Of a stretch of DNA of 64,000 nt, positions 1 through 64,000 are shown in pieces. The notes below the pieces were generated by a model, which worked only from the letters and a program-made list of their open reading frames with translations, did not search any database and was not told where the DNA came from. This DNA comes from Bdellovibrio sp. 22V (lineage in GTDB: Bacteria; Bdellovibrionota; Bdellovibrionia; Bdellovibrionales; Bdellovibrionaceae). The stretch covers positions 1,984,001 through 2,048,000 of the forward strand of contig NZ_CP125854.1 in NCBI RefSeq assembly GCF_030169785.1, in the 5' to 3' direction. Position 1 is the stretch's first letter. Each line of letters starts with the position of its first letter. Made by a program: the position numbers and the translations under genes.

Positions 1-1
1 C

Positions 2-235
2 GATCCGATGTATCCGCATAAAAAGAAATCCGCTTTGCCCAAGCAAGAGATGGTGGTTTTTCGCGATCTGGTTGGTCATGACGAAGATGCCGCCGAAGTT
101 TTGAAAGTGGCTTTGCAGTGGCCGGTGCAGCGAGTGGTGGTGAAAAGACCGGTGCATGCGGAAGAACTTCTTCCGGGAGTTCGCCATTCATACGAAGGAA
201 AGGTGGTTCGCTATGATACTTATGTGGTTGGGTAG
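2..235 (+). CDS. rsmJ: 16S rRNA (guanine1516-N2)-methyltransferase RsmJ, C-terminal part
   Basis: The reading frame is open from base 2, so only the C-terminal ~77 residues are present. It begins with DPMYPHKKKSALPKQEM, which resembles the DPM(Y/F)PH..KSAL..KEM block of RsmJ. That block carries the catalytic-loop DPM motif of this SAM-dependent methyltransferase, which modifies G1516 of 16S rRNA. The following RVVVKRP stretch also fits the family C-terminus. The start lies outside the window. Family assignment is from memory of the motif; the N-terminal SAM-binding fold cannot be seen. Confidence 0.8.
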   Translation, partial: DPMYPHKKKSALPKQEMVVFRDLVGHDEDAAEVLKVALQWPVQRVVVKRPVHAEELLPGVRHSYEGKVVRYDTYVVG

Positions 236-1376
236 TTTTGTCCTGATGATGTTTGGTCTTACGGAATCACAAAAGCGCGCGGCTGTGGTGTTCTCTGGAT
301 TGCAAAAAAGATTTTTAGATAAAGGTTTCGAGACATCCTTGGGATTGCAATTCATTCGCGCTTTGGATCTTGTGATTTTGGAGGCCTCCCCGCAGAAGTC
401 TTTGTACACCGGAATGGCTTTGTACAATCTACGCATTCTGAATCTCAGTGGCAGTGTTCTTATCATGGGTCTTAGCACGCTAGGCGCCTGGTGGGCGTTG
501 CTCCTGGGGCTTTTGTTTTTGAGTTTTAACGGAATGTTCCTCTTGGGAATTTGTTCTTTGGGTTTAGTGACAGTGTGGCTGACTCCAAAAACGAAAAATA
601 TTTTGCAATGGATTCTGGCGACAGGTTTGTTTTTGATTGGCGGCGAGCTGATGTTGCGCCAATCCAGTATTTTGCAAACGACATTGGGACAAAGTGATTT
701 GGCGTTCTTTCTTGCGGACGGTCGTTTTCCCGCTGTTTTGAGTCTGTTGGTGGCGGGACTGCTTTTAAGTTTTGTGATTCGTATGGAGTTCTGGTCGATG
801 GCGTTGGCTCTGGGCCTTCTTGTGACCAATACGATTTCTTTTAACGGAGCTCTCGGTTTGGTGACGGGTGAGCGCGCTGCTAGAATGATTCTTTTCTGGT
901 GGCACACACGTTCATTGAACCAAGATTGTCGCCGTATTGGCTGGCAACTGAGTGTCGCTTCCATCATCGGTGTCGTCGTGGGATTTTTAATCGCTGGCGA
1001 AGCTCGGAATGCTTTTTATTTCAGTTTTTCGTCGGACATGTCTTCGGTTCAGGATAGAACTCTGCAGTTCATTATTTTATTTTCCGTGATTCTGATTTTT
1101 CAGTGGATTGCCCAAATGGTATGGGGTCATTTCGGCAGCCGAGTTAAAGTCGATGAACTTCAGGACGCAAAATATTTTCCTCCTTTCTGGATTTCAACAG
1201 AGATGGTATCTCCTGCGGCGATGTCGTGGGGAAAAGATCGCGTCCATAAAAGACTCAATGAAGTGCGCTATCACTTGCAGGGGCTGAATTCTTTAAAAGA
1301 AGGACAAGTGCCAGAGCACATTCAGAAACGGTTGAAAGAAGAAGAGCAGCAGCTCAGTCGCATCCATCTGGAGTAG
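213..1376 (+). CDS. Polytopic membrane protein, possibly divergent Na/Pi-cotransporter-like
   Basis: This 387-residue protein has about eight hydrophobic segments (near residues 1-16, 75-125, 132-150, 170-188, 194-220, 247-265 and 288-310). A charged, helical cytoplasmic tail of about 70 residues follows. I chose the ATG at 213 because GAAGGAAAGG lies 9 bases upstream; an earlier ATG at 156 would overlap rsmJ by 80 bases. The N-terminus (FGLTESQKRAAVVFSGLQKR) and overall layout loosely recall Na/Pi symporters of the PF02690 type. The hallmark QSSS motifs are absent at the expected place, so transport function is only a guess. It overlaps the rsmJ stop by 23 bases, suggesting cotranscription. 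Confidence 0.6.
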   Translation: MILMWLGSFVLMMFGLTESQKRAAVVFSGLQKRFLDKGFETSLGLQFIRALDLVILEASPQKSLYTGMALYNLRILNLSGSVLIMGLSTLGAWWALLLGLLFLSFNGMFLLGICSLGLVTVWLTPKTKNILQWILATGLFLIGGELMLRQSSILQTTLGQSDLAFFLADGRFPAVLSLLVAGLLLSFVIRMEFWSMALALGLLVTNTISFNGALGLVTGERAARMILFWWHTRSLNQDCRRIGWQLSVASIIGVVVGFLIAGEARNAFYFSFSSDMSSVQDRTLQFIILFSVILIFQWIAQMVWGHFGSRVKVDELQDAKYFPPFWISTEMVSPAAMSWGKDRVHKRLNEVRYHLQGLNSLKEGQVPEHIQKRLKEEEQQLSRIHLE

Positions 1377-1429
1377 CTCGACGAAGGGCCAAGGGTTCCG
1401 CCGTTGATGACACCTTGTTTTTAGCTCTC

Positions 1430-1435
1430 TACAAT
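1430..1435 (+). promoter_or_regulatory. Candidate -10 box just upstream of a leaderless start
   Basis: TACAAT lies seven bases before the ATG at 1443. The bases between (AGACGGC) contain no Shine-Dalgarno sequence. If this is the -10 element, transcription would start at or next to the A of the start codon. No well-spaced -35 is visible; TTGATG sits 20 bases away. Confidence 0.35.
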
Positions 1436-1442
1436 AGACGGC

Positions 1443-2333
1443 ATGGCAAACGATAACGACTCTAAAGAACGTATTTCAGAACTTGAACACGAACTCGCGG
1501 TGAAAGAGGCGGAACTTCACCGTTATCGTTTGGAGCTTTCTAAGGCCAATGCCGCTCTTGAAAAAATGATTTCGCAAATCAGTCAGGAATTGAAACTCGC
1601 GCAGACGATGCAAAAGTTTCTTTCTCCAACTGAGCTTCCCAATGTTCAAGGTTTTGAATTCAGCACAAAGTTTTTGCCCGGCACGCGATCGGGCGGTGAT
1701 TACTTTGATATTTTTGAACACGAAGACAAGCTCAAGTTTGGAATCCTCGTTTCCAGCGCCAGCGGGTATTCTTTATCCTCGTTGTTGCTTTCGATGATTA
1801 TTAAGATTTCCTCGCAAATGGAAGCGCGTCGTGGACTCGAGGCGCATAAAGTTGTTGCTCTACTGGCGAAAGAAGTCGTGCCGAGTATTCAGAACGAAGA
1901 CAAAGCGAGTCTCTTTTATGGAGTTGTGGATCGCCGCAATTATGAGATGCAATATTGTTCTGTCGGCGTGATCGACGGGTTCTTGCAAGTCTATGGTCAG
2001 GACGGTTTAGTGGAGCTTCTGCCCACGGGCCCGAGCCTCGGTAGAGATTTTAACACGGAGCCTCAAAGTCGCACCGTTCAACTTAATCCCCGTGATAGAC
2101 TTATCATCGCAACAGAAGGTTTGAAGATGTCGCAGAACTCCCTGGGTGTAAATTGGGGAGGGCATGGCTTGTCGGAGGCAATTACTCGGGCTCCGAAGCA
2201 GGGCGTGCATGAATTGCGCAACGAAATCCTCTTTGCCAACGAGAAGTACACCGGAAAACAGGACCCGGTTCGGGATCAGACGCTGATTATCACCGAAGTC
2301 AAAGACAAGGTGATTAAGTTAGCAGCTCGGTGA
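1443..2333 (+). CDS. SpoIIE/RsbU-type PP2C phosphatase domain protein, possibly inactive
   Basis: A 296-residue cytoplasmic protein. Residues 1-55 form a heptad-rich coiled coil; residues 60-290 match the SpoIIE/RsbU PP2C fold that dephosphorylates anti-sigma-factor antagonists. The first metal motif is kept (GGDYFD, 84-89). The second, normally GDVSGHG, reads SSASGYS (104-110), so the metal-binding Asp is Ser105. The usual TDG is TEG (224-226) and DDxT is RDQT (277-280). At least two of the acidic ligands are therefore changed. It may be a pseudophosphatase that binds partners without catalysis. There is no sensor domain and no anti-sigma partner gene next to it. Confidence 0.75.
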   Translation: MANDNDSKERISELEHELAVKEAELHRYRLELSKANAALEKMISQISQELKLAQTMQKFLSPTELPNVQGFEFSTKFLPGTRSGGDYFDIFEHEDKLKFGILVSSASGYSLSSLLLSMIIKISSQMEARRGLEAHKVVALLAKEVVPSIQNEDKASLFYGVVDRRNYEMQYCSVGVIDGFLQVYGQDGLVELLPTGPSLGRDFNTEPQSRTVQLNPRDRLIIATEGLKMSQNSLGVNWGGHGLSEAITRAPKQGVHELRNEILFANEKYTGKQDPVRDQTLIITEVKDKVIKLAAR

Positions 2334-2475
2334 AAAAGGCCCATCCGACTGCGTTGTCGGACCTTACCTTTCACTACGACGTACTAAAAGTACGCCTTCG
2401 TTTCAGATAAGGCCCTCCGCGTGGGCTACGCCTCAAAAATGCTTTGCATTTTTGTGCGTCTGGACCTTTTTGACC
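2331..2475 (+). other. Structured intergenic element
   Basis: The segment after the phosphatase stop codon is a dense set of inverted repeats. These include CGTACT-AAA-AGTACG (2380-2394), GCGT/ACGC, and AAAAATGC-TTT-GCATTTTT (2435-2453). An outer pairing joins GAAAAAGG near 2332 with CCTTTTTG near 2465. It could act as a terminator or a dispersed intergenic repeat. No reading frame of note occupies it. Confidence 0.5.
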
Positions 2476-2501
2476 GACCTGTCTGCAATATCGGTGACTT
2501 C

Positions 2502-2529
2502 TTGTGAGAAATTTTGATAAGACTAAAAT
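2502..2529 (+). promoter_or_regulatory. Candidate sigma-70-type promoter of citrate synthase gene
   Basis: TTGTGA (2502-2507), a 16-base spacer and TAAAAT (2524-2529) lie about 30 bases upstream of the gltA start. This fits a housekeeping promoter with a short leader. Motif match only. Confidence 0.4.
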
Positions 2530-2558
2530 GCTAAATGGTAAGTCGAAAGGAAACTACA

Positions 2559-3698
2559 ATGGCTGAAGTAAACATTTACGAAGGCGCCTTGGATAAGGGT
2601 TTGGAAGGCGTTGTTGCATGTACGACGAAAGTGTCTTTTATCGTCGGTGATTCTCTTAATTTCCGTGGTTACACAATTGAAGATTTGGCTGCGAATTCTA
2701 CGTTCGAAGAAGTTACTTACCTTCTTTGGAATGACAAGCTTCCTACAGCTCAAGAACTTCAAGCATTCTCTGCTGAACTTCATAAAGAAATGGCTTTAAG
2801 CCCTGACTTTATCAAAGTTTTGAAAGCGATCCCTACAAACGTTCACCCTATGGGTTGGTTGCGTACGGCAGTTTCATTGATGGCACACTGGGATACTGAT
2901 GCCAATGACAACTCTCCGGCTGCAAATTTGAAAAAATCTGTTCGTTTGACGGCGAAAATGGGAACTCTTCTTTGTGCATTCGATGCGATCCGCAAAGGCC
3001 AAGAGCCTGTGACTCCGAAAATGGATAAATCTATTGCTTGGAACATGATGTACATGTTGGGCGGTGGTAAAGAGCCAAACACTGAGCACGTCAAAGTGAT
3101 GGATACATGTTTGATCCTTCACGCGGACCACGAGTTGAACTGTTCTGCATTCGCGACTCGCGTAACGGCTTCTTCATTGTCGGATCTTCATTCTGCGATC
3201 GTTTCCGCGATCGGCGCTTTGAAAGGCCCTCTTCACGGCGGCGCCAATGAGCAAGTGATCTTGATGTTGCAAAAAATCGGCACAATGGAAAAAGCTCAAC
3301 AATTCGTAAAAGACGCTTTGGCGGCGAAAGAAAAAGTAATGGGTATCGGTCACCGCGTTTACAAAAACGGCGATCCGCGTGCTCGTATCTTGCGTAGCAT
3401 GTCTGACAAGTTGACGAAGCAAGCTGGTATCCACCACATGTACGAAATGTCGACTTTGATTGACGATACGATGTTCAACGAAAAAGGTTTGATGCCGAAC
3501 GTGGACTTCTACTCTGCAACGGTTTACTTCTCTATGGGTATCCCAACAGACTTGTTCACGCCGATCTTCGCGGCTTCTCGTATCTCTGGCTGGTGTGCAC
3601 ACGCATTTGAGCAATATGCGAACAACCGTATTTACCGTCCTCGTGGAAAATGGGCTGGTAAAGAAGGTTTGAAATGGGTGCCTGCCGCTCAAAGATAG
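2559..3698 (+). CDS. gltA: Citrate synthase
   Basis: This 379-residue enzyme condenses acetyl-CoA with oxaloacetate to citrate, the entry step of the TCA cycle. The catalytic triad is visible: His226 in GPLHGGAN, His265 in MGIGHRVYKNGDPRA and Asp316 in DFYSATVY. The C-terminus AHAFEQYANNRIYRPRG is typical. Length fits the short form shared by dimeric citrate and 2-methylcitrate synthases; no prp genes are nearby, so citrate synthase is preferred. I start at ATG 2559 (MAEVNIYEG) because GAAAGGAAAC precedes it; an in-frame ATG at 2535 lacks such a site. It is monocistronic, with a strong terminator directly downstream. Confidence 0.95.
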   Translation: MAEVNIYEGALDKGLEGVVACTTKVSFIVGDSLNFRGYTIEDLAANSTFEEVTYLLWNDKLPTAQELQAFSAELHKEMALSPDFIKVLKAIPTNVHPMGWLRTAVSLMAHWDTDANDNSPAANLKKSVRLTAKMGTLLCAFDAIRKGQEPVTPKMDKSIAWNMMYMLGGGKEPNTEHVKVMDTCLILHADHELNCSAFATRVTASSLSDLHSAIVSAIGALKGPLHGGANEQVILMLQKIGTMEKAQQFVKDALAAKEKVMGIGHRVYKNGDPRARILRSMSDKLTKQAGIHHMYEMSTLIDDTMFNEKGLMPNVDFYSATVYFSMGIPTDLFTPIFAASRISGWCAHAFEQYANNRIYRPRGKWAGKEGLKWVPAAQR

Positions 3699-3724
3699 TT
3701 CGAATTTCTAAATTCAAACTTCCG

Positions 3725-3763
3725 AAGAAGGGAAACTTGCGAGAGTTTCCCTTCTTTGTTTTT
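3725..3763 (+). terminator. Rho-independent terminator after gltA
   Basis: Perfect 13-bp stem AAGAAGGGAAACT / AGTTTCCCTTCTT with a 6-base loop, followed by TGTTTTT. It lies 27 bases after the citrate synthase stop. Confidence 0.9.
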
Positions 3764-3872
3764 AGGGAGCACCTTTGCCTTTCAACATAGTAATAGACCT
3801 GTCAGTATAGCAACTGGCCTTCCTCTATAAGTTCCTCTATCAACAGACCTTCCGTTTTTAGAGGAAAATAAT

Positions 3873-6800
3873 ATGAAATTCTTGGTATTCATCCTTTCCC
3901 TGTGCCTCGTAGCAGCCTTTCCGGCTTCGGCAACAAGTCCTTATTCTCCTTCGGAAGGTTATTTGGATAAGGGGCATGATCCCGCCTTAAACAAATATCG
4001 CCGCAAATACTTTTATGGTGACGACGGTAAGCTCAGCCCGCGCCGTCTGGAAAGTCTTGTGCAATTTCTGGAGTTTCAAAAATCGCTCTTGATGGATTCT
4101 GCAAAAATGAATCGCAAAGTGAACCTTATTTTGGATCACGGCTACGAAAACGACAAAGCGGAAAAAGAAGGTCTTGAAGCGCAAAGTTCAGAGTCAGAAA
4201 CCATCGCACCTTTGATTTTCGCTTTGGAACATACGCGGGATTTGCAAGCACACTGTAAGACAATGTCGCCTTTGCAGATTCATGAGAAGGTCGAGCTGAT
4301 TCTGCTTTTTATCGGAGCGGGCTACACGCCTTATCCCATGACGATTATTTCGTCTTGGGTAGATCGCGCCAAAAATATAGCCGAGAATTTTTTTGAGTTC
4401 GCCATTGATGATTCTGGAAAAACCCAGGCCAGCAACCTATTGCTTAACGGACGCTTTGCGAATCAAAACGACTTGCGCGCTTTTAGAGCCCAGGGCGGTG
4501 ACGTGAGCAAGATTGATCCGCCATCCTCGCCCATTTGGACGGACAATGATATTCAAGCTTATGATCCTTATGCGGAGGTGTATTGGAAGAAAAAATTCTT
4601 TCCTCCACGCGATGTGGCTTTGCCGGTTTTTCACTATGAAAGAATGGGCAATGGCACAATCAAATTTAAAACTCACTGGTTCGATGAAAATGAACTCAAT
4701 AAAAAAGGCTTACCGAAAAAGAAGGATGTCACTCTCCGTTTAGGTTTTGAAGCCTATAATGCCTCGGTGGTGAATCATCTTGCTCGCATCGTGGGTTATC
4801 CCGCAAATCCAACGACGTTTCGTGCGGCGATCAAGTTGGAGCTTGGCGATGTGTCCTTTGAAGAATTTCTTTCGCAATGGAAAAGACGTCATGGTCTCGA
4901 GATGGGCTCCGCGATGACTCATGTCGAGCGCATCCCTGGCGAAAACGCGGTGATTCTTAAAAACGTCACGCTCGAAGCCTATCCTGACAAAGAGGAATAT
5001 CGCCGTATGGGGCCTTTTCGAATGGGCGACAATGGTCTTCGCAATCGCCGGGAATACCGGGCCATGGTGCTTTATAATTCTTTGATTTCTTTGCAAGATC
5101 ATTTTGAGTACCAATCACGCGTCGATGCCGTCAAAGATCCTCAGCGCGGTTGGCTGCCCATTTACTTTATTTCTGATACGAGTTCGGCGCTGGGACTTCC
5201 GGCGATGTTGGGCAATGTCGGGACGGTGAATGAGTTTACCTGGGAATTCACAAAGCGCGATCATGGTTTGGTTCGTCTGTTTTGGCTTTCCGTTTTTAAC
5301 TCGCGCACATGGAAAGACACGACCTACAGCGACGTTAAGTGGCTCGCGCGCCGTCTGGCGCAGATTCGCACAGAGCAAATTGACGGCATCATGGACACCT
5401 CCGGTTTTCCAGAGCCCGCACGAAAACTTTATGGCGAAAAACTAAAGTCACGCCTTAACAAAATGATGGTCGACTTTGATCTTCTTAAAGAGGGATATGT
5501 TCTTCATCCCGTCAAAAGCAAACACGAACTTTCCCGAGAATATCCTGAGTACATCAATGAACACGGGCTTCTTAAAGAAGGAGCCCAAGAATATCCTGGG
5601 AATACTTTGCCCATTTTGGGAAATCGTTTTACTCCCTTTCAGGGAGCGATTGTTCTGACGATCAATAATTTGCAGAATAGATTCTTAGCGCTGTTTAACC
5701 CTGCGAATTATGGAACGGGAAATTTTACAGTCGATTTAGGGCGTTTCACCGTGCAAGGCAATGTTGGCTTTGAAGCTTCCCGCAGTGTGGCTGTGAATCC
5801 AGAGTTAGGACCCGGGCAAAGGCGCTACCTTTTGGTTGATAAAATGAGCATCAGCATTCCGATGGGATTCTTCTCGGATAAAATTACGACACCTGTAGGA
5901 CTTTATTATACCTACACGTTCGAGTACTCGCACAGTGTCTCCACAATGAAGGAAGTAGGGACAAGCCGGTTCTTTTCCTTGTTAAATCCATTTAGTATCC
6001 TGGCGATCCGCCGCTCTTTAGGAATGGGGGAGCAGCTTAAAGTAACGCATTCTATTGGCGCCTCTGTTGGCAAAACCAAAGTCAAAATTTTGGATGATGC
6101 ACAAATCGAAGCGGCTTTGTTGGGTTTAGGAATCGCTTCCGTCAAAACCGTCTATTTTGCAAAGCCCCATCCGACACTTTTTGAAATTTCAACGGATCAT
6201 CTGCGCGTGGCCTCCGCTTATACCGGGATTGACGTGCGCACGTACATTCGTCTTGCCGCCAACGCACGAGCGGAAAGATCCAAAAGAGTTTACCGTCTTT
6301 ATCGCGTGGATTTTTTAAATCAAAGCCTAGAAGATGAAGCTCGCCTTCAGGATGCGTTTGATGCCGCTTTAATCGACAACGATTTTTCTGCTCTTGATAA
6401 AAACGCGCGCACGCACGAGTGGATTGAGTCTGCAAAAAGTAAATACTTTAATTTTTCATTCTTCGTCTGGAATAAAGCGCGCAGCTCAGGGGTCAGTGAT
6501 CTTTCCGTTGACGGGCAAAAGCTGATTGTCGCGCATAAGAACGACAGTTTTGATCGGTCGTTAAGTCGCATCTGGAATGACAAAGTCCAAGGCGGTTACG
6601 TCGAACCTGCCGTTAATTTTGTCGGAGAGTTTTGGGGAGAAGGCAAGCATGTCACTCTCTCCCTTGAAGGTGTCGTCGATTCGACGCAAAAGAAGTTTTC
6701 TGATATGGAGCTTACGATCACTCTTTCGATGTTTGATAATTATTGTACGCGCAAAGAGTTCGAAAAAGATTTTAAAACCTTTTTTAACAAACGATCCGGT

Positions 6801-7349
6801 TCAACAAGTTATATTCGCTTTAATATGCCTGATGAACTTGATGCGTATCCAGAGATTGCAGGCACAATGCGCTGGCAAATTTCCAAAAAAGCATTGCGCG
6901 ATATTCTTTCTGCCGCCAGCAACAGCAACAACTTAGATTATCTTTTGCCCGGAGGAGGCACGTTTCATCGCGAGCATGAACATGGTTTTGACGATCCTCG
7001 CGACGAAGTAAGCCGACGGGCTTCGAAACTATTAAGTGCCTTGGATCGTCCCGTTGCCATCAACGGTCGCGTTTATTCTTTAGAAGCTCAAGCCGGAGAC
7101 ATTGTTTATGTTTTTGATCGCCTCATCGGCAGAAAGGCCGCGCTTATTGGCGCTCTTCGCCGCTTTACAAAAGACGACAATATTTGGGTGACAACAAATA
7201 TCACGAATATGTTGGAGCTCAGTCATCCGACATTCCGGCACCAAAAAGAAAGTGAATTTTGGGCTCCGGAAATTGGGAAGTATCAAGGCCATAGCTTTTT
7301 AGACCGCTTTCGTCGAGAGAATTTGTTAGAGCCCGTGCTTCAACAGTAA
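3873..7349 (+). CDS. Large exported protein of unknown function (1158 aa)
   Basis: Residues 1-21 are a clear Sec signal peptide (hydrophobic LVFILSLCLVAAF ending ASA), so the protein is exported to the periplasm or outer membrane. I do not recognise a domain in the rest. It is soluble-looking, without further transmembrane helices. It is rich in charged and aromatic residues, with regions such as 490-560 made of alternating charged and hydrophobic residues. No zinc-protease, LDT or beta-lactamase motif was found. It stands alone between a terminator and the L,D-transpeptidase gene. Its size and signal peptide suggest a structural or secreted role; function unknown. Confidence 0.75.
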   Translation: MKFLVFILSLCLVAAFPASATSPYSPSEGYLDKGHDPALNKYRRKYFYGDDGKLSPRRLESLVQFLEFQKSLLMDSAKMNRKVNLILDHGYENDKAEKEGLEAQSSESETIAPLIFALEHTRDLQAHCKTMSPLQIHEKVELILLFIGAGYTPYPMTIISSWVDRAKNIAENFFEFAIDDSGKTQASNLLLNGRFANQNDLRAFRAQGGDVSKIDPPSSPIWTDNDIQAYDPYAEVYWKKKFFPPRDVALPVFHYERMGNGTIKFKTHWFDENELNKKGLPKKKDVTLRLGFEAYNASVVNHLARIVGYPANPTTFRAAIKLELGDVSFEEFLSQWKRRHGLEMGSAMTHVERIPGENAVILKNVTLEAYPDKEEYRRMGPFRMGDNGLRNRREYRAMVLYNSLISLQDHFEYQSRVDAVKDPQRGWLPIYFISDTSSALGLPAMLGNVGTVNEFTWEFTKRDHGLVRLFWLSVFNSRTWKDTTYSDVKWLARRLAQIRTEQIDGIMDTSGFPEPARKLYGEKLKSRLNKMMVDFDLLKEGYVLHPVKSKHELSREYPEYINEHGLLKEGAQEYPGNTLPILGNRFTPFQGAIVLTINNLQNRFLALFNPANYGTGNFTVDLGRFTVQGNVGFEASRSVAVNPELGPGQRRYLLVDKMSISIPMGFFSDKITTPVGLYYTYTFEYSHSVSTMKEVGTSRFFSLLNPFSILAIRRSLGMGEQLKVTHSIGASVGKTKVKILDDAQIEAALLGLGIASVKTVYFAKPHPTLFEISTDHLRVASAYTGIDVRTYIRLAANARAERSKRVYRLYRVDFLNQSLEDEARLQDAFDAALIDNDFSALDKNARTHEWIESAKSKYFNFSFFVWNKARSSGVSDLSVDGQKLIVAHKNDSFDRSLSRIWNDKVQGGYVEPAVNFVGEFWGEGKHVTLSLEGVVDSTQKKFSDMELTITLSMFDNYCTRKEFEKDFKTFFNKRSGSTSYIRFNMPDELDAYPEIAGTMRWQISKKALRDILSAASNSNNLDYLLPGGGTFHREHEHGFDDPRDEVSRRASKLLSALDRPVAINGRVYSLEAQAGDIVYVFDRLIGRKAALIGALRRFTKDDNIWVTTNITNMLELSHPTFRHQKESEFWAPEIGKYQGHSFLDRFRRENLLEPVLQQ

Positions 7350-7480
7350 GTTTTTATCTGTCAGCTTGCAGGACAACGTTTTGTTTTCGAAATGTTCACG
7401 TCACAGGGCCAGAGGTTATCTCCCAAAAAATCTTATTTAGGATGAAAATCCTTACTGAGATAAGGAAAGAGGAGGGACCG

Positions 7481-9016
7481 ATGAGAACGCTTCGAATGTG
7501 CATTCTTTGTGTGGTTTTTGGTTTTTCTTCCTTAAGCGTGGGGCAAACCGAAAGCTACCGCCAAGAGTTTATCAAAGTGATCGATGCCTTAAATCTTGAG
7601 GATATGAAGGTCACAATGAAAGGCGTCGGCGTCCATGGCTTGAATCCCAAAAAATATTGGACTGACGATATGGACTTGCTCTATGGCGGTCAGGCTTCGG
7701 GAGCAGCCAGTTGGGAACTTAAGGCGGCTGCGAATGAAAACTACCTTCAGCTTCTTCTCGATATGAATGCCGGGCTAGTAAACCCCGAAGAAATGGGTGT
7801 TGACGTTAAGCTTGAAAAGAAACCTTTCCTCACTCCTTCTCAGTTGCAAGTGCGGCTGTTGGCTGCGGGAACAGCTGCGGGACCGCTTTTGGAAAGTTTT
7901 GCTCCGCAGACGGCACCGTATATCGCTTTGAAAGAAAGTTTGCGTCGTATCGCCGATTACTGCGCTCGAAATCAATGGCCTGATCTTCCTTCCGTGAAAA
8001 AGATGATTAAACCTGGAACGAAACATCCCGCAATTCCTGCGATCAAAGATCGTCTGCGTCAGCTGGGTTACGTTATTTCGACAAGCGATGACAATTTCGA
8101 TCCTGAAACTGTAAATGCCATCAATGACGTACAATGGATGTTGCGTATGAAACCCGACGGGATGATTTCCCCGAACGGAAAGACGATGAAGTATTTGGAT
8201 GTTTCCTGTGAGTCGCGCATGCGTCAGATTCGTCTCGACATGGATAAGATGCGCTGGTTTCCGCAACAGTTTGAAGACAGATACATCTTCATTAACCTTG
8301 GCATGGCTTACTTCAGTCTGGTCGATAAAACAGGTCCGCAACTTTTCACAATGAGTTTCAGAACAATCAACGGACGCAACCAAAGAAAATCGCCGACGAT
8401 GAAAGATAAAATCGTCTATGTGGTGATCAATCCGTTCTGGGTTGTGCCACCGACGATTTTCCGCGAAGACAAAGTCGAAGAAATTCGCAATCTCAAGCCA
8501 TCTGAAGTGCGCAATTACTTTGATACGCGTTACTACGAAGTGTGGAATCAGTCCTTCACTCGCCGTATTGATCCCACGACAATCGACTGGTGGAACTTGG
8601 ATTCCAGCGCTGATGCGAACTTTTTCATCCGTCAGAAACCGCATTACTATAACGCCTTGGGTGTTTTGAAATTTATGCTGACGAACTCTTTTGCGATCTA
8701 CTTGCACGACACGAATCAAAGAGAGCTTTTCCAAGAACCGGACCGTTTGCTCAGTTCTGGTTGTGTGCGCCTAGAGCGTCCCATGGATCTAGCCGAGTAT
8801 TTGTTAAAAGAAACTCCGTGGAGCCGTGACGTGATTGAACGTTACGCTGCAAAACCGGGTGAAGTTCTCGCCAATGACACTCGTGCTTACTTAAAGAAAC
8901 CAATGCCGGTGTATATGGCTTTTCTGACGTCGCAGTTAAGCTCAGATGGTGTGATCCGTTTTGCTGACGACGTGTATGGACAGAACAGCCGCATGTTGCA
9001 AAAAGGCGGCTGGTAG
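7481..9016 (+). CDS. Exported L,D-transpeptidase (YkuD/YcbB type) with peptidoglycan-binding domain
   Basis: This 511-residue protein has a signal peptide (residues 1-21), a peptidoglycan-binding-like segment around 185-245 (AIKDRLRQLGY...DGMISPNGKTM) and a C-terminal YkuD domain. The active site is visible as His409 in YLHDTNQ and Cys428 in LLSSGCVRLE, with the 19-residue spacing of HX17-18(S/T)xGCxR. Such enzymes form 3-3 crosslinks or swap D-amino acids on peptidoglycan stem peptides in the periplasm. The ATG at 7481 follows GAGGAGGG; an upstream in-frame ATG at 7442 has no good site. Predatory bdellovibrios carry many such enzymes, so it may act on self or prey wall. Confidence 0.9.
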   Translation: MRTLRMCILCVVFGFSSLSVGQTESYRQEFIKVIDALNLEDMKVTMKGVGVHGLNPKKYWTDDMDLLYGGQASGAASWELKAAANENYLQLLLDMNAGLVNPEEMGVDVKLEKKPFLTPSQLQVRLLAAGTAAGPLLESFAPQTAPYIALKESLRRIADYCARNQWPDLPSVKKMIKPGTKHPAIPAIKDRLRQLGYVISTSDDNFDPETVNAINDVQWMLRMKPDGMISPNGKTMKYLDVSCESRMRQIRLDMDKMRWFPQQFEDRYIFINLGMAYFSLVDKTGPQLFTMSFRTINGRNQRKSPTMKDKIVYVVINPFWVVPPTIFREDKVEEIRNLKPSEVRNYFDTRYYEVWNQSFTRRIDPTTIDWWNLDSSADANFFIRQKPHYYNALGVLKFMLTNSFAIYLHDTNQRELFQEPDRLLSSGCVRLERPMDLAEYLLKETPWSRDVIERYAAKPGEVLANDTRAYLKKPMPVYMAFLTSQLSSDGVIRFADDVYGQNSRMLQKGGW

Positions 9017-9039
9017 TCGCTGCAATAATAGGGAATGAC

Positions 9040-9080
9040 GACTCACAACTCGGTTTGGGTTGTGAGTCTTTCGATTTTTT
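9040..9080 (+). terminator. Rho-independent terminator after the L,D-transpeptidase gene
   Basis: Perfect 10-bp stem GACTCACAAC / GTTGTGAGTC (9040-9049, 9059-9068) followed by TTTCGATTTTTTT. Confidence 0.85.
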
Positions 9081-9178
9081 TCGAGCGTATCCGTTTGTTT
9101 TGAGCTTGTGCGCCATCCTCGTAAATCCTTGCTCGTTTTTCAGAGCCTCACCATAATAAGCAAGATCAAGGAGATACA

Positions 9179-9580
9179 ATGGCTTCTGTTTTTACAAAAA
9201 TCATCAGTGGTGAACTTCCTTCTTACAAAATTTACGAGGATGAAAAGGTTCTCTCATTTTTAGCTCTTGACCAGGTGAATCTCGGCCACACTTTGGTAAT
9301 CTGCAAAGAAGAGATCAATCATTGGACGGAAGTGCCTGCGGATACTTATGCTCATTTGCATAAGGTGTCGCAAAAAATCGGTAAGGCTATTTTGAAAGCG
9401 GCAGGCTCACCGCGAGTGGGACAAATGGTGGCGGGATTTGAAGTGCCTCACTATCACTTGCACTTGATTCCTGCATGGTCCATTCCTGATTTGGACTTTA
9501 AAAGAGCTCAGCGCCGTTCCGATGCGGAAATGAAGCAGATTCAGGCGGAAATTATTAAAAACTTGGAAGCGATCAAATAA
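9179..9580 (+). CDS. HIT-family nucleotide hydrolase
   Basis: A 133-residue protein with the histidine-triad signature [10 protein letters not shown] (His91, His93, His95) near the C-terminus and an N-terminal [17 protein letters not shown] typical of the HINT/Hit branch. Members hydrolyse nucleoside phosphoramidates or dinucleotides; the exact substrate cannot be read. AAGGAG precedes the ATG. The pyrophosphatase gene begins 10 bases after its stop, so the two are probably one operon. Confidence 0.9.
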
Positions 9581-9590
9581 GGATGTTTTT

Positions 9591-10130
9591 ATGAACCCAT
9601 GGCATGACATTTCACCTGGCGAAAAAGTTCCTGAGATCGTCACGGCTCTTATTGAAATTCCATCGGGTTCAAAGACAAAATTTGAGATCGACAAAAAATC
9701 GGGTTTGTTGAAAGTGGATCGGGTTCTTTACAGTTCGGTCCATTATCCCGCGAACTACGGATTTATTCCGCAGACATATTGTGGTGATAAAGATCCCTTG
9801 GATATTTTGGTCTTGGGACAGGCGCAGGTTTACCCGCTCTCTTTGATGCGCGCTCGTCCCATCGGTTGCATGACAATGTTGGATCAAGGCGAAATGGATG
9901 ACAAAATCATCGCCGTTCATGCGGATGATCCCGAGATGGCCAATATTTTTTCCATTGCCGATTTGGCGCCGCACACGTTGAAAGAGATCCAAAACTTTTT
10001 TGAAATCTACAAGGGTTTGGAAAATAAAAAAATCGAAGTGGAAGGTTTCAAAGATCGTAATGAAGCCTACAATGTCATCGCGGATTCGATTCGATTGTAC
10101 GAAGCCGAAAAGCACAACCTTCGTGTCTAG
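9591..10130 (+). CDS. ppa: Inorganic pyrophosphatase (family I)
   Basis: A 179-residue soluble enzyme that hydrolyses pyrophosphate to phosphate, pulling biosynthetic reactions forward. The family I signature is present: YGFIPQTY followed by [11 protein letters not shown], with metal-binding Asp66, Asp68 and Asp71. Length is normal for the bacterial hexameric form. It sits between the HIT gene (10 bases upstream) and the DUF1653 gene (8 bases downstream) in a compact three-gene unit. Confidence 0.95.
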
Positions 10131-10138
10131 AGGTTTAT

Positions 10139-10378
10139 ATGACGATGCTGACAGATAAAGAGATCATTCCGGGCGCCATCTACCAACACTATAAAGGAAA
10201 ACACTACCGCGTGATCGGCATTGGCCGCCACAGTGAAAGCCTTGAAGAGGTGGTTCTCTATGAAGCTCTTTACGACAATTCACTCGGCCGTCTGTGGTGC
10301 CGACCTCTTAAAATGTGGTCGGAACTTGTCGACGTAAACGGAGAAAAAGTCCCCCGTTTCCGCTTTCTTTTTAAGTAA
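10139..10378 (+). CDS. DUF1653 small protein
   Basis: A 79-residue protein with the DUF1653 pattern: GAIYQHYKGKHYRVIGIGRHSES, then VLYEALYDNSLGRLWCRPLKMW and a final PRFRFL. Function of the family is not established. It is the last gene of the HIT-ppa unit, with AGAGG before the ATG. Confidence 0.85.
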   Translation: MTMLTDKEIIPGAIYQHYKGKHYRVIGIGRHSESLEEVVLYEALYDNSLGRLWCRPLKMWSELVDVNGEKVPRFRFLFK

Positions 10379-10476
10379 TATCGCCTCCTACGACCCGGTA
10401 GATTTTTCAATAAAATCGCTGTGTTCCAGGAGTTCCTAATCTCATTGTCATTAAGCTTTCAGTTAGCGTTCAGGTC

Positions 10477-10495
10477 ATTCTCAGTTGATGAGAAT
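10477..10495. promoter_or_regulatory. Inverted repeat, candidate operator (Fur-like)
   Basis: Perfect 7-bp inverted repeat ATTCTCA-GTTGA-TGAGAAT, 68 bases before the start of the outer-membrane protein gene. The bases just upstream (CATTGTCATTAAG, near 10443) also resemble half-sites of a Fur box. Because the operon encodes imelysin and a DUF1111 protein, families often iron-regulated, an iron-responsive repressor is plausible. No protein binding is shown. Confidence 0.4.
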
Positions 10496-10562
10496 TGGCG
10501 CCCATTTTTTGACCTTTGCACGCCGCTTCTCTACAAACGGGCCTCACGGAGAGTCAGGGCCC

Positions 10563-11915
10563 ATGAGATTTTTATTTTTGGTAGCAATTCTATTTGCACA
10601 GGAAGGCTTCGCGCAAGAAGCCGCAACAACGACAACAACCACAACGACGACGACAGTTACGCAGGAAGTGACAGCACCCGCTGTTCCTGGCGATGAGGAA
10701 GACGATGCGAAGGCTGTAGAAACAGTAACGACTTCTACAACGTCTATTAAGAAAGAGCGTTCTTTCCCTGAGTTCGAGTTCAAATCTTACGGTTACATCG
10801 TTTTTGGTCAAAAAGAGACTTTCAAAACAGTTCAAAATTTAGAGCCTTTCGTTCGCCGCGAAATGGATTTGGCAGAAATCGCTTTTGAGGGGGAATTCAT
10901 TCTTACTGAGACCTCAAAAGTAGAGTTCGAAGTTGAAATCGAGCACGGCGGTGTCGGTACAACGATTGAGTTCGATCCTTTCGAAGAGTTCGGGGAATTC
11001 GAACAAGAAATCGAAAAAGGCGGGGAAGTTGTCCTTCCGGAAATCTATTATAAGAAGACATTCACAAAGACGAACACGGCTCTCAAAGTCGGTAAGTTCC
11101 CTCTTTTCATTTCGTTGGGTTCTGTCCTGACGAAGCCGCACCTTTATGCTTCCATTTTGCCTTCCGACGTTGAAGCCCGCATGATTCCCCTTAGCTGGAC
11201 CGAAACTGGCGTTCAAGTGGAACAGAAGTATCACCAATTCACCGGCCGTTTGGGTCTTGTGAGCGGCTTGAACTCTGAATTTTTCAGAACCTATGCGTGG
11301 GTGGGCGGCGGATATCAACGTCACTTCGAAACAACGAACGCGGATAACTTGGCAACTCTTGTCAGTCTTGAGTACGGCAACTTGAGTAAAGGTCTTGGTG
11401 CCGCGGTTTCTTACTATTTCAGTGACACAACTGGAAACCGCTACAAAGTCGACAAATTAAAAGATGAAGCTCACGTCAGTTTGCTGACTGTGATGGGCTC
11501 TTACAAATGGGGCCGCTTCGGTTTGGCAGGCGAGGTGATTCGTGGTGAATTATCGAACTCAGATAAAGTTTCCGCTGCCAATGCGACACTGGGTGGTCTT
11601 GCGAAACCAAAAGCCTTCGCGCCTTTGGGTCACAAGGCGAACTTGGAAAGTCTTCAAGTGTCTTATGACATCGCTGACAGTTTCACTTTCTATTTGAAGG
11701 GTGAGCACGTAGATACTTTCGCGGACGTCGAAGGAAACATTAACAAAAATCCTCGCTACAACGTGAACAGACGTTCTGCAGGTTTCATGTGGCAGTGGGA
11801 TACAGCCATGTTCATGAAAGCTCAATATGCTCGCGAGAAGACAGAACTCGATGGCTTGCCTGAGACCTATCAAGCAAACATCGCATTTGGATTTGATTTA
11901 GATAGTTTTAATTAA
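10563..11915 (+). CDS. Putative outer-membrane beta-barrel protein with N-terminal Thr tract
   Basis: A 450-residue protein with a signal peptide (1-17, cut after FAQ). A run of ten Thr residues (about 21-31) and an acidic linker (PGDEEDDAK) follow. From residue ~70 onward, alternating hydrophobic/polar strands and many aromatic residues fit a porin-like barrel. The Thr tract is encoded by an ACN-rich stretch at 10623-10660. It heads an operon with imelysin and a di-haem protein, suggesting a role in uptake of iron or another metal or ligand. The ATG at 10563 is chosen because the signal peptide begins there. No specific porin family is recognised. Confidence 0.7.
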   Translation: MRFLFLVAILFAQEGFAQEAATTTTTTTTTTVTQEVTAPAVPGDEEDDAKAVETVTTSTTSIKKERSFPEFEFKSYGYIVFGQKETFKTVQNLEPFVRREMDLAEIAFEGEFILTETSKVEFEVEIEHGGVGTTIEFDPFEEFGEFEQEIEKGGEVVLPEIYYKKTFTKTNTALKVGKFPLFISLGSVLTKPHLYASILPSDVEARMIPLSWTETGVQVEQKYHQFTGRLGLVSGLNSEFFRTYAWVGGGYQRHFETTNADNLATLVSLEYGNLSKGLGAAVSYYFSDTTGNRYKVDKLKDEAHVSLLTVMGSYKWGRFGLAGEVIRGELSNSDKVSAANATLGGLAKPKAFAPLGHKANLESLQVSYDIADSFTFYLKGEHVDTFADVEGNINKNPRYNVNRRSAGFMWQWDTAMFMKAQYAREKTELDGLPETYQANIAFGFDLDSFN

Positions 11916-11936
11916 TCAACACTATAAGGAGATAAC

Positions 11937-13022
11937 ATGAAAGCTCTTAAAATGATGTTGGCCGCTTTCGCTTTCGTTGGTGCGACAGCTCAAGCAGCAA
12001 CAAACCAAGAGATCATCAATCACGTTTCTTACAATGTGATCTTGGCAACTTACAATGACTTGGCTGGTGCTACTGCGAAATTGAAATCCGCTGTAGACAC
12101 TTTGGCGGCAAACCCAAACCAGGCAAACTTGGATCAAGCTCAAGCAGCTTGGCGTGCAGCTCGTATTCCCTGGGAAAGTTCAGAAGCTTTCTTGTTCGGT
12201 CCGGTAGATTCTTTGGGAATTGATCCTCTTTTGGATACTTGGCCATTGAACAAATTGGACTTGGATGCCGTTTTGGCTTCTAACCGCACAATCACAACTG
12301 ATTTCGTACGTGCGTTGGGAACAAATCTTCAAGGCTTCCATACAATCGAATATCTTTTGTTCGGCGAAGGTAAAACTTCAAACACAAAAGCTGTTTCTGC
12401 ATTCACTGCAAAACAATTCGAATACCTTAAAGCAACGTCGGCTCTTTTGGCTGAGCACACGGCTTACCTTGCTCATTCTTGGTCTACAAACTATGACCCA
12501 GAAAATCCATCTGCTCCTGGTTACGTTACTGTGATCAGCAAACCTGGTTTCGACAATCCATTCTACTCTTCAGACAGAGCAGTTATGGAAGAGTTCATCC
12601 AAGGTATGATGGGTATTGTTGACGAAGTAGCTAACGGTAAAATGTCAGATCCAATGGGTGCTGATATCGGTTCCGCGAACATGGCTCTTGTTGAGTCTCC
12701 ATTTGCATGGAACTCTTTGAATGACTTCACAAACAACGTGCGCTCTGTTTACAGCATCTACACTGGTCACTACCGTTCTTCTAAAGGACCTGGCGTAAAA
12801 GCTTTGGTTGAAAAGGTCAATCCTGCATTGGCGGCGCAAGTTGAACAAGACATCTTGAACTGCATGCAGTTGATCCAGGCGATCCGCCCGGCAAATGGCG
12901 GTGACTTCGGTCAAGCGATCTTCACACAAGACGGTCGTGCTCGCACTCAAGCAGCTATCGATGCTTTGAATGCGCTTCACACAAAACTTGAGTCTGAAGT
13001 TCTTCCAACTTTGGATATGTAA
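11937..13022 (+). CDS. Imelysin-family periplasmic protein
   Basis: A 361-residue protein with signal peptide (1-20, ATAQA). The imelysin (peptidase M75-like, EfeO-related) signature GxHxxE is present as GFHTIEYLLFG (Gly133, His135, Glu138), along with a conserved WRAARIPWE..EAFLFGP block. Family members are helical periplasmic or lipid-anchored proteins tied to iron uptake; despite the M75 name, proteolysis is doubtful. A strong AAGGAG precedes the start, 21 bases after the barrel protein, and the DUF1111 gene begins 13 bases after its stop. This three-gene layout matches known iron-regulated imelysin/DUF1111 operons. Confidence 0.9.
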   Translation: MKALKMMLAAFAFVGATAQAATNQEIINHVSYNVILATYNDLAGATAKLKSAVDTLAANPNQANLDQAQAAWRAARIPWESSEAFLFGPVDSLGIDPLLDTWPLNKLDLDAVLASNRTITTDFVRALGTNLQGFHTIEYLLFGEGKTSNTKAVSAFTAKQFEYLKATSALLAEHTAYLAHSWSTNYDPENPSAPGYVTVISKPGFDNPFYSSDRAVMEEFIQGMMGIVDEVANGKMSDPMGADIGSANMALVESPFAWNSLNDFTNNVRSVYSIYTGHYRSSKGPGVKALVEKVNPALAAQVEQDILNCMQLIQAIRPANGGDFGQAIFTQDGRARTQAAIDALNALHTKLESEVLPTLDM

Positions 13023-13035
13023 TTAGGAGAGAAAT

Positions 13036-14547
13036 ATGAAGGCTTGGATTGCAATTCTCTCATTGAAATTGATCATGGTTGAGGTGGCGCTTGCAGCTCC
13101 GCAAATCAACATGGACTATGTTCGCGCTATAAAAACAGGTGGAGATACTACTGTGTTTTTTAAAGGCGAATCGGTTCAAGCCTTTCGTAATCCCGCGGCG
13201 AACTTGTCGGAAGACGACATTCGCCGTCATCTTTCCGGGGATGCTCTTTTTGAAAGAAATTTCTCGGATGATACAAATCGTTTCGAATACGGTTTGGGCC
13301 CGGTTTTCAACAATACAAGCTGTAACGCGTGTCACTCGAAAGACGGCCGTGGTGCATTGCCTGTCATTCCATTCAACCAAGAGTGGGTGCAACTGAAACA
13401 AAATGAAGCGGTCTTCCTGCGTATTAGCATCGAAGACGGTATCCAGCGTCCTAAAAATGCTCAGAACAAATGGGGAGCTCCGGTTCCAGTTCCTGGCTTT
13501 TCGGATCAGCTTTTCCACTTAGGATCCATGGGAGTTCGTGAAGACATTCCCGGTTCCGGCCAAGCGCAAGTTTGGATGAAATACGAAAAAAGCACATTCA
13601 CGTATCCTGATGGTGAAGTCGTGAACTTGCGTAAGCCGCTATTCAAAGTCACCGGCGCTTACGACGAGTACTTTGACTCTGTAACGGGTCAAACAAGAAG
13701 TCGTCTTTATGAGAACGACGTAAAAATGGGGGCGCGTATCGGCACTCCAATGATCGGCCTAGGTTTGCTTGAGGCGATCAAAGAATCTGATATTCTCGCG
13801 TTGGCAGCTCGCGACCTTTCTGATGAAGGTGTCAGCGGGAAGCCAAACTACGTTATTGATATCGAAAAAGTTTTGGCGAACAATCCTTATCCTGTTTCTA
13901 TGGGTCGTTTCGGCTTGAAAAACAATACGCCGTCCGTGATGCACCAGTCTTTGGGCGCTCTTCGCGGTGATATCGGCGTGACCAACTATGCATTTCCTGA
14001 TGAAAGCATTGTGGGCACAATCCTCTATGACATTTTTAAAAATGGTCGCACTCTTCCAATGGGAGTCGAGGCGCCGCGCGAAGTGGCTGATGATATCGTA
14101 TTCTACTCGCAAACTCTGGCGGTTCCGTCTCGTCGTAATGTTGATGAAGCGGAAGTTGTTCGTGGCGCAGAACTTTTCCACCAAGTAAGCTGCACAAGCT
14201 GTCACCAGCCTAGTTACGTTACGGGACCTCATCAAATCGCAGCGTTCAGCAACCAAAAGATTTACCCCTACACGGATATGCTTTTGCACGATATGGGCGA
14301 TGGCTTAGCGGATGGCCGCCAAGACTTCGATGCCACAGGAAGAGAGTGGAAGACAAGACCTCTTTGGGGTATCGGTCAAACACAAACCATCAATCCACGC
14401 GCGGGTTTCTTGCATGATGGTCGTGCTCGCACAATCGAAGAAGCTATTTTGTGGCACGGTGGTGAAGGTGAATATTCTAAGAACAAATTCACCCGCCTTC
14501 CCAAAGCGGATCGCACCGCTTTGATCCATTTCATTAAGTCTCTTTAA
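13036..14547 (+). CDS. Di-haem c-type protein, DUF1111/DHOR family
   Basis: A 503-residue exported protein (signal peptide 1-20, VALA) with two haem-c motifs: CNACH at 96-100 and CTSCH near 386-390. Both belong to the di-haem oxidoreductase (DUF1111, sometimes called thiol oxidoreductase) family. The C-terminal block KTRPLWGIG...FLHDGRARTIEEAILWHGGE is characteristic and resembles MauG/cytochrome c peroxidases. It acts in the periplasm. Being cotranscribed with imelysin, it may reduce or oxidise iron or a ligand during uptake; that role is inferred. Confidence 0.9.
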   Translation: MKAWIAILSLKLIMVEVALAAPQINMDYVRAIKTGGDTTVFFKGESVQAFRNPAANLSEDDIRRHLSGDALFERNFSDDTNRFEYGLGPVFNNTSCNACHSKDGRGALPVIPFNQEWVQLKQNEAVFLRISIEDGIQRPKNAQNKWGAPVPVPGFSDQLFHLGSMGVREDIPGSGQAQVWMKYEKSTFTYPDGEVVNLRKPLFKVTGAYDEYFDSVTGQTRSRLYENDVKMGARIGTPMIGLGLLEAIKESDILALAARDLSDEGVSGKPNYVIDIEKVLANNPYPVSMGRFGLKNNTPSVMHQSLGALRGDIGVTNYAFPDESIVGTILYDIFKNGRTLPMGVEAPREVADDIVFYSQTLAVPSRRNVDEAEVVRGAELFHQVSCTSCHQPSYVTGPHQIAAFSNQKIYPYTDMLLHDMGDGLADGRQDFDATGREWKTRPLWGIGQTQTINPRAGFLHDGRARTIEEAILWHGGEGEYSKNKFTRLPKADRTALIHFIKSL

Positions 14548-14640
14548 AAGGTGTATCAGAACGAGTGGTTCAGGAAATCTGGACCACAATCCTGTGGCGA
14601 AAAACAGTGGCCGCATAGTACGATCATCTTCAAGCTTCTA
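14548..14640 (+). other. Structured segment after the di-haem gene
   Basis: This leads into the mini-ORF and holds no gene. A 9-bp stem GTGGTTCAG / CTGGACCAC (one G-U pair) lies around 14560-14582, and CCAC...GTGG just after. It may be the 3' end of the operon transcript or the 5' part of a separate small RNA. The whole gap from 14548 to 14915 also contains the mini-ORF, a terminator and the cheA promoter. Confidence 0.4.
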
Positions 14641-14666
14641 TTGGGGCTGAAAAGGAGGTGATGCTT

Positions 14667-14720
14667 ATGGTTAATAGTAATAACTGTGACATAACCATGG
14701 CGGAGGTGACGGCCTCTTAA
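14667..14720 (+). CDS. Mini-ORF (17 codons) with very strong ribosome-binding site
   Basis: ATG at 14667 opens a 17-residue frame (MVNSNNCDITMAEVTAS). AAAAGGAGGTGAT (14650-14662) lies upstream with an 8-base gap and is complementary to essentially the whole 3' tail of 16S rRNA. An alternative in-frame ATG is at 14661. ATGGTTA (14667-14673) and TAACCAT (14692-14698) are exact inverted repeats, so the start codon can be hidden in a hairpin. A second hairpin (CCTC-TTAAC-GAGG) and a terminator follow. It could be a short peptide, a leader, or a small RNA that titrates the anti-SD. Confidence 0.4.
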   Translation: MVNSNNCDITMAEVTAS

Positions 14721-14766
14721 CGAGGACCGCGAGACCTTCGCCTAGGTTTCTAAAAATCATAAACCG

Positions 14767-14796
14767 GAGCGGCCCTTAAAAGCCGCTCTTTTTTTT
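14767..14796 (+). terminator. Rho-independent terminator after the mini-ORF
   Basis: Perfect 7-bp GC-rich stem GAGCGGC / GCCGCTC (14767-14773, 14782-14788) followed by eight T. It separates the mini-ORF transcript from the chemotaxis operon. Confidence 0.9.
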
Positions 14797-14841
14797 CCTC
14801 GACCACCGTAAAAACTGGTCTCCCTAAGTGTCCGTAGTATC

Positions 14842-14869
14842 TAAGTTAAATCCCTGATTTGTCCGATAA
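14842..14869 (+). promoter_or_regulatory. Sigma-28-like (FliA) promoter of the chemotaxis operon
   Basis: TAAGTTAA, 12 bases, TCCGATAA resembles the flagellar sigma-28 consensus TAAAGTTT-N11-GCCGATAA; the -10 matches 7 of 8. The same 8-12-8 layout is seen before the first flagellin gene and flaG in this window. It lies 46 bases before the cheA start. Confidence 0.6.
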
Positions 14870-14915
14870 ATTCCTGAAGCTTTGAAACTCTTGAAAGTGC
14901 AGGACTTCCAAAAAT

Positions 14916-16649
14916 ATGTCGGACAAAAATGATGAATTAGAAAATTCGCAGCAGGAAGTCGCTGCCTTTATCGATTTCGAGCAAGTCGAAGAAGTCTCGC
15001 GCGTTTTCTTTGAAGAGTCGAAAGAGATTCTCGAAGAACTTGATCAACTCATTCTGAAGATCGAACAAAATCCTGATGATCAGGATCAGATCAACATTCT
15101 ATTCCGTAAAATTCATACGATCAAAGGCAGTGTTGGAGCCGTTCCCGGTGGCCAGTTAATGGGCTCTTTAGCGCATGAATTCGAGGCGCTGTTAACTCGA
15201 ATCAAACGCGATTCTCTTTCCGTGACAAAAGAATGCGTGGATTTGTTTTTGCAAAGCTCGCGCATTCTTAAAGTTTTAGCGCAAAGCCTACGCGACAAGA
15301 GCGAACTTTATCCCGAAGAACTCAGCGAAGCGATCGAACTGATTGCCCGCTACGGCAGTTTCTCGTTCGTTGAAAACAGCACCACGAAGGCTTTGGGCAA
15401 AAGCTTTAAGTCATCTGCGCCAACCTCTGATGAAGAGGGCGTATGGCTATCGACCAAACAGCTGAATGAATTTTTAAGAATCTCCGGAGAACTTTTAGTT
15501 CTCAAAAACTTCTTCCAAATGATGAATCAGACGGTGAACTTCCGTTCTGAACCTGAACTCTTTGAACGGCGCCAGTCGGATTTTTCGCAAAGCCTTGGGA
15601 AAATCTGTGACCAGTTTCAAAGCCAGGTACAGATTGTTCGTAAAGAGAAAGTATCCGAGTGTTTTAACGGTCTTTATGTACTGGTTCGTCAGGCTTCGAC
15701 GGAACTGAATAAAAGCGTTCAGCTGAATATCCTGAACGGCGAGCAATTGATTGATAAGGGCTTGGGCAAGGATCTTTACGAAGCCCTTGTTCATATCGTG
15801 AGAAATTCCATCGACCACGGGATCGAAGATCAATTCGAGCGCGCGGTGCAGGGCAAATCTTCATTGGGGTCACTCACGCTGGAAATTGAAGAGAAGAATA
15901 ACACTGTTTCCGTTGTCTACAAGGATGACGGAAAAGGTTTAGATAAAGAAAGAATTTTGCAGCGAGCCCTGCGCTTGTCTTTGACTACCGAAGAACAAGC
16001 CGCTCAGCTCAGCGACGACGAGATTTATCGTTTTATTTTCCATGCGGGATTTTCGACCAAAGACAAAGTCACGACGATTTCCGGTCGTGGTGTAGGTATG
16101 GATATCGTCCTTGCGACCGTGGAAAAATATGAAGGTCGTATCGTTATCGAGAATACCCCGGGGCAAGGCGCTTGCTTCCGTATGGAGATTCCGATTCCAC
16201 AGCATATTATGGTGGAAAGTTCTTTGCTTTGTACGTGGCGCGATCATCAATTCGCCGTTCCTTTGACTTCGGTGGCGCACATCAGTTCTTGTGATGAGCT
16301 GCAACTGACAACGGTGGACAAACTTCGCTACTGCCAATTCAGCGGATTCACAGTCCCGCTTTTAAACTATCAAGAGATTCTTCATCTTCAAGTCAGCGAA
16401 GACACGGACAAGGTGCGCAGCTCCGCGGCGGTCTTTATTAAAGTCAAAGAAGGTCTTTTTGCTTTCCTTGTTGATCGCATCGAGGCTCAGACTGATTTGG
16501 TCGTAAAATCTTTCGGCAAAGTTATTAACTCGCAAAAAGGCTTTAAGGGTGTTTCGATCCTGGCGGACGAAAAGGTTACTTACATTGTGGACCCTGAAAG
16601 CATGGTTCAGCTACTTGTGAAATCATCGAGTATGGAGGAGGCGGCATGA
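14916..16649 (+). CDS. cheA: Chemotaxis histidine kinase CheA
   Basis: A 577-residue cytoplasmic kinase. In order: Hpt domain (about 20-130) with phospho-His67 in HTIKGS; a helical dimerisation segment (~185-260); HATPase (~280-430) with N-box HIVRNSIDHGIE, G1 DDGKGLD and G2 GRGVGMDIV; and a CheW-like domain (~430-570). A separate P2 CheY-binding domain is not evident, making it shorter than the E. coli protein. It autophosphorylates in response to receptor arrays and passes phosphate to receivers. The stop overlaps the next start by 4 bases (ATGA), so translation is coupled. No CheY or CheR gene is in this cluster. Confidence 0.92.
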   Translation: MSDKNDELENSQQEVAAFIDFEQVEEVSRVFFEESKEILEELDQLILKIEQNPDDQDQINILFRKIHTIKGSVGAVPGGQLMGSLAHEFEALLTRIKRDSLSVTKECVDLFLQSSRILKVLAQSLRDKSELYPEELSEAIELIARYGSFSFVENSTTKALGKSFKSSAPTSDEEGVWLSTKQLNEFLRISGELLVLKNFFQMMNQTVNFRSEPELFERRQSDFSQSLGKICDQFQSQVQIVRKEKVSECFNGLYVLVRQASTELNKSVQLNILNGEQLIDKGLGKDLYEALVHIVRNSIDHGIEDQFERAVQGKSSLGSLTLEIEEKNNTVSVVYKDDGKGLDKERILQRALRLSLTTEEQAAQLSDDEIYRFIFHAGFSTKDKVTTISGRGVGMDIVLATVEKYEGRIVIENTPGQGACFRMEIPIPQHIMVESSLLCTWRDHQFAVPLTSVAHISSCDELQLTTVDKLRYCQFSGFTVPLLNYQEILHLQVSEDTDKVRSSAAVFIKVKEGLFAFLVDRIEAQTDLVVKSFGKVINSQKGFKGVSILADEKVTYIVDPESMVQLLVKSSSMEEAA

Positions 16650-17380
16650 GCGATTTTTTTAGCGACGACTTTACCGCCGAACTGAAAGCCTATTTCCTTG
16701 ATAGTCTTATCAAGGAGACTGAGAAATTTATTGATCTTATCGATGAATCTTTGTGGAAACGTATTCGTTCGGAAGTGGCGGAGCAATGTCAGGCCTGGGC
16801 CGTGGACGCCAAAACCAACGAGTTTGAATTTTTGGCCGCTTGGATCGAAGGCTTTGAGGAAAGAACGTCCTCCATTTCTGCTCCGCGGGATCTAATTAAA
16901 ATCCTGCATGCCTTAAAAGAATACGCGGAAGCTCTTCTTGTTGAGAAAAAAGACTCTGCGGAGTTGGCGTCAAGATTTGCGGTGATCTCTCATAGTAATC
17001 AGGAAGCGCTTTTTTTACATTGTAAAACGGGCGCAACAAGTTTTGCGATTCCGATTCTCAGTGTCGTCGAGATCAGTGGCAAGCTGCCTCTTTTCGCCTT
17101 GCCGGAGCAGAAGCTTGGAATTTTGGGCGTGGTGCCCTTCCGCGGTGAAGCTATTCCAGTGATCAATTTGCAGGATCATGGTTTTGCTTCTTTTGAAAAT
17201 AAAAATACATATTTTGTTATCTGTGAATTTCAGGGAGTGCGTTTTTCATTACAGGTGACGGAGACAGACGATTTGATCGCTTTACGTGAGTCGGAACTTC
17301 AGAACGTAGATGATAAGCAGTTTTTTATTAAGGCTAACAAAAGCATCATGATTCTTAATCTTGAAAAACTGGTGGCATGA
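16646..17380 (+). CDS. CheW-domain protein with helical N-terminal extension
   Basis: A 244-residue protein. Residues ~100-240 fit a CheW scaffold domain (LHCKTGATSFAIPILSVVEI, LGVVPFRGEAIPVINL). The first ~95 residues are helical and acidic and not recognised; ordinary CheW has only ~150 residues. It should bridge CheA and receptors at the membrane. It overlaps cheA by 4 bases and the CheD-CheB gene by 4 bases, so all three are expected in fixed ratio. Confidence 0.8.
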   Translation: MSDFFSDDFTAELKAYFLDSLIKETEKFIDLIDESLWKRIRSEVAEQCQAWAVDAKTNEFEFLAAWIEGFEERTSSISAPRDLIKILHALKEYAEALLVEKKDSAELASRFAVISHSNQEALFLHCKTGATSFAIPILSVVEISGKLPLFALPEQKLGILGVVPFRGEAIPVINLQDHGFASFENKNTYFVICEFQGVRFSLQVTETDDLIALRESELQNVDDKQFFIKANKSIMILNLEKLVA

Positions 17381-18942
17381 TGAACACACATTATTTATTT
17401 CCTGGAAAACTAGCGGCTTTTAAGGACGAGACAGTGATCTCAACTCTTCTGGGTTCTTGTGTAGCGGTGGCATTGCACGATCCGACGACAAAGATCGGTG
17501 GTTTAAATCACTACTTATTGCCGGATGGTTTGCCAGATGAACGCGCAAATATGCGCTACGGGATTCACGCGATTCCGACATTAATTGATGAATGTGTTCG
17601 TCTAGGCGCCAATCGCAATAAACTGCAGGCGAAAATTTATGGCGGAGGAAACGTCATCAGCGTATCGCAAATCGGTGAGGGTATTGGCAAACGCAATATT
17701 GAAATTGCCGAACAAATTTTGCAAGAAAACGGCATTCCCATCCTGGAACGCAACGTGGCCGGTGAATCCGCGCGCACGATTAAACTGAATACGGCGACTT
17801 TTGAAGTCTTACATAATAGTTCGAAAGATTCCGGGGCTGTGGATAGACCTGTGGATGTCTCGGGCTTCAAACCCTTGACAGTCGCGAAGAACGTAAAAGT
17901 GCTTGTTGTCGACGATTCGGCGACGGTGCGAACGCTCTTCACGAATATCTTTACGAAAAGCGGTCTTGAAGTGGTGGGTGCTGCGGCGGACGCGTATCAA
18001 GCCCGCGAAATTATTCTGACAAAAAAACCTGACGTTATGACTTTGGACATCGAGATGCCGAAAATGTCTGGCGTGATGTTCTTGGAAAAATTAATGAAAC
18101 ATCATCCTATTCCCGTAGTGATGGTTTCTTCCTTGGCCAGTACCGGAGAAGCGGCTTTAAAGTCTCTTGAATTAGGTGCGGTTGAATTCGTTCACAAGCC
18201 CTCGCAATTTGATCCGGCGGTTTTAAAAGATCTTGCCGGCATGCTCGTTGAAAAAGTGAAGGCCGCGGCCTCTGTGAATGTTTTAAAGAAATTAAAGGAA
18301 GCTCCACCTGTCATTGAAACAAAAAATCTTTCTTCCATGCCGACGGCTTTGCGTAAAGCGGCCGAGTTAAAAGTTATAGTACTTGGCGGAAATGCCGGCA
18401 GCGCGGATGCTTTGGAAAAATTCGTAAAAGGTTTGGCGGCCGATACACCTCCCGTTGTTGTTTCGTGCAGTACGGTGGCTAACTTTGTCACTGCCTTTAT
18501 TGGAAAGCTGAAGATCGGTTCCAAAGTGACGTCCGTCGTTGCGAAAGACGGTGAGTTCCTGCGTATGGGGCATGTGTACTTCATTCCTGCCGAGCATCAC
18601 GGTCGTCTTTCGCCGGGAGCCAATGGACCTGTTTTGCATATTGCGAAAGGAGCTCCTGTTTGCTCACAACTTCCTTCGAGCAACGTCCTGTTTCAATCGG
18701 CCGCGCAGAGTTACAGTAAAGGCGTGTATGCCATCCTTCTTGGTGGTTTCGGTACAGATGGTGTTGACGGTCTTATCGACGTGCAGAAAAAAGGCGGCGC
18801 CACTGTGGTGCAGCACCCGGAGGAAGCGCAATTCCCTTATGCGCCACAGAAAGCCATTGAACTCGGGGTCGCGGATGAGATACTAAAGTCAGACATGCTC
18901 GCGCATCATCTGATGCAGTATCGAAACCAAAACCTTTATTAG
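17377..18942 (+). CDS. CheD-receiver-CheB fusion protein, methylesterase domain degenerate
   Basis: A 521-residue three-domain protein. Residues 1-160 are CheD (receptor glutamine deamidase) with Cys28 in LLGSCVAVALHD and His45, at the same positions as the known catalytic pair. Residues 172-295 are a receiver with Asp179/180, phospho-acceptor Asp224 (TLDIEMP) and Lys274. Residues 330-515 follow the CheB methylesterase fold. The catalytic Ser of GASTGG is Asn339 (GGNAGS) and the catalytic His of QHMP aligns with Ser365; only the Asp (GTDG, Asp461) is kept. Demethylation is therefore doubtful while deamidation looks intact. Last gene of the operon. Confidence 0.85.
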   Translation: MMNTHYLFPGKLAAFKDETVISTLLGSCVAVALHDPTTKIGGLNHYLLPDGLPDERANMRYGIHAIPTLIDECVRLGANRNKLQAKIYGGGNVISVSQIGEGIGKRNIEIAEQILQENGIPILERNVAGESARTIKLNTATFEVLHNSSKDSGAVDRPVDVSGFKPLTVAKNVKVLVVDDSATVRTLFTNIFTKSGLEVVGAAADAYQAREIILTKKPDVMTLDIEMPKMSGVMFLEKLMKHHPIPVVMVSSLASTGEAALKSLELGAVEFVHKPSQFDPAVLKDLAGMLVEKVKAAASVNVLKKLKEAPPVIETKNLSSMPTALRKAAELKVIVLGGNAGSADALEKFVKGLAADTPPVVVSCSTVANFVTAFIGKLKIGSKVTSVVAKDGEFLRMGHVYFIPAEHHGRLSPGANGPVLHIAKGAPVCSQLPSSNVLFQSAAQSYSKGVYAILLGGFGTDGVDGLIDVQKKGGATVVQHPEEAQFPYAPQKAIELGVADEILKSDMLAHHLMQYRNQNLY

Positions 18943-18950
18943 GACTTTCT

Positions 18951-20333
18951 TTGGAACTTCAAAATTTTATCGGCGGGGATTTTGTCTCTGCCGAAAGCAA
19001 AAAAACTTTTCCCAAGTACTCTCCTTTTGACGGATCTTCTTTGGCTGAAGTTTCATCTTCTGACGCCATGGATGTTATCAAGGCTTTGCAACAAGCGAAA
19101 AAAGCGGCGGTCTCTTTTAAAGACTCGACATTGGAAAGCAGAGCGCAGTTGTTGTTAAAGATGGCGGATGCACTTGCGGCGAAGTCTGAAGACGTGGCCT
19201 ATGAAGAGGCGCTTTATCAGGGACTTTCACAAAGTTTCGTTCTTGAAAACAGTGTGAAGGTCGCTGAAAAAGTTTTGCGAGACACAGCCGCCAGTTTGTT
19301 GCAGCCACTACCACAGCAAACACTTGTTCAGCCGACGGGCATTGTTGGAATCATTACGCCGTGGAGTTTGTCTTTGCGTCTTGTGATTGAAAGACTGGCT
19401 CCGACCTTGGCTGCCGGTAACGTCGCACTTGTTAAAGTTTCCGAACAATCACCGATCACGGTAAAAATTCTAGGCGAGATTTTTCAAGAAGCCGCACTTC
19501 CCGCGGGTGTCGTGAATGTTCTGCAGGGAGCGGCGGAAGTCGGTGCAACGATCGCAGGTCATCCCAGCATTCGCGCGGTGTCTGCGGCAGGAAAATCCGC
19601 AACCTTAGAAAGTATTGCGAAAGCGGGTTTGACCCAGTTCAAAAAATTGCAATTGAGTGGCGGCGCAAAAAATCCTGCCATGGTTCTTGCTGATTTTGAT
19701 TTCAGAAATCGCATGCCCGAAATTCTGTTTTCCTTTCTTATGGGACAAGGGCAGATGTGCTGGAACACCTCCCGCATTTTTGTCCTGGAATCTTTCGCGA
19801 AAGAATTTTTCGAAGTGCTTATCGATTATCTAAGCACGTTGCAGCCCTTGCAAAATCCGCGTGAAAGCTCGCCGTGGACGCCGCTTATTTCTGAGGCCCA
19901 GAGCGCACATATTCACGTAAAAATTCAAGAAGGCATTTCTGAACATGGAAAAGTATTCTTCGGTGGCGAAAAAACGTCAGGTCCCGGTTATTTTTATAAA
20001 CCAACTGTGATGCTTGATCTTCCGAATTGCAGTGTCTTGCAACAGGATGAGCTGCAAGGTCCGTTACTTTTAATAACTCCCGTGAAGTACCAGCATGAGA
20101 TTCTAAAATGGGCGAATACGTCTTATCTGGCTCACTCAGGCGTTATTTGGGGTCCGGCAGAGAAAGTTCCCAAAATCGCCCACCAACTCGAGTGTGCGCA
20201 TATTTGGGTGAACCGTTGGATGAAGGGCGAAAGCGAAACCATTTTCGGTCTTAAGCAGTCCAGCTTTGGCAACCTTGATATGAAATGGTTCAGCTCTTTC
20301 TATTCTGATGCTAAGAAATTGACAGAGGCCTAA
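18951..20333 (+). CDS. Aldehyde dehydrogenase-family protein with altered active site
   Basis: A 460-residue ALDH-superfamily protein starting at TTG 8 bases after the chemotaxis operon. The catalytic Cys is present (Cys270, GQGQMCWNTSRIFV). The oxyanion Asn of the PWN motif is Ser139 (ITPWSLSLR), and the general-base Glu of LELGGK aligns with Gln234 in KLQLSGGAKNP. Canonical NAD-dependent aldehyde oxidation may be weak or changed. Short relative to the usual 480-500. Substrate unknown. Confidence 0.8.
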   Translation: MELQNFIGGDFVSAESKKTFPKYSPFDGSSLAEVSSSDAMDVIKALQQAKKAAVSFKDSTLESRAQLLLKMADALAAKSEDVAYEEALYQGLSQSFVLENSVKVAEKVLRDTAASLLQPLPQQTLVQPTGIVGIITPWSLSLRLVIERLAPTLAAGNVALVKVSEQSPITVKILGEIFQEAALPAGVVNVLQGAAEVGATIAGHPSIRAVSAAGKSATLESIAKAGLTQFKKLQLSGGAKNPAMVLADFDFRNRMPEILFSFLMGQGQMCWNTSRIFVLESFAKEFFEVLIDYLSTLQPLQNPRESSPWTPLISEAQSAHIHVKIQEGISEHGKVFFGGEKTSGPGYFYKPTVMLDLPNCSVLQQDELQGPLLLITPVKYQHEILKWANTSYLAHSGVIWGPAEKVPKIAHQLECAHIWVNRWMKGESETIFGLKQSSFGNLDMKWFSSFYSDAKKLTEA

Positions 20334-20381
20334 GAACGTCAAGCTTCTGACGAAAACCCCTGTCGAAGATTTGACAATGCT

Positions 20382-20588
20382 TCAGTTCAGGATGTGCGTG
20401 CGTGCTCTCGTTTTTACTTCGCAGTGAGGGCAGAACGCTTCTTCTTTAATTTCAGAAACACTTCTGTCGGCAATGTGCTTAAGCTCAAGTACGGTGCCGC
20501 AAAGTATGCAATTGTTTTGGGAAATTATAAACTCACGGTGCTGAGTTGATTCTGCTTTTTCAAAGTAGTTGATCTTGCTGTATTCCAT
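20382..20588 (-). CDS. Small protein with two CxxC pairs (zinc-ribbon-like)
   Basis: A 68-residue protein with CILC (28-31) and CPHC (53-56), spacing fitting a single zinc-binding ribbon. It ends convergent with the ALDH gene. The upstream site is weak (CGTGAG). Possibly a metal-binding regulatory or assembly factor; not recognised by name. Real-gene status rests on the Cys pattern and the isolated frame. Confidence 0.55.
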   Translation of the reverse strand: MEYSKINYFEKAESTQHREFIISQNNCILCGTVLELKHIADRSVSEIKEEAFCPHCEVKTRARTHILN

Positions 20589-20770
20589 TTTTTCTCACGT
20601 CCTAGAGTTCATGCGAAGAAATCGCCACGGCCCCGTCCTGGAGCACGATCTTGCTTATGCAAAAGCTGTTCACAGGCCTACGTCCGGTGGGCGGACCTCA
20701 GGCTTCGTGCATGTTGCTTACTTCCGCGAACGAAGATTGAATCCGTCCGGCTCTCGCGAAGGAGTTTTCT

Positions 20771-21700
20771 ATGCAACATAATACCTCTTGGTTTTTGATT
20801 TTAAATTTGATGATGCTGTTTGCCTGCGGATGTATCGAAGTGCGCGACAAAAAAGGAGCAGAGGAAACACCTTTGGTTCCTGCGATGGTCGAAGTGCAGA
20901 AATTCGATGAGCTGATCGTGAGTGAGGACCTGTATATTTACGAAGGGAAACTTTTAACGAAAACTCAGCTCGAGTACGAAAAGTTTCGTTTAAAAGAAGA
21001 ACTGTCGCGCGCTGTTCGTGATTATGAATTCTCTTTTGAGCATATTGAATTCAAGGAGGGCGTCACACTTTACACTTTGGGAAACAGAGTGCGCCTGCAC
21101 ACAAAAACTTTATCCGCAACCAAGGCCCGTGTTACCAGTTTTCCGCAAAATCAGAAGGCACCGCCGGGAGTTCCCGGGCGTTCCGGCGGTCACATCCTTT
21201 TTGAAATCGGCGTGGCGGAAGGAAACTTGCTTTTCGAAATGCGCGGTGAAAATGGCGGTGATGGTTTGGCGGGCAAGGCTCCTGACGATTCGTTAAAAGG
21301 AGCTTCCGGCAAAGAAGGCATGCCGGCAAATTGTAATAGCCTGCTCATCCCGAAAAGTTTCAATGGCGGCCCCGGGGAGCCAGGTAAAAAAGGGTTTCCC
21401 GGCGAAAACGGAGAGCGCGGCGGTGACGCTGGAACTTTGGAAATTCTTGTTCACGAGTCCGGGGCTTTCATGCCTGAAATTAAAAAAATCCCGGGCCAAG
21501 GAGGACACGGGGGCGCTGGTGGAGCCGGTGGCGCTGGAGGCGACGGCGGTAAAGCAGGACGAAGATTTCCTTTATGTCCCGAAGCGAAAGCGGGTTCGCC
21601 GGGTCCTCAAGGCGCTTCGGGTGATCCCGGGATGCGCGGTGAAGACGGAGTTGCCAACACAGCCTGTATCAACAAAGACACGCGAACGTTTTGTTATTAA
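20771..21700 (+). CDS. Lipoprotein with collagen-like Gly-X-Y segments
   Basis: A 309-residue exported lipoprotein; lipobox LFAC with lipid Cys19. Residues ~25-130 form a non-repetitive domain. Three Gly-rich blocks follow: GGPGEPGKKGFPGENGERGG (~196-215), GQGGHGGAGGAGGAGGDGGK (~239-258) and GSPGPQGASGDPGMRGEDG (~276-294). Gly-X-Y triplets with Pro and Lys/Glu suggest triple-helix collagen-like folding, anchored to an inner or outer membrane. AAGGAG precedes the ATG. The stop shares bases with the kinase gene on the other strand. Confidence 0.8.
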   Translation: MQHNTSWFLILNLMMLFACGCIEVRDKKGAEETPLVPAMVEVQKFDELIVSEDLYIYEGKLLTKTQLEYEKFRLKEELSRAVRDYEFSFEHIEFKEGVTLYTLGNRVRLHTKTLSATKARVTSFPQNQKAPPGVPGRSGGHILFEIGVAEGNLLFEMRGENGGDGLAGKAPDDSLKGASGKEGMPANCNSLLIPKSFNGGPGEPGKKGFPGENGERGGDAGTLEILVHESGAFMPEIKKIPGQGGHGGAGGAGGAGGDGGKAGRRFPLCPEAKAGSPGPQGASGDPGMRGEDGVANTACINKDTRTFCY

Positions 21701-23697
21701 GAAATTTCTTCCATCGAATAAGTCAGAATAGTTTGAATCAAAGACTCCACTTGCACGGGCTTCGTTAAATAGTCCGTGCAACCGGCTTCAATGCAGCGGT
21801 CGCGATCGTCTTTCATCGCATGCGCTGTCAAAGCAATGATCGGTTTCTTGTATCCGGCCTGCCGTAACTTTCGGGTGGCTGTATAACCATCCATGATCGG
21901 CATTTGAATATCCATAAGAATAATATCGTATTCTTGCTCTAGCGCTTTGCTCAGACCCTCTTGTCCGTTCGTTGCCAAAGTGAGTTTGGCTCCGCGCTTG
22001 CTCAGCATACGTTGAATAAGGAGGCGATTGTCTTCGACGTCATCGACTAAAAGAATCGATGTGCTGGCAAGCTGTTCGCCTAAATGAGTTTCTTTTGCGG
22101 CTCCTGCCGTTTTTTGTGTCGGAAGTTTCTGCGTATCCAGACCGATCCGCACGGTAAATGTGCAGCCTTTGCCGATTTGACTGTCCTCAAGACGAACATC
22201 TCCGCCCATCATCTGCGCCAGACGGCGGGACAATAACAATCCCAGTCCTGTGCCTTCGTATTTTCTGGAAACAGAGCTGTCGATTTGGCTGAAGGGTTGA
22301 AATAATAAAGATCTTTGATCTGGCGCAATTCCAACCCCGGTGTCTTTGATCGTGAATAAAAGCGCGTGGTCTGCCACTTCGTAAGTCATTCGCACGAAAC
22401 CTTTTTCGGTGAACTTAATTGCATTGCCCAAAATATTGGTCAGGATTTGGCGTAAGCGCAATGGATCCGCATAAATCAAATCCGGCACAATCCCACGACG
22501 GTTAAACTCGACGTGAATGGGTTTTTCGCCAACGCGGGAAACCATCATCACGTGGATGTCTTCAAGAAGAGCAGTTAAAGAAAACTGCGTTCTGTCGATT
22601 TCTAAGTGGCCCGCTTCGACTTTCGAAAGATCCAGAATATCATTAATAATGCGGGTGAGATTTTCACCCGTGCGATGAATGATGTTCACGTATTGCAGGC
22701 GTTCGTTTTCAGAAAGGTTTGGATCTTTTAAAAGCTCCGAAAATCCGATCACGGCGGCCAGGGGAGTGCGAATTTCGTGACTCATGTTTGCCAAGAAAAG
22801 ACTTTTTAATTGGCTGGCTTGCTCGGCTTGGCGGCGCTCGCCGATACTGCTGCGAAGATCGAAAGCCATTTTATTCAGCGATTCTGCCAGTTGCCCAAGT
22901 TCGTCGCCTGAACGCACGGGAACGTAAACATCAAACTCGCCTTGTCCCACTTTGTGAGCGGCCGTATTAAGTTCCCGAAGTCCTTTGGAAAGATTACGGC
23001 TGAAAGAAACTGTAAGGAAAAGACCGGTGCTTTCCACAATCAACACGGCAAGAATAAGCGTGATCATCAGAATTTCTTCAAGCCAGCGTGAACCTTCCCC
23101 TAAAGTGTAGGAAAAACTTCCCTCAAGGACGGTCAGACGGTCATTGAGTTCGTCGATTTTATTCAGTGTTTGAATGATCTGTTTTTCATCGGCGCCGGAA
23201 GAGATTTCTTTGTGCAGTCGTTCTCCGTAAGAAATCAATTCTTGCGTGAGATCATCTCCTTGCTTCCAGATTTTAATCGCCTTATCCACGTACTTGAAGC
23301 TGTTAAAATTCATTATTAGATTAATCACGCCGGGAATGTCGTCAGAGTGAATTTTCCCCTGGATAAAGCCTTCATGAGCCCCCGTAAGATCGGGAGGATT
23401 CTGTTCTAAAGAACGGCGTGCTTTACTATCCCCTAATGGAATTTGCAGATTTTCTCGAAAGGCATCATAGAGCTGTGGATCGCGCGTGCGTGCATATTTA
23501 TGCAAACTGATCACCGCGTCTTTTTGCGCTTTCGACCACAAGCTTTCGCCGGTGACAAAAGCGCGAACGGATGAAAGTGTCTGCATCGCGAAGTAAAGGG
23601 ACCCCAATTCGATCGCAACCAAAAAGGCCATGACGCCTATGACGGCATAAAGTTTTTTAGCAACTGACAGATATTTCCAAAATCGACGAAGACCCAT
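21697..23697 (-). CDS. Hybrid sensor histidine kinase
   Basis: A 666-residue membrane kinase. Two transmembrane helices (~15-40 and ~208-230) flank a periplasmic helical sensor region (~45-205). HAMP (~232-290), HisKA with His307 in MSHEIRTPL, HATPase (~405-520, NILGNAIKF, DTGVGIA, GTGLGL) and a C-terminal receiver with Asp596 (ILMDIQMP) follow. It likely signals by phosphorelay to an Hpt or receiver elsewhere. GCCGATAA stands 7 bases before the ATG, an exact sigma-28 -10 box, though its -35 is poor. It is not next to its output gene. Confidence 0.9.
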   Translation of the reverse strand: MGLRRFWKYLSVAKKLYAVIGVMAFLVAIELGSLYFAMQTLSSVRAFVTGESLWSKAQKDAVISLHKYARTRDPQLYDAFRENLQIPLGDSKARRSLEQNPPDLTGAHEGFIQGKIHSDDIPGVINLIMNFNSFKYVDKAIKIWKQGDDLTQELISYGERLHKEISSGADEKQIIQTLNKIDELNDRLTVLEGSFSYTLGEGSRWLEEILMITLILAVLIVESTGLFLTVSFSRNLSKGLRELNTAAHKVGQGEFDVYVPVRSGDELGQLAESLNKMAFDLRSSIGERRQAEQASQLKSLFLANMSHEIRTPLAAVIGFSELLKDPNLSENERLQYVNIIHRTGENLTRIINDILDLSKVEAGHLEIDRTQFSLTALLEDIHVMMVSRVGEKPIHVEFNRRGIVPDLIYADPLRLRQILTNILGNAIKFTEKGFVRMTYEVADHALLFTIKDTGVGIAPDQRSLLFQPFSQIDSSVSRKYEGTGLGLLLSRRLAQMMGGDVRLEDSQIGKGCTFTVRIGLDTQKLPTQKTAGAAKETHLGEQLASTSILLVDDVEDNRLLIQRMLSKRGAKLTLATNGQEGLSKALEQEYDIILMDIQMPIMDGYTATRKLRQAGYKKPIIALTAHAMKDDRDRCIEAGCTDYLTKPVQVESLIQTILTYSMEEIS

Positions 23698-23776
23698 ATG
23701 TTAATTATCGGCTTCCTTAAAAAGAATATAAACAAAATTTTTTTTCATGAGGAGGACTTAACTCGACTGAAGACAT

Positions 23777-23806
23777 AAAAAAACCTCTTCCGAGAAAGAG
23801 GTTTTT
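23777..23806 (-). terminator. Terminator after ddl
   Basis: Stem AAAAACCTCTT / AAGAGGTTTTT (11 bp, loop CCGAGA) followed on the minus strand by a T run. It lies 30 bases past the ddl stop; T/A tails on both sides make it usable in both directions. Confidence 0.8.
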
Positions 23807-23835
23807 CAGAGGAGATTGCAATCCCTTAATGCTGA

Positions 23836-24927
23836 TTAATCAAGATAAGAAGTTTTGAGTTTTTGCTCATCTTTATGTCGTTCTAATCCGAAACCAATCA
23901 GTTTTGTAATGAGTTCTTTGTATCCGACACCGGTTGCTTCCCACATCTTGGGATACATGGAAATCTTCGTGAAACCTGGGATCGTGTTGATTTCATTGAT
24001 GTAAATATCTCCATTGTCCCGTAAAAAGAAATCCACGCGAGTCAGGCCGTCACAGCCCATCACTTGATAAGTTTTCTTAGCAAGTGTTTGCAACTTTTCA
24101 ATGGTCTCTTTGGGAATCTCTGCCGGAATTTTCAGCAAAGCGCCGTTGTCGTCGATATACTTGGCTTCGTAAGAGTAAAACTCGTGCTGCGGAATGATCT
24201 CTCCGGGAAGAGACGCTTGCGGCGAACGGTTGGGTCCCATCACGGAGCATTCGATTTCACGACCTTTGATAAATTCTTCGGCCAAAACCTTTGTATCAAA
24301 TTGAAAAGCGTCGGGAAGTTTTGCTGCGAAATCCTCCGCTGATTTAATCTTATGAACACCGACGGAAGAACCGGCATTGGCAGGTTTAATAAAAAACGGT
24401 GAGCCCAGTTGTGCCGCGACTTCCTGATACGTAGTTTTTTGTTCGGGAGTTAATAGAACGTAGCGTGCATTGGGAATTTTCGCTTCCATCAAAAGACGCT
24501 TCATCACTTCTTTATCCATGCCTGCAGCAGAAGACCAAACTCCGCAACCGACGAAAGGCAGCTGCACCATTTTGAAAAGACCTTGAATGGTTCCGTCTTC
24601 ACCCATTGTTCCGTGCAGAATCGGAAAGGCCACATCGAGATTCGTTTTAGAGTGGTCTTGCAAGGAATAAAGAACGGGCTTTCCTTGGAAGGCGATAAGC
24701 GCTACCGGTTCGGCATTCGCAGGCAAAGCGGTATCGATAATCTTAGTAGCTTGCGTAAAGACAGAAAGATCAGGAAAACGATACCAGCTTCCTTCTTTGC
24801 TGATGCCGATAACGACGGGAGTGAAAAGATCTTTGTCTAAAGCGTCCGCGATGTTTTTTGCGGACCGAAGGGAGACTTCGTGTTCTGCAGACTTACCACC
24901 AAAAATAAGTGCGACTGTTTTTTTCAT
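23836..24927 (-). CDS. ddl: D-alanine--D-alanine ligase
   Basis: A 363-residue ATP-grasp enzyme that joins two D-Ala for peptidoglycan precursors. Family signatures are visible: N-terminal [44 protein letters not shown] and the C-terminal [20 protein letters not shown]. The start is placed at 24927 ([11 protein letters not shown]); an ATG 12 bases earlier overlaps the elbB stop. Cotranscription with elbB is likely since the genes touch. Confidence 0.95.
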
Positions 24928-24929
24928 TG

Positions 24930-25583
24930 TTAGGCCCATTCTACAATTTCATGTGCAAGTCCGAAAATGCCAGCGAACACTTCATGCGGTCGTGCGTTTC
25001 CGTACATGTAAGCAGGAGTCGTGACCACTTTGCTTTCACGATCCGTAATATAATCATCGACAGGACACTCTTCGTGTTGAGCGCCGGTTTTTAAAATCTC
25101 TGCCGCCGTTTCTTTGTCATCACCGATCGTCACGGTGACTTTTTTATCGCCAAGGACGCGCGCAACTAAAACGGGCGCAATACAAATCGCTCCGATGGGT
25201 TTGCTGGCGTTATGGAACTCAAGAATCACACGTTTCACGTCAGAGTTGACGTCACATTGGGAACCTTTTTCCGCCCAATTCGAAAGATTTTTAGCAGCGC
25301 CATAACCACCCGGGAAAACAACGGCATCAAAATCTTTTGCAGAAAGTTTATCCAAACTCTGAACCTGGCCGCGTGCAATTCGTGCGGCTTCGATCAAAAG
25401 GCGTCTTTTTTCGCCTTGTTGTTGTCCGTCAATGTGATTTGTTGTGGAAATTTCTATATCAGGAGCAAAGCAAGAAACTGAAGCTCCGGCTTGATTCAAA
25501 GCGATCAGAAGACTGACAGCTTCGGTGATTTCGCTTCCATCGCGATGGCCGCATCCAGAGAGTACAACGGCAATTTTTTTCAT
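24930..25583 (-). CDS. elbB: ElbB/ES1-family glyoxalase-like protein (DJ-1/PfpI superfamily)
   Basis: A 217-residue protein with the DJ-1/PfpI fold: [20 protein letters not shown] at the N-terminus, [12 protein letters not shown], and the nucleophile elbow Cys in GAICIAP. This is the pattern of the ElbB (isoprenoid-associated, weak glyoxalase) or mitochondrial ES1 group. Length fits. It directly precedes ddl on the same strand. Confidence 0.9.
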
Positions 25584-25663
25584 GTAAAACCTCCCGAAAG
25601 AGGTTTCAGATTACTTAAATTTGGCAGTGTTGGCAATGAATGAGGCGGATAGGGCTGTGTGCC

Positions 25664-26545
25664 TTAAGATCCGCCTTTTTTGAAGTTCTTTAATTTTGTG
25701 CAACTTGTGACTAAAATTTTCTGTCCTTGCACGGGATAAAGTTGGCGGAAGCAATATTCTGTGACACGCGCAAAGAAAGGCATGTCAGGACTCATAGAAA
25801 TCCAATAGTTCACTCTGTTCTTCTCTGTGGCCTCACCCTTTTTGAGAATCAAAGACCAATCAAATGCGACCTTTTTAATTCTCATACTGCAGTTTGCAAG
25901 ACCGCCGCAATTTGGCTGCGCTTTGATAAGATCCGGAGCAGGAACGGTCTCTTCAGTGACCTTAAGATTCGAACATGCGATGTCGCAAGAATCGGCGCCA
26001 AGCTGTTCTTTGCAAAGCTTCTCAAAATCCGCGGATTTTACACAGGCGCCGGCCAAACCAAAAAGCCGCTCAATTCCGAGGGACATTTGATAATCATCGG
26101 CAAAAGTGCTGAGCTCATTTTGCGCGCGCAAGTTTTCGGCGACAAGATCGGAAGAGCCCTTATCGACATAGCGGCGATCTTCGCGGGTCGAAACCGGTCC
26201 TTCTTCTTGAGTGCTGCCATCCGGAGACGGCTTGAAAGTTTTTGTCTGATAAAGATAGGTGTATTCCCACTCGGTCGGCTTTTCTTCTTTTTTCGAGATG
26301 GTGATGCCCTCTTGCAGAACAAAGAAGGGGACCTGTCGGCTTTCGATTTTTTGTTCTGTCTCTTGGAAAAGGAAGTCATTGGGCGCCATCGTTAACGGAT
26401 CCGCAGAGCCCCAGCTTTCAAAAAGAGCCTGTTGAACCGCCGCGGGAGTTGTCGAAGCATCAGGTGTTTCCTCGATGTCTTCGATACAAGAGGTCAGACT
26501 GCTTGCGAGAAGCAGAAGCAACAGCGCATTTTTCATAGTGGTCAT
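25664..26545 (-). CDS. Putative lipoprotein, function unknown
   Basis: A 293-residue protein with a signal sequence and lipobox LTSC (Leu-Thr-Ser-Cys near residue 20). The mature part is acidic and Cys-containing (several Cys in 150-230 suggest disulfides). No domain is recognised. The start is the ATG at 26545, which overlaps the stop of the GNAT gene upstream (ATGA), so the two are translated together. Confidence 0.7.
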   Translation of the reverse strand: MTTMKNALLLLLLASSLTSCIEDIEETPDASTTPAAVQQALFESWGSADPLTMAPNDFLFQETEQKIESRQVPFFVLQEGITISKKEEKPTEWEYTYLYQTKTFKPSPDGSTQEEGPVSTREDRRYVDKGSSDLVAENLRAQNELSTFADDYQMSLGIERLFGLAGACVKSADFEKLCKEQLGADSCDIACSNLKVTEETVPAPDLIKAQPNCGGLANCSMRIKKVAFDWSLILKKGEATEKNRVNYWISMSPDMPFFARVTEYCFRQLYPVQGQKILVTSCTKLKNFKKGGS

Positions 26546-27633
26546 ATAGAGTCCCAGCCCCAAATCCACAGATTCAGTGGAAAGATTTTTTCAAACTTAA
26601 CGATCGTTTCTTCTTTGAAAAGACCCAAGGCGCGATAATCTACCGGACCGAAAAGAAGACGAACCATATCGGTTTCGTTATTGATCGTAAAGAGATCCTG
26701 GCCAATGCCAAAGACAAAATGATTTGGATGTTTTTCAAGAACGATGTCAGCGACGCCCTCGGCGCGGAAAGCGCGTTTGATTTTCGCAGCCAATTGCTCA
26801 AAGTTCACAAGTTTGATCATGCCAAGAAAGCCCTGATTCATCGTCACAGGTTTTGTTTGCAGTTGTTGAATCAAATTCTGTGCGTGGCGCGGGCAGATGA
26901 TCGTGTAGGGCTGTTTTTTATGCGCGCGAATAAAGCTGAAAAGAGCCATTAGCTTAGAAACAGAGCCGCCCCATTCGTGAATGTATCCGCCAAGATCGAC
27001 ACCTTTGCCTTCGATCGCATAGGCCGCCAACTGACCGTTAGGCTCCCACGCGGTGTAGACCTGCGTTTGCGGGATCGAAAGAAACTTTCGCGTCTCTTCA
27101 ATCGTGCGAACGGAATTGACTGTGTGTGCAGAATAAAGACGATAGATCGCATCCGGAGAAACTTTGGAATCCACAGAGAACCTCAAGTTCACTGGAGGGA
27201 TGTCGAACTCCTCTTCAATCACGAAACTGATTTCGCTGCCCGCCAATTCAAAACCCATGCGGCGGTAAAAATCAAAAAGGTCCGTCCATAAGATCGCGAT
27301 ATCGCAAGACTGTTCGGTTGCAGACTTCAAGCAGTCGTTAATCACACGGGTGCTTAAACCTTGCCCGCGATGTCCGTCGTCAGTCACGACAGAGCCAATA
27401 GCGCCCACTTTGAAGATAACGTGAGGGGACTTAATAATAAGAGGTTTCATTACGGCATGAGAAAGCACTCTTTCTTCATCCGCGATGATACGCATATTGT
27501 GCAAATTGTTAGGGGAGAAGGCTGTGGGATATTCCGCAGCGATAGACCAGGGGGCTTCGTTGCGCAGCTTTTTGTTCAAAAAATCCAACACCTGGGGAAG
27601 TTCATTTTCCGAAGGTGAACGAGGTCCTTCCAT
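26542..27633 (-). CDS. GNAT-family acetyltransferase
   Basis: A 363-residue cytoplasmic enzyme. The acetyl-CoA-binding motif is in GSVVTDDGHRGQGLSTRVI (about residues 80-98), with the R/Q-x-x-G-x-G/A pattern as HRGQGLS. The length, nearly double a single GNAT domain, suggests a second domain in the C-terminal half (~180-363) as in multi-domain GNATs. Acceptor unknown. It is divergent from the ferredoxin gene and overlaps the downstream lipoprotein gene. Confidence 0.75.
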   Translation of the reverse strand: MEGPRSPSENELPQVLDFLNKKLRNEAPWSIAAEYPTAFSPNNLHNMRIIADEERVLSHAVMKPLIIKSPHVIFKVGAIGSVVTDDGHRGQGLSTRVINDCLKSATEQSCDIAILWTDLFDFYRRMGFELAGSEISFVIEEEFDIPPVNLRFSVDSKVSPDAIYRLYSAHTVNSVRTIEETRKFLSIPQTQVYTAWEPNGQLAAYAIEGKGVDLGGYIHEWGGSVSKLMALFSFIRAHKKQPYTIICPRHAQNLIQQLQTKPVTMNQGFLGMIKLVNFEQLAAKIKRAFRAEGVADIVLEKHPNHFVFGIGQDLFTINNETDMVRLLFGPVDYRALGLFKEETIVKFEKIFPLNLWIWGWDSI

Positions 27634-27736
27634 AGACCCTCCTTTTGCCTAATAACCAGTCTAGCGGTAAATGACAGCGGGTCCCAGCAACACTCATATC
27701 TGGGGTGAAAAATACGACCCAAGTCGGGAACTCAGT

Positions 27737-27766
27737 TTGACATCAAGGTCAAAAGTTTTATATTAA
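27737..27766 (+). promoter_or_regulatory. Sigma-70-type promoter of the ferredoxin-nth operon
   Basis: TTGACA (27737-27742), an 18-base spacer and TATTAA (27761-27766) lie 22 bases before the ferredoxin start; the -35 is a perfect consensus. Confidence 0.75.
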
Positions 27767-27788
27767 GGTCGCATATTTAGGAGACCTC

Positions 27789-28025
27789 ATGGCCGACAAG
27801 AGTCAGATGTGGAAAGAGAATAAACCAGGCAAAATGTTCGTCGATCAATCTTGCATCGCCTGTGACGCTTGTGTGCTGACGGCTCCAAAAAATTTCTCTA
27901 TGCACGAAGAAGACGGGCATGCCTTCGTAGCGAAACAACCAGAGACTCCGGAAGAGGAAGCTTTGTGTAAAGAGGCGATGGAAGGTTGCCCTGTGGAAGC
28001 CATCGGTAACGATGCCGACCAGTAA
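27789..28025 (+). CDS. Single-cluster 4Fe-4S ferredoxin
   Basis: A 78-residue protein with Cys22, Cys25 and Cys28 in CIACDACV and the fourth ligand Cys67 in GCPVEAI, the pattern of a monocluster [4Fe-4S] ferredoxin. It carries electrons in the cytoplasm. It overlaps the nth gene by 14 bases, so the two share an operon. Confidence 0.9.
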   Translation: MADKSQMWKENKPGKMFVDQSCIACDACVLTAPKNFSMHEEDGHAFVAKQPETPEEEALCKEAMEGCPVEAIGNDADQ

Positions 28026-28743
28026 AAAGCCTCTTCTTTCACGTAAGAAAACGGAAGCGGGGAAGGCGGCAAAAAAAACCGCGACCGCTCAAGCTAAACC
28101 CGCAAAATCACCTAAAAAACCGGCCCCCATTTTAGAGACGATCGATCTTCTTCGTCGCTATTATCCCGACGCCCATTGTGCGTTGAATTTCACGAATCCT
28201 TACGAGCTTCTCGTGGCCACAGTTCTTTCCGCGCAATGCACGGATGAACGCGTGAATATGGTGACGCCAAACCTCTTTAAGAAATATCCCACGCCGCAAA
28301 AGATGGCGAAGGCCCCGGTCGAAAGTATTGAAGAGATCATTCGCTCCACGGGTTTTTATAAGAATAAGGCGAAGTCTTTGAAGACGGCGGCAGAAACACT
28401 TGTTGAGAAATACAAGGGAGAGATTCCGCAGAACCTTGAGGCTTTGGTCGAGTTGCCAGGAGTGGGTCGTAAAACCGCGAACGTGGTCCTTGGAAATGCT
28501 TTCGGCATTGCGAGCGGAGTTGTCGTGGACACTCACGTCACCCGCTTGTCGAATCGTTTGGGTTGGGTGAAAACGGATAACGCTGTAATCATCGAAAGAG
28601 AACTCAGCCAAAAAGTCCCCAAAGAAGATTGGGTGATGTTGCCGCATTATTTGATCTCACATGGTCGAGCTATCTGTAAGGCGAGAAAACCTGCATGCAG
28701 TCATTGCTTCCTAGAGGAGACTTGCCCGAAGGTGGGCGTCTAG
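28012..28743 (+). CDS. nth: Endonuclease III
   Basis: A 243-residue DNA glycosylase/AP lyase that removes oxidised pyrimidines. The helix-hairpin-helix LPGVGRKTANVVL holds the catalytic Lys, and VDTHVTRLSNRLGW holds the catalytic Asp. The C-terminal [4Fe-4S] ligands C-x6-C-x2-C-x5-C are visible in the last 25 residues. An N-terminal Lys/Ala/Pro-rich extension of ~40 residues is unusual; a shorter start is possible. Confidence 0.95.
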   Translation: MPTSKKPLLSRKKTEAGKAAKKTATAQAKPAKSPKKPAPILETIDLLRRYYPDAHCALNFTNPYELLVATVLSAQCTDERVNMVTPNLFKKYPTPQKMAKAPVESIEEIIRSTGFYKNKAKSLKTAAETLVEKYKGEIPQNLEALVELPGVGRKTANVVLGNAFGIASGVVVDTHVTRLSNRLGWVKTDNAVIIERELSQKVPKEDWVMLPHYLISHGRAICKARKPACSHCFLEETCPKVGV

Positions 28744-28757
28744 TTCACAATGATTTC

Positions 28758-29240
28758 ATGTTTGTTGCATTCTTTGAGAGCGTTAAATACGTCGGCCATC
28801 TTCTACCTATTTCCTTCTTAAGAATTTTCTTAGGTTACTACTATTTAGAGCACGCCCTGCAAAAGTATCGCGGTGATTTTTTAAGTCGCCCGCGTATTGC
28901 GGATCAAATGGCCGAGTGGCTTCCTGCGAGTCATGCTCCGAACTGGTTTAAGATTTTTGCCAGCAGTCAGATGATTCCGAATTGGCAAACTGTCGCATTT
29001 ATTATTTTGGGTGTTGAGTTTGCGATCGCGATTTCCTACATCATTGGTTACGTTGTGCGCCCGGTGGCCTTGTTGGGCGTTCTTCTTTGTGTGACGATGT
29101 TGTTCATTTCCGGCCCTGCAATGGAAGATCTATATAAAACATTCTTAGCGATTCATTTGATTCTTGCATGGGTAGGAGCGGGACGTTGTCTTGGCTTTGA
29201 TTATTACTTCTTTAAGCGTCGTCGCGGTTTGTGGTGGTAA
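28758..29240 (+). CDS. DoxX-like four-helix membrane protein
   Basis: A ~160-residue protein with about four transmembrane helices (~10-30, 70-95, 97-120, 125-145) and the sequence pattern RIFLGYYYLEHALQKYR at the start of the fold, resembling DoxX/DoxD quinone-linked subunits. Start uncertain: ATG 28758 lacks a clear ribosome site, and an upstream frame overlaps nth. It stands 3 bases before thiB. Confidence 0.6.
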   Translation: MFVAFFESVKYVGHLLPISFLRIFLGYYYLEHALQKYRGDFLSRPRIADQMAEWLPASHAPNWFKIFASSQMIPNWQTVAFIILGVEFAIAISYIIGYVVRPVALLGVLLCVTMLFISGPAMEDLYKTFLAIHLILAWVGAGRCLGFDYYFFKRRRGLWW

Positions 29241-29243
29241 GCA

Positions 29244-30284
29244 GTGAAGCATTTTATCTTTTTTATCGCCGTCGTTTTCCTCGGGTTGTTTCTGGCGGTT
29301 CTGAATAAGAACGAACAGGGTGCGACCTCAAGTTCTTTACCGACTTTAAGAGTTTTTGGATACGCCTCTTTTACGGGCCGATGGGGCCCAGGTCCGCTGC
29401 TTAAAGAAGAGTTCGAAAAAAGCTGTAAATGCAAAGTGGAGTTTATCGAGGGCAGTGACTCTGGAATTCTTTTGCAACGTTTGAAAATTGAAGGCGAAAG
29501 CCTTGGTGCCGACCTTGTTGTGGGCCTAGATCAGTTTGATATTTCGAAAGCGATTTCCGAACAAGCATGGCGCAAATTAAGCATCGGTAAATTGGACGTT
29601 TACGATTCCGTGAAGCCGGCCTTGTCGAACAGCTTTTTTGTTCCCTATGATTGGGGCGCACTCACATTTGTCGCACGTAAAGACGACCTCACACATTTAC
29701 CTTCGTCATTGGACGACCTTTTGGCACCGGAGCTGACAAAGAAGATCGCTCTGCAAGACCCGCGCACAAGTTCGCCGGGAATGCAGTTTCTTTATTGGGT
29801 GATTCGCTCTAAAGGGGAAGAAGAAGGCTTTCGCTATTTACAAAAGTTGATGGGGCAAGCGCACTCATTTTCTCCGACGTGGTCCACTGCTTACGGACTT
29901 TTCACGAACAAGCAGGCGAAATTGGTTTATTCCTATGTGACATCTCCTCTTTATCACGAGGTGGAAGAAAAGAAGAAAGATTATATCGCTCTTCCTTTCA
30001 ATGAAGCATTGCCGGTGCAGTTTGAGTTTGTTGGTATCCCTGAATTTTGTCGCCACTGCGATCTAGCCGAGCAGTTTGTGAATCTGATGCTTTCACCGCA
30101 AGGGCAGAAAATCATCATGGAAAAGAACTACATGTTCCCTGTGATGAAAGGTGTTATTGAAAATACGCCATTTGCTGATTTGATGAACGTGAAGACGATG
30201 TCGCAAATGGAAATCTTGTCGGCGACGGAAGTCGATCGTCTTTTAAAACGCTGGACTGAAATTCGTCGGAGCGAACTTAATTGA
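29244..30284 (+). CDS. thiB: Thiamine ABC transporter, substrate-binding protein
   Basis: A 346-residue exported binding protein; residues 1-20 form a signal or anchor. The block LRVFGYASFTGRWGPGPLLK through GADLVVGLDQFD is close to ThiB/TbpA, which binds thiamine and its phosphates in the periplasm. Together with the following permease and ATPase it forms a complete thiBPQ importer. I see no TPP riboswitch in the short upstream gap. It overlaps thiP by 4 bases. Confidence 0.88.
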   Translation: MKHFIFFIAVVFLGLFLAVLNKNEQGATSSSLPTLRVFGYASFTGRWGPGPLLKEEFEKSCKCKVEFIEGSDSGILLQRLKIEGESLGADLVVGLDQFDISKAISEQAWRKLSIGKLDVYDSVKPALSNSFFVPYDWGALTFVARKDDLTHLPSSLDDLLAPELTKKIALQDPRTSSPGMQFLYWVIRSKGEEEGFRYLQKLMGQAHSFSPTWSTAYGLFTNKQAKLVYSYVTSPLYHEVEEKKKDYIALPFNEALPVQFEFVGIPEFCRHCDLAEQFVNLMLSPQGQKIIMEKNYMFPVMKGVIENTPFADLMNVKTMSQMEILSATEVDRLLKRWTEIRRSELN

Positions 30285-31741
30285 ACATTAGAAATGCCCT
30301 TCGCCTAAGTCTGGTTCTCTTTCTGCTTTTTCCGTTTCTGTTTTTATTGACGCAGTTTCGGATTTCACAAGCTCCAGATATCGGCGAACTTCTTTGGGCC
30401 TTTAAAAACAGTTTCATTCAGGCTTTCTTTTCCGCACTTCTGTCCTTGTTTGTCGGATTTTGGGCGGCACTGGGACTTTTAAGTTTCAATGACGGCTCGA
30501 AGAAAAGACGTTTTGTTTTTGAAATCCTCTGTTTGCTTCCGAATTTCCTCCCGCCTATTTTTATTTTGCTGGCAACCTTGAATATCATTGATCCTTTTCC
30601 GATGGGTATCGCAGGAATTGTGATCATTCATACTTTGATGAATTTCGGTTTAGCGGCTGTTTTGTTGGCCGGTATTATCGAAAACAAACTGGGTGGAATG
30701 ATCGAGCTTGCTTACGTCGAAGGTGCGTCGCGCTGGCAGTTTCTGCGGCAAGGTCTTTTGCCTTTGTTGAAAAAAGATATTTGGTTATTAGGTCTTTTTA
30801 TTTTTGTCGTTTGTTTTGGAAGTTTTGCAGTGCCCTTGATCGTGGGCGGTGGCAAGGGGACGACGGTTGAAGTTTTAATCTATGAAAAGATCCGTCTTTC
30901 CAGCGATTGGGGAGGCGCGGTCCTTTTGGCCTTCCTTCAATCGACCTTTATATTCGCACTTTCTTTTATCGCGAGTCGCGGTCAGGGAGCACATGCGAAC
31001 CGGGTGGCAAACCTCAGTCTGATTCGCAGTCCTTCGGGGATATTTGCCATTGCCGGGCTTTCGTTTCTTTATTTGTTCGGCTACGCGCAAGGATTCGTAC
31101 AAGGTCTTTCGTTGATCTCGACTTTTTATGAACTGCAGTCAGCACTATTCTGGAATTTTTTAGGAAGTATTTTTATCGGTTTGTGCGTAGGAGCTTTGTG
31201 CTATGCGGGCTTGATGCTTATTGCATATTGCTGGCCAAAGCCGTGGTTTGAAAAGTTCTTGAATGGTTATGTGGCTCCGTCCACCTCACTGGCATGTTTT
31301 AGTCTTTTGATTTTAGGGCCTAACGAGGGTTTTTATCCGCTTATTAAAATCCCGATTGCTTTGACGTTATTAAGTCTCAACAGCCTTTTTCGAATGGGCT
31401 GGGACGGGGAACTGCATTCGTTGCAATCGCAAATGACCGTAGCATACGCCATGGGTGCTTCTTCGAAACAGATTTTTAAAGAAGTTCTTTTTCCGCAGAT
31501 TTCCACGCGCGCTGGAATGCTTGCCGGGATCGCCTCAATTTGGGCGTGCGGAGACTTCGCCGTGTCACGGATTCTCGCGCATCGCGACCTCAGCATTGCG
31601 ATGATGACGGAAACTTTGATGTCAGGGTATCGTTTGAACCAAGCGATTGTTCTTAGCAGTTTAATTATTGTCGCCGGAATTATTTGTTTTGTTTTGTGTG
31701 TGGGGGGAAGTCGTGTCCTTCGTCGAAAATTTGAACCGTGA
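30281..31741 (+). CDS. thiP: Thiamine ABC transporter permease
   Basis: A 486-residue inner-membrane protein with about twelve hydrophobic helices in two halves. EAA-like loops are present in each half (EGASRWQFLRQGLLPLL and MGASSKQIFKEVLFPQI) where the ATPase docks. That duplicated layout is characteristic of ThiP and iron-type permeases; the ThiB-like neighbour decides the call. Translationally coupled to thiB. Confidence 0.85.
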   Translation: MNIRNALRLSLVLFLLFPFLFLLTQFRISQAPDIGELLWAFKNSFIQAFFSALLSLFVGFWAALGLLSFNDGSKKRRFVFEILCLLPNFLPPIFILLATLNIIDPFPMGIAGIVIIHTLMNFGLAAVLLAGIIENKLGGMIELAYVEGASRWQFLRQGLLPLLKKDIWLLGLFIFVVCFGSFAVPLIVGGGKGTTVEVLIYEKIRLSSDWGGAVLLAFLQSTFIFALSFIASRGQGAHANRVANLSLIRSPSGIFAIAGLSFLYLFGYAQGFVQGLSLISTFYELQSALFWNFLGSIFIGLCVGALCYAGLMLIAYCWPKPWFEKFLNGYVAPSTSLACFSLLILGPNEGFYPLIKIPIALTLLSLNSLFRMGWDGELHSLQSQMTVAYAMGASSKQIFKEVLFPQISTRAGMLAGIASIWACGDFAVSRILAHRDLSIAMMTETLMSGYRLNQAIVLSSLIIVAGIICFVLCVGGSRVLRRKFEP

Positions 31742-32351
31742 TTATGGGGACTTCAAACTCGATATAGAGTCTTGGGAAATTCTTGATGAAGGCGTCACCG
31801 TGTTATGGGGGCCTTCCGGATCGGGCAAGACATCGGTCTTTCGTATTCTTCTGGGACTGGAAGCCTGCCCTGGTATGCGCTGGAATTTTCAAGGCGTCGA
31901 TTTAGCCAAGATGAAAACCCCGCAAAGACGCCTGGGCGTGGTTTTTCAAACTCTGGATTTGTTTCCTCATCTTTCGGCGGAAGAAAATATTCTTTTCGCG
32001 GCTCGCGCGCGGGACGTCGAAGCCAAGAAAGCTGCAGATCGCTTGAAAGAACTCACCGAAATTCTGCAAATGGGATCTTTTTTAAAAAGACCGGCCTCGG
32101 TTTTATCGGGCGGCGAAAAACAACGTGTGGCGATTGCGCGCGCATTGATGGGAGAGCCTCGGCTTCTTCTGTTGGATGAACCTTTTTCCGCCTTGGATCA
32201 GGAGTTGCGAGAGGAAAGTCGTAAGCTAGTTCAGCAAGTCATAGCCACGGAAAAAATTCCTACGCTGCTGGTTACGCACGATCAACGGGACGTCGAAGCC
32301 TTGGCGGACAAAGTCACCAAGATTCGCGACGGTCGTTTAGTTTCAACTTAG
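31713..32351 (+). CDS. thiQ: Thiamine ABC transporter ATPase
   Basis: A 212-residue ABC ATPase with Walker A GPSGSGKT, Q-loop VVFQTLDLFPH, signature LSGGEKQRVAIARAL, Walker B LLLLDEPFSALD and H-loop VTHDQRD. I take the GTG at 31713 as start because a G-rich site precedes it. That gives a 29-base overlap with thiP; a longer frame runs further into thiP. It powers the importer. Its stop overlaps the stop of the kinase on the other strand. Confidence 0.88.
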   Translation: MSFVENLNRDYGDFKLDIESWEILDEGVTVLWGPSGSGKTSVFRILLGLEACPGMRWNFQGVDLAKMKTPQRRLGVVFQTLDLFPHLSAEENILFAARARDVEAKKAADRLKELTEILQMGSFLKRPASVLSGGEKQRVAIARALMGEPRLLLLDEPFSALDQELREESRKLVQQVIATEKIPTLLVTHDQRDVEALADKVTKIRDGRLVST

Positions 32352-35065
32352 ATTGTGTAGCGTTGAATCATCTCTAAAAGAGCCGATTTCTTAATTGGCT
32401 TCGTCACGTGTTCGGTACAGCCCGCATCCAAAGATTTTTGCACATCTTCAGACATCGCATTAGCCGACACCGCGATGATAGGGATGGGTTTCATTTTATT
32501 ATGACGTTCCCAGGTGCGAATTTTACGAGTCGCTTCGTATCCGTCCATGATTGGCATTTGAATATCCATAAGGATTAAATCAAAAGGCTCGCGTAAAACT
32601 TTTTCGACGGCTTCTTGGCCGTTTTCCGCTTGAACCACGTCAAAAGGGAGTTTCTTCAAATAAGTGAGCAAAAGGAATCTGTTGTCTTCCGTATCATCGA
32701 CAATCAAGATGCGACCGTTGCGCACGGCTGTTTCTGGCGGAGGCTGTATCAGCGGCGTTTCTTTTTCTTCGCTTGTGTGCGGAATTTCATAAGAGGAATC
32801 CGTCGGCACATACGGAATCGTGAAGCAGAACGTACTGCCGCTGTTTTCTTCACTTTGGAACCAGATACGGCCACCCATCAACTCGACAAGATTTTTCGAA
32901 ATAGTCAGTCCTAAACCGCTGCCACCGAATTTTCGCGTGATCGAGCTGTCGGCTTGAACAAAGTTTTGGAACAACAGGTGCTGCTTGTCTTTCGGAATCC
33001 CTGTTCCCGTGTCTTTGATGGAAAATTTCACGAAGCGTTTATCAGGTCCCTCGAACTCGACTTGGACGGTGATCTCGCCCGTCTGAGTGAACTTGATCGC
33101 ATTCCCAATAAGATTAAAAAGAATCTGTCTTAGGCGCGTAGGATCGCCGATCACGACGTGCGACTCTTCCTGGTCCAGGGTCATGCGCAACTGGAAGCGC
33201 AGATTTTTCTCTGCCGCTTTTTGTTTTAAGATGTCGCAAATATTTGTGGTCGTCGCTTCTAGATCGAAAGCGATGCGTTCCAAGCGAACTTCACGCGCTT
33301 CGATTTTCGAGATGTCTAAAATATCGTTGATCAGCGCCAAAAGATTTTCGCCCGCGTTCGCACACACTTTTACTAACTGCGCCTGATCGGGATGCAGATC
33401 GGACTCGGCAAGAATATCGGTGATCCCGATGATTGCATTTAACGGTGTACGAATTTCGTGACTCATACGCGCAAGGAATTCTGATTTAGCTTGCGAGGCT
33501 TTGACGGCGGCTTCGCGGGCTTCAATAAGAGCTTGCTCTGCCATGATCCGATCTGTGATATCCGTGCACACGAAAACAAAAGTCAGGTCCTTGCTGGTCC
33601 GGTTCGGAAGAGCCGCCCAATTCATCAGAATCGGAGTACGGCGTCCTTCCGCATTCGTGATTTCTGCCTCGATACTGTGACGGGTTTGCAGAAGCCAAGA
33701 GTAGTTGTTAAATTCCGGCGGACCATGCACCAAAGTTTTTAGGTCCACTTGCGAAAGCTGGTGCGGGGAAAGTCCCAGCAATTTCATCGCCGCTTCATTC
33801 GCTTGAGAAATGATGTACGTCGACTGTTTCCAGTCTTCGTGATGCGAAACTTTGACAATGAATAGAAACGCTTTAATCGATTGAATAACGCTGTCTAGAA
33901 ACTCTTTGGAAACTGTCGTGGTCTCTAAGCGGTCGGCAAGCTGGTTGTACTTACTGACCAGCAAACCGATTTCGTCTTTAGAGTTGTAGTTGATTTTCTG
34001 AGTCAGCTTTGTCGTACCCAGTTTTTCAAGACGGTCTGTGAGAAGTTGAATCGGCTCAACCACTTTGCCGGTGGCTGCGAATGTCGCAAAGAAGAACAAG
34101 ATAAAAATAAGAACGGCCGCCGCACTCGAAGCGATGGCAATACGATCCAGGACTGCGAAAGCTTCGCTTTCATCTATCTTTGTTTGAATGTACCAAAGCT
34201 CGCCGTTGGGTAAATAAATTTTGCCGATAGAGCGAATGACTTTTTGGCCTCGATAGTCGGTGCCGAGTTCGCGCACTTCGCTAAGGTTCTCAATTTTTTT
34301 TATATCTTCGTCGCCGCGATTCGAAGAAAGGACTTCCGCTTCTAAGTTGGAAGGGTCTTTGGGATTTCCCTCCACACGGAAGCGTCCGGTGTTACGCAAA
34401 CTCCAGTCCTCACCATAGATCAATGTTTCACCGGTCTGACCCATGCCGTGCGTGGCCCAGGCAAAGTTGTCGCTGGTAATGCGGTCAATTTCAGAGATAG
34501 AAATTTTTAAAATCAAAACGCCGACGACGGAAGTCTTACGGAAGATAGGAGCGGCAACAAATCCCGTCGCCGATGTCGGATTGATGGGATCCTTATCGAA
34601 ATCGATGAAAAGAGTCGAGCCCTCTTGCGCTTTCATGCCCCATGAAAACAAGTCTTTGAGTTTTCCTCCCGTTTCTTCAGAGAAAACAGAAGTTCCGTCC
34701 TCAAGATCTTTTCGAGTTGTATAAACTATTTCTCCTTTAGTGCTAACAAGGGCCATGTCATAGATATTGAAATCGAGGACATAGTTGTCCAAAAGCCGAC
34801 GAAACTCCGGAAAAGCTTCAAGACGACTTTGTGAAAGCAAGTCGTCCGTAAGTTCATGCGATGAAATGAGATTGATTGCAGTTTGTAGATCTCTGAAGTA
34901 ATTTTCAATAGCAGTCGTTTTACTAATGCGGATTTGAGTTAGACGTTCGTAGGTGCTGTCGATGACTGTCGATTCAACAATCTTGAGGCCAATCAATGCA
35001 ACAACGAATGTTGCAAGAAAGACTGAGATCAGATTGAATAAGAAAATTCTTAAACGTAAAGTCAT
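32348..35065 (-). CDS. Large hybrid sensor histidine kinase
   Basis: A 905-residue membrane kinase. Transmembrane helix ~10-30, a periplasmic dCache-like sensor (~40-300), helix ~310-335, HAMP (~335-390), PAS (~390-510), HisKA with His536 in MSHEIRTPLNAIIG, HATPase (~640-760; NLIGNAIKF, DTGTGIP, GSGLGL) and a receiver (~780-900, ILMDIQMP). It likely feeds a phosphorelay. Divergent from a solute-binding-protein gene that could supply a ligand signal. The intergenic region of 110 bases holds both promoters. Confidence 0.9.
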   Translation of the reverse strand: MTLRLRIFLFNLISVFLATFVVALIGLKIVESTVIDSTYERLTQIRISKTTAIENYFRDLQTAINLISSHELTDDLLSQSRLEAFPEFRRLLDNYVLDFNIYDMALVSTKGEIVYTTRKDLEDGTSVFSEETGGKLKDLFSWGMKAQEGSTLFIDFDKDPINPTSATGFVAAPIFRKTSVVGVLILKISISEIDRITSDNFAWATHGMGQTGETLIYGEDWSLRNTGRFRVEGNPKDPSNLEAEVLSSNRGDEDIKKIENLSEVRELGTDYRGQKVIRSIGKIYLPNGELWYIQTKIDESEAFAVLDRIAIASSAAAVLIFILFFFATFAATGKVVEPIQLLTDRLEKLGTTKLTQKINYNSKDEIGLLVSKYNQLADRLETTTVSKEFLDSVIQSIKAFLFIVKVSHHEDWKQSTYIISQANEAAMKLLGLSPHQLSQVDLKTLVHGPPEFNNYSWLLQTRHSIEAEITNAEGRRTPILMNWAALPNRTSKDLTFVFVCTDITDRIMAEQALIEAREAAVKASQAKSEFLARMSHEIRTPLNAIIGITDILAESDLHPDQAQLVKVCANAGENLLALINDILDISKIEAREVRLERIAFDLEATTTNICDILKQKAAEKNLRFQLRMTLDQEESHVVIGDPTRLRQILFNLIGNAIKFTQTGEITVQVEFEGPDKRFVKFSIKDTGTGIPKDKQHLLFQNFVQADSSITRKFGGSGLGLTISKNLVELMGGRIWFQSEENSGSTFCFTIPYVPTDSSYEIPHTSEEKETPLIQPPPETAVRNGRILIVDDTEDNRFLLLTYLKKLPFDVVQAENGQEAVEKVLREPFDLILMDIQMPIMDGYEATRKIRTWERHNKMKPIPIIAVSANAMSEDVQKSLDAGCTEHVTKPIKKSALLEMIQRYTI

Positions 35066-35175
35066 GCCCCTCTAGTTGCCTATTCTTTTTCAGTGATATC
35101 GTATAGGTATTACTCGGGCAATGAGTACTTGAAAACCGGCGCGAAATCAGGTCTTTCCTTGGGAGAGCTAGTTAA

Positions 35176-35919
35176 ATGAATGTAATCAAATTCTTTCCGC
35201 TTCTAGTGCTGCTCTTGCTCTTCTCTCCTCGCGCACAAGCGGAACGTTGGGTTATTGCGACTCTTGAGTGGCCGCCATTTATTTGCTCGCGCTGCCCTGA
35301 TAACGGAGCTGCCGCCAATGCCCTTCGCGAAACTCTGAAAAAAGTGGACGTGAATGTCGAATTTGTCTTTAGCTCGTGGACTCAGACAGTCAAAAAGGGC
35401 AATCGACCTGACATGATCGGTTATTTTCCAGCATGGAAAGAAGAAGTGCTTCCGGAATTTATCGCTTCTCCTGTTCTGTTCCGTTCTCCCTTGGGATTTA
35501 TCGAGCCGCGCGGTAAACCCTTGGTCTGGAATGAACTCACCGATCTCAGAGGAAAGAAAATCGGTGTCACTGAAGATTATGGAAATACCGTCGAGTTCAA
35601 TCGTCTTGTGAAAAATAAAACGATTCATGTCGAAGCTGTGATCAGCGATGATACGAATGTTCGAAAAGTCGCCTTGGGAAAATTAGACGCCGCTTTGATG
35701 GATATTAATAACGCCCGCTACTTGATCTACGTTTTGCAGCCGCATCTGGCCGGGCGAGTGTCGATCAACAAAAAGATTGTCGAAGATAAAGAATTGTTTT
35801 TTGCGTTCAACAAACACAACGTCGAGAAAAGAAAAAAGCTCGAGAAGGCCCTGACTTTAGTGAACTTTCAGCGCATGGTGGACGATTATTTGCTTCGCTA
35901 TGCGCGCCGCTCTGACTAG
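35176..35919 (+). CDS. Periplasmic solute-binding-like protein (SBP family 3 type)
   Basis: A 247-residue exported protein (signal peptide 1-22, AQA). The mature part begins RWVIATLEWPPFICSR, like family 3 amino-acid binding proteins (ATLEWPPF), and includes LRGKKIGVTEDYGNTVEF at the hinge region. No permease or ATPase genes flank it, so it is more likely a ligand sensor or stand-alone binder, perhaps for the divergent kinase. The ligand cannot be read. Confidence 0.8.
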   Translation: MNVIKFFPLLVLLLLFSPRAQAERWVIATLEWPPFICSRCPDNGAAANALRETLKKVDVNVEFVFSSWTQTVKKGNRPDMIGYFPAWKEEVLPEFIASPVLFRSPLGFIEPRGKPLVWNELTDLRGKKIGVTEDYGNTVEFNRLVKNKTIHVEAVISDDTNVRKVALGKLDAALMDINNARYLIYVLQPHLAGRVSINKKIVEDKELFFAFNKHNVEKRKKLEKALTLVNFQRMVDDYLLRYARRSD

Positions 35920-36028
35920 ATTTTTGACAGGCATGGAACTTTTGCCAGTTCGCTTTGTATTTTCTCCGGGACCTCGGCCAACGAGGACGAAATCAGGTAT
36001 AAGTAAGGCTGTGCGGAAAGGAGAAAAA

Positions 36029-36754
36029 ATGAAGGCAAATCTGTTGTCGCTCGTCACTATTGCAGCGCTTTCTTTTTCTCTGATCTCTTGCGCCGTTTCG
36101 AAGTCTTCAGATGGTCGCGGGATGAACCCCACGATTTATTTTAAACCGACAATCCATCAAGATAAATCGAACTGCTCAGCGAACGATCTTCGCGATTTGC
36201 TTTCTCCCAAAGGGCGCACTTTAGCCACATTATGCTCCAAAGATTACGATCAATGTTTGCTGCAAGGTTCCTGCTTTGTGGATGATGGAACTAAAATCAG
36301 CTCTTACAACTATCATTCAACTAAAGAGGGCGTGCCGCGTTTTATCGACGTGGAATTGAAAGAGTGTCCTTACGGGTACGGCGTTAACGGCAGTTGCTTG
36401 GACCCTTATTTTTCTGTAGCGGCGGATCTTAGCATTTATCAAGTCGGTGACGTGCTTTTCATTCCTCGTTTAGTTGGAGCCGCATTGCCGAATGGCGAGA
36501 TCCACGACGGGTATGTGATCGTCCGAGACACCGGTGGAGCCATCGTCGGTGCGAATCGTTTTGATTTCTTTACGGGGTTTTATGATCATCGCGCGAAAGA
36601 AAACACCTTGGCGCGCCTTGGTTTCAGTGATCCTCGCAACCACTTTGAATTCAGACTTGCAACGGCCGAGGAAGCTCAAGCCGTTCGCGTTCGTCGCAAC
36701 TATCCTCGTCTTAAGCAGGACGTCCTTGAAGAAGGAATCGCTCGCTCTTTATAG
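36029..36754 (+). CDS. Lipoprotein with 3D (triple-Asp) domain
   Basis: A 241-residue lipoprotein; lipobox LISC with Cys21. The C-terminal region ~130-185 resembles the 3D domain of MltA and related wall enzymes: DVLFIPRLVGAALPNGEI then VRDTGGAIVGANRFDFFTG, with the aspartates at 141, 167 and 179. The domain suggests a peptidoglycan-binding or lytic transglycosylase-like role in the envelope. AAAGGAG precedes the start. Its stop overlaps the next, convergent gene by 6 bases. Confidence 0.75.
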   Translation: MKANLLSLVTIAALSFSLISCAVSKSSDGRGMNPTIYFKPTIHQDKSNCSANDLRDLLSPKGRTLATLCSKDYDQCLLQGSCFVDDGTKISSYNYHSTKEGVPRFIDVELKECPYGYGVNGSCLDPYFSVAADLSIYQVGDVLFIPRLVGAALPNGEIHDGYVIVRDTGGAIVGANRFDFFTGFYDHRAKENTLARLGFSDPRNHFEFRLATAEEAQAVRVRRNYPRLKQDVLEEGIARSL

Positions 36755-38014
36755 CGATCCCACGTTCAACATAAATGTCATTCCGTCTAAAGGCTCTTCC
36801 ATATCCGTGAGGATTTCATTCCAGCCTGGATTTTTATTTACATTCAGAAGATGCGCAAAAAGCGCTTTGTGCACCGGAGCCTCGTAACCGAAATAAGAAG
36901 AAAGACCGTTCGTCAGAATATCGATTTTGCCTTTTGATTTTTGCGCGGCAAAGTTTGAAAGGTAATAAGAATACGTCGAACAGCCATCAAAAAAGAAGAT
37001 CTGATATTTGCGCGGGTTGAACTCGAGCGGGCCCGCTTTTTCTTCGAGCGCCGCGATATCGAGATTTCCACCCAAGCCAGAGTGGCCTGCGTAAATTACA
37101 ACATCCGCCTCTTTCAGAGCGTTTTTGAAGAACTTTGCAAATGTGACGTTCTTGCTGGAAGATCCCGTTTCGACAAGAAGTCTTGTCACACGAACTTGCA
37201 CAAGTTTTCCATCTTTTCTTTTAAGTGTCTTGTCGAATTGATGGATCGGACGATTTTGATAGCGCGCCACCAGAGTTTCTTTAAAGCCGGTTTGACGAAG
37301 CCATTCGTTCATCTCTTCAAAGGCCAAACGGCCTTCGTCTTCGTCGTCTTTCGCATTCTCTGAATAACCGTTGACAGTTGTAATCTGGAATAGATCGCCG
37401 TTGCCGTTATCTCCGCGGAGACGCTCTAACTGAGCGTCAGCATCTTCCGGCAGATTTTTTAAAGCCGCGATGTTGATTTTCACCGGCGCCGCCATTGGCG
37501 CCTGTCTTAGGAATTCGCAGCCCGCACGAAAAGGATCATAGAAATACCAGAAGTCGCCGAAACTTGGGTAGTGTTCATCTGTGCATTTCTCTGCATAAAA
37601 ATTATCGAGGTCGGTGGGGAGTGTGATGTTCCAGAAGCCTCTTTCGATAAGTCTTGTCGCGAGTTTTTTATTTAAAAGCAGAACGCCCGAAACTTTATAT
37701 TGAATCGTGCGCACGCCGTGACGGGTTTTCTTCTTAAGAATTTCATAGGAAAGTGGCAAGCGCGGAGCTCCCACACCGGGAGTATCAGAGTTGATTCTAT
37801 AACGAGCGACGATCTCTGGAGATTGGAAATAGCCAAACAGATGTTGTGCATGAACATCGGCAAGATAGACGGGATCTTCTTGAGTGTCCGTCGTTTGAAA
37901 TTCCGCGGTATAAGAAAATTTAACTTCCTGAGAGCTGGGAGAAAGCACGGCGGCCGGTGCCGTCAGCGCCAAAGAGACTGTAAAATGGACCAAGAAAAGA
38001 GCGAGAAACTTCAT
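36749..38014 (-). CDS. Exported protein with clan-CD-like (caspase/CHAT) peptidase motifs
   Basis: A 421-residue protein with a signal peptide (1-21). The first ~270 residues are not recognised. Residues 303-350 have the clan CD arrangement: a hydrophobic strand then His-Gly-type turn (VVIYAGHSG, His311), and a second hydrophobic strand ending in a Cys (IFFFDGCSTYSY, Cys345). That matches caspase, gingipain and CHAT folds, here with Ser in the HG position. A secreted cysteine peptidase is plausible but unproven. It is convergent with the 3D lipoprotein gene and divergent from the DUF1460 gene. Confidence 0.55.
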   Translation of the reverse strand: MKFLALFLVHFTVSLALTAPAAVLSPSSQEVKFSYTAEFQTTDTQEDPVYLADVHAQHLFGYFQSPEIVARYRINSDTPGVGAPRLPLSYEILKKKTRHGVRTIQYKVSGVLLLNKKLATRLIERGFWNITLPTDLDNFYAEKCTDEHYPSFGDFWYFYDPFRAGCEFLRQAPMAAPVKINIAALKNLPEDADAQLERLRGDNGNGDLFQITTVNGYSENAKDDEDEGRLAFEEMNEWLRQTGFKETLVARYQNRPIHQFDKTLKRKDGKLVQVRVTRLLVETGSSSKNVTFAKFFKNALKEADVVIYAGHSGLGGNLDIAALEEKAGPLEFNPRKYQIFFFDGCSTYSYYLSNFAAQKSKGKIDILTNGLSSYFGYEAPVHKALFAHLLNVNKNPGWNEILTDMEEPLDGMTFMLNVGSL

Positions 38015-38227
38015 CGAGAACCTCCGTCTTTTTGCAGAGGCCTGTTTGTAAAAGTCCTCGGAATAGCTGTCAAATCAAGGCTTTGAGGTTTGTGATTCTT
38101 TCATTTTTTTGCGCCCAAGAAAGGCCTTGTGTCGATTTGATACACACGGAAAACGCCTTAAACTCAATTAAACAGCGATATAGCGAGCCTTGGATTTGCT
38201 TTACCTGGGACTGGAATCGAGGAACGT

Positions 38228-39172
38228 ATGAGATTATCCGCTGCCTTTTACATTCTAATAGCATGCAGTCTGTCTGCCGGCCCAATGGCTTTCGCCGCCT
38301 CTACGGAAGCGACAGGGACGACCTCTGGTGCCAGTGGAGTTTCCTCTGCAGACCGTGATTTAGAAAATCTTTACGGAGCTTCGAAAGCTTGGCGCGAAGC
38401 CAGTGTGCAAGAGCGCGTTCATCTTTTCGCCCGTTATTTTTTGCAGAATAAAAGTCCTTATCTTGTCGAACCTCTCGGAGAGGGTCGCAATGGAGAGATC
38501 TCGCAATCTCCGCTCTACCGATTTGATGGTTTTGATTGCACGACATTTGTTGAAACGGTGTTGGCTCTGTCGTTTGCGAAATCCCCCGAAGAGTTTAAGG
38601 AAACGATCAACCGCATTCGCTATAAAGACGGTATTGTCTCTTATGAAACTCGCAACCATTTTTCTAGTCTCGACTGGGTTCCCAATAATAGTAAGGCCGG
38701 GTACGTGACTGATATTACGGGAACGATTGCCGGGAAGTACACGAAGTGGTCGCAGACTTGGATTGATAAGGATCAATGGTTTTACAAAAAAGGGGAGCGC
38801 TTTGTTCTGATGGGTCGTCAGTTCTCTCGCTCGCTCGGTCAGTTGCCTTATATCGCGAAGGAAGATCTTCTTGAAAACGAGGCTCTGCTCGCGCGCATTC
38901 CTTCGGGAAGTATCTTTAATCTTGTTCGTCCCAATTGGGATTTGGTGAAAGCGGCCGGCACGCGCTTGGATGTTTCTCACCAAGGTTTTCTTATTCGAGA
39001 AAATGGAGTTCTGTACATGGTTCACGCGAGCAACGGTCGTGGTCGCGATGGCAGTGACGACTATATGGGTGTGAAAAAAGAGGCTCTTACGAGCTACATT
39101 CGCCGTGTGATGCTGGCGTCTCCTTCGATGGCTGGTTTCAATATTCTGGGTGCTGGGAAGGCTTCCCCTTAA
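38228..39172 (+). CDS. Exported DUF1460-type amidase (NlpC/P60-like)
   Basis: A 314-residue exported protein (signal peptide 1-23). The motif FDCTTFVETVLALS with Cys104 and the downstream SHQGFLI with His251 match PF07313 (DUF1460), shown for some members to be an N-acetylmuramoyl-L-alanine amidase with a permuted NlpC/P60 fold. It would cut peptidoglycan in the periplasm or in prey. Monocistronic; no terminator was resolved before the flagellin leader. Confidence 0.85.
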   Translation: MRLSAAFYILIACSLSAGPMAFAASTEATGTTSGASGVSSADRDLENLYGASKAWREASVQERVHLFARYFLQNKSPYLVEPLGEGRNGEISQSPLYRFDGFDCTTFVETVLALSFAKSPEEFKETINRIRYKDGIVSYETRNHFSSLDWVPNNSKAGYVTDITGTIAGKYTKWSQTWIDKDQWFYKKGERFVLMGRQFSRSLGQLPYIAKEDLLENEALLARIPSGSIFNLVRPNWDLVKAAGTRLDVSHQGFLIRENGVLYMVHASNGRGRDGSDDYMGVKKEALTSYIRRVMLASPSMAGFNILGAGKASP

Positions 39173-39671
39173 ACTTTTCTGTGTAACATAACCCTTTGAT
39201 AAAACATCGCTTTCCCGGCCTTGGTCGAGGTCTTCCTAGACCTTTGTCGTAAAATTTTTTAGTCCTTAATTTCCAGTAAAATCAGGCACTAACGTTAGCC
39301 CTCCTAAAAAAACTAGACCTTGGCCCTAAAGTTTTCTGGACTATGGTCCGAATAGATTCGCGTAACACGTTGGGAATAAAGTTGGCTTCGGACCTCCTCC
39401 TCCAAAAAGCTCGAAAGAGCTCCTCAAAGGATCAACCTCCGATGGCAATGGTTCCTCGAAAAACTGGGTCAGTCACCCCGGTCTCGAGGAGCCTTTCCCA
39501 CAAAATTTTAAATTTATTTTTTTAGTGAGTTAGTAAGAAAAAATTTAAAACACAGATCATAGTACGTTGACGGGATCTAAGAGTGTTCTGAAGGTAAGTG
39601 GTGCGACCTAGGTTCACGAACAATTCCAAAAAAATCAGCGGAAGTGGTCTTTAATCCCTTAGGAGGTTCTC
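39173..39671 (+). other. Long leader and promoter region of the first flagellin gene
   Basis: No gene. It holds a sigma-28-like promoter (39327-39354) and, downstream of it, an ~310-base untranslated leader. CTAGACCTT occurs at 39236-39244 and 39313-39321. The leader contains the hairpin AGCTC-GAAA-GAGCT near 39409 and a pyrimidine tract CCTCCTCCTCC near 39396 that could pair with the AGGAGG before fliC. A 60-codon frame inside lacks a ribosome site and is not called. Confidence 0.5.
39327..39354 (+). promoter_or_regulatory. Sigma-28-like promoter of first flagellin gene
   Basis: TAAAGTTT (exact -35 match), 12 bases, TCCGAATA (a looser match to GCCGATAA). CTAGAC lies 8 bases upstream. Confidence 0.6.
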
Positions 39672-40496
39672 ATGGGCTTAAGAATCGCTACCAATACTGC
39701 ATCTATCGCAGCACAACGTGTGCTCTCTAAACAGCAAAAACGTGCGGAACATTCGGCGCAAGCTTTGGCGTCAGGTTCTCGTATCGTAAACGCCGCCGAT
39801 GACGCCGCCGGCTTGGCGATCTCAGAAAACTTTAAAGGACAGTTGAAAGGTATTTCGCAAGCGCGAAACAACGCGAATAATGCGATTTCATTCTCGCAAG
39901 TGGGTGAAGGTGGTCTCAGCGAAGTATCGAATATCTTGATTCGTCTCCGCGAGCTCGGAGTACAAGCAGCGTCTGATACTGTCAGTGATACGGAACGCGG
40001 GTTCCTCAACAACGAGGCCCAACAATTAATCCAAGAAGCGGATCGTATCGCGAAAACCACTATGTTCGGTAATACGAAACTCCTCGATGGTTCCGGTGGT
40101 AAGTTAGAATTCCACGTCGGCGCCTACGGCGGAGAGGAAAATATCATCTCCTTCGACTTCGATGCGGATGCGACGACAAGCACTCTTGGTATTAGCGGTA
40201 TCGCCGTTGATGACAAAGGCGCGGCTCGTGACACGCTTGAGGCCGTGGATGGAGCTCTTCAAAAAGTCGGTGCTTTGCGCGCGAACTTCGGTGCGATGCA
40301 ATCGCGACTTGAATCTACGGTAAGTAACCTCGACGTTTCTTACGAAAACTTGTCAGCAGCGAACTCTCGTATCCGCGATACTGATATCGCGAAAGAAACG
40401 GCAGAGATGGCTTCCGCAAGTATCTTGCAAAACACAGCGGTATCGGTTCTTGCGCAAGCGAACCAATTACCTAACGTGGCATTGAAATTAGTTTAA
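39672..40496 (+). CDS. fliC: Flagellin
   Basis: A 274-residue flagellin with the conserved N-terminal D0/D1 (MGLRIATNTASIAAQRVL through SGSRIVNAADDAAGLAISENF, ~1-140) and C-terminal D1/D0 (~195-274, NSRIRDTDIAKETAEM to ANQLPNVALKLV). The variable D2/D3 region is almost absent, as is usual for the short flagellins of this group. TTAGGAGG precedes the ATG. A second copy follows 1.25 kb downstream, beyond a transposase gene. Confidence 0.95.
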   Translation: MGLRIATNTASIAAQRVLSKQQKRAEHSAQALASGSRIVNAADDAAGLAISENFKGQLKGISQARNNANNAISFSQVGEGGLSEVSNILIRLRELGVQAASDTVSDTERGFLNNEAQQLIQEADRIAKTTMFGNTKLLDGSGGKLEFHVGAYGGEENIISFDFDADATTSTLGISGIAVDDKGAARDTLEAVDGALQKVGALRANFGAMQSRLESTVSNLDVSYENLSAANSRIRDTDIAKETAEMASASILQNTAVSVLAQANQLPNVALKLV

Positions 40497-40568
40497 TAAG
40501 TAAAACACTTAAGAAATCACAATTCGTTAACACTACGGATATCGAGTGGGGCCTGTTCTGGGATACGG

Positions 40569-40586
40569 CCTCATTCGAGAATGAGG
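40569..40586 (+). other. Hairpin in the fliC 3' region
   Basis: CCTCATTC-GA-GAATGAGG, perfect 8-bp stem about 70 bases after the flagellin stop; possibly a stability element ahead of the terminator. Confidence 0.5.
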
Positions 40587-40621
40587 GGTCGCCCACATAA
40601 ACTCCTCGTGTCTTAAGCCCA

Positions 40622-40650
40622 CCCTGGGAGCACCCGCTCCCAGGGATTTT
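40622..40650 (+). terminator. Terminator after first flagellin gene
   Basis: Perfect 9-bp stem CCCTGGGAG / CTCCCAGGG with ATTTT after it, ending at the edge of the mobile-element inverted repeat. Confidence 0.75.
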
Positions 40651-40677
40651 AAAAGGTGCCTGCTTCTTTTTTCTGGC
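40651..40677 (+). repeat. Left 27-bp inverted repeat of the transposase element
   Basis: AAAAGGTGCCTGCTTC followed by TTTTTTCTGGC; its exact reverse complement is at 41402-41428. It reaches the first base of the transposase stop codon (read on the minus strand). Confidence 0.9.
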
Positions 40678-41315
40678 TACAGCGCACAATCTTCCAAGGG
40701 CGAAGACCGACTATCCCGCCTCGGCAATCTAAAAACGCCTTTCCGCAAGGCTTTCCGGACATCTTCCCAATTGTCACTTGAAGGCGCCGTATTTAACCAC
40801 GAAAGCGTCAACTCTCTCTGGGTAATCGAACCCCAATTATGATCATCTAAAATAGGAATTTCCATTCGCGTGTTTCCAAGCAACGCCGGCAGCGTGGAAT
40901 ATGGATAGTCTTCGACTCGTTTACAGATTCCTGCAGCGACGGGATTTCGATAAAGATATTTGTACGCGTGCAGATAATAGAGGGGAGAAGCAATCAAACT
41001 GCGATGAAATCTTGAACCGTAAGTTTGATTAATTCTTTTAGCTTGAAAAGTAATTTCTCGACTGGTTTCACGCATAAAGTATTGCATCGCTTGACTAAGA
41101 TTTCCATCCGGAGTTGCCGCAATTAAATGAAAGTGATTGCTCATCATTACAAACGCATGAATGCGCACATTGAACGCAAGATGCATAAAATATAAATTTC
41201 TCGTCATCAACTCCCACATCTTATCCATGTCGTTGGAAAACCAATCGCGATTAATACAACGAGCATAGAGGTGATAAGGAAACTCTGTGTGATTGATAAA
41301 ATTTTTTCTTCCCAT
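40677..41315 (-). CDS. REP-associated tyrosine transposase (RAYT, Y1/IS200-like)
   Basis: A 212-residue Y1_Tnp protein with His61-Phe-His63 in NHFHLIAA and the likely nucleophile Tyr120 in YLYRNPVAAGI, matching HUH single-strand transposases of the RAYT branch. I use ATG 41315 (MGRKNFINHTEFPYH), since conserved sequence begins there; a longer frame would start at GTG inside the repeat. It is in opposite orientation to the flanking flagellins, exactly bounded by 27-bp inverted repeats. RAYTs may move or maintain REP-like palindromes. Confidence 0.9.
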   Translation of the reverse strand: MGRKNFINHTEFPYHLYARCINRDWFSNDMDKMWELMTRNLYFMHLAFNVRIHAFVMMSNHFHLIAATPDGNLSQAMQYFMRETSREITFQAKRINQTYGSRFHRSLIASPLYYLHAYKYLYRNPVAAGICKRVEDYPYSTLPALLGNTRMEIPILDDHNWGSITQRELTLSWLNTAPSSDNWEDVRKALRKGVFRLPRRDSRSSPLEDCAL

Positions 41316-41401
41316 GAAGGCGCGTAGAGCAATTTTGTTTCCGGTTTGCTCTGGTCTTTGTTCCGATCGAGGTTCGTCGGGCGGATTTTTGATGCGGTAT
41401 T

Positions 41402-41428
41402 GCCAGAAAAAAGAAGCAGGCACCTTTT
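41402..41428 (-). repeat. Right 27-bp inverted repeat of the transposase element
   Basis: Exact reverse complement of 40651-40677; followed by TTGGTCGGGG. No base differs over 27 positions. Confidence 0.9.
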
Positions 41429-41747
41429 TTGGTCGGGGTGGACTTTGGGTGGAGCTGGACTTTTGTCTTGAAGAGGGCTGGAAAATGGGCTGGATTTCAC
41501 AACCTTCGTCTAGCTTTTGCTGGATGATGGTCTAGTTTTGCTAGACGCGACTAAAGCCTTTTAAGACCTCGCCGAAAGGTTTGTCAGAAGCAACGATGAA
41601 ACTGAATCGAAAGCTCTCAAGAGACTCTGATGGAGTGACTGCCTGATGAGAATCGCTTGTAGAGAGCCCAGACGAAAGTGGAGTCACCAACGTGTTAACA
41701 GACGAGCCTAAGTAGGTATAAGGCCGTCACTATAATGGAGGTCCCTC
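41429..41747 (+). other. Promoter and leader region of second flagellin gene
   Basis: No gene. It contains a direct repeat GTCTAG(C)TTTTGCT (41508 and 41530), a hairpin GTCTAG-TTTTG-CTAGAC (41530-41546), a sigma-28-like promoter at 41552 and a leader of ~165 bases. The leader folds around GTGACT (near 41635) and AGTCAC (near 41685). Confidence 0.5.
41552..41578 (+). promoter_or_regulatory. Sigma-28-like promoter of second flagellin gene
   Basis: TAAA, 15 bases, GCCGAAAG; matches the FliA layout TAAA-N15-GCCGATAA at 6 of 8 in the -10. CTAGAC lies 5 bases upstream. Confidence 0.7.
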
Positions 41748-42581
41748 ATGGGAATGAGAATTTCTACAAACGTATCTGCAATCAACGCTCAGAGAACAAT
41801 GGTAAACTCTCAGCGCCAAATTGGAAAATCCATGGAGCAATTGTCTTCTGGATCACGCATCAATAAAGCAGCGGATGATGCTGCGGGATTGGCGATCAGT
41901 GAAAACTTGAAATCGCAAATCAGATCATTGAGCCAAGCGGGCCGAAACGCCAACGATGGTATCTCAATGGTGCAAACAGCAGAGGGTGGCTTGAGTGAAA
42001 TCTCTAACATCTTGACTCGTATGAGAGAACTAGGTGTTCAAGCGTCTTCTGATACTGTAGGTGATACTGAGCGCGGCTTCCTCGATAAAGAGATTCAACA
42101 ATTGAAATCGGAAGCACAACGTATCACGCAAACAACTAAATTCGGTACGACTAAACTTCTTGATGGTTCTGGCGATTCATTTGATTTCCAAGTAGGTATC
42201 GGTAATGACTCAGAAGCTGATAGAATTTCCTTTAATGCTGGCGAAACGAACGCAACAATCGACAGCTTGGGTATCGCAGGTTTCGACTTCTCGTCTAAAG
42301 CGGGTGCTCAAGAAGCGTTGTCACAAATCGACACGGCTCAATCTCAAGTGAACGGTTACCGCGCAAATCTCGGTGCCCTTCAAAACAGATTGCAATCCAC
42401 TGTCGACAACTTGGGTGTGCAACATGAGAACATCTCTGCCGCGAACTCTCGTATCCGTGACACAGACGTAGCTTTGGCTTCTGCTGAATCTACACGTAAC
42501 TCGGTTCTGTTGCAGGCGAATACTGCGGTGTTGGCTCAAGCGAATGCAATGCCAAACAATGCAATGAGATTGATCGGTTAA
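41748..42581 (+). CDS. fliC: Flagellin
   Basis: A 277-residue flagellin, homologous to the first copy: N-terminal MGMRISTNVSAINAQRTM and SGSRINKAADDAAGLAISENL, C-terminal NSRIRDTDVALASAEST and LAQANAMPNNAMRLIG. Middle variable region ~140-195 only. Copies differ over most of the middle, so this is not a recent duplication. TGGAGG precedes the start. Multiple flagellins let the filament be a mosaic; export uses FliS, encoded downstream. Confidence 0.95.
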   Translation: MGMRISTNVSAINAQRTMVNSQRQIGKSMEQLSSGSRINKAADDAAGLAISENLKSQIRSLSQAGRNANDGISMVQTAEGGLSEISNILTRMRELGVQASSDTVGDTERGFLDKEIQQLKSEAQRITQTTKFGTTKLLDGSGDSFDFQVGIGNDSEADRISFNAGETNATIDSLGIAGFDFSSKAGAQEALSQIDTAQSQVNGYRANLGALQNRLQSTVDNLGVQHENISAANSRIRDTDVALASAESTRNSVLLQANTAVLAQANAMPNNAMRLIG

Positions 42582-42641
42582 TATTAAGAAATAAGAGTTT
42601 GATCTGAGAGGCTACCTCCGTTGCCTCTCGGTACCAACCTA

Positions 42642-42669
42642 CCCAAGGAAGGCGAAGCCCTTCCTTGGG
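42642..42669 (+). terminator. Hairpin terminator after second flagellin gene
   Basis: CCCAAGGAAGG / CCTTCCTTGGG perfect 11-bp stem; only a weak T-rich tail (TACTTTCGTC), so efficiency is uncertain. Confidence 0.65.
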
Positions 42670-42747
42670 GTACTTTCGTCTAGTCTCGAAATTCCTCGTT
42701 TTTTGATTTGGTATTCTGTAAATGATCTTCGTTGGAGGAGGTTGTTT

Positions 42748-42975
42748 ATGGGTGTTATCGAAATACTTCGTCATCTCTCTGATCCATTTAAAAAGCATAA
42801 TCCTAAAGAACCTGTAGTCATGGCACCGCCGGAGCGACATGACGTGGAAGAACCGAAACGAGACGAGGAGACTCAGCTTGAAGGAATTATTTCGGAAGTG
42901 TTGGATAGTGAAGGTCATCGGGTGGTTTTGAATAAAGATAAAATTCAAAACTGGCCGGAATTCAAAAAGCACTGA
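42748..42975 (+). CDS. Small protein of unknown function
   Basis: A 75-residue protein starting after TGGAGGAGG. N-terminal half basic/Pro-rich, then acidic (EEPKRDEETQLEGIISEV). No domain recognised. It is followed by a bidirectional terminator shared with the hemerythrin gene. Real-gene status rests on the strong ribosome site. Confidence 0.55.
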   Translation: MGVIEILRHLSDPFKKHNPKEPVVMAPPERHDVEEPKRDEETQLEGIISEVLDSEGHRVVLNKDKIQNWPEFKKH

Positions 42976-42981
42976 AAGAAT

Positions 42982-43008
42982 AAACGGGAGTCGTAAAGAC
43001 TCCCGTTT
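42982..43008. terminator. Bidirectional terminator
   Basis: Perfect 11-bp stem AAACGGGAGTC / GACTCCCGTTT between convergent genes; A and T tails suit either strand. Confidence 0.8.
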
Positions 43009-43031
43009 ATGTTTGATGGCGAGCAAGGTGA

Positions 43032-43571
43032 TTAAGGATACATCGACTGGCCGGTGTGGGCAGGGTGGGTGATAGGTTTGTTGAAAACCTCGATGTCTCC
43101 TGCCAGGGCGTTATCGATCATGCCTTTGTATTTGTCTTTCAGGCGTTCCATATTTTGTGCGATAGTTTCCGCCTCATCACTGGAAAAAACTTTCTTCGCT
43201 TTCGAAAAAATTTCGCCTTCTTCCTCGGCGACGTGATGGTCGACAAGTTCGGAAAGAACTTTGATCTTTGCTTTCCACTCTTCGTCTTCAAAAGAGATGC
43301 GCGAAAGCTCATTTAATAGCAAGGCAACAACGTGATGTTCTTGTTCGCCTTCCCAAGTCAGTTCTTCTCCTTTGAAATCCTTGCTGACAAGGCGGAGAGG
43401 ACGATAGAAAACCTCCTCTTCCGCTTTCGCGTGAGAGGCTAAATTCACTTTCAATGTATTAAAGAGATTTTCGACTTCGCGGAAGTCTTCATCTTCCAAG
43501 GAAGAATTTATCTCCTCGAAAAGATCTTTGACCTCGCGGTGATCCTTTTTTAAAAGTTCGTAGATCGTCAT
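43032..43571 (-). CDS. Hemerythrin HHE-domain protein
   Basis: A 179-residue helical protein with HHE-type iron-binding residues: DHREVKDLF, HAKAEEEVFY, EHHVVALLL and HHVAEEEGEIF, giving the usual His/Glu ligands of a four-helix di-iron site. Such proteins bind oxygen or NO or store iron. ATG 43571 follows AAAGGAGG. Monocistronic. Confidence 0.9.
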   Translation of the reverse strand: MTIYELLKKDHREVKDLFEEINSSLEDEDFREVENLFNTLKVNLASHAKAEEEVFYRPLRLVSKDFKGEELTWEGEQEHHVVALLLNELSRISFEDEEWKAKIKVLSELVDHHVAEEEGEIFSKAKKVFSSDEAETIAQNMERLKDKYKGMIDNALAGDIEVFNKPITHPAHTGQSMYP

Positions 43572-43662
43572 AAATCCTCCTTTCATTCAGGGTACCCTTT
43601 CGGAAATGAAGACTTAACTTACGAAATAACAATCTCAAAGACTCTAAGTCGTGGTCGGTGAC

Positions 43663-44562
43663 TTAATCCCCGTCAATAGGGCGAGGATTTTCTTTTAAGC
43701 TGTTGTCCACTGGTTTTGGCACAATAGCGCGGCGAAGTTTCAAATCAAAAACTTCCGTGTCAGCCAAAACATGCAGGCGAATGTCGTGCATCGACATTGT
43801 TTTTTCCGCGGAGGCCTCGGAAATATTGGTGTAAGTCACGCCTCGTCCGTCGATCACATACACGGCGTTTTCACCGATGATTTCGAAGTGGTCTTTCTCG
43901 ACGATAATCGCGGTTCCTTCATCAATACCGATGCCAAGAATTCCGGGATTGAGCGCGACAGCCCCTAACAAGCGACCGATACGTCCGCGCTGCGCGAAGT
44001 GCTGGTCGATAATCATGTTTTCAACGAAGCGCAGTCCGGGTGCCATCATCCAGTTGCCGACTTTATGTGACTCGGTGTTTTCTCCTCCGACAAGCATGAC
44101 TTCGCCCATGATCGAGGCACCGGCGGAAGTTCCGGCAAGAGTTCCTCCGTTTTTAAAAATCTCTACCATCCAATCAATGACGAGAGTTCCACCTAACTTA
44201 GTGGTGACTTTGAGCTGATCGCCCCCGGTAAAGAAAACGGTGGTGGCTCCCCTAAAGAGGTGTTCTTTGTCGAGAGTGTCTTCAGGTTGATTGACATAGA
44301 AATGCTCGATCTGTTTTACACCGAGCTTACGAAAAATATTATAATAATCATTCCAGACTTCTTCGGCCACTTCACTGGCCGCAGTCACAATCACCATTTT
44401 CCCGCCGTCGGTGCGTGACGCGACTTCTTTGAGTATACGCATTTCGCCGGTTTTATCTTCGCGACCACCGATGATAATAAGAGTTCCGCCTTTATGGGTG
44501 ACTTTGGTGCGCTTTGCTTTGACCCGCGACCTTTTGTGATTAACCTTTTTTCCTGATGCCAT
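43663..44562 (-). CDS. cphB: Cyanophycinase
   Basis: A 299-residue serine exopeptidase of the S51 family: IIGGREDK at the N-terminus, GGDQLKVTT, and the nucleophile Ser in GTSAGAS, followed by QHFAQRGRIGRL. It hydrolyses cyanophycin (multi-L-arginyl-poly-L-aspartate) to beta-Asp-Arg dipeptides. The start at 44562 (MASGKKVNHKRS) overlaps the dipeptidase gene by 23 bases. Lacks a signal peptide, so cytoplasmic. Third gene of the cyanophycin operon. Confidence 0.92.
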   Translation of the reverse strand: MASGKKVNHKRSRVKAKRTKVTHKGGTLIIIGGREDKTGEMRILKEVASRTDGGKMVIVTAASEVAEEVWNDYYNIFRKLGVKQIEHFYVNQPEDTLDKEHLFRGATTVFFTGGDQLKVTTKLGGTLVIDWMVEIFKNGGTLAGTSAGASIMGEVMLVGGENTESHKVGNWMMAPGLRFVENMIIDQHFAQRGRIGRLLGAVALNPGILGIGIDEGTAIIVEKDHFEIIGENAVYVIDGRGVTYTNISEASAEKTMSMHDIRLHVLADTEVFDLKLRRAIVPKPVDNSLKENPRPIDGD

Positions 44563-45685
44563 ATATATCAAAGCCTCTTCTTGAAATTCTAAAGTCTTCA
44601 CCTGTGATGTATTTTCCGTCTTTCACGAAGATCTGTCCTCGGGATATAACATGTTTCATCGCAAGTTCTTTAACGTCGAAGATGGCGAGGTCTGCATCAC
44701 AACCGACAAGGATTCGTCCTTTTTGACTGAGCTCTAATGCTCTTGCAGGATGAGACGTGAAGTGCGGTATGAGTTCTTCGAGACTCAAACCATGTTGAAG
44801 CACACCGGATCTAAGTTCCTCCCATAACTCGGAAGGCTTACCGATTCCGGCGTCCGAAGACACTGTGACTTGGCTCAACGGACCGCCGAGATCTTTATAT
44901 ATCTTGTACCAGTAACAAAAATCCCGCTCCCATAAGTCGAAGTCGATGAAGCAGCCTTTTTTTGCCAGGTCGATGGCCTCTTCCACTAACGCTTGACTGC
45001 GACCGATGTGAGTCATGTAGATCTTCGCCGGAATGACTTCATGTTGTTCCATTAAGTCGCGTATCGTCTGCAATCGTCTTTGCCCGGGACCTACGTGAAT
45101 GTGCGCGATGCCCGGTTTGTTAGCGAGCATTCCGCCGACGTAAGCATCGACCACAGCGCGTGCGAGATCGCGTAACTCCGGTTCGGGAGCTCGTCGGTCT
45201 GCAATAGCAAGTTCGCCGACACCGATCACCTCGGGAATATAAATGATGTCGTTGCGAACGGAATCCGTGATCGTGCGCGGAGGACAGTCGTAGCCTCCGG
45301 TGTAGCAAAAAGCATTAAGGCCAATATCGTTAAAGGCTTTCGCTTTGGCGATAAGTTCGGGCATTGTTTTGGTGGTGGTATCGACGCCGATGGTACCGAC
45401 AAGAGTGGTGACTCCGCCTTCGACACATTCGGAAACTAAAATTCCCAGACTTTGCGAAGAAAAACCGCCACGTTCGCCACTGCCTCCGGTTAAGTGCAGA
45501 TGCGGATCAATCAAACCCGGAATAATGTAACAGCCAGAACAATCAAGGACTTCTACTTGCAATTCGTCGAGCGTTTGCACCGAGACATTGCCGATTCTCT
45601 CAATTTTGGAACGGGCAATAAGAAGATTCGCTTTTTTGAAAGCGCCTTCTACAAAGATATGTCCGTTTTCCAAATAAGTCATCAT
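44540..45685 (-). CDS. iadA: Isoaspartyl dipeptidase
   Basis: A 381-residue amidohydrolase. The metal-binding DPHLHLTGG near residue 63 and the long IadA-like GTIGVDTTTKTMPELIAKAK block identify the beta-aspartyl dipeptidase branch. In this operon it should split the beta-Asp-Arg released by cyanophycinase into Asp and Arg, completing polymer recovery. Its ATG overlaps the cphA stop by 4 bases, so translation is coupled. Confidence 0.9.
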   Translation of the reverse strand: MMTYLENGHIFVEGAFKKANLLIARSKIERIGNVSVQTLDELQVEVLDCSGCYIIPGLIDPHLHLTGGSGERGGFSSQSLGILVSECVEGGVTTLVGTIGVDTTTKTMPELIAKAKAFNDIGLNAFCYTGGYDCPPRTITDSVRNDIIYIPEVIGVGELAIADRRAPEPELRDLARAVVDAYVGGMLANKPGIAHIHVGPGQRRLQTIRDLMEQHEVIPAKIYMTHIGRSQALVEEAIDLAKKGCFIDFDLWERDFCYWYKIYKDLGGPLSQVTVSSDAGIGKPSELWEELRSGVLQHGLSLEELIPHFTSHPARALELSQKGRILVGCDADLAIFDVKELAMKHVISRGQIFVKDGKYITGEDFRISRRGFDIYGIRKKG

Positions 45686-48501
45686 AGATGCATAGTTGCT
45701 CGTTCGCTTGTTTCACGAGGTTTGATGTTATTCTTCAAGGCGACGTGTGACACGCGAGTCAGCTTGAAATCGGAAAGCATTTCTAGCGTTGTACTCAAAG
45801 ACTCGAAGAAAATGACAATAACTTCGCCCTTCTGTATCTGACTCACAGCTTTTTTTATCGCATCGGCCTGATTGAATATAGCTTCATGTTTGATGTGAGG
45901 GTAAAAGCTGTCAAATAACTTGGTCAGACGCTCGGGAACTTCCCCGGGTTGTCGTCCGCGCAAATCAAAATCATCACGCAGAATAATGTGATCGAAGTAG
46001 TGCGCTACTTTATGCCCGGCAAGATCAATCAAATCTGTTTCTCTGTCACCTGGTAAACCGAACACGGCGGTTTTCTTTGTGCAGTTCCAGTGATTCAGCA
46101 TTTCTCCGATGCTTTCGATGGCATCGGAATTGTGGCCGTAGTCTAAAATGACGTGGCCTTCGCCCACTTGATAAATGTTGAGGCGACCGGCATTTTCTTC
46201 TTCAGGATCGAACTCTTTAAGCGCACGCATAATGTCTTCGCTGAAAACACCTAACGCTAATGTTGCGCAGAGAGCGGCAAGCACATTGGCGACCTGAAAT
46301 TTTGCAAATCCATCGAGAGTGATCGGAAGATCTCCAGCCTTTGTCAAAACTTGAATTTTTCCATGACGGCAAGAAAACAGCCAGCCTTCTTCGAGCCAGC
46401 AAGCATCTTGCCCCGAAGCCATATGTGCGACGAGCAAAGGGTTGTTGGGATTAAGAGAAAACAACATGATCTTTCGCGGAATCTCTTTTATGCGCGAACT
46501 TTGTAAAATGCCGACCGAATGAGGATCATCGGCATTGAGCACGATCGTGCCACCTTCGCGAACTCGCTCGGCAACTAACGACTTGATCCACACCAGATCT
46601 TCAATAGAGTCGATCCCATCTTGTCCGATGTGATCAGGCCTGATGTTTGTGATGACACCCACATCGGACCAATCATAGGCCAAACCGCCACGCAAAATTC
46701 CTCCGCGGGCCAGCTCTAAGACGGCACAGTCGACGGCGGGATCATTTAATATAACATTCGCAGAGAAGGGACCTGATGTATCGCCTTTTAGAATTTGCTC
46801 TTTGCCAAGCCAAATTCCCTCGGTGCTTGTCATACCCACGCACGTGCGGGGTTGAGCTCCCATAATTTTACGGATCATGCGCACGACCGTCGTCTTTCCG
46901 TTTGTACCGGTGACGCCGATAATTGGAATGCGGGCTGACTTTGGATCCGGATACATCATGTTCATAATATTTTCGCCGACATCGCGGGATTTTCCCTCTG
47001 AAGCGGCGAGATGCATGCGCAGTCCGGGAGCAGCATTGACTTCTATAATTTTAAAATAAGGATTTATGGGCTCTTGGATATTGCTGTGAATGACGTCGAT
47101 ACCGCAGATATCCAAATTCACGAGACGAGCGACACGTTCAGAGGCAGAGCGAATTTCGGGATGAACTTCATCGGTCACATCTTTCGCAGTTCCGCCGCCA
47201 GAAAGATTGGCATTCCCGCGCAGCAGAACCGTTTGTCCCGCCGGAATGACAGATTCCAATGTCAGTCCTTGTTTTGCCAACGTCGCGGTCACGCCTTCAT
47301 CGATGATGACTTTGGATAACACACAGGAGTGGCCGACACCGCGTAAAGGATTTGAATTCAAAATATCAATCAATTGCTGGGCTGTCTTTTCGCCGTCCCC
47401 TGTCACGGTAGGCGGTCTGCGTTCAGAAGCCGCAGTGAATTTTCCGTCGACAACTAGAATGCGATAATCTTTTCCTTCGCACATCTCTTCGACGATGATC
47501 GCATCCGAATGTTTTTTTGCGGCGGCAAACGCCTCTAGCATTTCTTCTTTGGTTTTAAGATTGACGGCCACACCATTACCGTGATGGCCGTCAAAAGGTT
47601 TGAGGACCCATGGACCGTGCAACATTTCCATCGCATCGTTGATTTCGTCTTCAGAGCGAATCACAAGTCCGTCAGGCACGGGAATACCTGCGTCGCGCAG
47701 AAATTCTTTTGTGACGTCTTTATCTTGAACTAACTCGGCTCCGATAAGACTGGTTTTATCCGTCAAAGAGGCTTGAATTTTGCGAATGCCTTTACCATAA
47801 CCGAATTGAATCAACCCTCCAGAGATTTTTTTATAAGGAATTTTCTTTCGGCGGGCGGCACGCAAAATGGATTCCGTGCTGGGACCCTCGTTGGAATCTT
47901 CCACTGCAGAGCGAATTCTTTCAATCGTACCGGGGATATCGAACTCCGTTTTCTCAAGAATGGATTGAATCAAGGCATGACTTGCTCGTAATGCAATGGC
48001 CATGGCTCGTTCGTTGGTGAAGCGCGTGATAATTTGATAAACACCGGGTCGTCCTGCGTACCGGGATTTTCCGTAAGTGACATCCATACCCGCAAGATGA
48101 CTCAGTTCTAAAGCCACATGTTCAATGATATGGGCCATGTAGGTTCCGCGTTCGAGGCGTTCAAAAAAACCGCCCGGCTTTTGCGGCGAACAACGATGCT
48201 CAAAAAGACTTGGTAAAAGGGCTTTGAGTTTTTCATTAAACTCGGGAATCTCGTTACTTGCGGTGTCTACTAAGTCTTCGAGATCCACTTGCATAATCAT
48301 CACGGGGCGGCTGTGAAAAACGTTGGGTCCTGGGATGACTTTGATGTTGAGCACTTTCATTTGTTTCACCATTTCATAAAAGTTATCGGCGTTGACTCGC
48401 AATAAAACTCGCCAAGGTTGAGGATCAACAATGCCGGGCATCTTCTCGGCATTGTTTTCCTCGGACAAGTTAGAAAATTGAAATGTACATGACTTTGGCA
48501 A
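45682..48501 (-). CDS. cphA: Cyanophycin synthetase
   Basis: A ~939-residue enzyme that polymerises Asp and Arg using ATP. In order: N-terminal domain (~50-200, RPVMIMQVDLEDL, HIIEHVALELSHLAGM); ATP-grasp domain with KPFDGHHGNGV (301-311); Mur-ligase-like domain with P-loop GVTGTNGKT (529-537). This order is diagnostic for CphA. The annotated TTG start gives ~48 residues before the family start (ATG 48357 is an alternative); ribosome sites are weak at both. It opens the cphA-iadA-cphB operon; the SDR gene ends 24 bases upstream. Confidence 0.92.
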   Translation of the reverse strand: MPKSCTFQFSNLSEENNAEKMPGIVDPQPWRVLLRVNADNFYEMVKQMKVLNIKVIPGPNVFHSRPVMIMQVDLEDLVDTASNEIPEFNEKLKALLPSLFEHRCSPQKPGGFFERLERGTYMAHIIEHVALELSHLAGMDVTYGKSRYAGRPGVYQIITRFTNERAMAIALRASHALIQSILEKTEFDIPGTIERIRSAVEDSNEGPSTESILRAARRKKIPYKKISGGLIQFGYGKGIRKIQASLTDKTSLIGAELVQDKDVTKEFLRDAGIPVPDGLVIRSEDEINDAMEMLHGPWVLKPFDGHHGNGVAVNLKTKEEMLEAFAAAKKHSDAIIVEEMCEGKDYRILVVDGKFTAASERRPPTVTGDGEKTAQQLIDILNSNPLRGVGHSCVLSKVIIDEGVTATLAKQGLTLESVIPAGQTVLLRGNANLSGGGTAKDVTDEVHPEIRSASERVARLVNLDICGIDVIHSNIQEPINPYFKIIEVNAAPGLRMHLAASEGKSRDVGENIMNMMYPDPKSARIPIIGVTGTNGKTTVVRMIRKIMGAQPRTCVGMTSTEGIWLGKEQILKGDTSGPFSANVILNDPAVDCAVLELARGGILRGGLAYDWSDVGVITNIRPDHIGQDGIDSIEDLVWIKSLVAERVREGGTIVLNADDPHSVGILQSSRIKEIPRKIMLFSLNPNNPLLVAHMASGQDACWLEEGWLFSCRHGKIQVLTKAGDLPITLDGFAKFQVANVLAALCATLALGVFSEDIMRALKEFDPEEENAGRLNIYQVGEGHVILDYGHNSDAIESIGEMLNHWNCTKKTAVFGLPGDRETDLIDLAGHKVAHYFDHIILRDDFDLRGRQPGEVPERLTKLFDSFYPHIKHEAIFNQADAIKKAVSQIQKGEVIVIFFESLSTTLEMLSDFKLTRVSHVALKNNIKPRETSERATMHL

Positions 48502-48524
48502 AGCCTCGCCAAGGCACTCACGCG

Positions 48525-49493
48525 TTAATGATGTGAGTGGTCGTCGGTAAGATGTCGTTCTTTCATGTTCTTTTTCTCTTTGATTTTGCCGCGATGGTGA
48601 CCAGTGAGTTCACCTTCATGTGGAGGCGCATTAAAGAGTCCTTCATTTTTTCGATCATGATTTAACGAAGTTCCCTTGCTCTGATCTTTAAAAAGTTTCT
48701 TCTCCATATACATGTCGGTTGTTTCCGGCATGAGAAATTCCATCACGGCTGTCATCATCGAAGGCGCGCCGACATAAATATCGCGCTCAGGATCCACAGC
48801 GCATTTCAAAATGGCCTCGGCAACATAGTCCGGATGGTAAGCAGGATCGGGCAAAGACGGTTCACCATTGCGCAAGCGATTCACCGCGTGATCGGGAAAC
48901 GGCGTATTGATGGCGGTGGGACGAATCAAGCAGACTTCGATAGGGATCTTGTCAAAAGACAGCTCCATACGCAAAGCATCCGTGTACGCTTTTACCGCGT
49001 GTTTTGTGCAAGAATAGATTCCTTGGAGCGGGATGGAGCGGGCAGAAACCTCGCTGCCAATGTTAACGAGGACGCCACCCCGAGCGCGCATGGCATCGAC
49101 GGCGACGTGACAGCCGTGGCGAACGCCCCAGAAGTTTGTTTCAAAAAGTTCGCGCTCCTCGGCTTCGGGAATTTCTAAAAGAGGACCGTAAACGGAGCCG
49201 CCCGCATTGTTCACCCACGTATCAATGTTTCCGAATTTGCTTTCGGCTTCACGGCGCACGTTATCCAAGTCGGCGAGACTTCTGACGTCGGCGCGAACGG
49301 GCAGAACGGAACCTCCGGTGACATTCAATTTTTCCGCAATCGAGCGAAGATCTTCTTCATTGCGGGAACAAATGACAACGTTGGCGCCGCGACGGGCGGC
49401 CATTTCCGCAGTGGCAAGACCAATGCCGCTGGAGGCTCCAGTAATGACAAGCGTTTGTTGCTCAAGAGGTTTTGGTTTGAATGATTTCGCCAT
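48525..49493 (-). CDS. Short-chain dehydrogenase/reductase
   Basis: A 322-residue SDR oxidoreductase: cofactor motif TGASSGIG near residue 19, NNAGG, and the catalytic YSCTKHA. Extended C-terminal tail rich in His and Lys (ends DDHSHH) is unusual. It is in the same orientation just before cphA, 24 bases apart, and might belong to that operon, but no metabolic link to cyanophycin is evident. Substrate unknown. Confidence 0.88.
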   Translation of the reverse strand: MAKSFKPKPLEQQTLVITGASSGIGLATAEMAARRGANVVICSRNEEDLRSIAEKLNVTGGSVLPVRADVRSLADLDNVRREAESKFGNIDTWVNNAGGSVYGPLLEIPEAEERELFETNFWGVRHGCHVAVDAMRARGGVLVNIGSEVSARSIPLQGIYSCTKHAVKAYTDALRMELSFDKIPIEVCLIRPTAINTPFPDHAVNRLRNGEPSLPDPAYHPDYVAEAILKCAVDPERDIYVGAPSMMTAVMEFLMPETTDMYMEKKLFKDQSKGTSLNHDRKNEGLFNAPPHEGELTGHHRGKIKEKKNMKERHLTDDHSHH

Positions 49494-49593
49494 AATGTCC
49501 TCCTCGTCGAAATGTGTACCGAATTAGGTTTCCAAGGTTTCAAAAAATTCGGAACTCTCTCGAGGCGGGAGTGCGAACATACAACTTTCTTCC

Positions 49594-49599
49594 CTAGAC
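49594..49599 (+). promoter_or_regulatory. CTAGAC box before flaG
   Basis: Same hexamer as found next to both flagellin promoters; here 13 bases upstream of the flaG -35. See finding on CTAGAC. Confidence 0.35.
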
Positions 49600-49612
49600 T
49601 AAGAGCGTGAAT

Positions 49613-49640
49613 TTAAGTTTCTTTTGTGAAAACCCGATAA
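49613..49640 (+). promoter_or_regulatory. Sigma-28-like promoter of flaG operon
   Basis: TTAAGTTT, 12 bases, CCCGATAA (7 of 8 to the -10 consensus). Transcription would begin about 49647, only ~3 bases before the ATG at 49650. Confidence 0.6.
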
Positions 49641-49649
49641 GTTACTCGT

Positions 49650-50027
49650 ATGAATATCAAAGGATTTTTCTCCAACATTCTGCCGAACAACGAAGTTCGC
49701 TCTGTGGAAAGAGTGGGGAAAACCATTAAGTCCGATGAAACGCATGACAGAGATGCCAACGGTCAAGAAACTTACGGTGGAAACCAAGAACAACAGCGTG
49801 AGCCGATGACTGATGAGCAACTCGAAAAAGCGATGGAGCACTTGCGCAGTTTGCCTGCGATGAAAGAGCACAAGTGGACAGTGCATCTCGAAGAAGAAGA
49901 AGGAAATCGTTTTGTCATCGTGAAAGATAACTTGGGAAGCGTGATTCGCAGAATTCCTGAGTTGGAATTGTGGACTTTGCCTACGGATAACTCTCCGAGA
50001 GGCCAACTCCTCAAACGCTCGGCTTAA
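49650..50027 (+). CDS. flaG: FlaG-like flagellar protein
   Basis: A 125-residue protein; the last ~60 residues contain RFVIVKDNLGSVIRRIPELELW, the FlaG pattern (VVRV.D..TGEVIRQIP). FlaG influences filament length. Its position directly before fliD, and the sigma-28-like promoter, support the call. The start codon lies just after the -10, so the mRNA may be leaderless. Confidence 0.8.
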   Translation: MNIKGFFSNILPNNEVRSVERVGKTIKSDETHDRDANGQETYGGNQEQQREPMTDEQLEKAMEHLRSLPAMKEHKWTVHLEEEEGNRFVIVKDNLGSVIRRIPELELWTLPTDNSPRGQLLKRSA

Positions 50028-50198
50028 TATTTTTTTGCACCCAGCATTTGCTTCCTAGATCGACGTCCTGAAAAACAGCCTTCTGTCAAAATTTCCTCCG
50101 GATAAATTGCATTAGACGCCACAAAGCCGTTCGCCTGGCCCTTTCGAGAGACATTTAATTGACTCACTGTCTATGGTTCGTTTTGAGACAATGAATTC

Positions 50199-51566
50199 AT
50201 GGCAGGCATTCGTTTTACAGGCATGGCCTCTGGGCTACCACCGAATATCGTAGATCAGCTGATGGAAGCTGAGCGTATTCCTGTGAAACAAATGGAAGTG
50301 CAAAAGACGAAGCAAGAGGACAAGTTGAAGCTTGTCAACGAGCTTGAGACGAAAGTGACTGACATCACTAAAAATCTCACAGAGCTTACTTCGACAAGCG
50401 GGTTCATCGATAAGAAATTTATCAGTGGTGATCCGAATGTGGTGGAAGGACAAGTCGATCCTTCCGCAGCCGTTCCTGGAGATTATTCGATTGAAGTCGT
50501 ACAGCTGGCGCAAAAGCCCGCGGCGATTTCAAACGGATTTCCGGACAAGGATGAATCGCAAATTGGTGTTGGTTACATCAAGTTTGAGACTCCGGAAGGA
50601 ACGAAAGAAGTTTACATCAATGGAAGCAATTCCACTTTGGAAGGCGTCGTTAAACAAATCAACGCTGCCAATGTGGGATTAAAAGCGCAAGTGCTTGAAG
50701 ATAGAAAAGATGCAGAAAACCCTTTCAAGCTTTTGATTTCGGGGCTTTCTGCAGGAAAAGACAATCAGGTTACTTTCCCAAAGATTTATCTTTTGGATGG
50801 GGACCAGGATTTGTACTTCGATGAATCGCGCAAAGCACAGAACGCGAAAGTTAAAGTTGACGGGTTTGAGATCGAGCTTCCCGACAACAAGTCGACGGAT
50901 TTGATTCCGGGTGTGACGTTGGATTTTAAATCAGCGGCGCCGGGGCGGGAAATCCGCATGAGCGTGAAAGAAAATCTGGAAGTGATCAGCGGCAAGATCA
51001 AAAGTTTTGTCGATGCTTACAATGCGGCTTTGGATTTTATCCAAAAGCAAAACAAACTGACGGCAGGTGACGGGAAAAACCCCAAACTTGGTCCGTTGGG
51101 TGGTGACGGGATGTTGCGTTCCATTGAGAACAGTCTTCGTCGCATCATCCTCAATCCGCAGATGGGTGTTGAAACGCCGATCCGACGTGTTGGGGAATTG
51201 GGAATTGAGTTTAACAGAAACGGTACGTTGAACTTCAATCAAGACAAGTTCAACAAAGTTTTGAATGCAAACCCGGCGGGAGTGGCTGCTTTCTTCCGCG
51301 GCGACGGTTTCAATACAGGCTTCGTTTCTGGTTTGAAAAGAGAGATCGGGAATCTGTTAAACGGTCAGTTCGGAACGATCGCTAACAGAAAGAAAGGTCT
51401 GCAAGACAGAATCAATCAAGTGAATGGACGTATTGAAACAAAAGAACGTCAGCTTGAGAGAAAAGAGGAAAGTCTGCGCAGAAAATTTGCCGATCTGGAG
51501 TCGAAAATGTCGGACATGCAGGCACAGCAGGCAAGATTCGCAGCGATGGCTCCTAAAGCAGGATAA
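50199..51566 (+). CDS. fliD: Flagellar cap protein FliD
   Basis: A 455-residue cap protein with the FliD N-terminus (MAGIRFTGMASGLPPNIVDQLMEAERIP), a middle variable region, and a C-terminal coiled coil (~400-450). It caps the filament tip and helps flagellin fold. Followed by fliS after 36 bases. No signal peptide, consistent with type III flagellar export. Confidence 0.93.
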   Translation: MAGIRFTGMASGLPPNIVDQLMEAERIPVKQMEVQKTKQEDKLKLVNELETKVTDITKNLTELTSTSGFIDKKFISGDPNVVEGQVDPSAAVPGDYSIEVVQLAQKPAAISNGFPDKDESQIGVGYIKFETPEGTKEVYINGSNSTLEGVVKQINAANVGLKAQVLEDRKDAENPFKLLISGLSAGKDNQVTFPKIYLLDGDQDLYFDESRKAQNAKVKVDGFEIELPDNKSTDLIPGVTLDFKSAAPGREIRMSVKENLEVISGKIKSFVDAYNAALDFIQKQNKLTAGDGKNPKLGPLGGDGMLRSIENSLRRIILNPQMGVETPIRRVGELGIEFNRNGTLNFNQDKFNKVLNANPAGVAAFFRGDGFNTGFVSGLKREIGNLLNGQFGTIANRKKGLQDRINQVNGRIETKERQLERKEESLRRKFADLESKMSDMQAQQARFAAMAPKAG

Positions 51567-51602
51567 GTCGTTTTTATTTTTTAAGGATGTTGTGAGGGGA
51601 CT

Positions 51603-52010
51603 ATGAACAAGAATGCTTATCAGAAATATAAAACCACATCGGTGCAAAGTGCGAGCCGAGAGAAAATTCTTTTGATGCTTTATGAAGGGGCTATCAAATT
51701 CACGAAGCTTGCAATCAAAGCGGCGGAAGAAAAAAAGATCGCCGATCGCGGTATGAATATCGGGCGGGCATTCGATATTATCATGGAACTTAACAATACA
51801 CTGGATCACAAAGTCGGAGGCGATGTCGCTCTCCAGCTTGAGCAGCTCTATATGTTTATGATGGAGCAGTATACAAAAGCCAATATCTCGGGCGATCCAG
51901 AGCCTCTCAGAGCCAATCTAAAGCTTTTGCAAACGCTTTATGATGGTTGGGTTCAAGCAGTCGAAAAATTGAAAAAAGAAACAGATAACTCGGATAAAAA
52001 AGCGGGCTAA
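51603..52010 (+). CDS. fliS: Flagellin chaperone FliS
   Basis: A 135-residue helical protein with N-terminal YQKYKTTSVQSASREKILLMLYEGA, the FliS signature (Y...Y...SP..LI.MLYDGAI). It binds the C-terminus of flagellin to prevent premature polymerisation. GTGAGGGG lies before the start. Same operon as fliD. Confidence 0.93.
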   Translation: MNKNAYQKYKTTSVQSASREKILLMLYEGAIKFTKLAIKAAEEKKIADRGMNIGRAFDIIMELNNTLDHKVGGDVALQLEQLYMFMMEQYTKANISGDPEPLRANLKLLQTLYDGWVQAVEKLKKETDNSDKKAG

Positions 52011-52028
52011 TTCACGCCGGAGGGGAAC

Positions 52029-52451
52029 ATGACGAGAATTATCACCTTGTTAAACGAAAAGAATCACTATCTCGAAAAGTTCTATTCACTGAATGAAGTG
52101 GAGCTGGCGAATTTTGCCCAAGGGCAATTCGACAATCTCGAACACTTCTATCAAACACGTGAAAGAATTTTGGATGTTTTGAAGTACGTGGATGCGCAAA
52201 TTGAAAAAGCGCACGCGGAAGTCTCTCAAGAAGGCGTGAATGAATCAGAGCGCCGCGAGATCAAAGAGGCTTTGGCGATTAAGGACGAATACGTCGCGCG
52301 TATTATCGAGCAAGACATTCAAGTTCTGGCCTGCATCGAAACGGCGAAAAATTCCATCATCAAGGAATTGCAGGAAGTGCGTCGCAGCCGTAAAGCGGTG
52401 GGTGGCTACAAGACCAAGACTTTCCAAAATAGATTGGATGAAGAGGTCTAG
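52029..52451 (+). CDS. FliT/FlgN-like helical protein
   Basis: A 140-residue, almost wholly helical acidic protein starting 18 bases after fliS (GGAGGGG site). Its position and helical pattern (YLEKFYSLNEVELANFAQGQ...YQTRERILDVL) suggest a FliT or FlgN-type export chaperone for fliD or hook proteins. Sequence identity to those families is weak. Confidence 0.55.
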   Translation: MTRIITLLNEKNHYLEKFYSLNEVELANFAQGQFDNLEHFYQTRERILDVLKYVDAQIEKAHAEVSQEGVNESERREIKEALAIKDEYVARIIEQDIQVLACIETAKNSIIKELQEVRRSRKAVGGYKTKTFQNRLDEEV

Positions 52452-52596
52452 GAAAAATATTCCTGACAAAAACATGACGGCGAATTCGGCGAAAGAGTCA
52501 AACTCCTGGCCGAATTTGTCTCAGATCTAATAAAATACAAAACGAAGCTTTGGCATCTGTGTTGCTCTATCAGTTTCTTGTAGGAGACAAACTCAG

Positions 52597-53646
52597 ATGT
52601 TGGAAAATCAGTTCGTTCAAAAGTCCAGTGACGTATCTGGAATCAATTCAGGTTTTCAAGGCCTTCAAGAAGGCTCCGGAAAAATTTATCTTGATCCGCA
52701 ACAAGCTATCGCCGATTTCGATGCGGAATCTCAAAAGGAAAAAGAAGTCTCCGCTTTAGATAAGCGTATTGCTGCGTTCGTGCGTAACGCGCAAGTATTG
52801 ATGAAGCACAGAGAGTTTCATCTAGCGATGAATATTCTTCGCCAAGCTTCAAATGCGGACTCAAAAAATCCTGTCGTTCTAAACCTCCTTGCTAATTGCC
52901 TGGAAAAAATGTCCCGTCATGACGAGGCACTAATCGCACGCAAAGCCTTGGCGGCTGTCGATTATGGATTTGAGAGTCTTTACGGATACGCGACGGCTTT
53001 ATATAAACTGGGCCGCGATCAAGAGGCTTTGGATAAATACTACGAAGCTTTGGCGATTCTTACGGAAGAAAACGACAATCTTTTTGAAACCTACAAAAAC
53101 ATGGGGAACATCTTCGTACGTCAAGGCGATTATGACGGCGCAGAAGAGTACTATAATAAAGCTTATACATTGAATTCATCCTCCGACATTTTGCTTGTGA
53201 ATTTCGGCACACTCGAAGTGCAAAGAAACGACTACGAAAAGGCTTTGTACTGCTTCCGTAAAGCCGTTGAAATCAATCCTAACAATGACAAAGCGTGGGT
53301 GGGTTTGGCGATGGTTCACAACCAATTCGGCGATAGTGAATTGGCATGGGCGAACCTTGAGTCCGCGATGGATATCAATCCCCGCAATAGAACATCCGTT
53401 CACTTAGCGGCAAACTGGGGTCTTCGCGATGGCCGAGTGCAGAAAGCTATCGAAGGCTTGCAAGCTTATCTTTCGCAAGTGGAACAAGACGAGGACATGT
53501 CCCTGGTTCTTATCAATCTTTTCGCCTCTATCGGCCAGCTTGATAAGGCTCTCATCGAAATGGAAAGAGTTCTTTTGTGGAATCCTGACCACGAGGAAGT
53601 TCGCCGTTTGAAAAAGCAAATTCTCGCATCACAGAAGGCTGCATAA
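52597..53646 (+). CDS. TPR protein of the flagellar operon
   Basis: A 349-residue protein with repeated helical hairpins (~65-320): AYTLNSSSDILLVNFGTLEV, ALYCFRKAVEINPNNDKAW and others match TPR repeats. No signal peptide. It probably scaffolds protein interactions, for instance presenting flagellin to the MAF-like and GT9 genes downstream; inference. Confidence 0.85.
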   Translation: MLENQFVQKSSDVSGINSGFQGLQEGSGKIYLDPQQAIADFDAESQKEKEVSALDKRIAAFVRNAQVLMKHREFHLAMNILRQASNADSKNPVVLNLLANCLEKMSRHDEALIARKALAAVDYGFESLYGYATALYKLGRDQEALDKYYEALAILTEENDNLFETYKNMGNIFVRQGDYDGAEEYYNKAYTLNSSSDILLVNFGTLEVQRNDYEKALYCFRKAVEINPNNDKAWVGLAMVHNQFGDSELAWANLESAMDINPRNRTSVHLAANWGLRDGRVQKAIEGLQAYLSQVEQDEDMSLVLINLFASIGQLDKALIEMERVLLWNPDHEEVRRLKKQILASQKAA

Positions 53647-53649
53647 TTT

Positions 53650-54261
53650 ATGTCTATGATCACTTTTTCTGAAAACCACGAGTCGACTTTGATTTCTTAC
53701 GAAGCTGGGGAGCCTTTGGCTTCGTTGCGGGATCCTCGCGCAGAGGGTCTGAAATGGGTTTATTCTTTAGGTTCCATTCCCACGCAACACGTTGTGATCG
53801 TGGGTTTGGGTTCCGGTTTTCATGTCGCGGCTCTTGCCGACATTGACCCCTCCATCCGTATTACAGTGGTCGAATCGCGGGAGTCATTAATTCCTGTTTT
53901 CCGTTCGCAATTTCCCGAGCTTTCTGAGCGTGTTGAAATCGCAATTGTTCAAGACGCCCAAGATATATTCAAAGCGGATTTCTTTCAGGAAATTTTGAAT
54001 CAAAGATCTTATGTTCTTTCATTCCGTGAATGCTGGGGCCAGCAAGTGTCCTTTTTCTCGGAAGTCTATGGCCATCTTACGGGCCGGTCTGTCGATTCCG
54101 TGAAGTATCACTTTGAAGAGTTCGGTATCAATATTAAGGCTTTGTACTTTCAGCAAAATAAACTTCTTTCTATCAAAGATGTTATTCCTGTGGTGGAAGC
54201 GTCTGTGATGCCCGAGGATAAGAAACAGGTTTTCCGTATTCTCGGTGAATTGGTGAAATAG
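53650..54261 (+). CDS. MAF-like protein (motility accessory factor N-terminal type)
   Basis: A 203-residue protein with a Rossmann-like stretch VVIVGLGSGFHVAALADIDPS and TVVESRESLIPVF, similar to the N-terminal domain of MAF flagellin glycosyltransferases (GLG.GYH...) and to spermidine-synthase-like folds. The glycosyltransferase domain of full MAF proteins is absent; the two GT9 genes downstream could supply it. It starts 3 bases after the TPR gene. Confidence 0.55.
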   Translation: MSMITFSENHESTLISYEAGEPLASLRDPRAEGLKWVYSLGSIPTQHVVIVGLGSGFHVAALADIDPSIRITVVESRESLIPVFRSQFPELSERVEIAIVQDAQDIFKADFFQEILNQRSYVLSFRECWGQQVSFFSEVYGHLTGRSVDSVKYHFEEFGINIKALYFQQNKLLSIKDVIPVVEASVMPEDKKQVFRILGELVK

Positions 54262-54262
54262 A

Positions 54263-55831
54263 ATGAAAATTTTGGTTCTATCTCTTTTGCGACTGGGAGA
54301 TATTATTCAGCAGGCGCCACTTTTTAAGGGCTTGCGGGAAAAGTATCCGCACGCGGAAATCCATCTTCTATTGAACAAGCAGTTTTCCAGCGTGGAAAAA
54401 ATCTTAGACGGCGTTGTCGATAAATATATTTATTTTGATCGGGATGCTCTGCAAAAGGGTCTGGGCGAAGCGAACTACAATATTCTTTGGTCTTACACTG
54501 AAGTAGAGCGTCTGATTCAGACGTTGAATAAAGAAAATTACAATGCGGCATACAACTTCACCCATAATAAACTAAGCGCTTATCTTTTGGGAGCGTTGCA
54601 GATTCCGCAAAAGAACGGTCTTTATCAAGAGGAAGGACGCTTCAAAGGACTTACCAATCCTTGGCTGCGTTACTTTAACGACCGCTTCTCTGGAACTCAG
54701 AAATCTTTATTTCATTATGTGGAGCTTCTCGGAAACGCGTTTGCGCTTCCAACGAAGGCTACGACGGCACCTCATGTAAAATCCAAAAGCAAACTCGTTC
54801 TTTTGCAGTGTCTTACAAGTGACAGCAAAAAGAACTGGGGTCTTGAGAAGTTTGCAGAACTCAAACGCACGATCGAGATTTCTTTGGTCGATTACGAGGT
54901 CTGCGTGTTGGGAGCTTCTTTTGAAAGAGAAACTCTCGCGGCCGTTTTTTCTGAAAGAGATTTGTTGATTTGTGATCTTCCAGAAGCTCGCAAACATTTG
55001 CAGAATGCGGCCTTGCTGGTGACGGGGGATACAAGTATTAAACATATTGCGGCGCAAGTGGGAACTCCGATTGTTGAAATCGCGATTGGCAGCAGTGACT
55101 CTACAAAAACCGCCGCGTACTCAGCAAAGGCGTTGATACTTAATAGCGACGTCGCTTGTGCTCCGTGTTCTCACTCTCAAGCGTGTCCGCAGGCGAGCCA
55201 TCTTTGTGCGGAAGACGTTTCCGTTGAAAAAGTTTTCGGCGCCGTATGGGATCAGTTGAGCGGCGAAAAGATCGCGCAAAAGAATCACATCCGCGTTTTG
55301 GAGCGTGCGGTGTGGAGTCTTTACCTGCACAACGAATCGGATCCCTCTTATCGCGAAGCTTTACAAAATATTTTTGAGCAGTTGTCACAGAAAGAAATCG
55401 CATCGTGCCTTTCGGCATGGAATGAGCACGGGACGCTATTGCTGAATTGGTTTAATCGGGCGAAGGCGGCTTTGCCGTCGCGTGAGGAATTGGCGGGTAA
55501 GAAGAACTTTCAGTCTTCTGATATCGCGGATTTAATTCTATGCGCTCAAGACATTCTTAAAACAAAAAGAGACGAAGCAGGATATTTCCAAAACTTCGTG
55601 GAATCTTTATTAACTCGCTTCAGTCATCCGGTACAAATTTACGATCGGGTTTCTGCGGCTCTTACGGAAGCGGAAGCGCTTTTGAATATTCGCAGCAGCT
55701 TCACGCAATACTTGCAAACATCCTCCACGGAAGGAGCTTACTATGCAAAAGGAATTGGACAATTACCTATCAGTGGCTTTGAAGAGACTGGAAAAAGCGT
55801 ACAACGAAATCTTGAAAACGCAGAGTTATAA
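54263..55831 (+). CDS. Glycosyltransferase family 9 (heptosyltransferase-like)
   Basis: A 522-residue GT9 protein: N-terminal MKILVLSLLRLGDIIQQAPLF and central LVTGDTSIKHIAAQVGTPIVEI (the sugar-nucleotide-binding region). A Cys cluster CAPCSHSQACPQASHLC follows, as in many GT9 enzymes. A helical C-terminal extension of ~150 residues exceeds heptosyltransferases (~350). Position in the flagellar operon suggests glycosylation of a flagellar protein rather than lipopolysaccharide. Confidence 0.85.
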   Translation: MKILVLSLLRLGDIIQQAPLFKGLREKYPHAEIHLLLNKQFSSVEKILDGVVDKYIYFDRDALQKGLGEANYNILWSYTEVERLIQTLNKENYNAAYNFTHNKLSAYLLGALQIPQKNGLYQEEGRFKGLTNPWLRYFNDRFSGTQKSLFHYVELLGNAFALPTKATTAPHVKSKSKLVLLQCLTSDSKKNWGLEKFAELKRTIEISLVDYEVCVLGASFERETLAAVFSERDLLICDLPEARKHLQNAALLVTGDTSIKHIAAQVGTPIVEIAIGSSDSTKTAAYSAKALILNSDVACAPCSHSQACPQASHLCAEDVSVEKVFGAVWDQLSGEKIAQKNHIRVLERAVWSLYLHNESDPSYREALQNIFEQLSQKEIASCLSAWNEHGTLLLNWFNRAKAALPSREELAGKKNFQSSDIADLILCAQDILKTKRDEAGYFQNFVESLLTRFSHPVQIYDRVSAALTEAEALLNIRSSFTQYLQTSSTEGAYYAKGIGQLPISGFEETGKSVQRNLENAEL

Positions 55832-55916
55832 CAAAGAAGCCGAAAGAATTCAGCTCCTCAAAGAACTCGTGAAGGAACAAGTAAAAAATGAAAATACTCG
55901 TACTGCAGCTCGCTAG
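55743..55916 (+). CDS. Small helical protein overlapping two GT9 genes (57 codons)
   Basis: The ATG at 55743 follows GGAAGGAGCTTACT, a strong ribosome site, and encodes a 57-residue, heptad-like helix (MQKELDNYLSVALKRLEKAY...). It ends at TAG 55914-55916. It shares 89 bases with the first GT9 (stop 55831) and 29 bases with the second (start 55888), in a third frame. Being charged and helical, it looks like a real protein rather than a random frame. Possibly a complex partner of the GT9 pair. Confidence 0.55.
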   Translation: MQKELDNYLSVALKRLEKAYNEILKTQSYNKEAERIQLLKELVKEQVKNENTRTAAR

Positions 55917-57339
55917 ACTGGGCGATATTTACATGTCTTGGCCGGCGTTGCGAGCGCTTCGTCGCGCGCACCCGCAAGCGGAAATTCATCTTCTGACACG
56001 CCCTCGTTTTGAAGGCGCCGTCGAGGGGTTGACGGCGGTGGACCGCCATTGGACTTTGCCGGCGGGGGAAATTCTTTCTCCTATGGTAAAAGATGAGTGC
56101 GACATCGAAACGTCGTTGGAAAGACTGGATCATTTTGTTGACGGTCTTAAAGCTGAATCTTTTGATTGGATAATTAATTTTACTTTCTCTCCGGCTTCCA
56201 GTTATCTGGCGCATGCTTTGACCCAACCGCAGACGCAAATCACCGGCTATACTCGCTTTAAAGACGGAAGTCTTTGTTTGGCCGACGAAGTCAGCTCATA
56301 TTTTTATGCGCAAGTGGGAATCGACAAACCGAATCGCGTGCATGTCGCTGACGTTTTGGCGTCTATGCTGAATTTGGAATATATCGAAGCGGATTGGTCG
56401 GCGCCGGATTTGCCAGAGTGTACGTTGCCTTTGCCTGAACGCTACATGGTCCTTCATGTGGGCGCGAGTGAGCAGCACAAAGCTTTGAGTTCCGCAACGT
56501 GGAGCAAGCTTCTTAATTATTTTGCGAAAAGAAATAATTCTTTGCCTGTGGTTCTAATTGGAGCTCCCAATGAAAGAACGCTCGCTACGGAAATTCAAAA
56601 CTCTGTTTCGCAGATTCCATTTGTAAATCTTGTGGGTCAAACCAGAATCGCGGATCTTTTTTCGATTTTGAAAAAGGCCGAAGTCTTTGTTGGCTGTGAC
56701 AGTGCGCCAATACATATAGCTTCTTTGACGGATACGCCGACACTCAATATCAGCGTGGGTCAGGTGAATTTCTGGGAAACAGGTCCGAAAGCCACTTTGG
56801 CATTCATTTATCGCGCGGAAAACGAAGCAGCGTTGTCTCCGGAAAGAGTCGGCGAGGTTTTGGCGTCTTTGCTAGAAGGCCAAGTTGCTGAAGAACTTAT
56901 TGTACGGACGGGTGGATTGGAAAGTTACGCGAAGGACGAGTCTCCCGAGCAACGTTTCCAATGGGAGCTTGTGAAAGCTCTTTATTTAGGCGGCGCATAT
57001 CCAATGGCGGAAAGAATCGAAATTCTGCAAGGAGCTGCGAAGCTGCATGAAATTAATACCTTCGCGATGGAGCAAATCGCTTTGATTCCTGAGAAGGGCT
57101 TGCAAATGGCAGGGCCTTTATTGGATCGCGCGGAGGAAGTTATCGAAAGTATTAGCCAGTGGGTGCCCGAATTGAGTCCTCTTATTAGCTGGTATCAGGC
57201 GGAGAAGATCCGCATTGGTCCCGGTTCTCTCGAGGAAATTTGTTCAGCAGCTTTGAATGTTCACGAACGCTTAGGGCGCCATCTTCGTGTCTACATTCCT
57301 CAAGAAACTCAGGAAGAGGTGGGCGATGGAACGCTTTAA
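55888..57339 (+). CDS. Glycosyltransferase family 9, second copy
   Basis: A 483-residue GT9 enzyme with MKILVLQLARLGDIYMSWPAL at the N-terminus and VFVGCDSAPIHIASLTDTP. It is homologous to the first GT9 in the N-terminal part (both LxxLGDI and A/AEIHLL), suggesting an old tandem duplication with divergence. The C-terminal ~130 residues are helical. It overlaps the next gene by 14 bases. Confidence 0.85.
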   Translation: MKILVLQLARLGDIYMSWPALRALRRAHPQAEIHLLTRPRFEGAVEGLTAVDRHWTLPAGEILSPMVKDECDIETSLERLDHFVDGLKAESFDWIINFTFSPASSYLAHALTQPQTQITGYTRFKDGSLCLADEVSSYFYAQVGIDKPNRVHVADVLASMLNLEYIEADWSAPDLPECTLPLPERYMVLHVGASEQHKALSSATWSKLLNYFAKRNNSLPVVLIGAPNERTLATEIQNSVSQIPFVNLVGQTRIADLFSILKKAEVFVGCDSAPIHIASLTDTPTLNISVGQVNFWETGPKATLAFIYRAENEAALSPERVGEVLASLLEGQVAEELIVRTGGLESYAKDESPEQRFQWELVKALYLGGAYPMAERIEILQGAAKLHEINTFAMEQIALIPEKGLQMAGPLLDRAEEVIESISQWVPELSPLISWYQAEKIRIGPGSLEEICSAALNVHERLGRHLRVYIPQETQEEVGDGTL

Positions 57340-58009
57340 AGTAACGGGAGAAGAGCTCAGAAATTTCTATCAGGAGAATATCTCTTTAGCGCGCGTCTTT
57401 AGCGATATTGAACAAGATCTTCGTTCAACGAATCAAGTGGTGTGTCGTTACATCATCAATGGTTTGGAAATCAATGAAAGTGAAGAAGAGCGCTTCTCGA
57501 CGGTGAAACTTGATCAGATCGAAACTCTGGAATATTTGACTGAAAATGGCCGGGAACTCACGGGCATTGTTCTGCGCGGCTGGATCGATGCATTGCCCGA
57601 GCTTATTCAGAATACAGAAAAGCTTGCGAAAAGAATGCGTTCGCAAGGATTAAGCGGTCTTTTCAAATCAATTCACGATCTGGTGCAAAACTGCGAGTTT
57701 CTTATCGACAGCACTTTGATGATAAAGACGACTATGGGCGATCAGTTCCTGGTGTCTAGTCCAGTCGATTGGTTTAAGGCTGAAGAAGAGAGCAAGAAAA
57801 CCGTGACCGAGGCGTTGCGCGCCTTAGAAAATAAGGATTTTGTTCTTTTAGCCGACGTCCTAGAGTATGATTTGAACAATGTCCTGCAAATGTGGCTCGA
57901 CCACTTGCGGGTGTTGGAGAAGACGCTAAATGGGGACGACTCAGGGCCTATTATCAATTCCGAACAAACTGGATCCAATTCTATGGGTCGGAAACGTCTC
58001 GCCAATTAG
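57326..58009 (+). CDS. Helical protein of unknown function in the flagellar operon
   Basis: A 227-residue, strongly helical acidic protein. I use ATG 57326 after GGAAGAGG; it overlaps the GT9 stop by 14 bases. No domain is recognised. It is cotranscribed with the GT9 genes and overlaps the kinase gene by 80 bases, so its level is tied to both. Possibly a partner of the glycosyltransferases or the kinase. Confidence 0.6.
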   Translation: MERFKVTGEELRNFYQENISLARVFSDIEQDLRSTNQVVCRYIINGLEINESEEERFSTVKLDQIETLEYLTENGRELTGIVLRGWIDALPELIQNTEKLAKRMRSQGLSGLFKSIHDLVQNCEFLIDSTLMIKTTMGDQFLVSSPVDWFKAEEESKKTVTEALRALENKDFVLLADVLEYDLNNVLQMWLDHLRVLEKTLNGDDSGPIINSEQTGSNSMGRKRLAN

Positions 58010-59975
58010 ATTGCCTCATTTCTTCCCTTTTCAGAAAAGGGAAGTGGAGATTGTTTTTCGGGCCTCTTGTGCGGAGGCCCTTTCTCTTTTGCAGAATCAG
58101 AAATTTTCCTCGATCTTGGTCCAGGAAAGCGATGGAGCCGAGGGTCTGGAGTTCTTAGTTAAAGCCCGTCAGCTGCAGCCGATGGCGCCTCGTCTTTTTA
58201 TTGCCGAAAATCTGACTGAACAAGAAGTGCGGGAAGGAATCAATAAGGCGCAAGTCTTTCGTTTCATGCGCTGGCCTCTGAGCGAAAGAGAAATCTGGGA
58301 CCAACTTGAAAGTGCTTTGCAAAAACATTCGATGCTGCTTTCGCGCTCTTTGCTTCTGAAAGAGTCTTCCCACCAAAACAAGCAACTGGAAGCTTTGACA
58401 CATTCTCTGGAAGGAATGGTCGAAGAAAGAACGCAATACATTGAAATGTCTCACCACGAAGAAAGTGAAAAGCTGAATCGTGAACGTCAACTCATTCGTT
58501 TTATCAAGGATCTCGCGACGCAAACTTCGTTTGAAGAGATTCTTGGAATCTTACGTAAAGAACTTCGTAAGTTTCACAAGATGGGGGACCCGGTCCTTGC
58601 CTATCGCTTGGGTGGCTCGAAAACTTTCTTTATCAGCTTTCAATTGGGACACTTTACCCAGTCAGAATCTCTTAGCCATTTTGAATTTCCAAGGACGCCA
58701 CAGGTTCCTTCTGCGGAGTTGATTCGTTACTTCGCCAATCACTTCGGCCGTCCGTTTATTAAAGCCTATGTCGTTCCTTTGGAACTGCGTTTAACCAGTC
58801 ACTTCGTGGGCGGCGAGGCGGAAGCGATTCTGTGTATTGAAAACTCGTTGTCTGATAAAGAAATGGGTCCCTTTGTGGATTTCATGAGTGATCGCATGCG
58901 GCCCTTGAGCATGGCGCTGGATCGCGTGCTTTTGGAAAATCAATTGTCGTCGTTTTCTTACCGCTGGGAAAAAACTTTCGATGGCATGCGCGATCCTATC
59001 GCGATTGTCGATGTGGATTACAATGTCGTGCGCGCGAATAGAAAGTTTAGCGATAAATTTTTGCACCATCATTGCTTCGAGAGTTTCGCGCATCGGAAAG
59101 CAGCCTGTGAAGGTTGTCCTGTGCCTCAAGCTCTTAAAGAAGGAAGACCTGAAACGGGACAGATTCAGGTGGACGGACGTATCTATCAAGTGCACAGCTA
59201 TCCGGTTTTATTGGAGCATGGCACACGTCCCACGAACGTTGTGAATCAATATGTGGATATCACGCAGTCGCGCGAACTTTATCTGCAAATGTTGCAAAGT
59301 GAAAAGATGGGCGCGATCGGTATGCTGGCGGGAAACATCGCGCATGAACTGAATAATCCCCTGACGGGACTTCGCTCTTTGAGCCAGGTGTTGTTGCAGG
59401 AAGCACCTAAAGACGGGCATCTTTATTCCGATCTTTTGGAGATCGAAAAAGCGACGGCGCGTTCGCAGCGAATTATTAAAAACCTCTTGGATTTTTCCAA
59501 AGGTGAAGATCAACCCTCGGAACACATCAGTGCCGATGAAATTATCGAGCGCACGCTCCCGATGTTGAAGTCAGCGCTGCGCACGCATCGCTTGGAAGCG
59601 GATTTGCAGACCTTAGATAAAAATGTTTTTGTGGAGCCGCATTTATTGCAGCAAGTGGTTTTCAATCTTATTAACAATGCTTGCCAAGCAATGAAGGAAG
59701 CGGGACGTCTGCGTGTCACCACTCGTCATGAAGGCGCCAAAGTTTTCATCGAGATTGAAGACACCGGGCCGGGGATTCCGCTTGAAATTCAGAAGCGTAT
59801 TTTTGAACCGTTCTTCACGACAAAAAAAGAAGGACACGGGACCGGTCTTGGGTTAAGTATGTCTAAGTCTATCATTGAAAAATTCGGCGGTACGATTGAT
59901 TTCCATAACGTGGAACCTCACGGGACGTGTTTCACAATTGTGCTTCCGCAGGCACCCACGGAGTCGAAGAAGTGA
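57930..59975 (+). CDS. NtrB-like histidine kinase with pseudo-receiver N-terminus
   Basis: A 681-residue soluble kinase. Residues ~15-130 look like a receiver fold that lacks the phospho-acceptor Asp (ILVQESDG replaces the LLD strand). A coiled coil (~145-185), a GAF-like region (~195-335) and a PAS with Cys382, Cys393 and Cys396 (~345-450) follow. HisKA has His472 in [11 protein letters not shown], and HATPase (~570-675) has [16 protein letters not shown] and GTGLGL. No transmembrane helix. It ends GTGA over the receiver start. Confidence 0.88.
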
Positions 59976-60325
59976 AGATTCTGATCGTCGATGATGAAGC
60001 CTTAGTTCGCCGCTCTTTGAGCCGTGCTTTGAAAAGCAAGGGTCATGAAGTGATGGAGGCGGAAAACGGGACTGATGGGTTGCAGGCGTGGAAAACTTGG
60101 CAGCCGCATTTGGTTTTTTTAGATGTGCTGATGCCGGGAATGACGGGACCTGAGGTTTTGAAAGAAATCGGCAGCGGTAAAACGGCGAAAGTGGTTTTGA
60201 TGTCCGCGTTTTCAGGTGAGCATAATATGGAAACGGCCCAACAGATGGGCGCCGACGTATTTGTGCCGAAACCCTTCGAAGATATTTTTGCCGTCGTGAA
60301 GATGGCAGAGGAATTGTTAGTATGA
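59972..60325 (+). CDS. Single-domain response regulator
   Basis: A 117-residue receiver with the Asp pair in ILIVDDE, phospho-acceptor in LVFLDVLMPG and Lys in VPKPFE. No output domain, as in CheY or Spo0F. The GTG start overlaps the kinase stop (GTGA), so it is the likely target of that kinase; an ATG would lie 45 bases earlier. It may act on the flagellar motor or in a relay. Confidence 0.85.
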   Translation: MKILIVDDEALVRRSLSRALKSKGHEVMEAENGTDGLQAWKTWQPHLVFLDVLMPGMTGPEVLKEIGSGKTAKVVLMSAFSGEHNMETAQQMGADVFVPKPFEDIFAVVKMAEELLV

Positions 60326-60900
60326 GAATTATCGCGGGCAAATACCGTGGACATCAATTAGTCGCATTCAAGGCGGATCACATCCGTCCTACCACGGATC
60401 GCGTGAAGGAAACTCTTTTCAATAAAATTCAATTTCAGTTGGAAGGCGCGAAAGTTCTGGATCTTTTCTGTGGTACAGGAAACCTGGGTATTGAGGCTCT
60501 TTCGCGAGACGCAACCTTTTGCACTTTCGTTGAAAAGAATCCGAAATCACTTTCAATCACAAGACAGAATTTGGAAAAGCTTCGAGTTCCCGCGGACCAA
60601 TACAAAATCATCAACATGGAAGTTTTGTCATTTTTGAAAGCATACCGTGGTGAACCTTTCGATATTATTTTTGCGGACCCGCCTTTTACGGAGAAAATGG
60701 CTCATTTTGTAATGGAAGCTGCGAGCCAAAGTGCGGCCTTTGCGGCTCACACGATTATGGCTATCGAGTCGGAAAGAAAAGAGCGCATGGAAGACCGTTA
60801 TGGAGCCTTGGTGCGCTATAGTACAAAAGAATTTGGTGATAAATACCTCAGCATGTTCTGTCATGAAAGTGCGTTGGAAGAAGAGGAAAATAATGAGTAA
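60322..60900 (+). CDS. rsmD: 16S rRNA (guanine966-N2)-methyltransferase
   Basis: A 192-residue methyltransferase. MRIIAGKYRGHQL, RPTTDRVKETLFN and LDLFCGTGNLGIEAL (SAM site) plus the catalytic DPPF motif are the RsmD hallmarks. It modifies G966 of 16S rRNA. The start overlaps the receiver stop by 4 bases and coaD overlaps its stop, the common rsmD-coaD arrangement. Confidence 0.95.
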   Translation: MRIIAGKYRGHQLVAFKADHIRPTTDRVKETLFNKIQFQLEGAKVLDLFCGTGNLGIEALSRDATFCTFVEKNPKSLSITRQNLEKLRVPADQYKIINMEVLSFLKAYRGEPFDIIFADPPFTEKMAHFVMEAASQSAAFAAHTIMAIESERKERMEDRYGALVRYSTKEFGDKYLSMFCHESALEEEENNE

Positions 60901-61375
60901 GATCGCCGTTTACCCCGGAAGTTTCGATCCCATCACAATGGGGCACGTAGATATCATCAATCGAATCGCGAGGTTGTATGATCAGGTGATCGTGCTGGTG
61001 GCGCAATCGTCGCAAAAGCAATCCATGTTCACGGCGGAAGAACGCAAAGCTTTGATTGAAAAGTCTTTGTCTCATTTGGACAACGTGAAGGTGGATATTT
61101 TCGGCGGCCTCACGGTTGAATACATGAAGAAAGCCAAGTCCCAAGTGATCGTCAGAGGGCTTCGCGCCGTCGTGGATTTCGAATATGAAATGACCATGGC
61201 AAATATGAATAGAAAAATTGCTCCCGAAATCGAAACACTTTTGGTATTTGCTAGTCCTGAGTACTACTACATCTCTTCAAGAGGTGTGAAAGAACTGGCT
61301 ATCAACGGCGGAGCTTTGAAAGATCTCGTTCCGGAATGTGTGATCGGAGCTCTTGAGCAAAAGTTAAAAAAATAA
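60893..61375 (+). CDS. coaD: Phosphopantetheine adenylyltransferase
   Basis: A 160-residue enzyme of coenzyme A synthesis (4'-phosphopantetheine + ATP to dephospho-CoA). The nucleotidyltransferase motif is in YPGSFDPITMGHVDII, and RGLRAVVDFEYEMTMANMNR and YYYISSRGVKELA are typical. The start at 60893 overlaps rsmD by 8 bases. Confidence 0.95.
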   Translation: MSKIAVYPGSFDPITMGHVDIINRIARLYDQVIVLVAQSSQKQSMFTAEERKALIEKSLSHLDNVKVDIFGGLTVEYMKKAKSQVIVRGLRAVVDFEYEMTMANMNRKIAPEIETLLVFASPEYYYISSRGVKELAINGGALKDLVPECVIGALEQKLKK

Positions 61376-61391
61376 AAAAAAGGGGTGGATT

Positions 61392-62594
61392 TTGATTCAA
61401 CTGTCGAAAAGAGCGCAAAATCTAAAAACGTCTCCTACTTTATTCCTCGTTGCGAAAGCCAAAGAACTCGCGGCGCAAGGTCACGATGTGATTTCGTTGA
61501 CCGTCGGGGAGCCTGACTGGCCCACCTTCCAAATCCCTTCGCGCGCCGGCATCGAGGCTATCGAAAAAAATATCACGAAGTACACTCCGGCAAGCGGCAC
61601 CTTGGAGTTGCGCCAAACGATCGCGCAAAAAATCAAAGCAGAGATTGGTCTTTCTTATTCTACAAAAGAAGTGACGGTGGCTTCCGGTGCGAAGTTTATT
61701 GTGTTCACGGCTTTACAAATGATCTGCTCTCCGGGGGATGAAGTCATTATCGGCGCTCCTTATTGGGTCAGTTATCCCATGATGGTGGAACTCGCGGATG
61801 GTGTTCCTCATATCATTGAAACTTCCGAACAAGACAGTTTCAAAATCACACCCGAACAATTGGAAAAAGCGATCAATTCAAAAACGCGTGCATTTTTATT
61901 TTGCTCACCAAGCAATCCGACAGGTCTTGCTTATTCCGCAGAGGAATTAAAAGCGTTGGCGGAGGTTTTAAGAAAACATCCGCAAGTAGCGATCATTTCC
62001 GATGACATGTACAATCGTTTGGTCTTTAACGGTGAGGACGTGGCTCCGCACATTCTGCATGTCGCTCCGGATTTGCGCGAGCGCACCGTCGTTGTGAATG
62101 GCGGATCGAAAGCCTATTCGATGACGGGATGGCGTATTGGCTGGGCTGCGGGGCCGGAAAAACTCATCACATCAATGGCCGATTATCAAAGTCAGGCGAC
62201 GGGATCGCCTTCGAGTATTTCTCAGCACGCGGTGATGGCGGCGATTAAAGAATGCGAACCCGACATCAAAGAAGTGCAAAAGATTCTATCCAGTCGTCGC
62301 GATGCCGGTCTTAAAGAGCTCGGCGCGATTTCGGAATTCACGGTCGCTCGTCCTGAAGGCGCATTTTATTTCTGGGTCGACATTCGTTCTTGCTTTGGCA
62401 AAACCTATCAAGACCGCTTGATCCGCACATCCAAAGATTTCTGCGACATCTTGCTGGAAAAATTCCACGTCGCAACCGTCCCGGGTGCCGAATGCGGAAC
62501 TGAGGGCTTCATGCGATTGAGCTTCGCATGCTCCGAAGACATGATGAAACGAGCGGTCTCTCGAATGAAGGATTTTGTCGGGCAACTCGCTTAG
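61392..62594 (+). CDS. Class I/II aminotransferase (aspartate aminotransferase-like)
   Basis: A 400-residue PLP enzyme with SNPTGLAYSAEELKAL and the PLP Lys in GGSKAYSMTGWRIGWA. The N-terminal PDW-like EPDWPTF and length fit subgroup I-gamma aspartate aminotransferases. TTG start 16 bases after coaD following AGGGGTGG. Substrate specificity unproven. Confidence 0.85.
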   Translation: MIQLSKRAQNLKTSPTLFLVAKAKELAAQGHDVISLTVGEPDWPTFQIPSRAGIEAIEKNITKYTPASGTLELRQTIAQKIKAEIGLSYSTKEVTVASGAKFIVFTALQMICSPGDEVIIGAPYWVSYPMMVELADGVPHIIETSEQDSFKITPEQLEKAINSKTRAFLFCSPSNPTGLAYSAEELKALAEVLRKHPQVAIISDDMYNRLVFNGEDVAPHILHVAPDLRERTVVVNGGSKAYSMTGWRIGWAAGPEKLITSMADYQSQATGSPSSISQHAVMAAIKECEPDIKEVQKILSSRRDAGLKELGAISEFTVARPEGAFYFWVDIRSCFGKTYQDRLIRTSKDFCDILLEKFHVATVPGAECGTEGFMRLSFACSEDMMKRAVSRMKDFVGQLA

Positions 62595-62681
62595 AGTCTA
62601 TTTAGCTGGATGATCATGTCAGTGAATTGATCGCATGTTCCGAACGTAATAGCTCGTGCGAACTTATGTTTTGAGAAAATA

Positions 62682-62720
62682 AAAAAAGGAGAGTGTTGAA
62701 CTCTCCTTTTTTATTTTTTT
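62682..62720. terminator. Bidirectional terminator between convergent genes
   Basis: AAAAAAGGAGAG / CTCTCCTTTTTT perfect 12-bp stem followed by TATTTTTTT; ends both the aminotransferase and the VWA lipoprotein transcripts. Confidence 0.85.
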
Positions 62721-62736
62721 ATTTCGATAAAATCTC

Positions 62737-63960
62737 TTAGAAAAGATTCTTGAAGAAAGAGACGATGCGGGCGAAGAAGCCTTCCTCTTTCAGAGGTGTT
62801 GCCGTGCTGATTGAACTTGGGGTGCGGTTCTCTACGCACTGGTATTGAGCGTCGATTGTGTGGCCCGCTGGAACAGGCGTATCAAATACAAGGTTCATAC
62901 CTTCCACGCGAGACTGAACAGGACCGATTGTCGGTGTGATTGTCACAGTGATGTTGCCGTTCGCGGGTTCACACTCGAGAGGAATAGAGCTTAATGAGTC
63001 GACGATTCGATCCAAGAAAAGATTTAAGTTTGTGGAGTAATCGGAAGCGCAAATGCTGCCCACGCCACCGCCTGTGAGATCGGACAATTCCTTGTATTTA
63101 AAACCGTAGTGGCTTTTATAGCCGCCGGCATCTTGCGAAGATTTACATGTGGCATCGCCCGGTTGAACGATGATGGAGTTCACGGTAAAGCGACGTGAAG
63201 CACCTAAGATCTGGCGCACAAAGTTGATAAATTCATCAGGCTTGTCTTCTTTCTCCATAGGCTTTAGCTCACCAGAGTAAACCTGTTGAGAAGCGTCGCC
63301 TGCAATACTGCGCTCGTCTTCGTCGGAAATAATGATGTAAGCCACTGCGGAATCATTACGGTAACAACCGTTGTTTCCTGACCAGCTCGGATCTCCGTTC
63401 CACACGTGAGCATAAGCTGCTTTGATCGCGCGCTCATCATCAGATCCTACCCAACCTGCATTGATGTAATTGATCGTCTGAGTGAAGATCGTATTAAGAT
63501 TCGAGGTGCCTTTTTTAAGAACCATTCCCAGTGCTGTCGAAGGGCTTGCGGCGTTGCTTTGCCAATAAATCGAAGCACCCCACGCGGGCTCTCTGCCTGC
63601 GATAGGAAGCGCACGAGTCACCGTCGCACACATTTGCCAGTCGATATTCGAGTTCTGCAACTTCGTTACGAAGCCGGAAAGATTCGCTGCTAATTTTTGG
63701 TTATCAGGAAGCATGGAGTTGGAATCGTCGACGACAAGAATGATATCGAGTTTGTTATCTCGAGCGGTGACTACGTTATTGTAGTGAACATCGCGCAAGT
63801 CGCCAGGAGTTGGAGAAGGAGTCGGGAAGGGATCGACATTGGTGTCATCAACTTTAGAATCGGAAGAGGCAGAAAATTTAACCGGACCGCACGCTGAAAG
63901 AAATACAACCACCAGCAAAGAGGCTACCCACGACACCTCTTTTAAATTTCGTCGAAACAT
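62737..63960 (-). CDS. Lipoprotein with von Willebrand A (VWA) domain
   Basis: A 407-residue lipoprotein; lipobox LSAC with Cys24 after a strong hydrophobic helix. A Pro-rich linker (PFPTPSPTPG) leads to a VWA domain (~70-300) with MIDAS residues Asp78, Ser80 and Ser82 in VVDDSNSM. The C-terminal ~90 residues may form a separate beta domain. Start at ATG 63960 after GGGAG. VWA lipoproteins mediate adhesion or complex assembly at the surface; this could be a predator surface factor. Confidence 0.8.
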   Translation of the reverse strand: MFRRNLKEVSWVASLLVVVFLSACGPVKFSASSDSKVDDTNVDPFPTPSPTPGDLRDVHYNNVVTARDNKLDIILVVDDSNSMLPDNQKLAANLSGFVTKLQNSNIDWQMCATVTRALPIAGREPAWGASIYWQSNAASPSTALGMVLKKGTSNLNTIFTQTINYINAGWVGSDDERAIKAAYAHVWNGDPSWSGNNGCYRNDSAVAYIIISDEDERSIAGDASQQVYSGELKPMEKEDKPDEFINFVRQILGASRRFTVNSIIVQPGDATCKSSQDAGGYKSHYGFKYKELSDLTGGGVGSICASDYSTNLNLFLDRIVDSLSSIPLECEPANGNITVTITPTIGPVQSRVEGMNLVFDTPVPAGHTIDAQYQCVENRTPSSISTATPLKEEGFFARIVSFFKNLF

Positions 63961-64000
63961 ACTCCCACTCCCCTTTGTTGCATAATAACACACGGCTTTT

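Follow-up and report, generated by a model that had tools for sequence, protein, structure and literature searches.

Within the window, the whole stretch of 64,000 nucleotides of Bdellovibrio sp. 22V (contig NZ_CP125854.1) that was analysed, a series of flagellar genes was found on the + strand. A flaG-like gene (49650..50027; PF03646 4e-4, under the cut-off) has a sigma-28-like site in front of it (49614-49640), identified by pattern match. It is followed by fliD for the filament cap (50199..51566; PF07195 6e-53, PF02465 1e-18), fliS for the flagellin export chaperone (51603..52010; TIGR00208 above the cut-off, PF02561) and fliT, encoding a FliT/FlgN-like chaperone (52029..52451; PF05400 and PF05130, each 1.6e-4, under the curated cut-off). 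After 145 bp a second group begins, in which neighbouring genes either overlap or leave a gap of 1-3 bp. It comprises genes for a TPR protein, proposed as flagellin-docking subunit (52597..53646; TPR models 2e-24, position kept in relatives), a protein of 203 aa resembling the MAF N-terminal domain (53650..54261) and two GT9 enzymes, GT9a (54263..55831) and GT9b (55888..57339). An ORF of 57 aa (55743..55916) overlaps both GT9 genes. A conserved protein of mixed or helical character (57326..58009) and a histidine kinase with uncertain ORF start (57930..59975; PF02518, PF00512) complete the group. For the helical protein no convincing Pfam family was found with 13 members profiled. An earlier sequence-only reading placed all the genes it named at the correct coordinates and on the + strand, but overlooked the conserved 57-aa ORF. 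It also described the line from fliD and fliS as running on without break; gene set and coordinates are correct, but fliT and the TPR gene are separated by the 145 bp mentioned above.

Conservation of the cluster, which the same reading had proposed as a check, could be shown: the same gene order occurs in dozens of species, far beyond chance, and recurs at 65 of 88 distinct loci. The order-wide arrangement is fliD-fliS-fliT-TPR-MAF-GT9a-sORF-GT9b-hel, with sORF for the 57-aa ORF and hel for the helical protein. Elsewhere in the phylum Bdellovibrionota reduced arrangements were detected (fliT-TPR-GT9-hel and fliT-MAF-GT9a-GT9b-hel). The helical protein is retained with GT9 throughout the phylum, and fliD is a constant neighbour of the module. 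In B. bacteriovorus HD100, fliD is Bd0611 and fliS is Bd0612 (PMC9140294). Profile matches to the 57-aa ORF were obtained at most loci; where it is present, GT9b is always present, too. The gene set next to the flagellar cap and chaperone genes is ancient and phylum-wide. Some flagellated lineages lack the glycosyltransferases (L158), with the histidine kinase neighbour still in place, and at five further loci (L163, L164, L166, L168, L169) the slot is occupied by GT9-like proteins whose catalytic residues are degraded or missing. Hence, the role of the module must be dispensable or replaceable in some flagellated lineages. In the deep search, which covered Bdellovibrionota, no relative with fused TPR-GT9 or MAF-GT9 was seen. 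A search of a plasmid collection for GT9 genes beside flagellar genes elsewhere yielded GT9s at about 20-33% identity only, mostly annotated as ordinary.

The GT9 family is usually tied to lipopolysaccharide. Both enzymes of the window match PF01075 clearly above the cut-off of 22 bits, GT9a with 61 bits (1.2e-16) and GT9b with 55 bits (7e-15). The fold of GT9a resembles 3TOV (Z 26.7), WaaC (Z 24.8) and TibC (Z 17.4). The catalytic residues of WaaC are D13, K192 and D261 (mutagenesis reviewed in PMC5713226); their equivalents are D13/K190/D256 in GT9a and D13/K198/D271 in GT9b. Linkage of the two GT9s to flagellar genes, as noticed earlier, is confirmed across a phylum for fliD-fliS-fliT, with catalytic residues kept. 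Both enzymes carry a C-terminal extension, helical in GT9a and of another kind in GT9b. In hhalign comparisons with the helical protein, FliS and FliT, these extensions reached probabilities of at most 1.5%, and no neighbouring protein was matched. The GT9 extensions therefore lend no support to an integral domain of FliS type such as has been proposed for Maf.

Conceivably, the proteins of GT9 fold bind flagellin and act as assembly factors or chaperones, with minor or lost transferase activity. The decayed proteins at the five loci named above would fit this, and some of them are still accompanied by the helical neighbour. However, the catalytic triad is intact in all 38 order-level flagellar GT9a and GT9b sequences sampled. 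Furthermore, the MAF-like gene is missing wherever GT9a is decayed, as expected if activity mattered. We regard such a role as quite improbable.

Even less probable, and indeed very unlikely, is that ordinary heptosyltransferases of the lipopolysaccharide core lie beside flagellar genes by chance. The best NCBIfam models for the GT9s are lipopolysaccharide heptosyltransferases I-III, but the scores are far under the equivalog cut-offs (63.8 vs 134.6, 61.5 vs 185.3 and 58.4 vs 170.2 bits), and four further GT9s are encoded in the same genome. The flagellar location is phylum-wide with reshuffled partners, and in a GT9 tree a branch with support 99 splits the flagellar enzymes from those of lipopolysaccharide type encoded in the same genomes. 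WaaC and WaaF share fold and catalytic triad with the flagellar enzymes, but lie on the opposite side of this tree and differ in the C-terminal extensions, the flagellar context and the arginine of the RxGD motif: R10 occurs in 38/38 of the order-level flagellar GT9s sampled and in 0/22 others.

The MAF-like protein was described earlier as devoid of a transferase domain. This holds true: neither the protein nor the flagellar locus contains the central MptE-like/sialyltransferase-like domain PF01973, and the only match to it in the genome lies 1.1 Mb away. PF20157 (Maf_flag10_N) was matched by 15 of 30 family members (3.5e-6); for the window's own protein no direct Pfam Maf match was obtained. 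In a structure search with its AlphaFold model (pLDDT 91), Maf 5MU5 was the top match (Z 11.1, 3.3 A, 140 residues), but methyltransferases followed closely (Z 9.8), and the fold of the Maf N domain is a common Rossmann type. A methyltransferase acting on glycan or flagellin, instead of a detached Maf domain, is rather unlikely and would be compatible with the main reading of the GT9s. The family has a GxGxG motif (G52 and G56 invariant, G54 nearly so), and in most of its proteins strand 2 is followed by an acidic residue. These features and matches to Methyltransf_25 in 8/30 members point in this direction, together with the structural similarity. On the other hand, Maf_flag10_N is matched by more members and more strongly, 5MU5 ranked first, and the N domain of Maf proper also resembles methyltransferases (PMC11339370).

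The MAF-like gene and intact GT9a were lost together in 6/6 independent comparisons (p 0.03), while GT9b can occur without a MAF-like protein; the pairing concerns GT9a specifically. The sequence-only reading suggested that GT9 takes over the role of the missing Maf transferase domain. Judging from the co-loss this may apply to GT9a, but it does not fit GT9b, as GT9b stands without the MAF-like protein.

Some features of the module are known from other systems. In FlmG of Caulobacter crescentus a TPR part binds flagellin and a GT-B part transfers the sugar (PMC7591256). The same parts occur here, again in flagellin biology with several flagellins, but in separate genes, with two glycosyltransferases of the GT9 family and an additional MAF-N-like partner. 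With Maf (5MU5) the module has the flagellar locus and, apparently, the N-terminal Rossmann-like domain in common, whereas the transferase candidate is a GT9 enzyme of a different family on its own polypeptide. GT9 genes predicted to act on flagellin were reported for the variable region of the Enterobacterales flag-2 locus (PMC6993521). There, GT9 is one of numerous glycosyltransferase families, and its genes form a scattered cargo specific to strains (70 strains, five types), in contrast to the conserved, phylum-wide fixture with TPR and MAF partners found here. TibC, an enzyme of GT9 fold, glycosylates protein (PMC4358343), and the BAHT autotransporter heptosyltransferases (TibC, AAH) resemble the flagellar enzymes in fold and, presumably, in having a protein acceptor. 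The flagellar enzymes lack the N-terminal beta-barrel, start with the catalytic domain at residue 1 and are not accompanied by an autotransporter. The iron finger of BAHT enzymes has the pattern CX2C-X15-C-X11-C, GT9a instead CX2C-X5-C-X6-C. This CxPC-C-C motif was found in 17/19 other GT9s compared and is lost in some GT9a of the same genus; because it is common among other GT9s, its reading as an iron finger was rejected.

Regarding the donor, ADP-heptose synthase was detected above the cut-off in 57/60 genomes. FlmG uses pseudaminic acid, but a strong NeuB match was obtained for only 5/24 genomes of the genus and is missing from most of them, while the MAF-like gene is present in 24/24. The strain's own NeuB belongs to a locus distant from the flagellar genes, with the single PF01973 match roughly 4 kb away from it. 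A sugar of ADP-heptose type is more likely the donor than a nonulosonic acid. On the acceptor side, Ser/Thr content of flagellin showed no clear difference between lineages with and without the glycosyltransferases (central region, per thousand: both 155, GT9b only 137, none 166). The columns S141, T239 and T135 differ with glycosyltransferase status, with too few independent lineages behind this comparison. The papers searched contained no evidence of glycans.

The GT9s might also modify another flagellar acceptor, namely the FliD cap, a protein of the hook or a glycolipid in the membrane that sheathes the Bdellovibrio flagellum. The constant proximity of fliD fits such a role, and the sheath lipopolysaccharide of B. 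bacteriovorus is unlike that of the outer membrane (PMC7175336). However, the reported difference concerns the fatty acids rather than the sugars of the core. The genes are grouped with cytoplasmic flagellin chaperones, the pairing of TPR and MAF resembles flagellin-modifying systems, and the tree separates these enzymes from lipopolysaccharide-type GT9s. Hence, we consider this unlikely.

Gene content and order, folds, catalytic residues, tree separation and co-loss of the MAF-like gene with GT9a were established directly. Probably, the module is a multi-gene cytoplasmic system for flagellin O-glycosylation, similar to FlmG and Maf, split over several genes and based on GT9. Flagellin as acceptor, its glycosylation, the sugar, the order of steps and the pairing of partners are what we infer. 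The TPR protein would dock nascent flagellin like the TPR half of FlmG. GT9b, together with the 57-aa product and the helical partner, may transfer one sugar, and GT9a with the MAF-N-like protein may transfer or extend another. FliS and FliT would then carry the flagellin to export. A more far-reaching version, phylum-wide heptosylation of flagellin without nonulosonic acids, in which the Maf N domain is the stand-alone partner of a different transferase, is possible but doubtful.

No description of flagellin glycosylation in predatory Bdellovibrionota was found in the open papers searched, and this gene set probably attaches sugar to flagellin in a manner not yet described. The conserved module would provide a genetic handle on this modification, and lineages without the module or with decayed GT9s offer ready-made comparisons. 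The detached MAF-N-like protein, co-lost with one GT9, opens a way to probe the Maf N-terminal domain, whose function a stand-alone form would, if true, reveal. If the proposal is correct, GT9, so far tied to lipopolysaccharide and autotransporters, would gain flagellin as a new protein acceptor.

The places that the sequence-only reading had given for the genes of the TPR, MAF-like, GT9a, GT9b and helical proteins were confirmed in the window, which covers 64 kb of a single-contig genome (3.6 Mb) with Bdellovibrio as its named close relatives. All five are on the + strand, 3' of fliD, fliS and a FliT/FlgN-like gene. Between fliT and the TPR gene 145 bp were found; from there to a histidine kinase gene the genes overlap or are separated by 1-3 bp. 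An ORF of 57 aa (55743-55916), overlooked before, overlaps the ends of the GT9a and GT9b genes; it is conserved across the order and is likely a small helical partner. The histidine kinase and a response regulator (57930-60325) follow the module across the order, even where the glycosyltransferases are lost, and are possibly a flagellar regulator. Directly before flaG a sigma-28-like promoter (TAAGTTT-N13-CCGATAA, 49614-49640) was identified, with 0 matches in 100 shuffles.

A pairwise search detected the MAF-like gene in all 24 genomes of the genus and in 46 of the 60 relatives overall. Profile searches around fliS added it in five further relatives. FliS is present in 59 of the 60. Of 88 distinct loci whose two ends could both be seen, 65 had the order fliT-TPR-MAF-GT9a-(57-aa ORF)-GT9b; this is a non-random sample because the loci were collected via matches to MAF, GT9b or FliS. 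A GT9b search of 84,980 species genomes gave 64 loci; apart from two whose labels are broad or evidently wrong, all have names of Bdellovibrionota type. Reduced forms stand at the same place in other families of the phylum: fliD-fliS-fliT-TPR-GT9-hel, fliD-fliS-fliT-MAF-GT9a-GT9b-hel (without TPR) and fliD-fliS-fliT-GT9-hel, hel being the helical protein. Thus, the flagellin chaperones and one GT9, in most cases with the helical protein, form the constant core, to which TPR, MAF-like and GT9a are variable additions.

Both GT9 enzymes passed the Pfam GT9 cut-off. The GT9a model matched the GT9 structure 3TOV (Z 26.7), WaaC (24.8) and WaaF (24.1), and at a lower score the protein heptosyltransferase TibC (17.4). 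Residues D13, K192 and D261 of WaaC, required for activity according to mutagenesis (PMC5713226), align with D13/K190/D256 of GT9a and D13/K198/D271 of GT9b, and all three were present in the 38 order-level flagellar GT9 sequences sampled. Arginine 10 of an RxGD motif occurs in 38/38 of these, but in 0/22 others. The genome holds four additional GT9 genes. A tree of 76 GT9s has a branch (support 99) that separates the other GT9s of the same genomes, presumably of lipopolysaccharide type, and three annotated references from the flagellar GT9s; one distant relative (L192_far2) was weakly placed. GT9a forms its own group (support 99). Since this includes members of other classes of the phylum, the duplication is old. 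A CxPC-C-C segment, carried by almost all other GT9a, is lost from the GT9a of L038, L065 and L070, which are same-genus species.

The MAF-like protein (203 aa) has no MptE/sialyltransferase-like domain. Its reading as MAF N-terminal-like is supported: Maf_flag10_N (Pfam) was matched by 15 of 30 family members (best 3.5e-6), ahead of methyltransferase models, and the AlphaFold2 model (pLDDT 91) had as top match the N-terminal part of Magnetospirillum Maf 5MU5 (Z 11.1, 3.3 A, 140 residues), followed by methyltransferases (Z 9.8 and lower), although this fold is common. The Maf N domain, for which no function is known, is described as having a degenerate Rossmann-like fold that weakly resembles methyltransferases (PMC11339370). 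No true Maf was found in the genome; the sole PF01973 match is 1.1 Mb off and has a NeuB gene at a distance of about 4 kb. This strain-variable locus with NeuB and the PF01973 protein (G000:C1:3156615-3161067, outside the window) is distant from flagellar genes and possibly serves surface nonulosonic acid.

MAF-like and GT9a occur together in 69 loci and are jointly absent from 17. On the FliD tree they were concordant in 6/6 independent comparisons (sign test, p 0.03) after two hand codings: L164 was scored without GT9a, the gene being degraded, and L186 with GT9a from its tree position. GT9b was present in all 60 loci having the 57-aa ORF, which always precedes it. In genus g3 (10 genomes sampled) GT9b is absent. 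The only g3 locus read, L158 of genome G025, lacks the whole glycosyltransferase part; TPR is directly followed by the histidine kinase, and fliC, fliD, fliS and fliT are kept. As flagellated lineages without the glycosyltransferases exist, a genome can have flagellar genes without needing the module. At five loci the glycosyltransferase slot holds degenerate or unrecognised GT9-like proteins without Pfam GT9 match or with changed catalytic residues: L163 (5617-6981), L166 (10785-12137), L169 (4595-5641), L164 (6269-7705) and, by residues only, L168 (4134-5612). Several without catalytic residues look like retained pseudo-enzymes.

The best reading is a predicted flagellin O-glycosylation module. 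The TPR protein would dock flagellin, the GT9s would transfer the sugar, GT9a assisted by the MAF-like protein, and FliS/FliT would take over the product. Caulobacter FlmG, whose TPR half binds flagellin and whose GT-B half performs the transfer (PMC7591256), serves as the model. TibC is a protein-glycosylating enzyme with GT9 fold (PMC4358343). The Ser/Thr content of the flagellins gave no clear signal. A nonulosonic acid is unlikely as the sugar, because a strong NeuB match was found in only 5 of the 24 genus genomes. ADP-heptose synthase was above the cut-off in 57/60 genomes; it is also needed for ordinary lipopolysaccharide and therefore supports sugar availability only.

Among the open-access papers covered by the search, no study of the module genes or of Bdellovibrio flagellin glycans was found. 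GT9 genes in the flag-2 flagellar loci of Enterobacterales were already predicted to act on flagellin (PMC6993521), hence the general idea is not new. What is new, to the extent of these searches, is a split form that is fixed across the phylum and includes MAF-N as a stand-alone partner.
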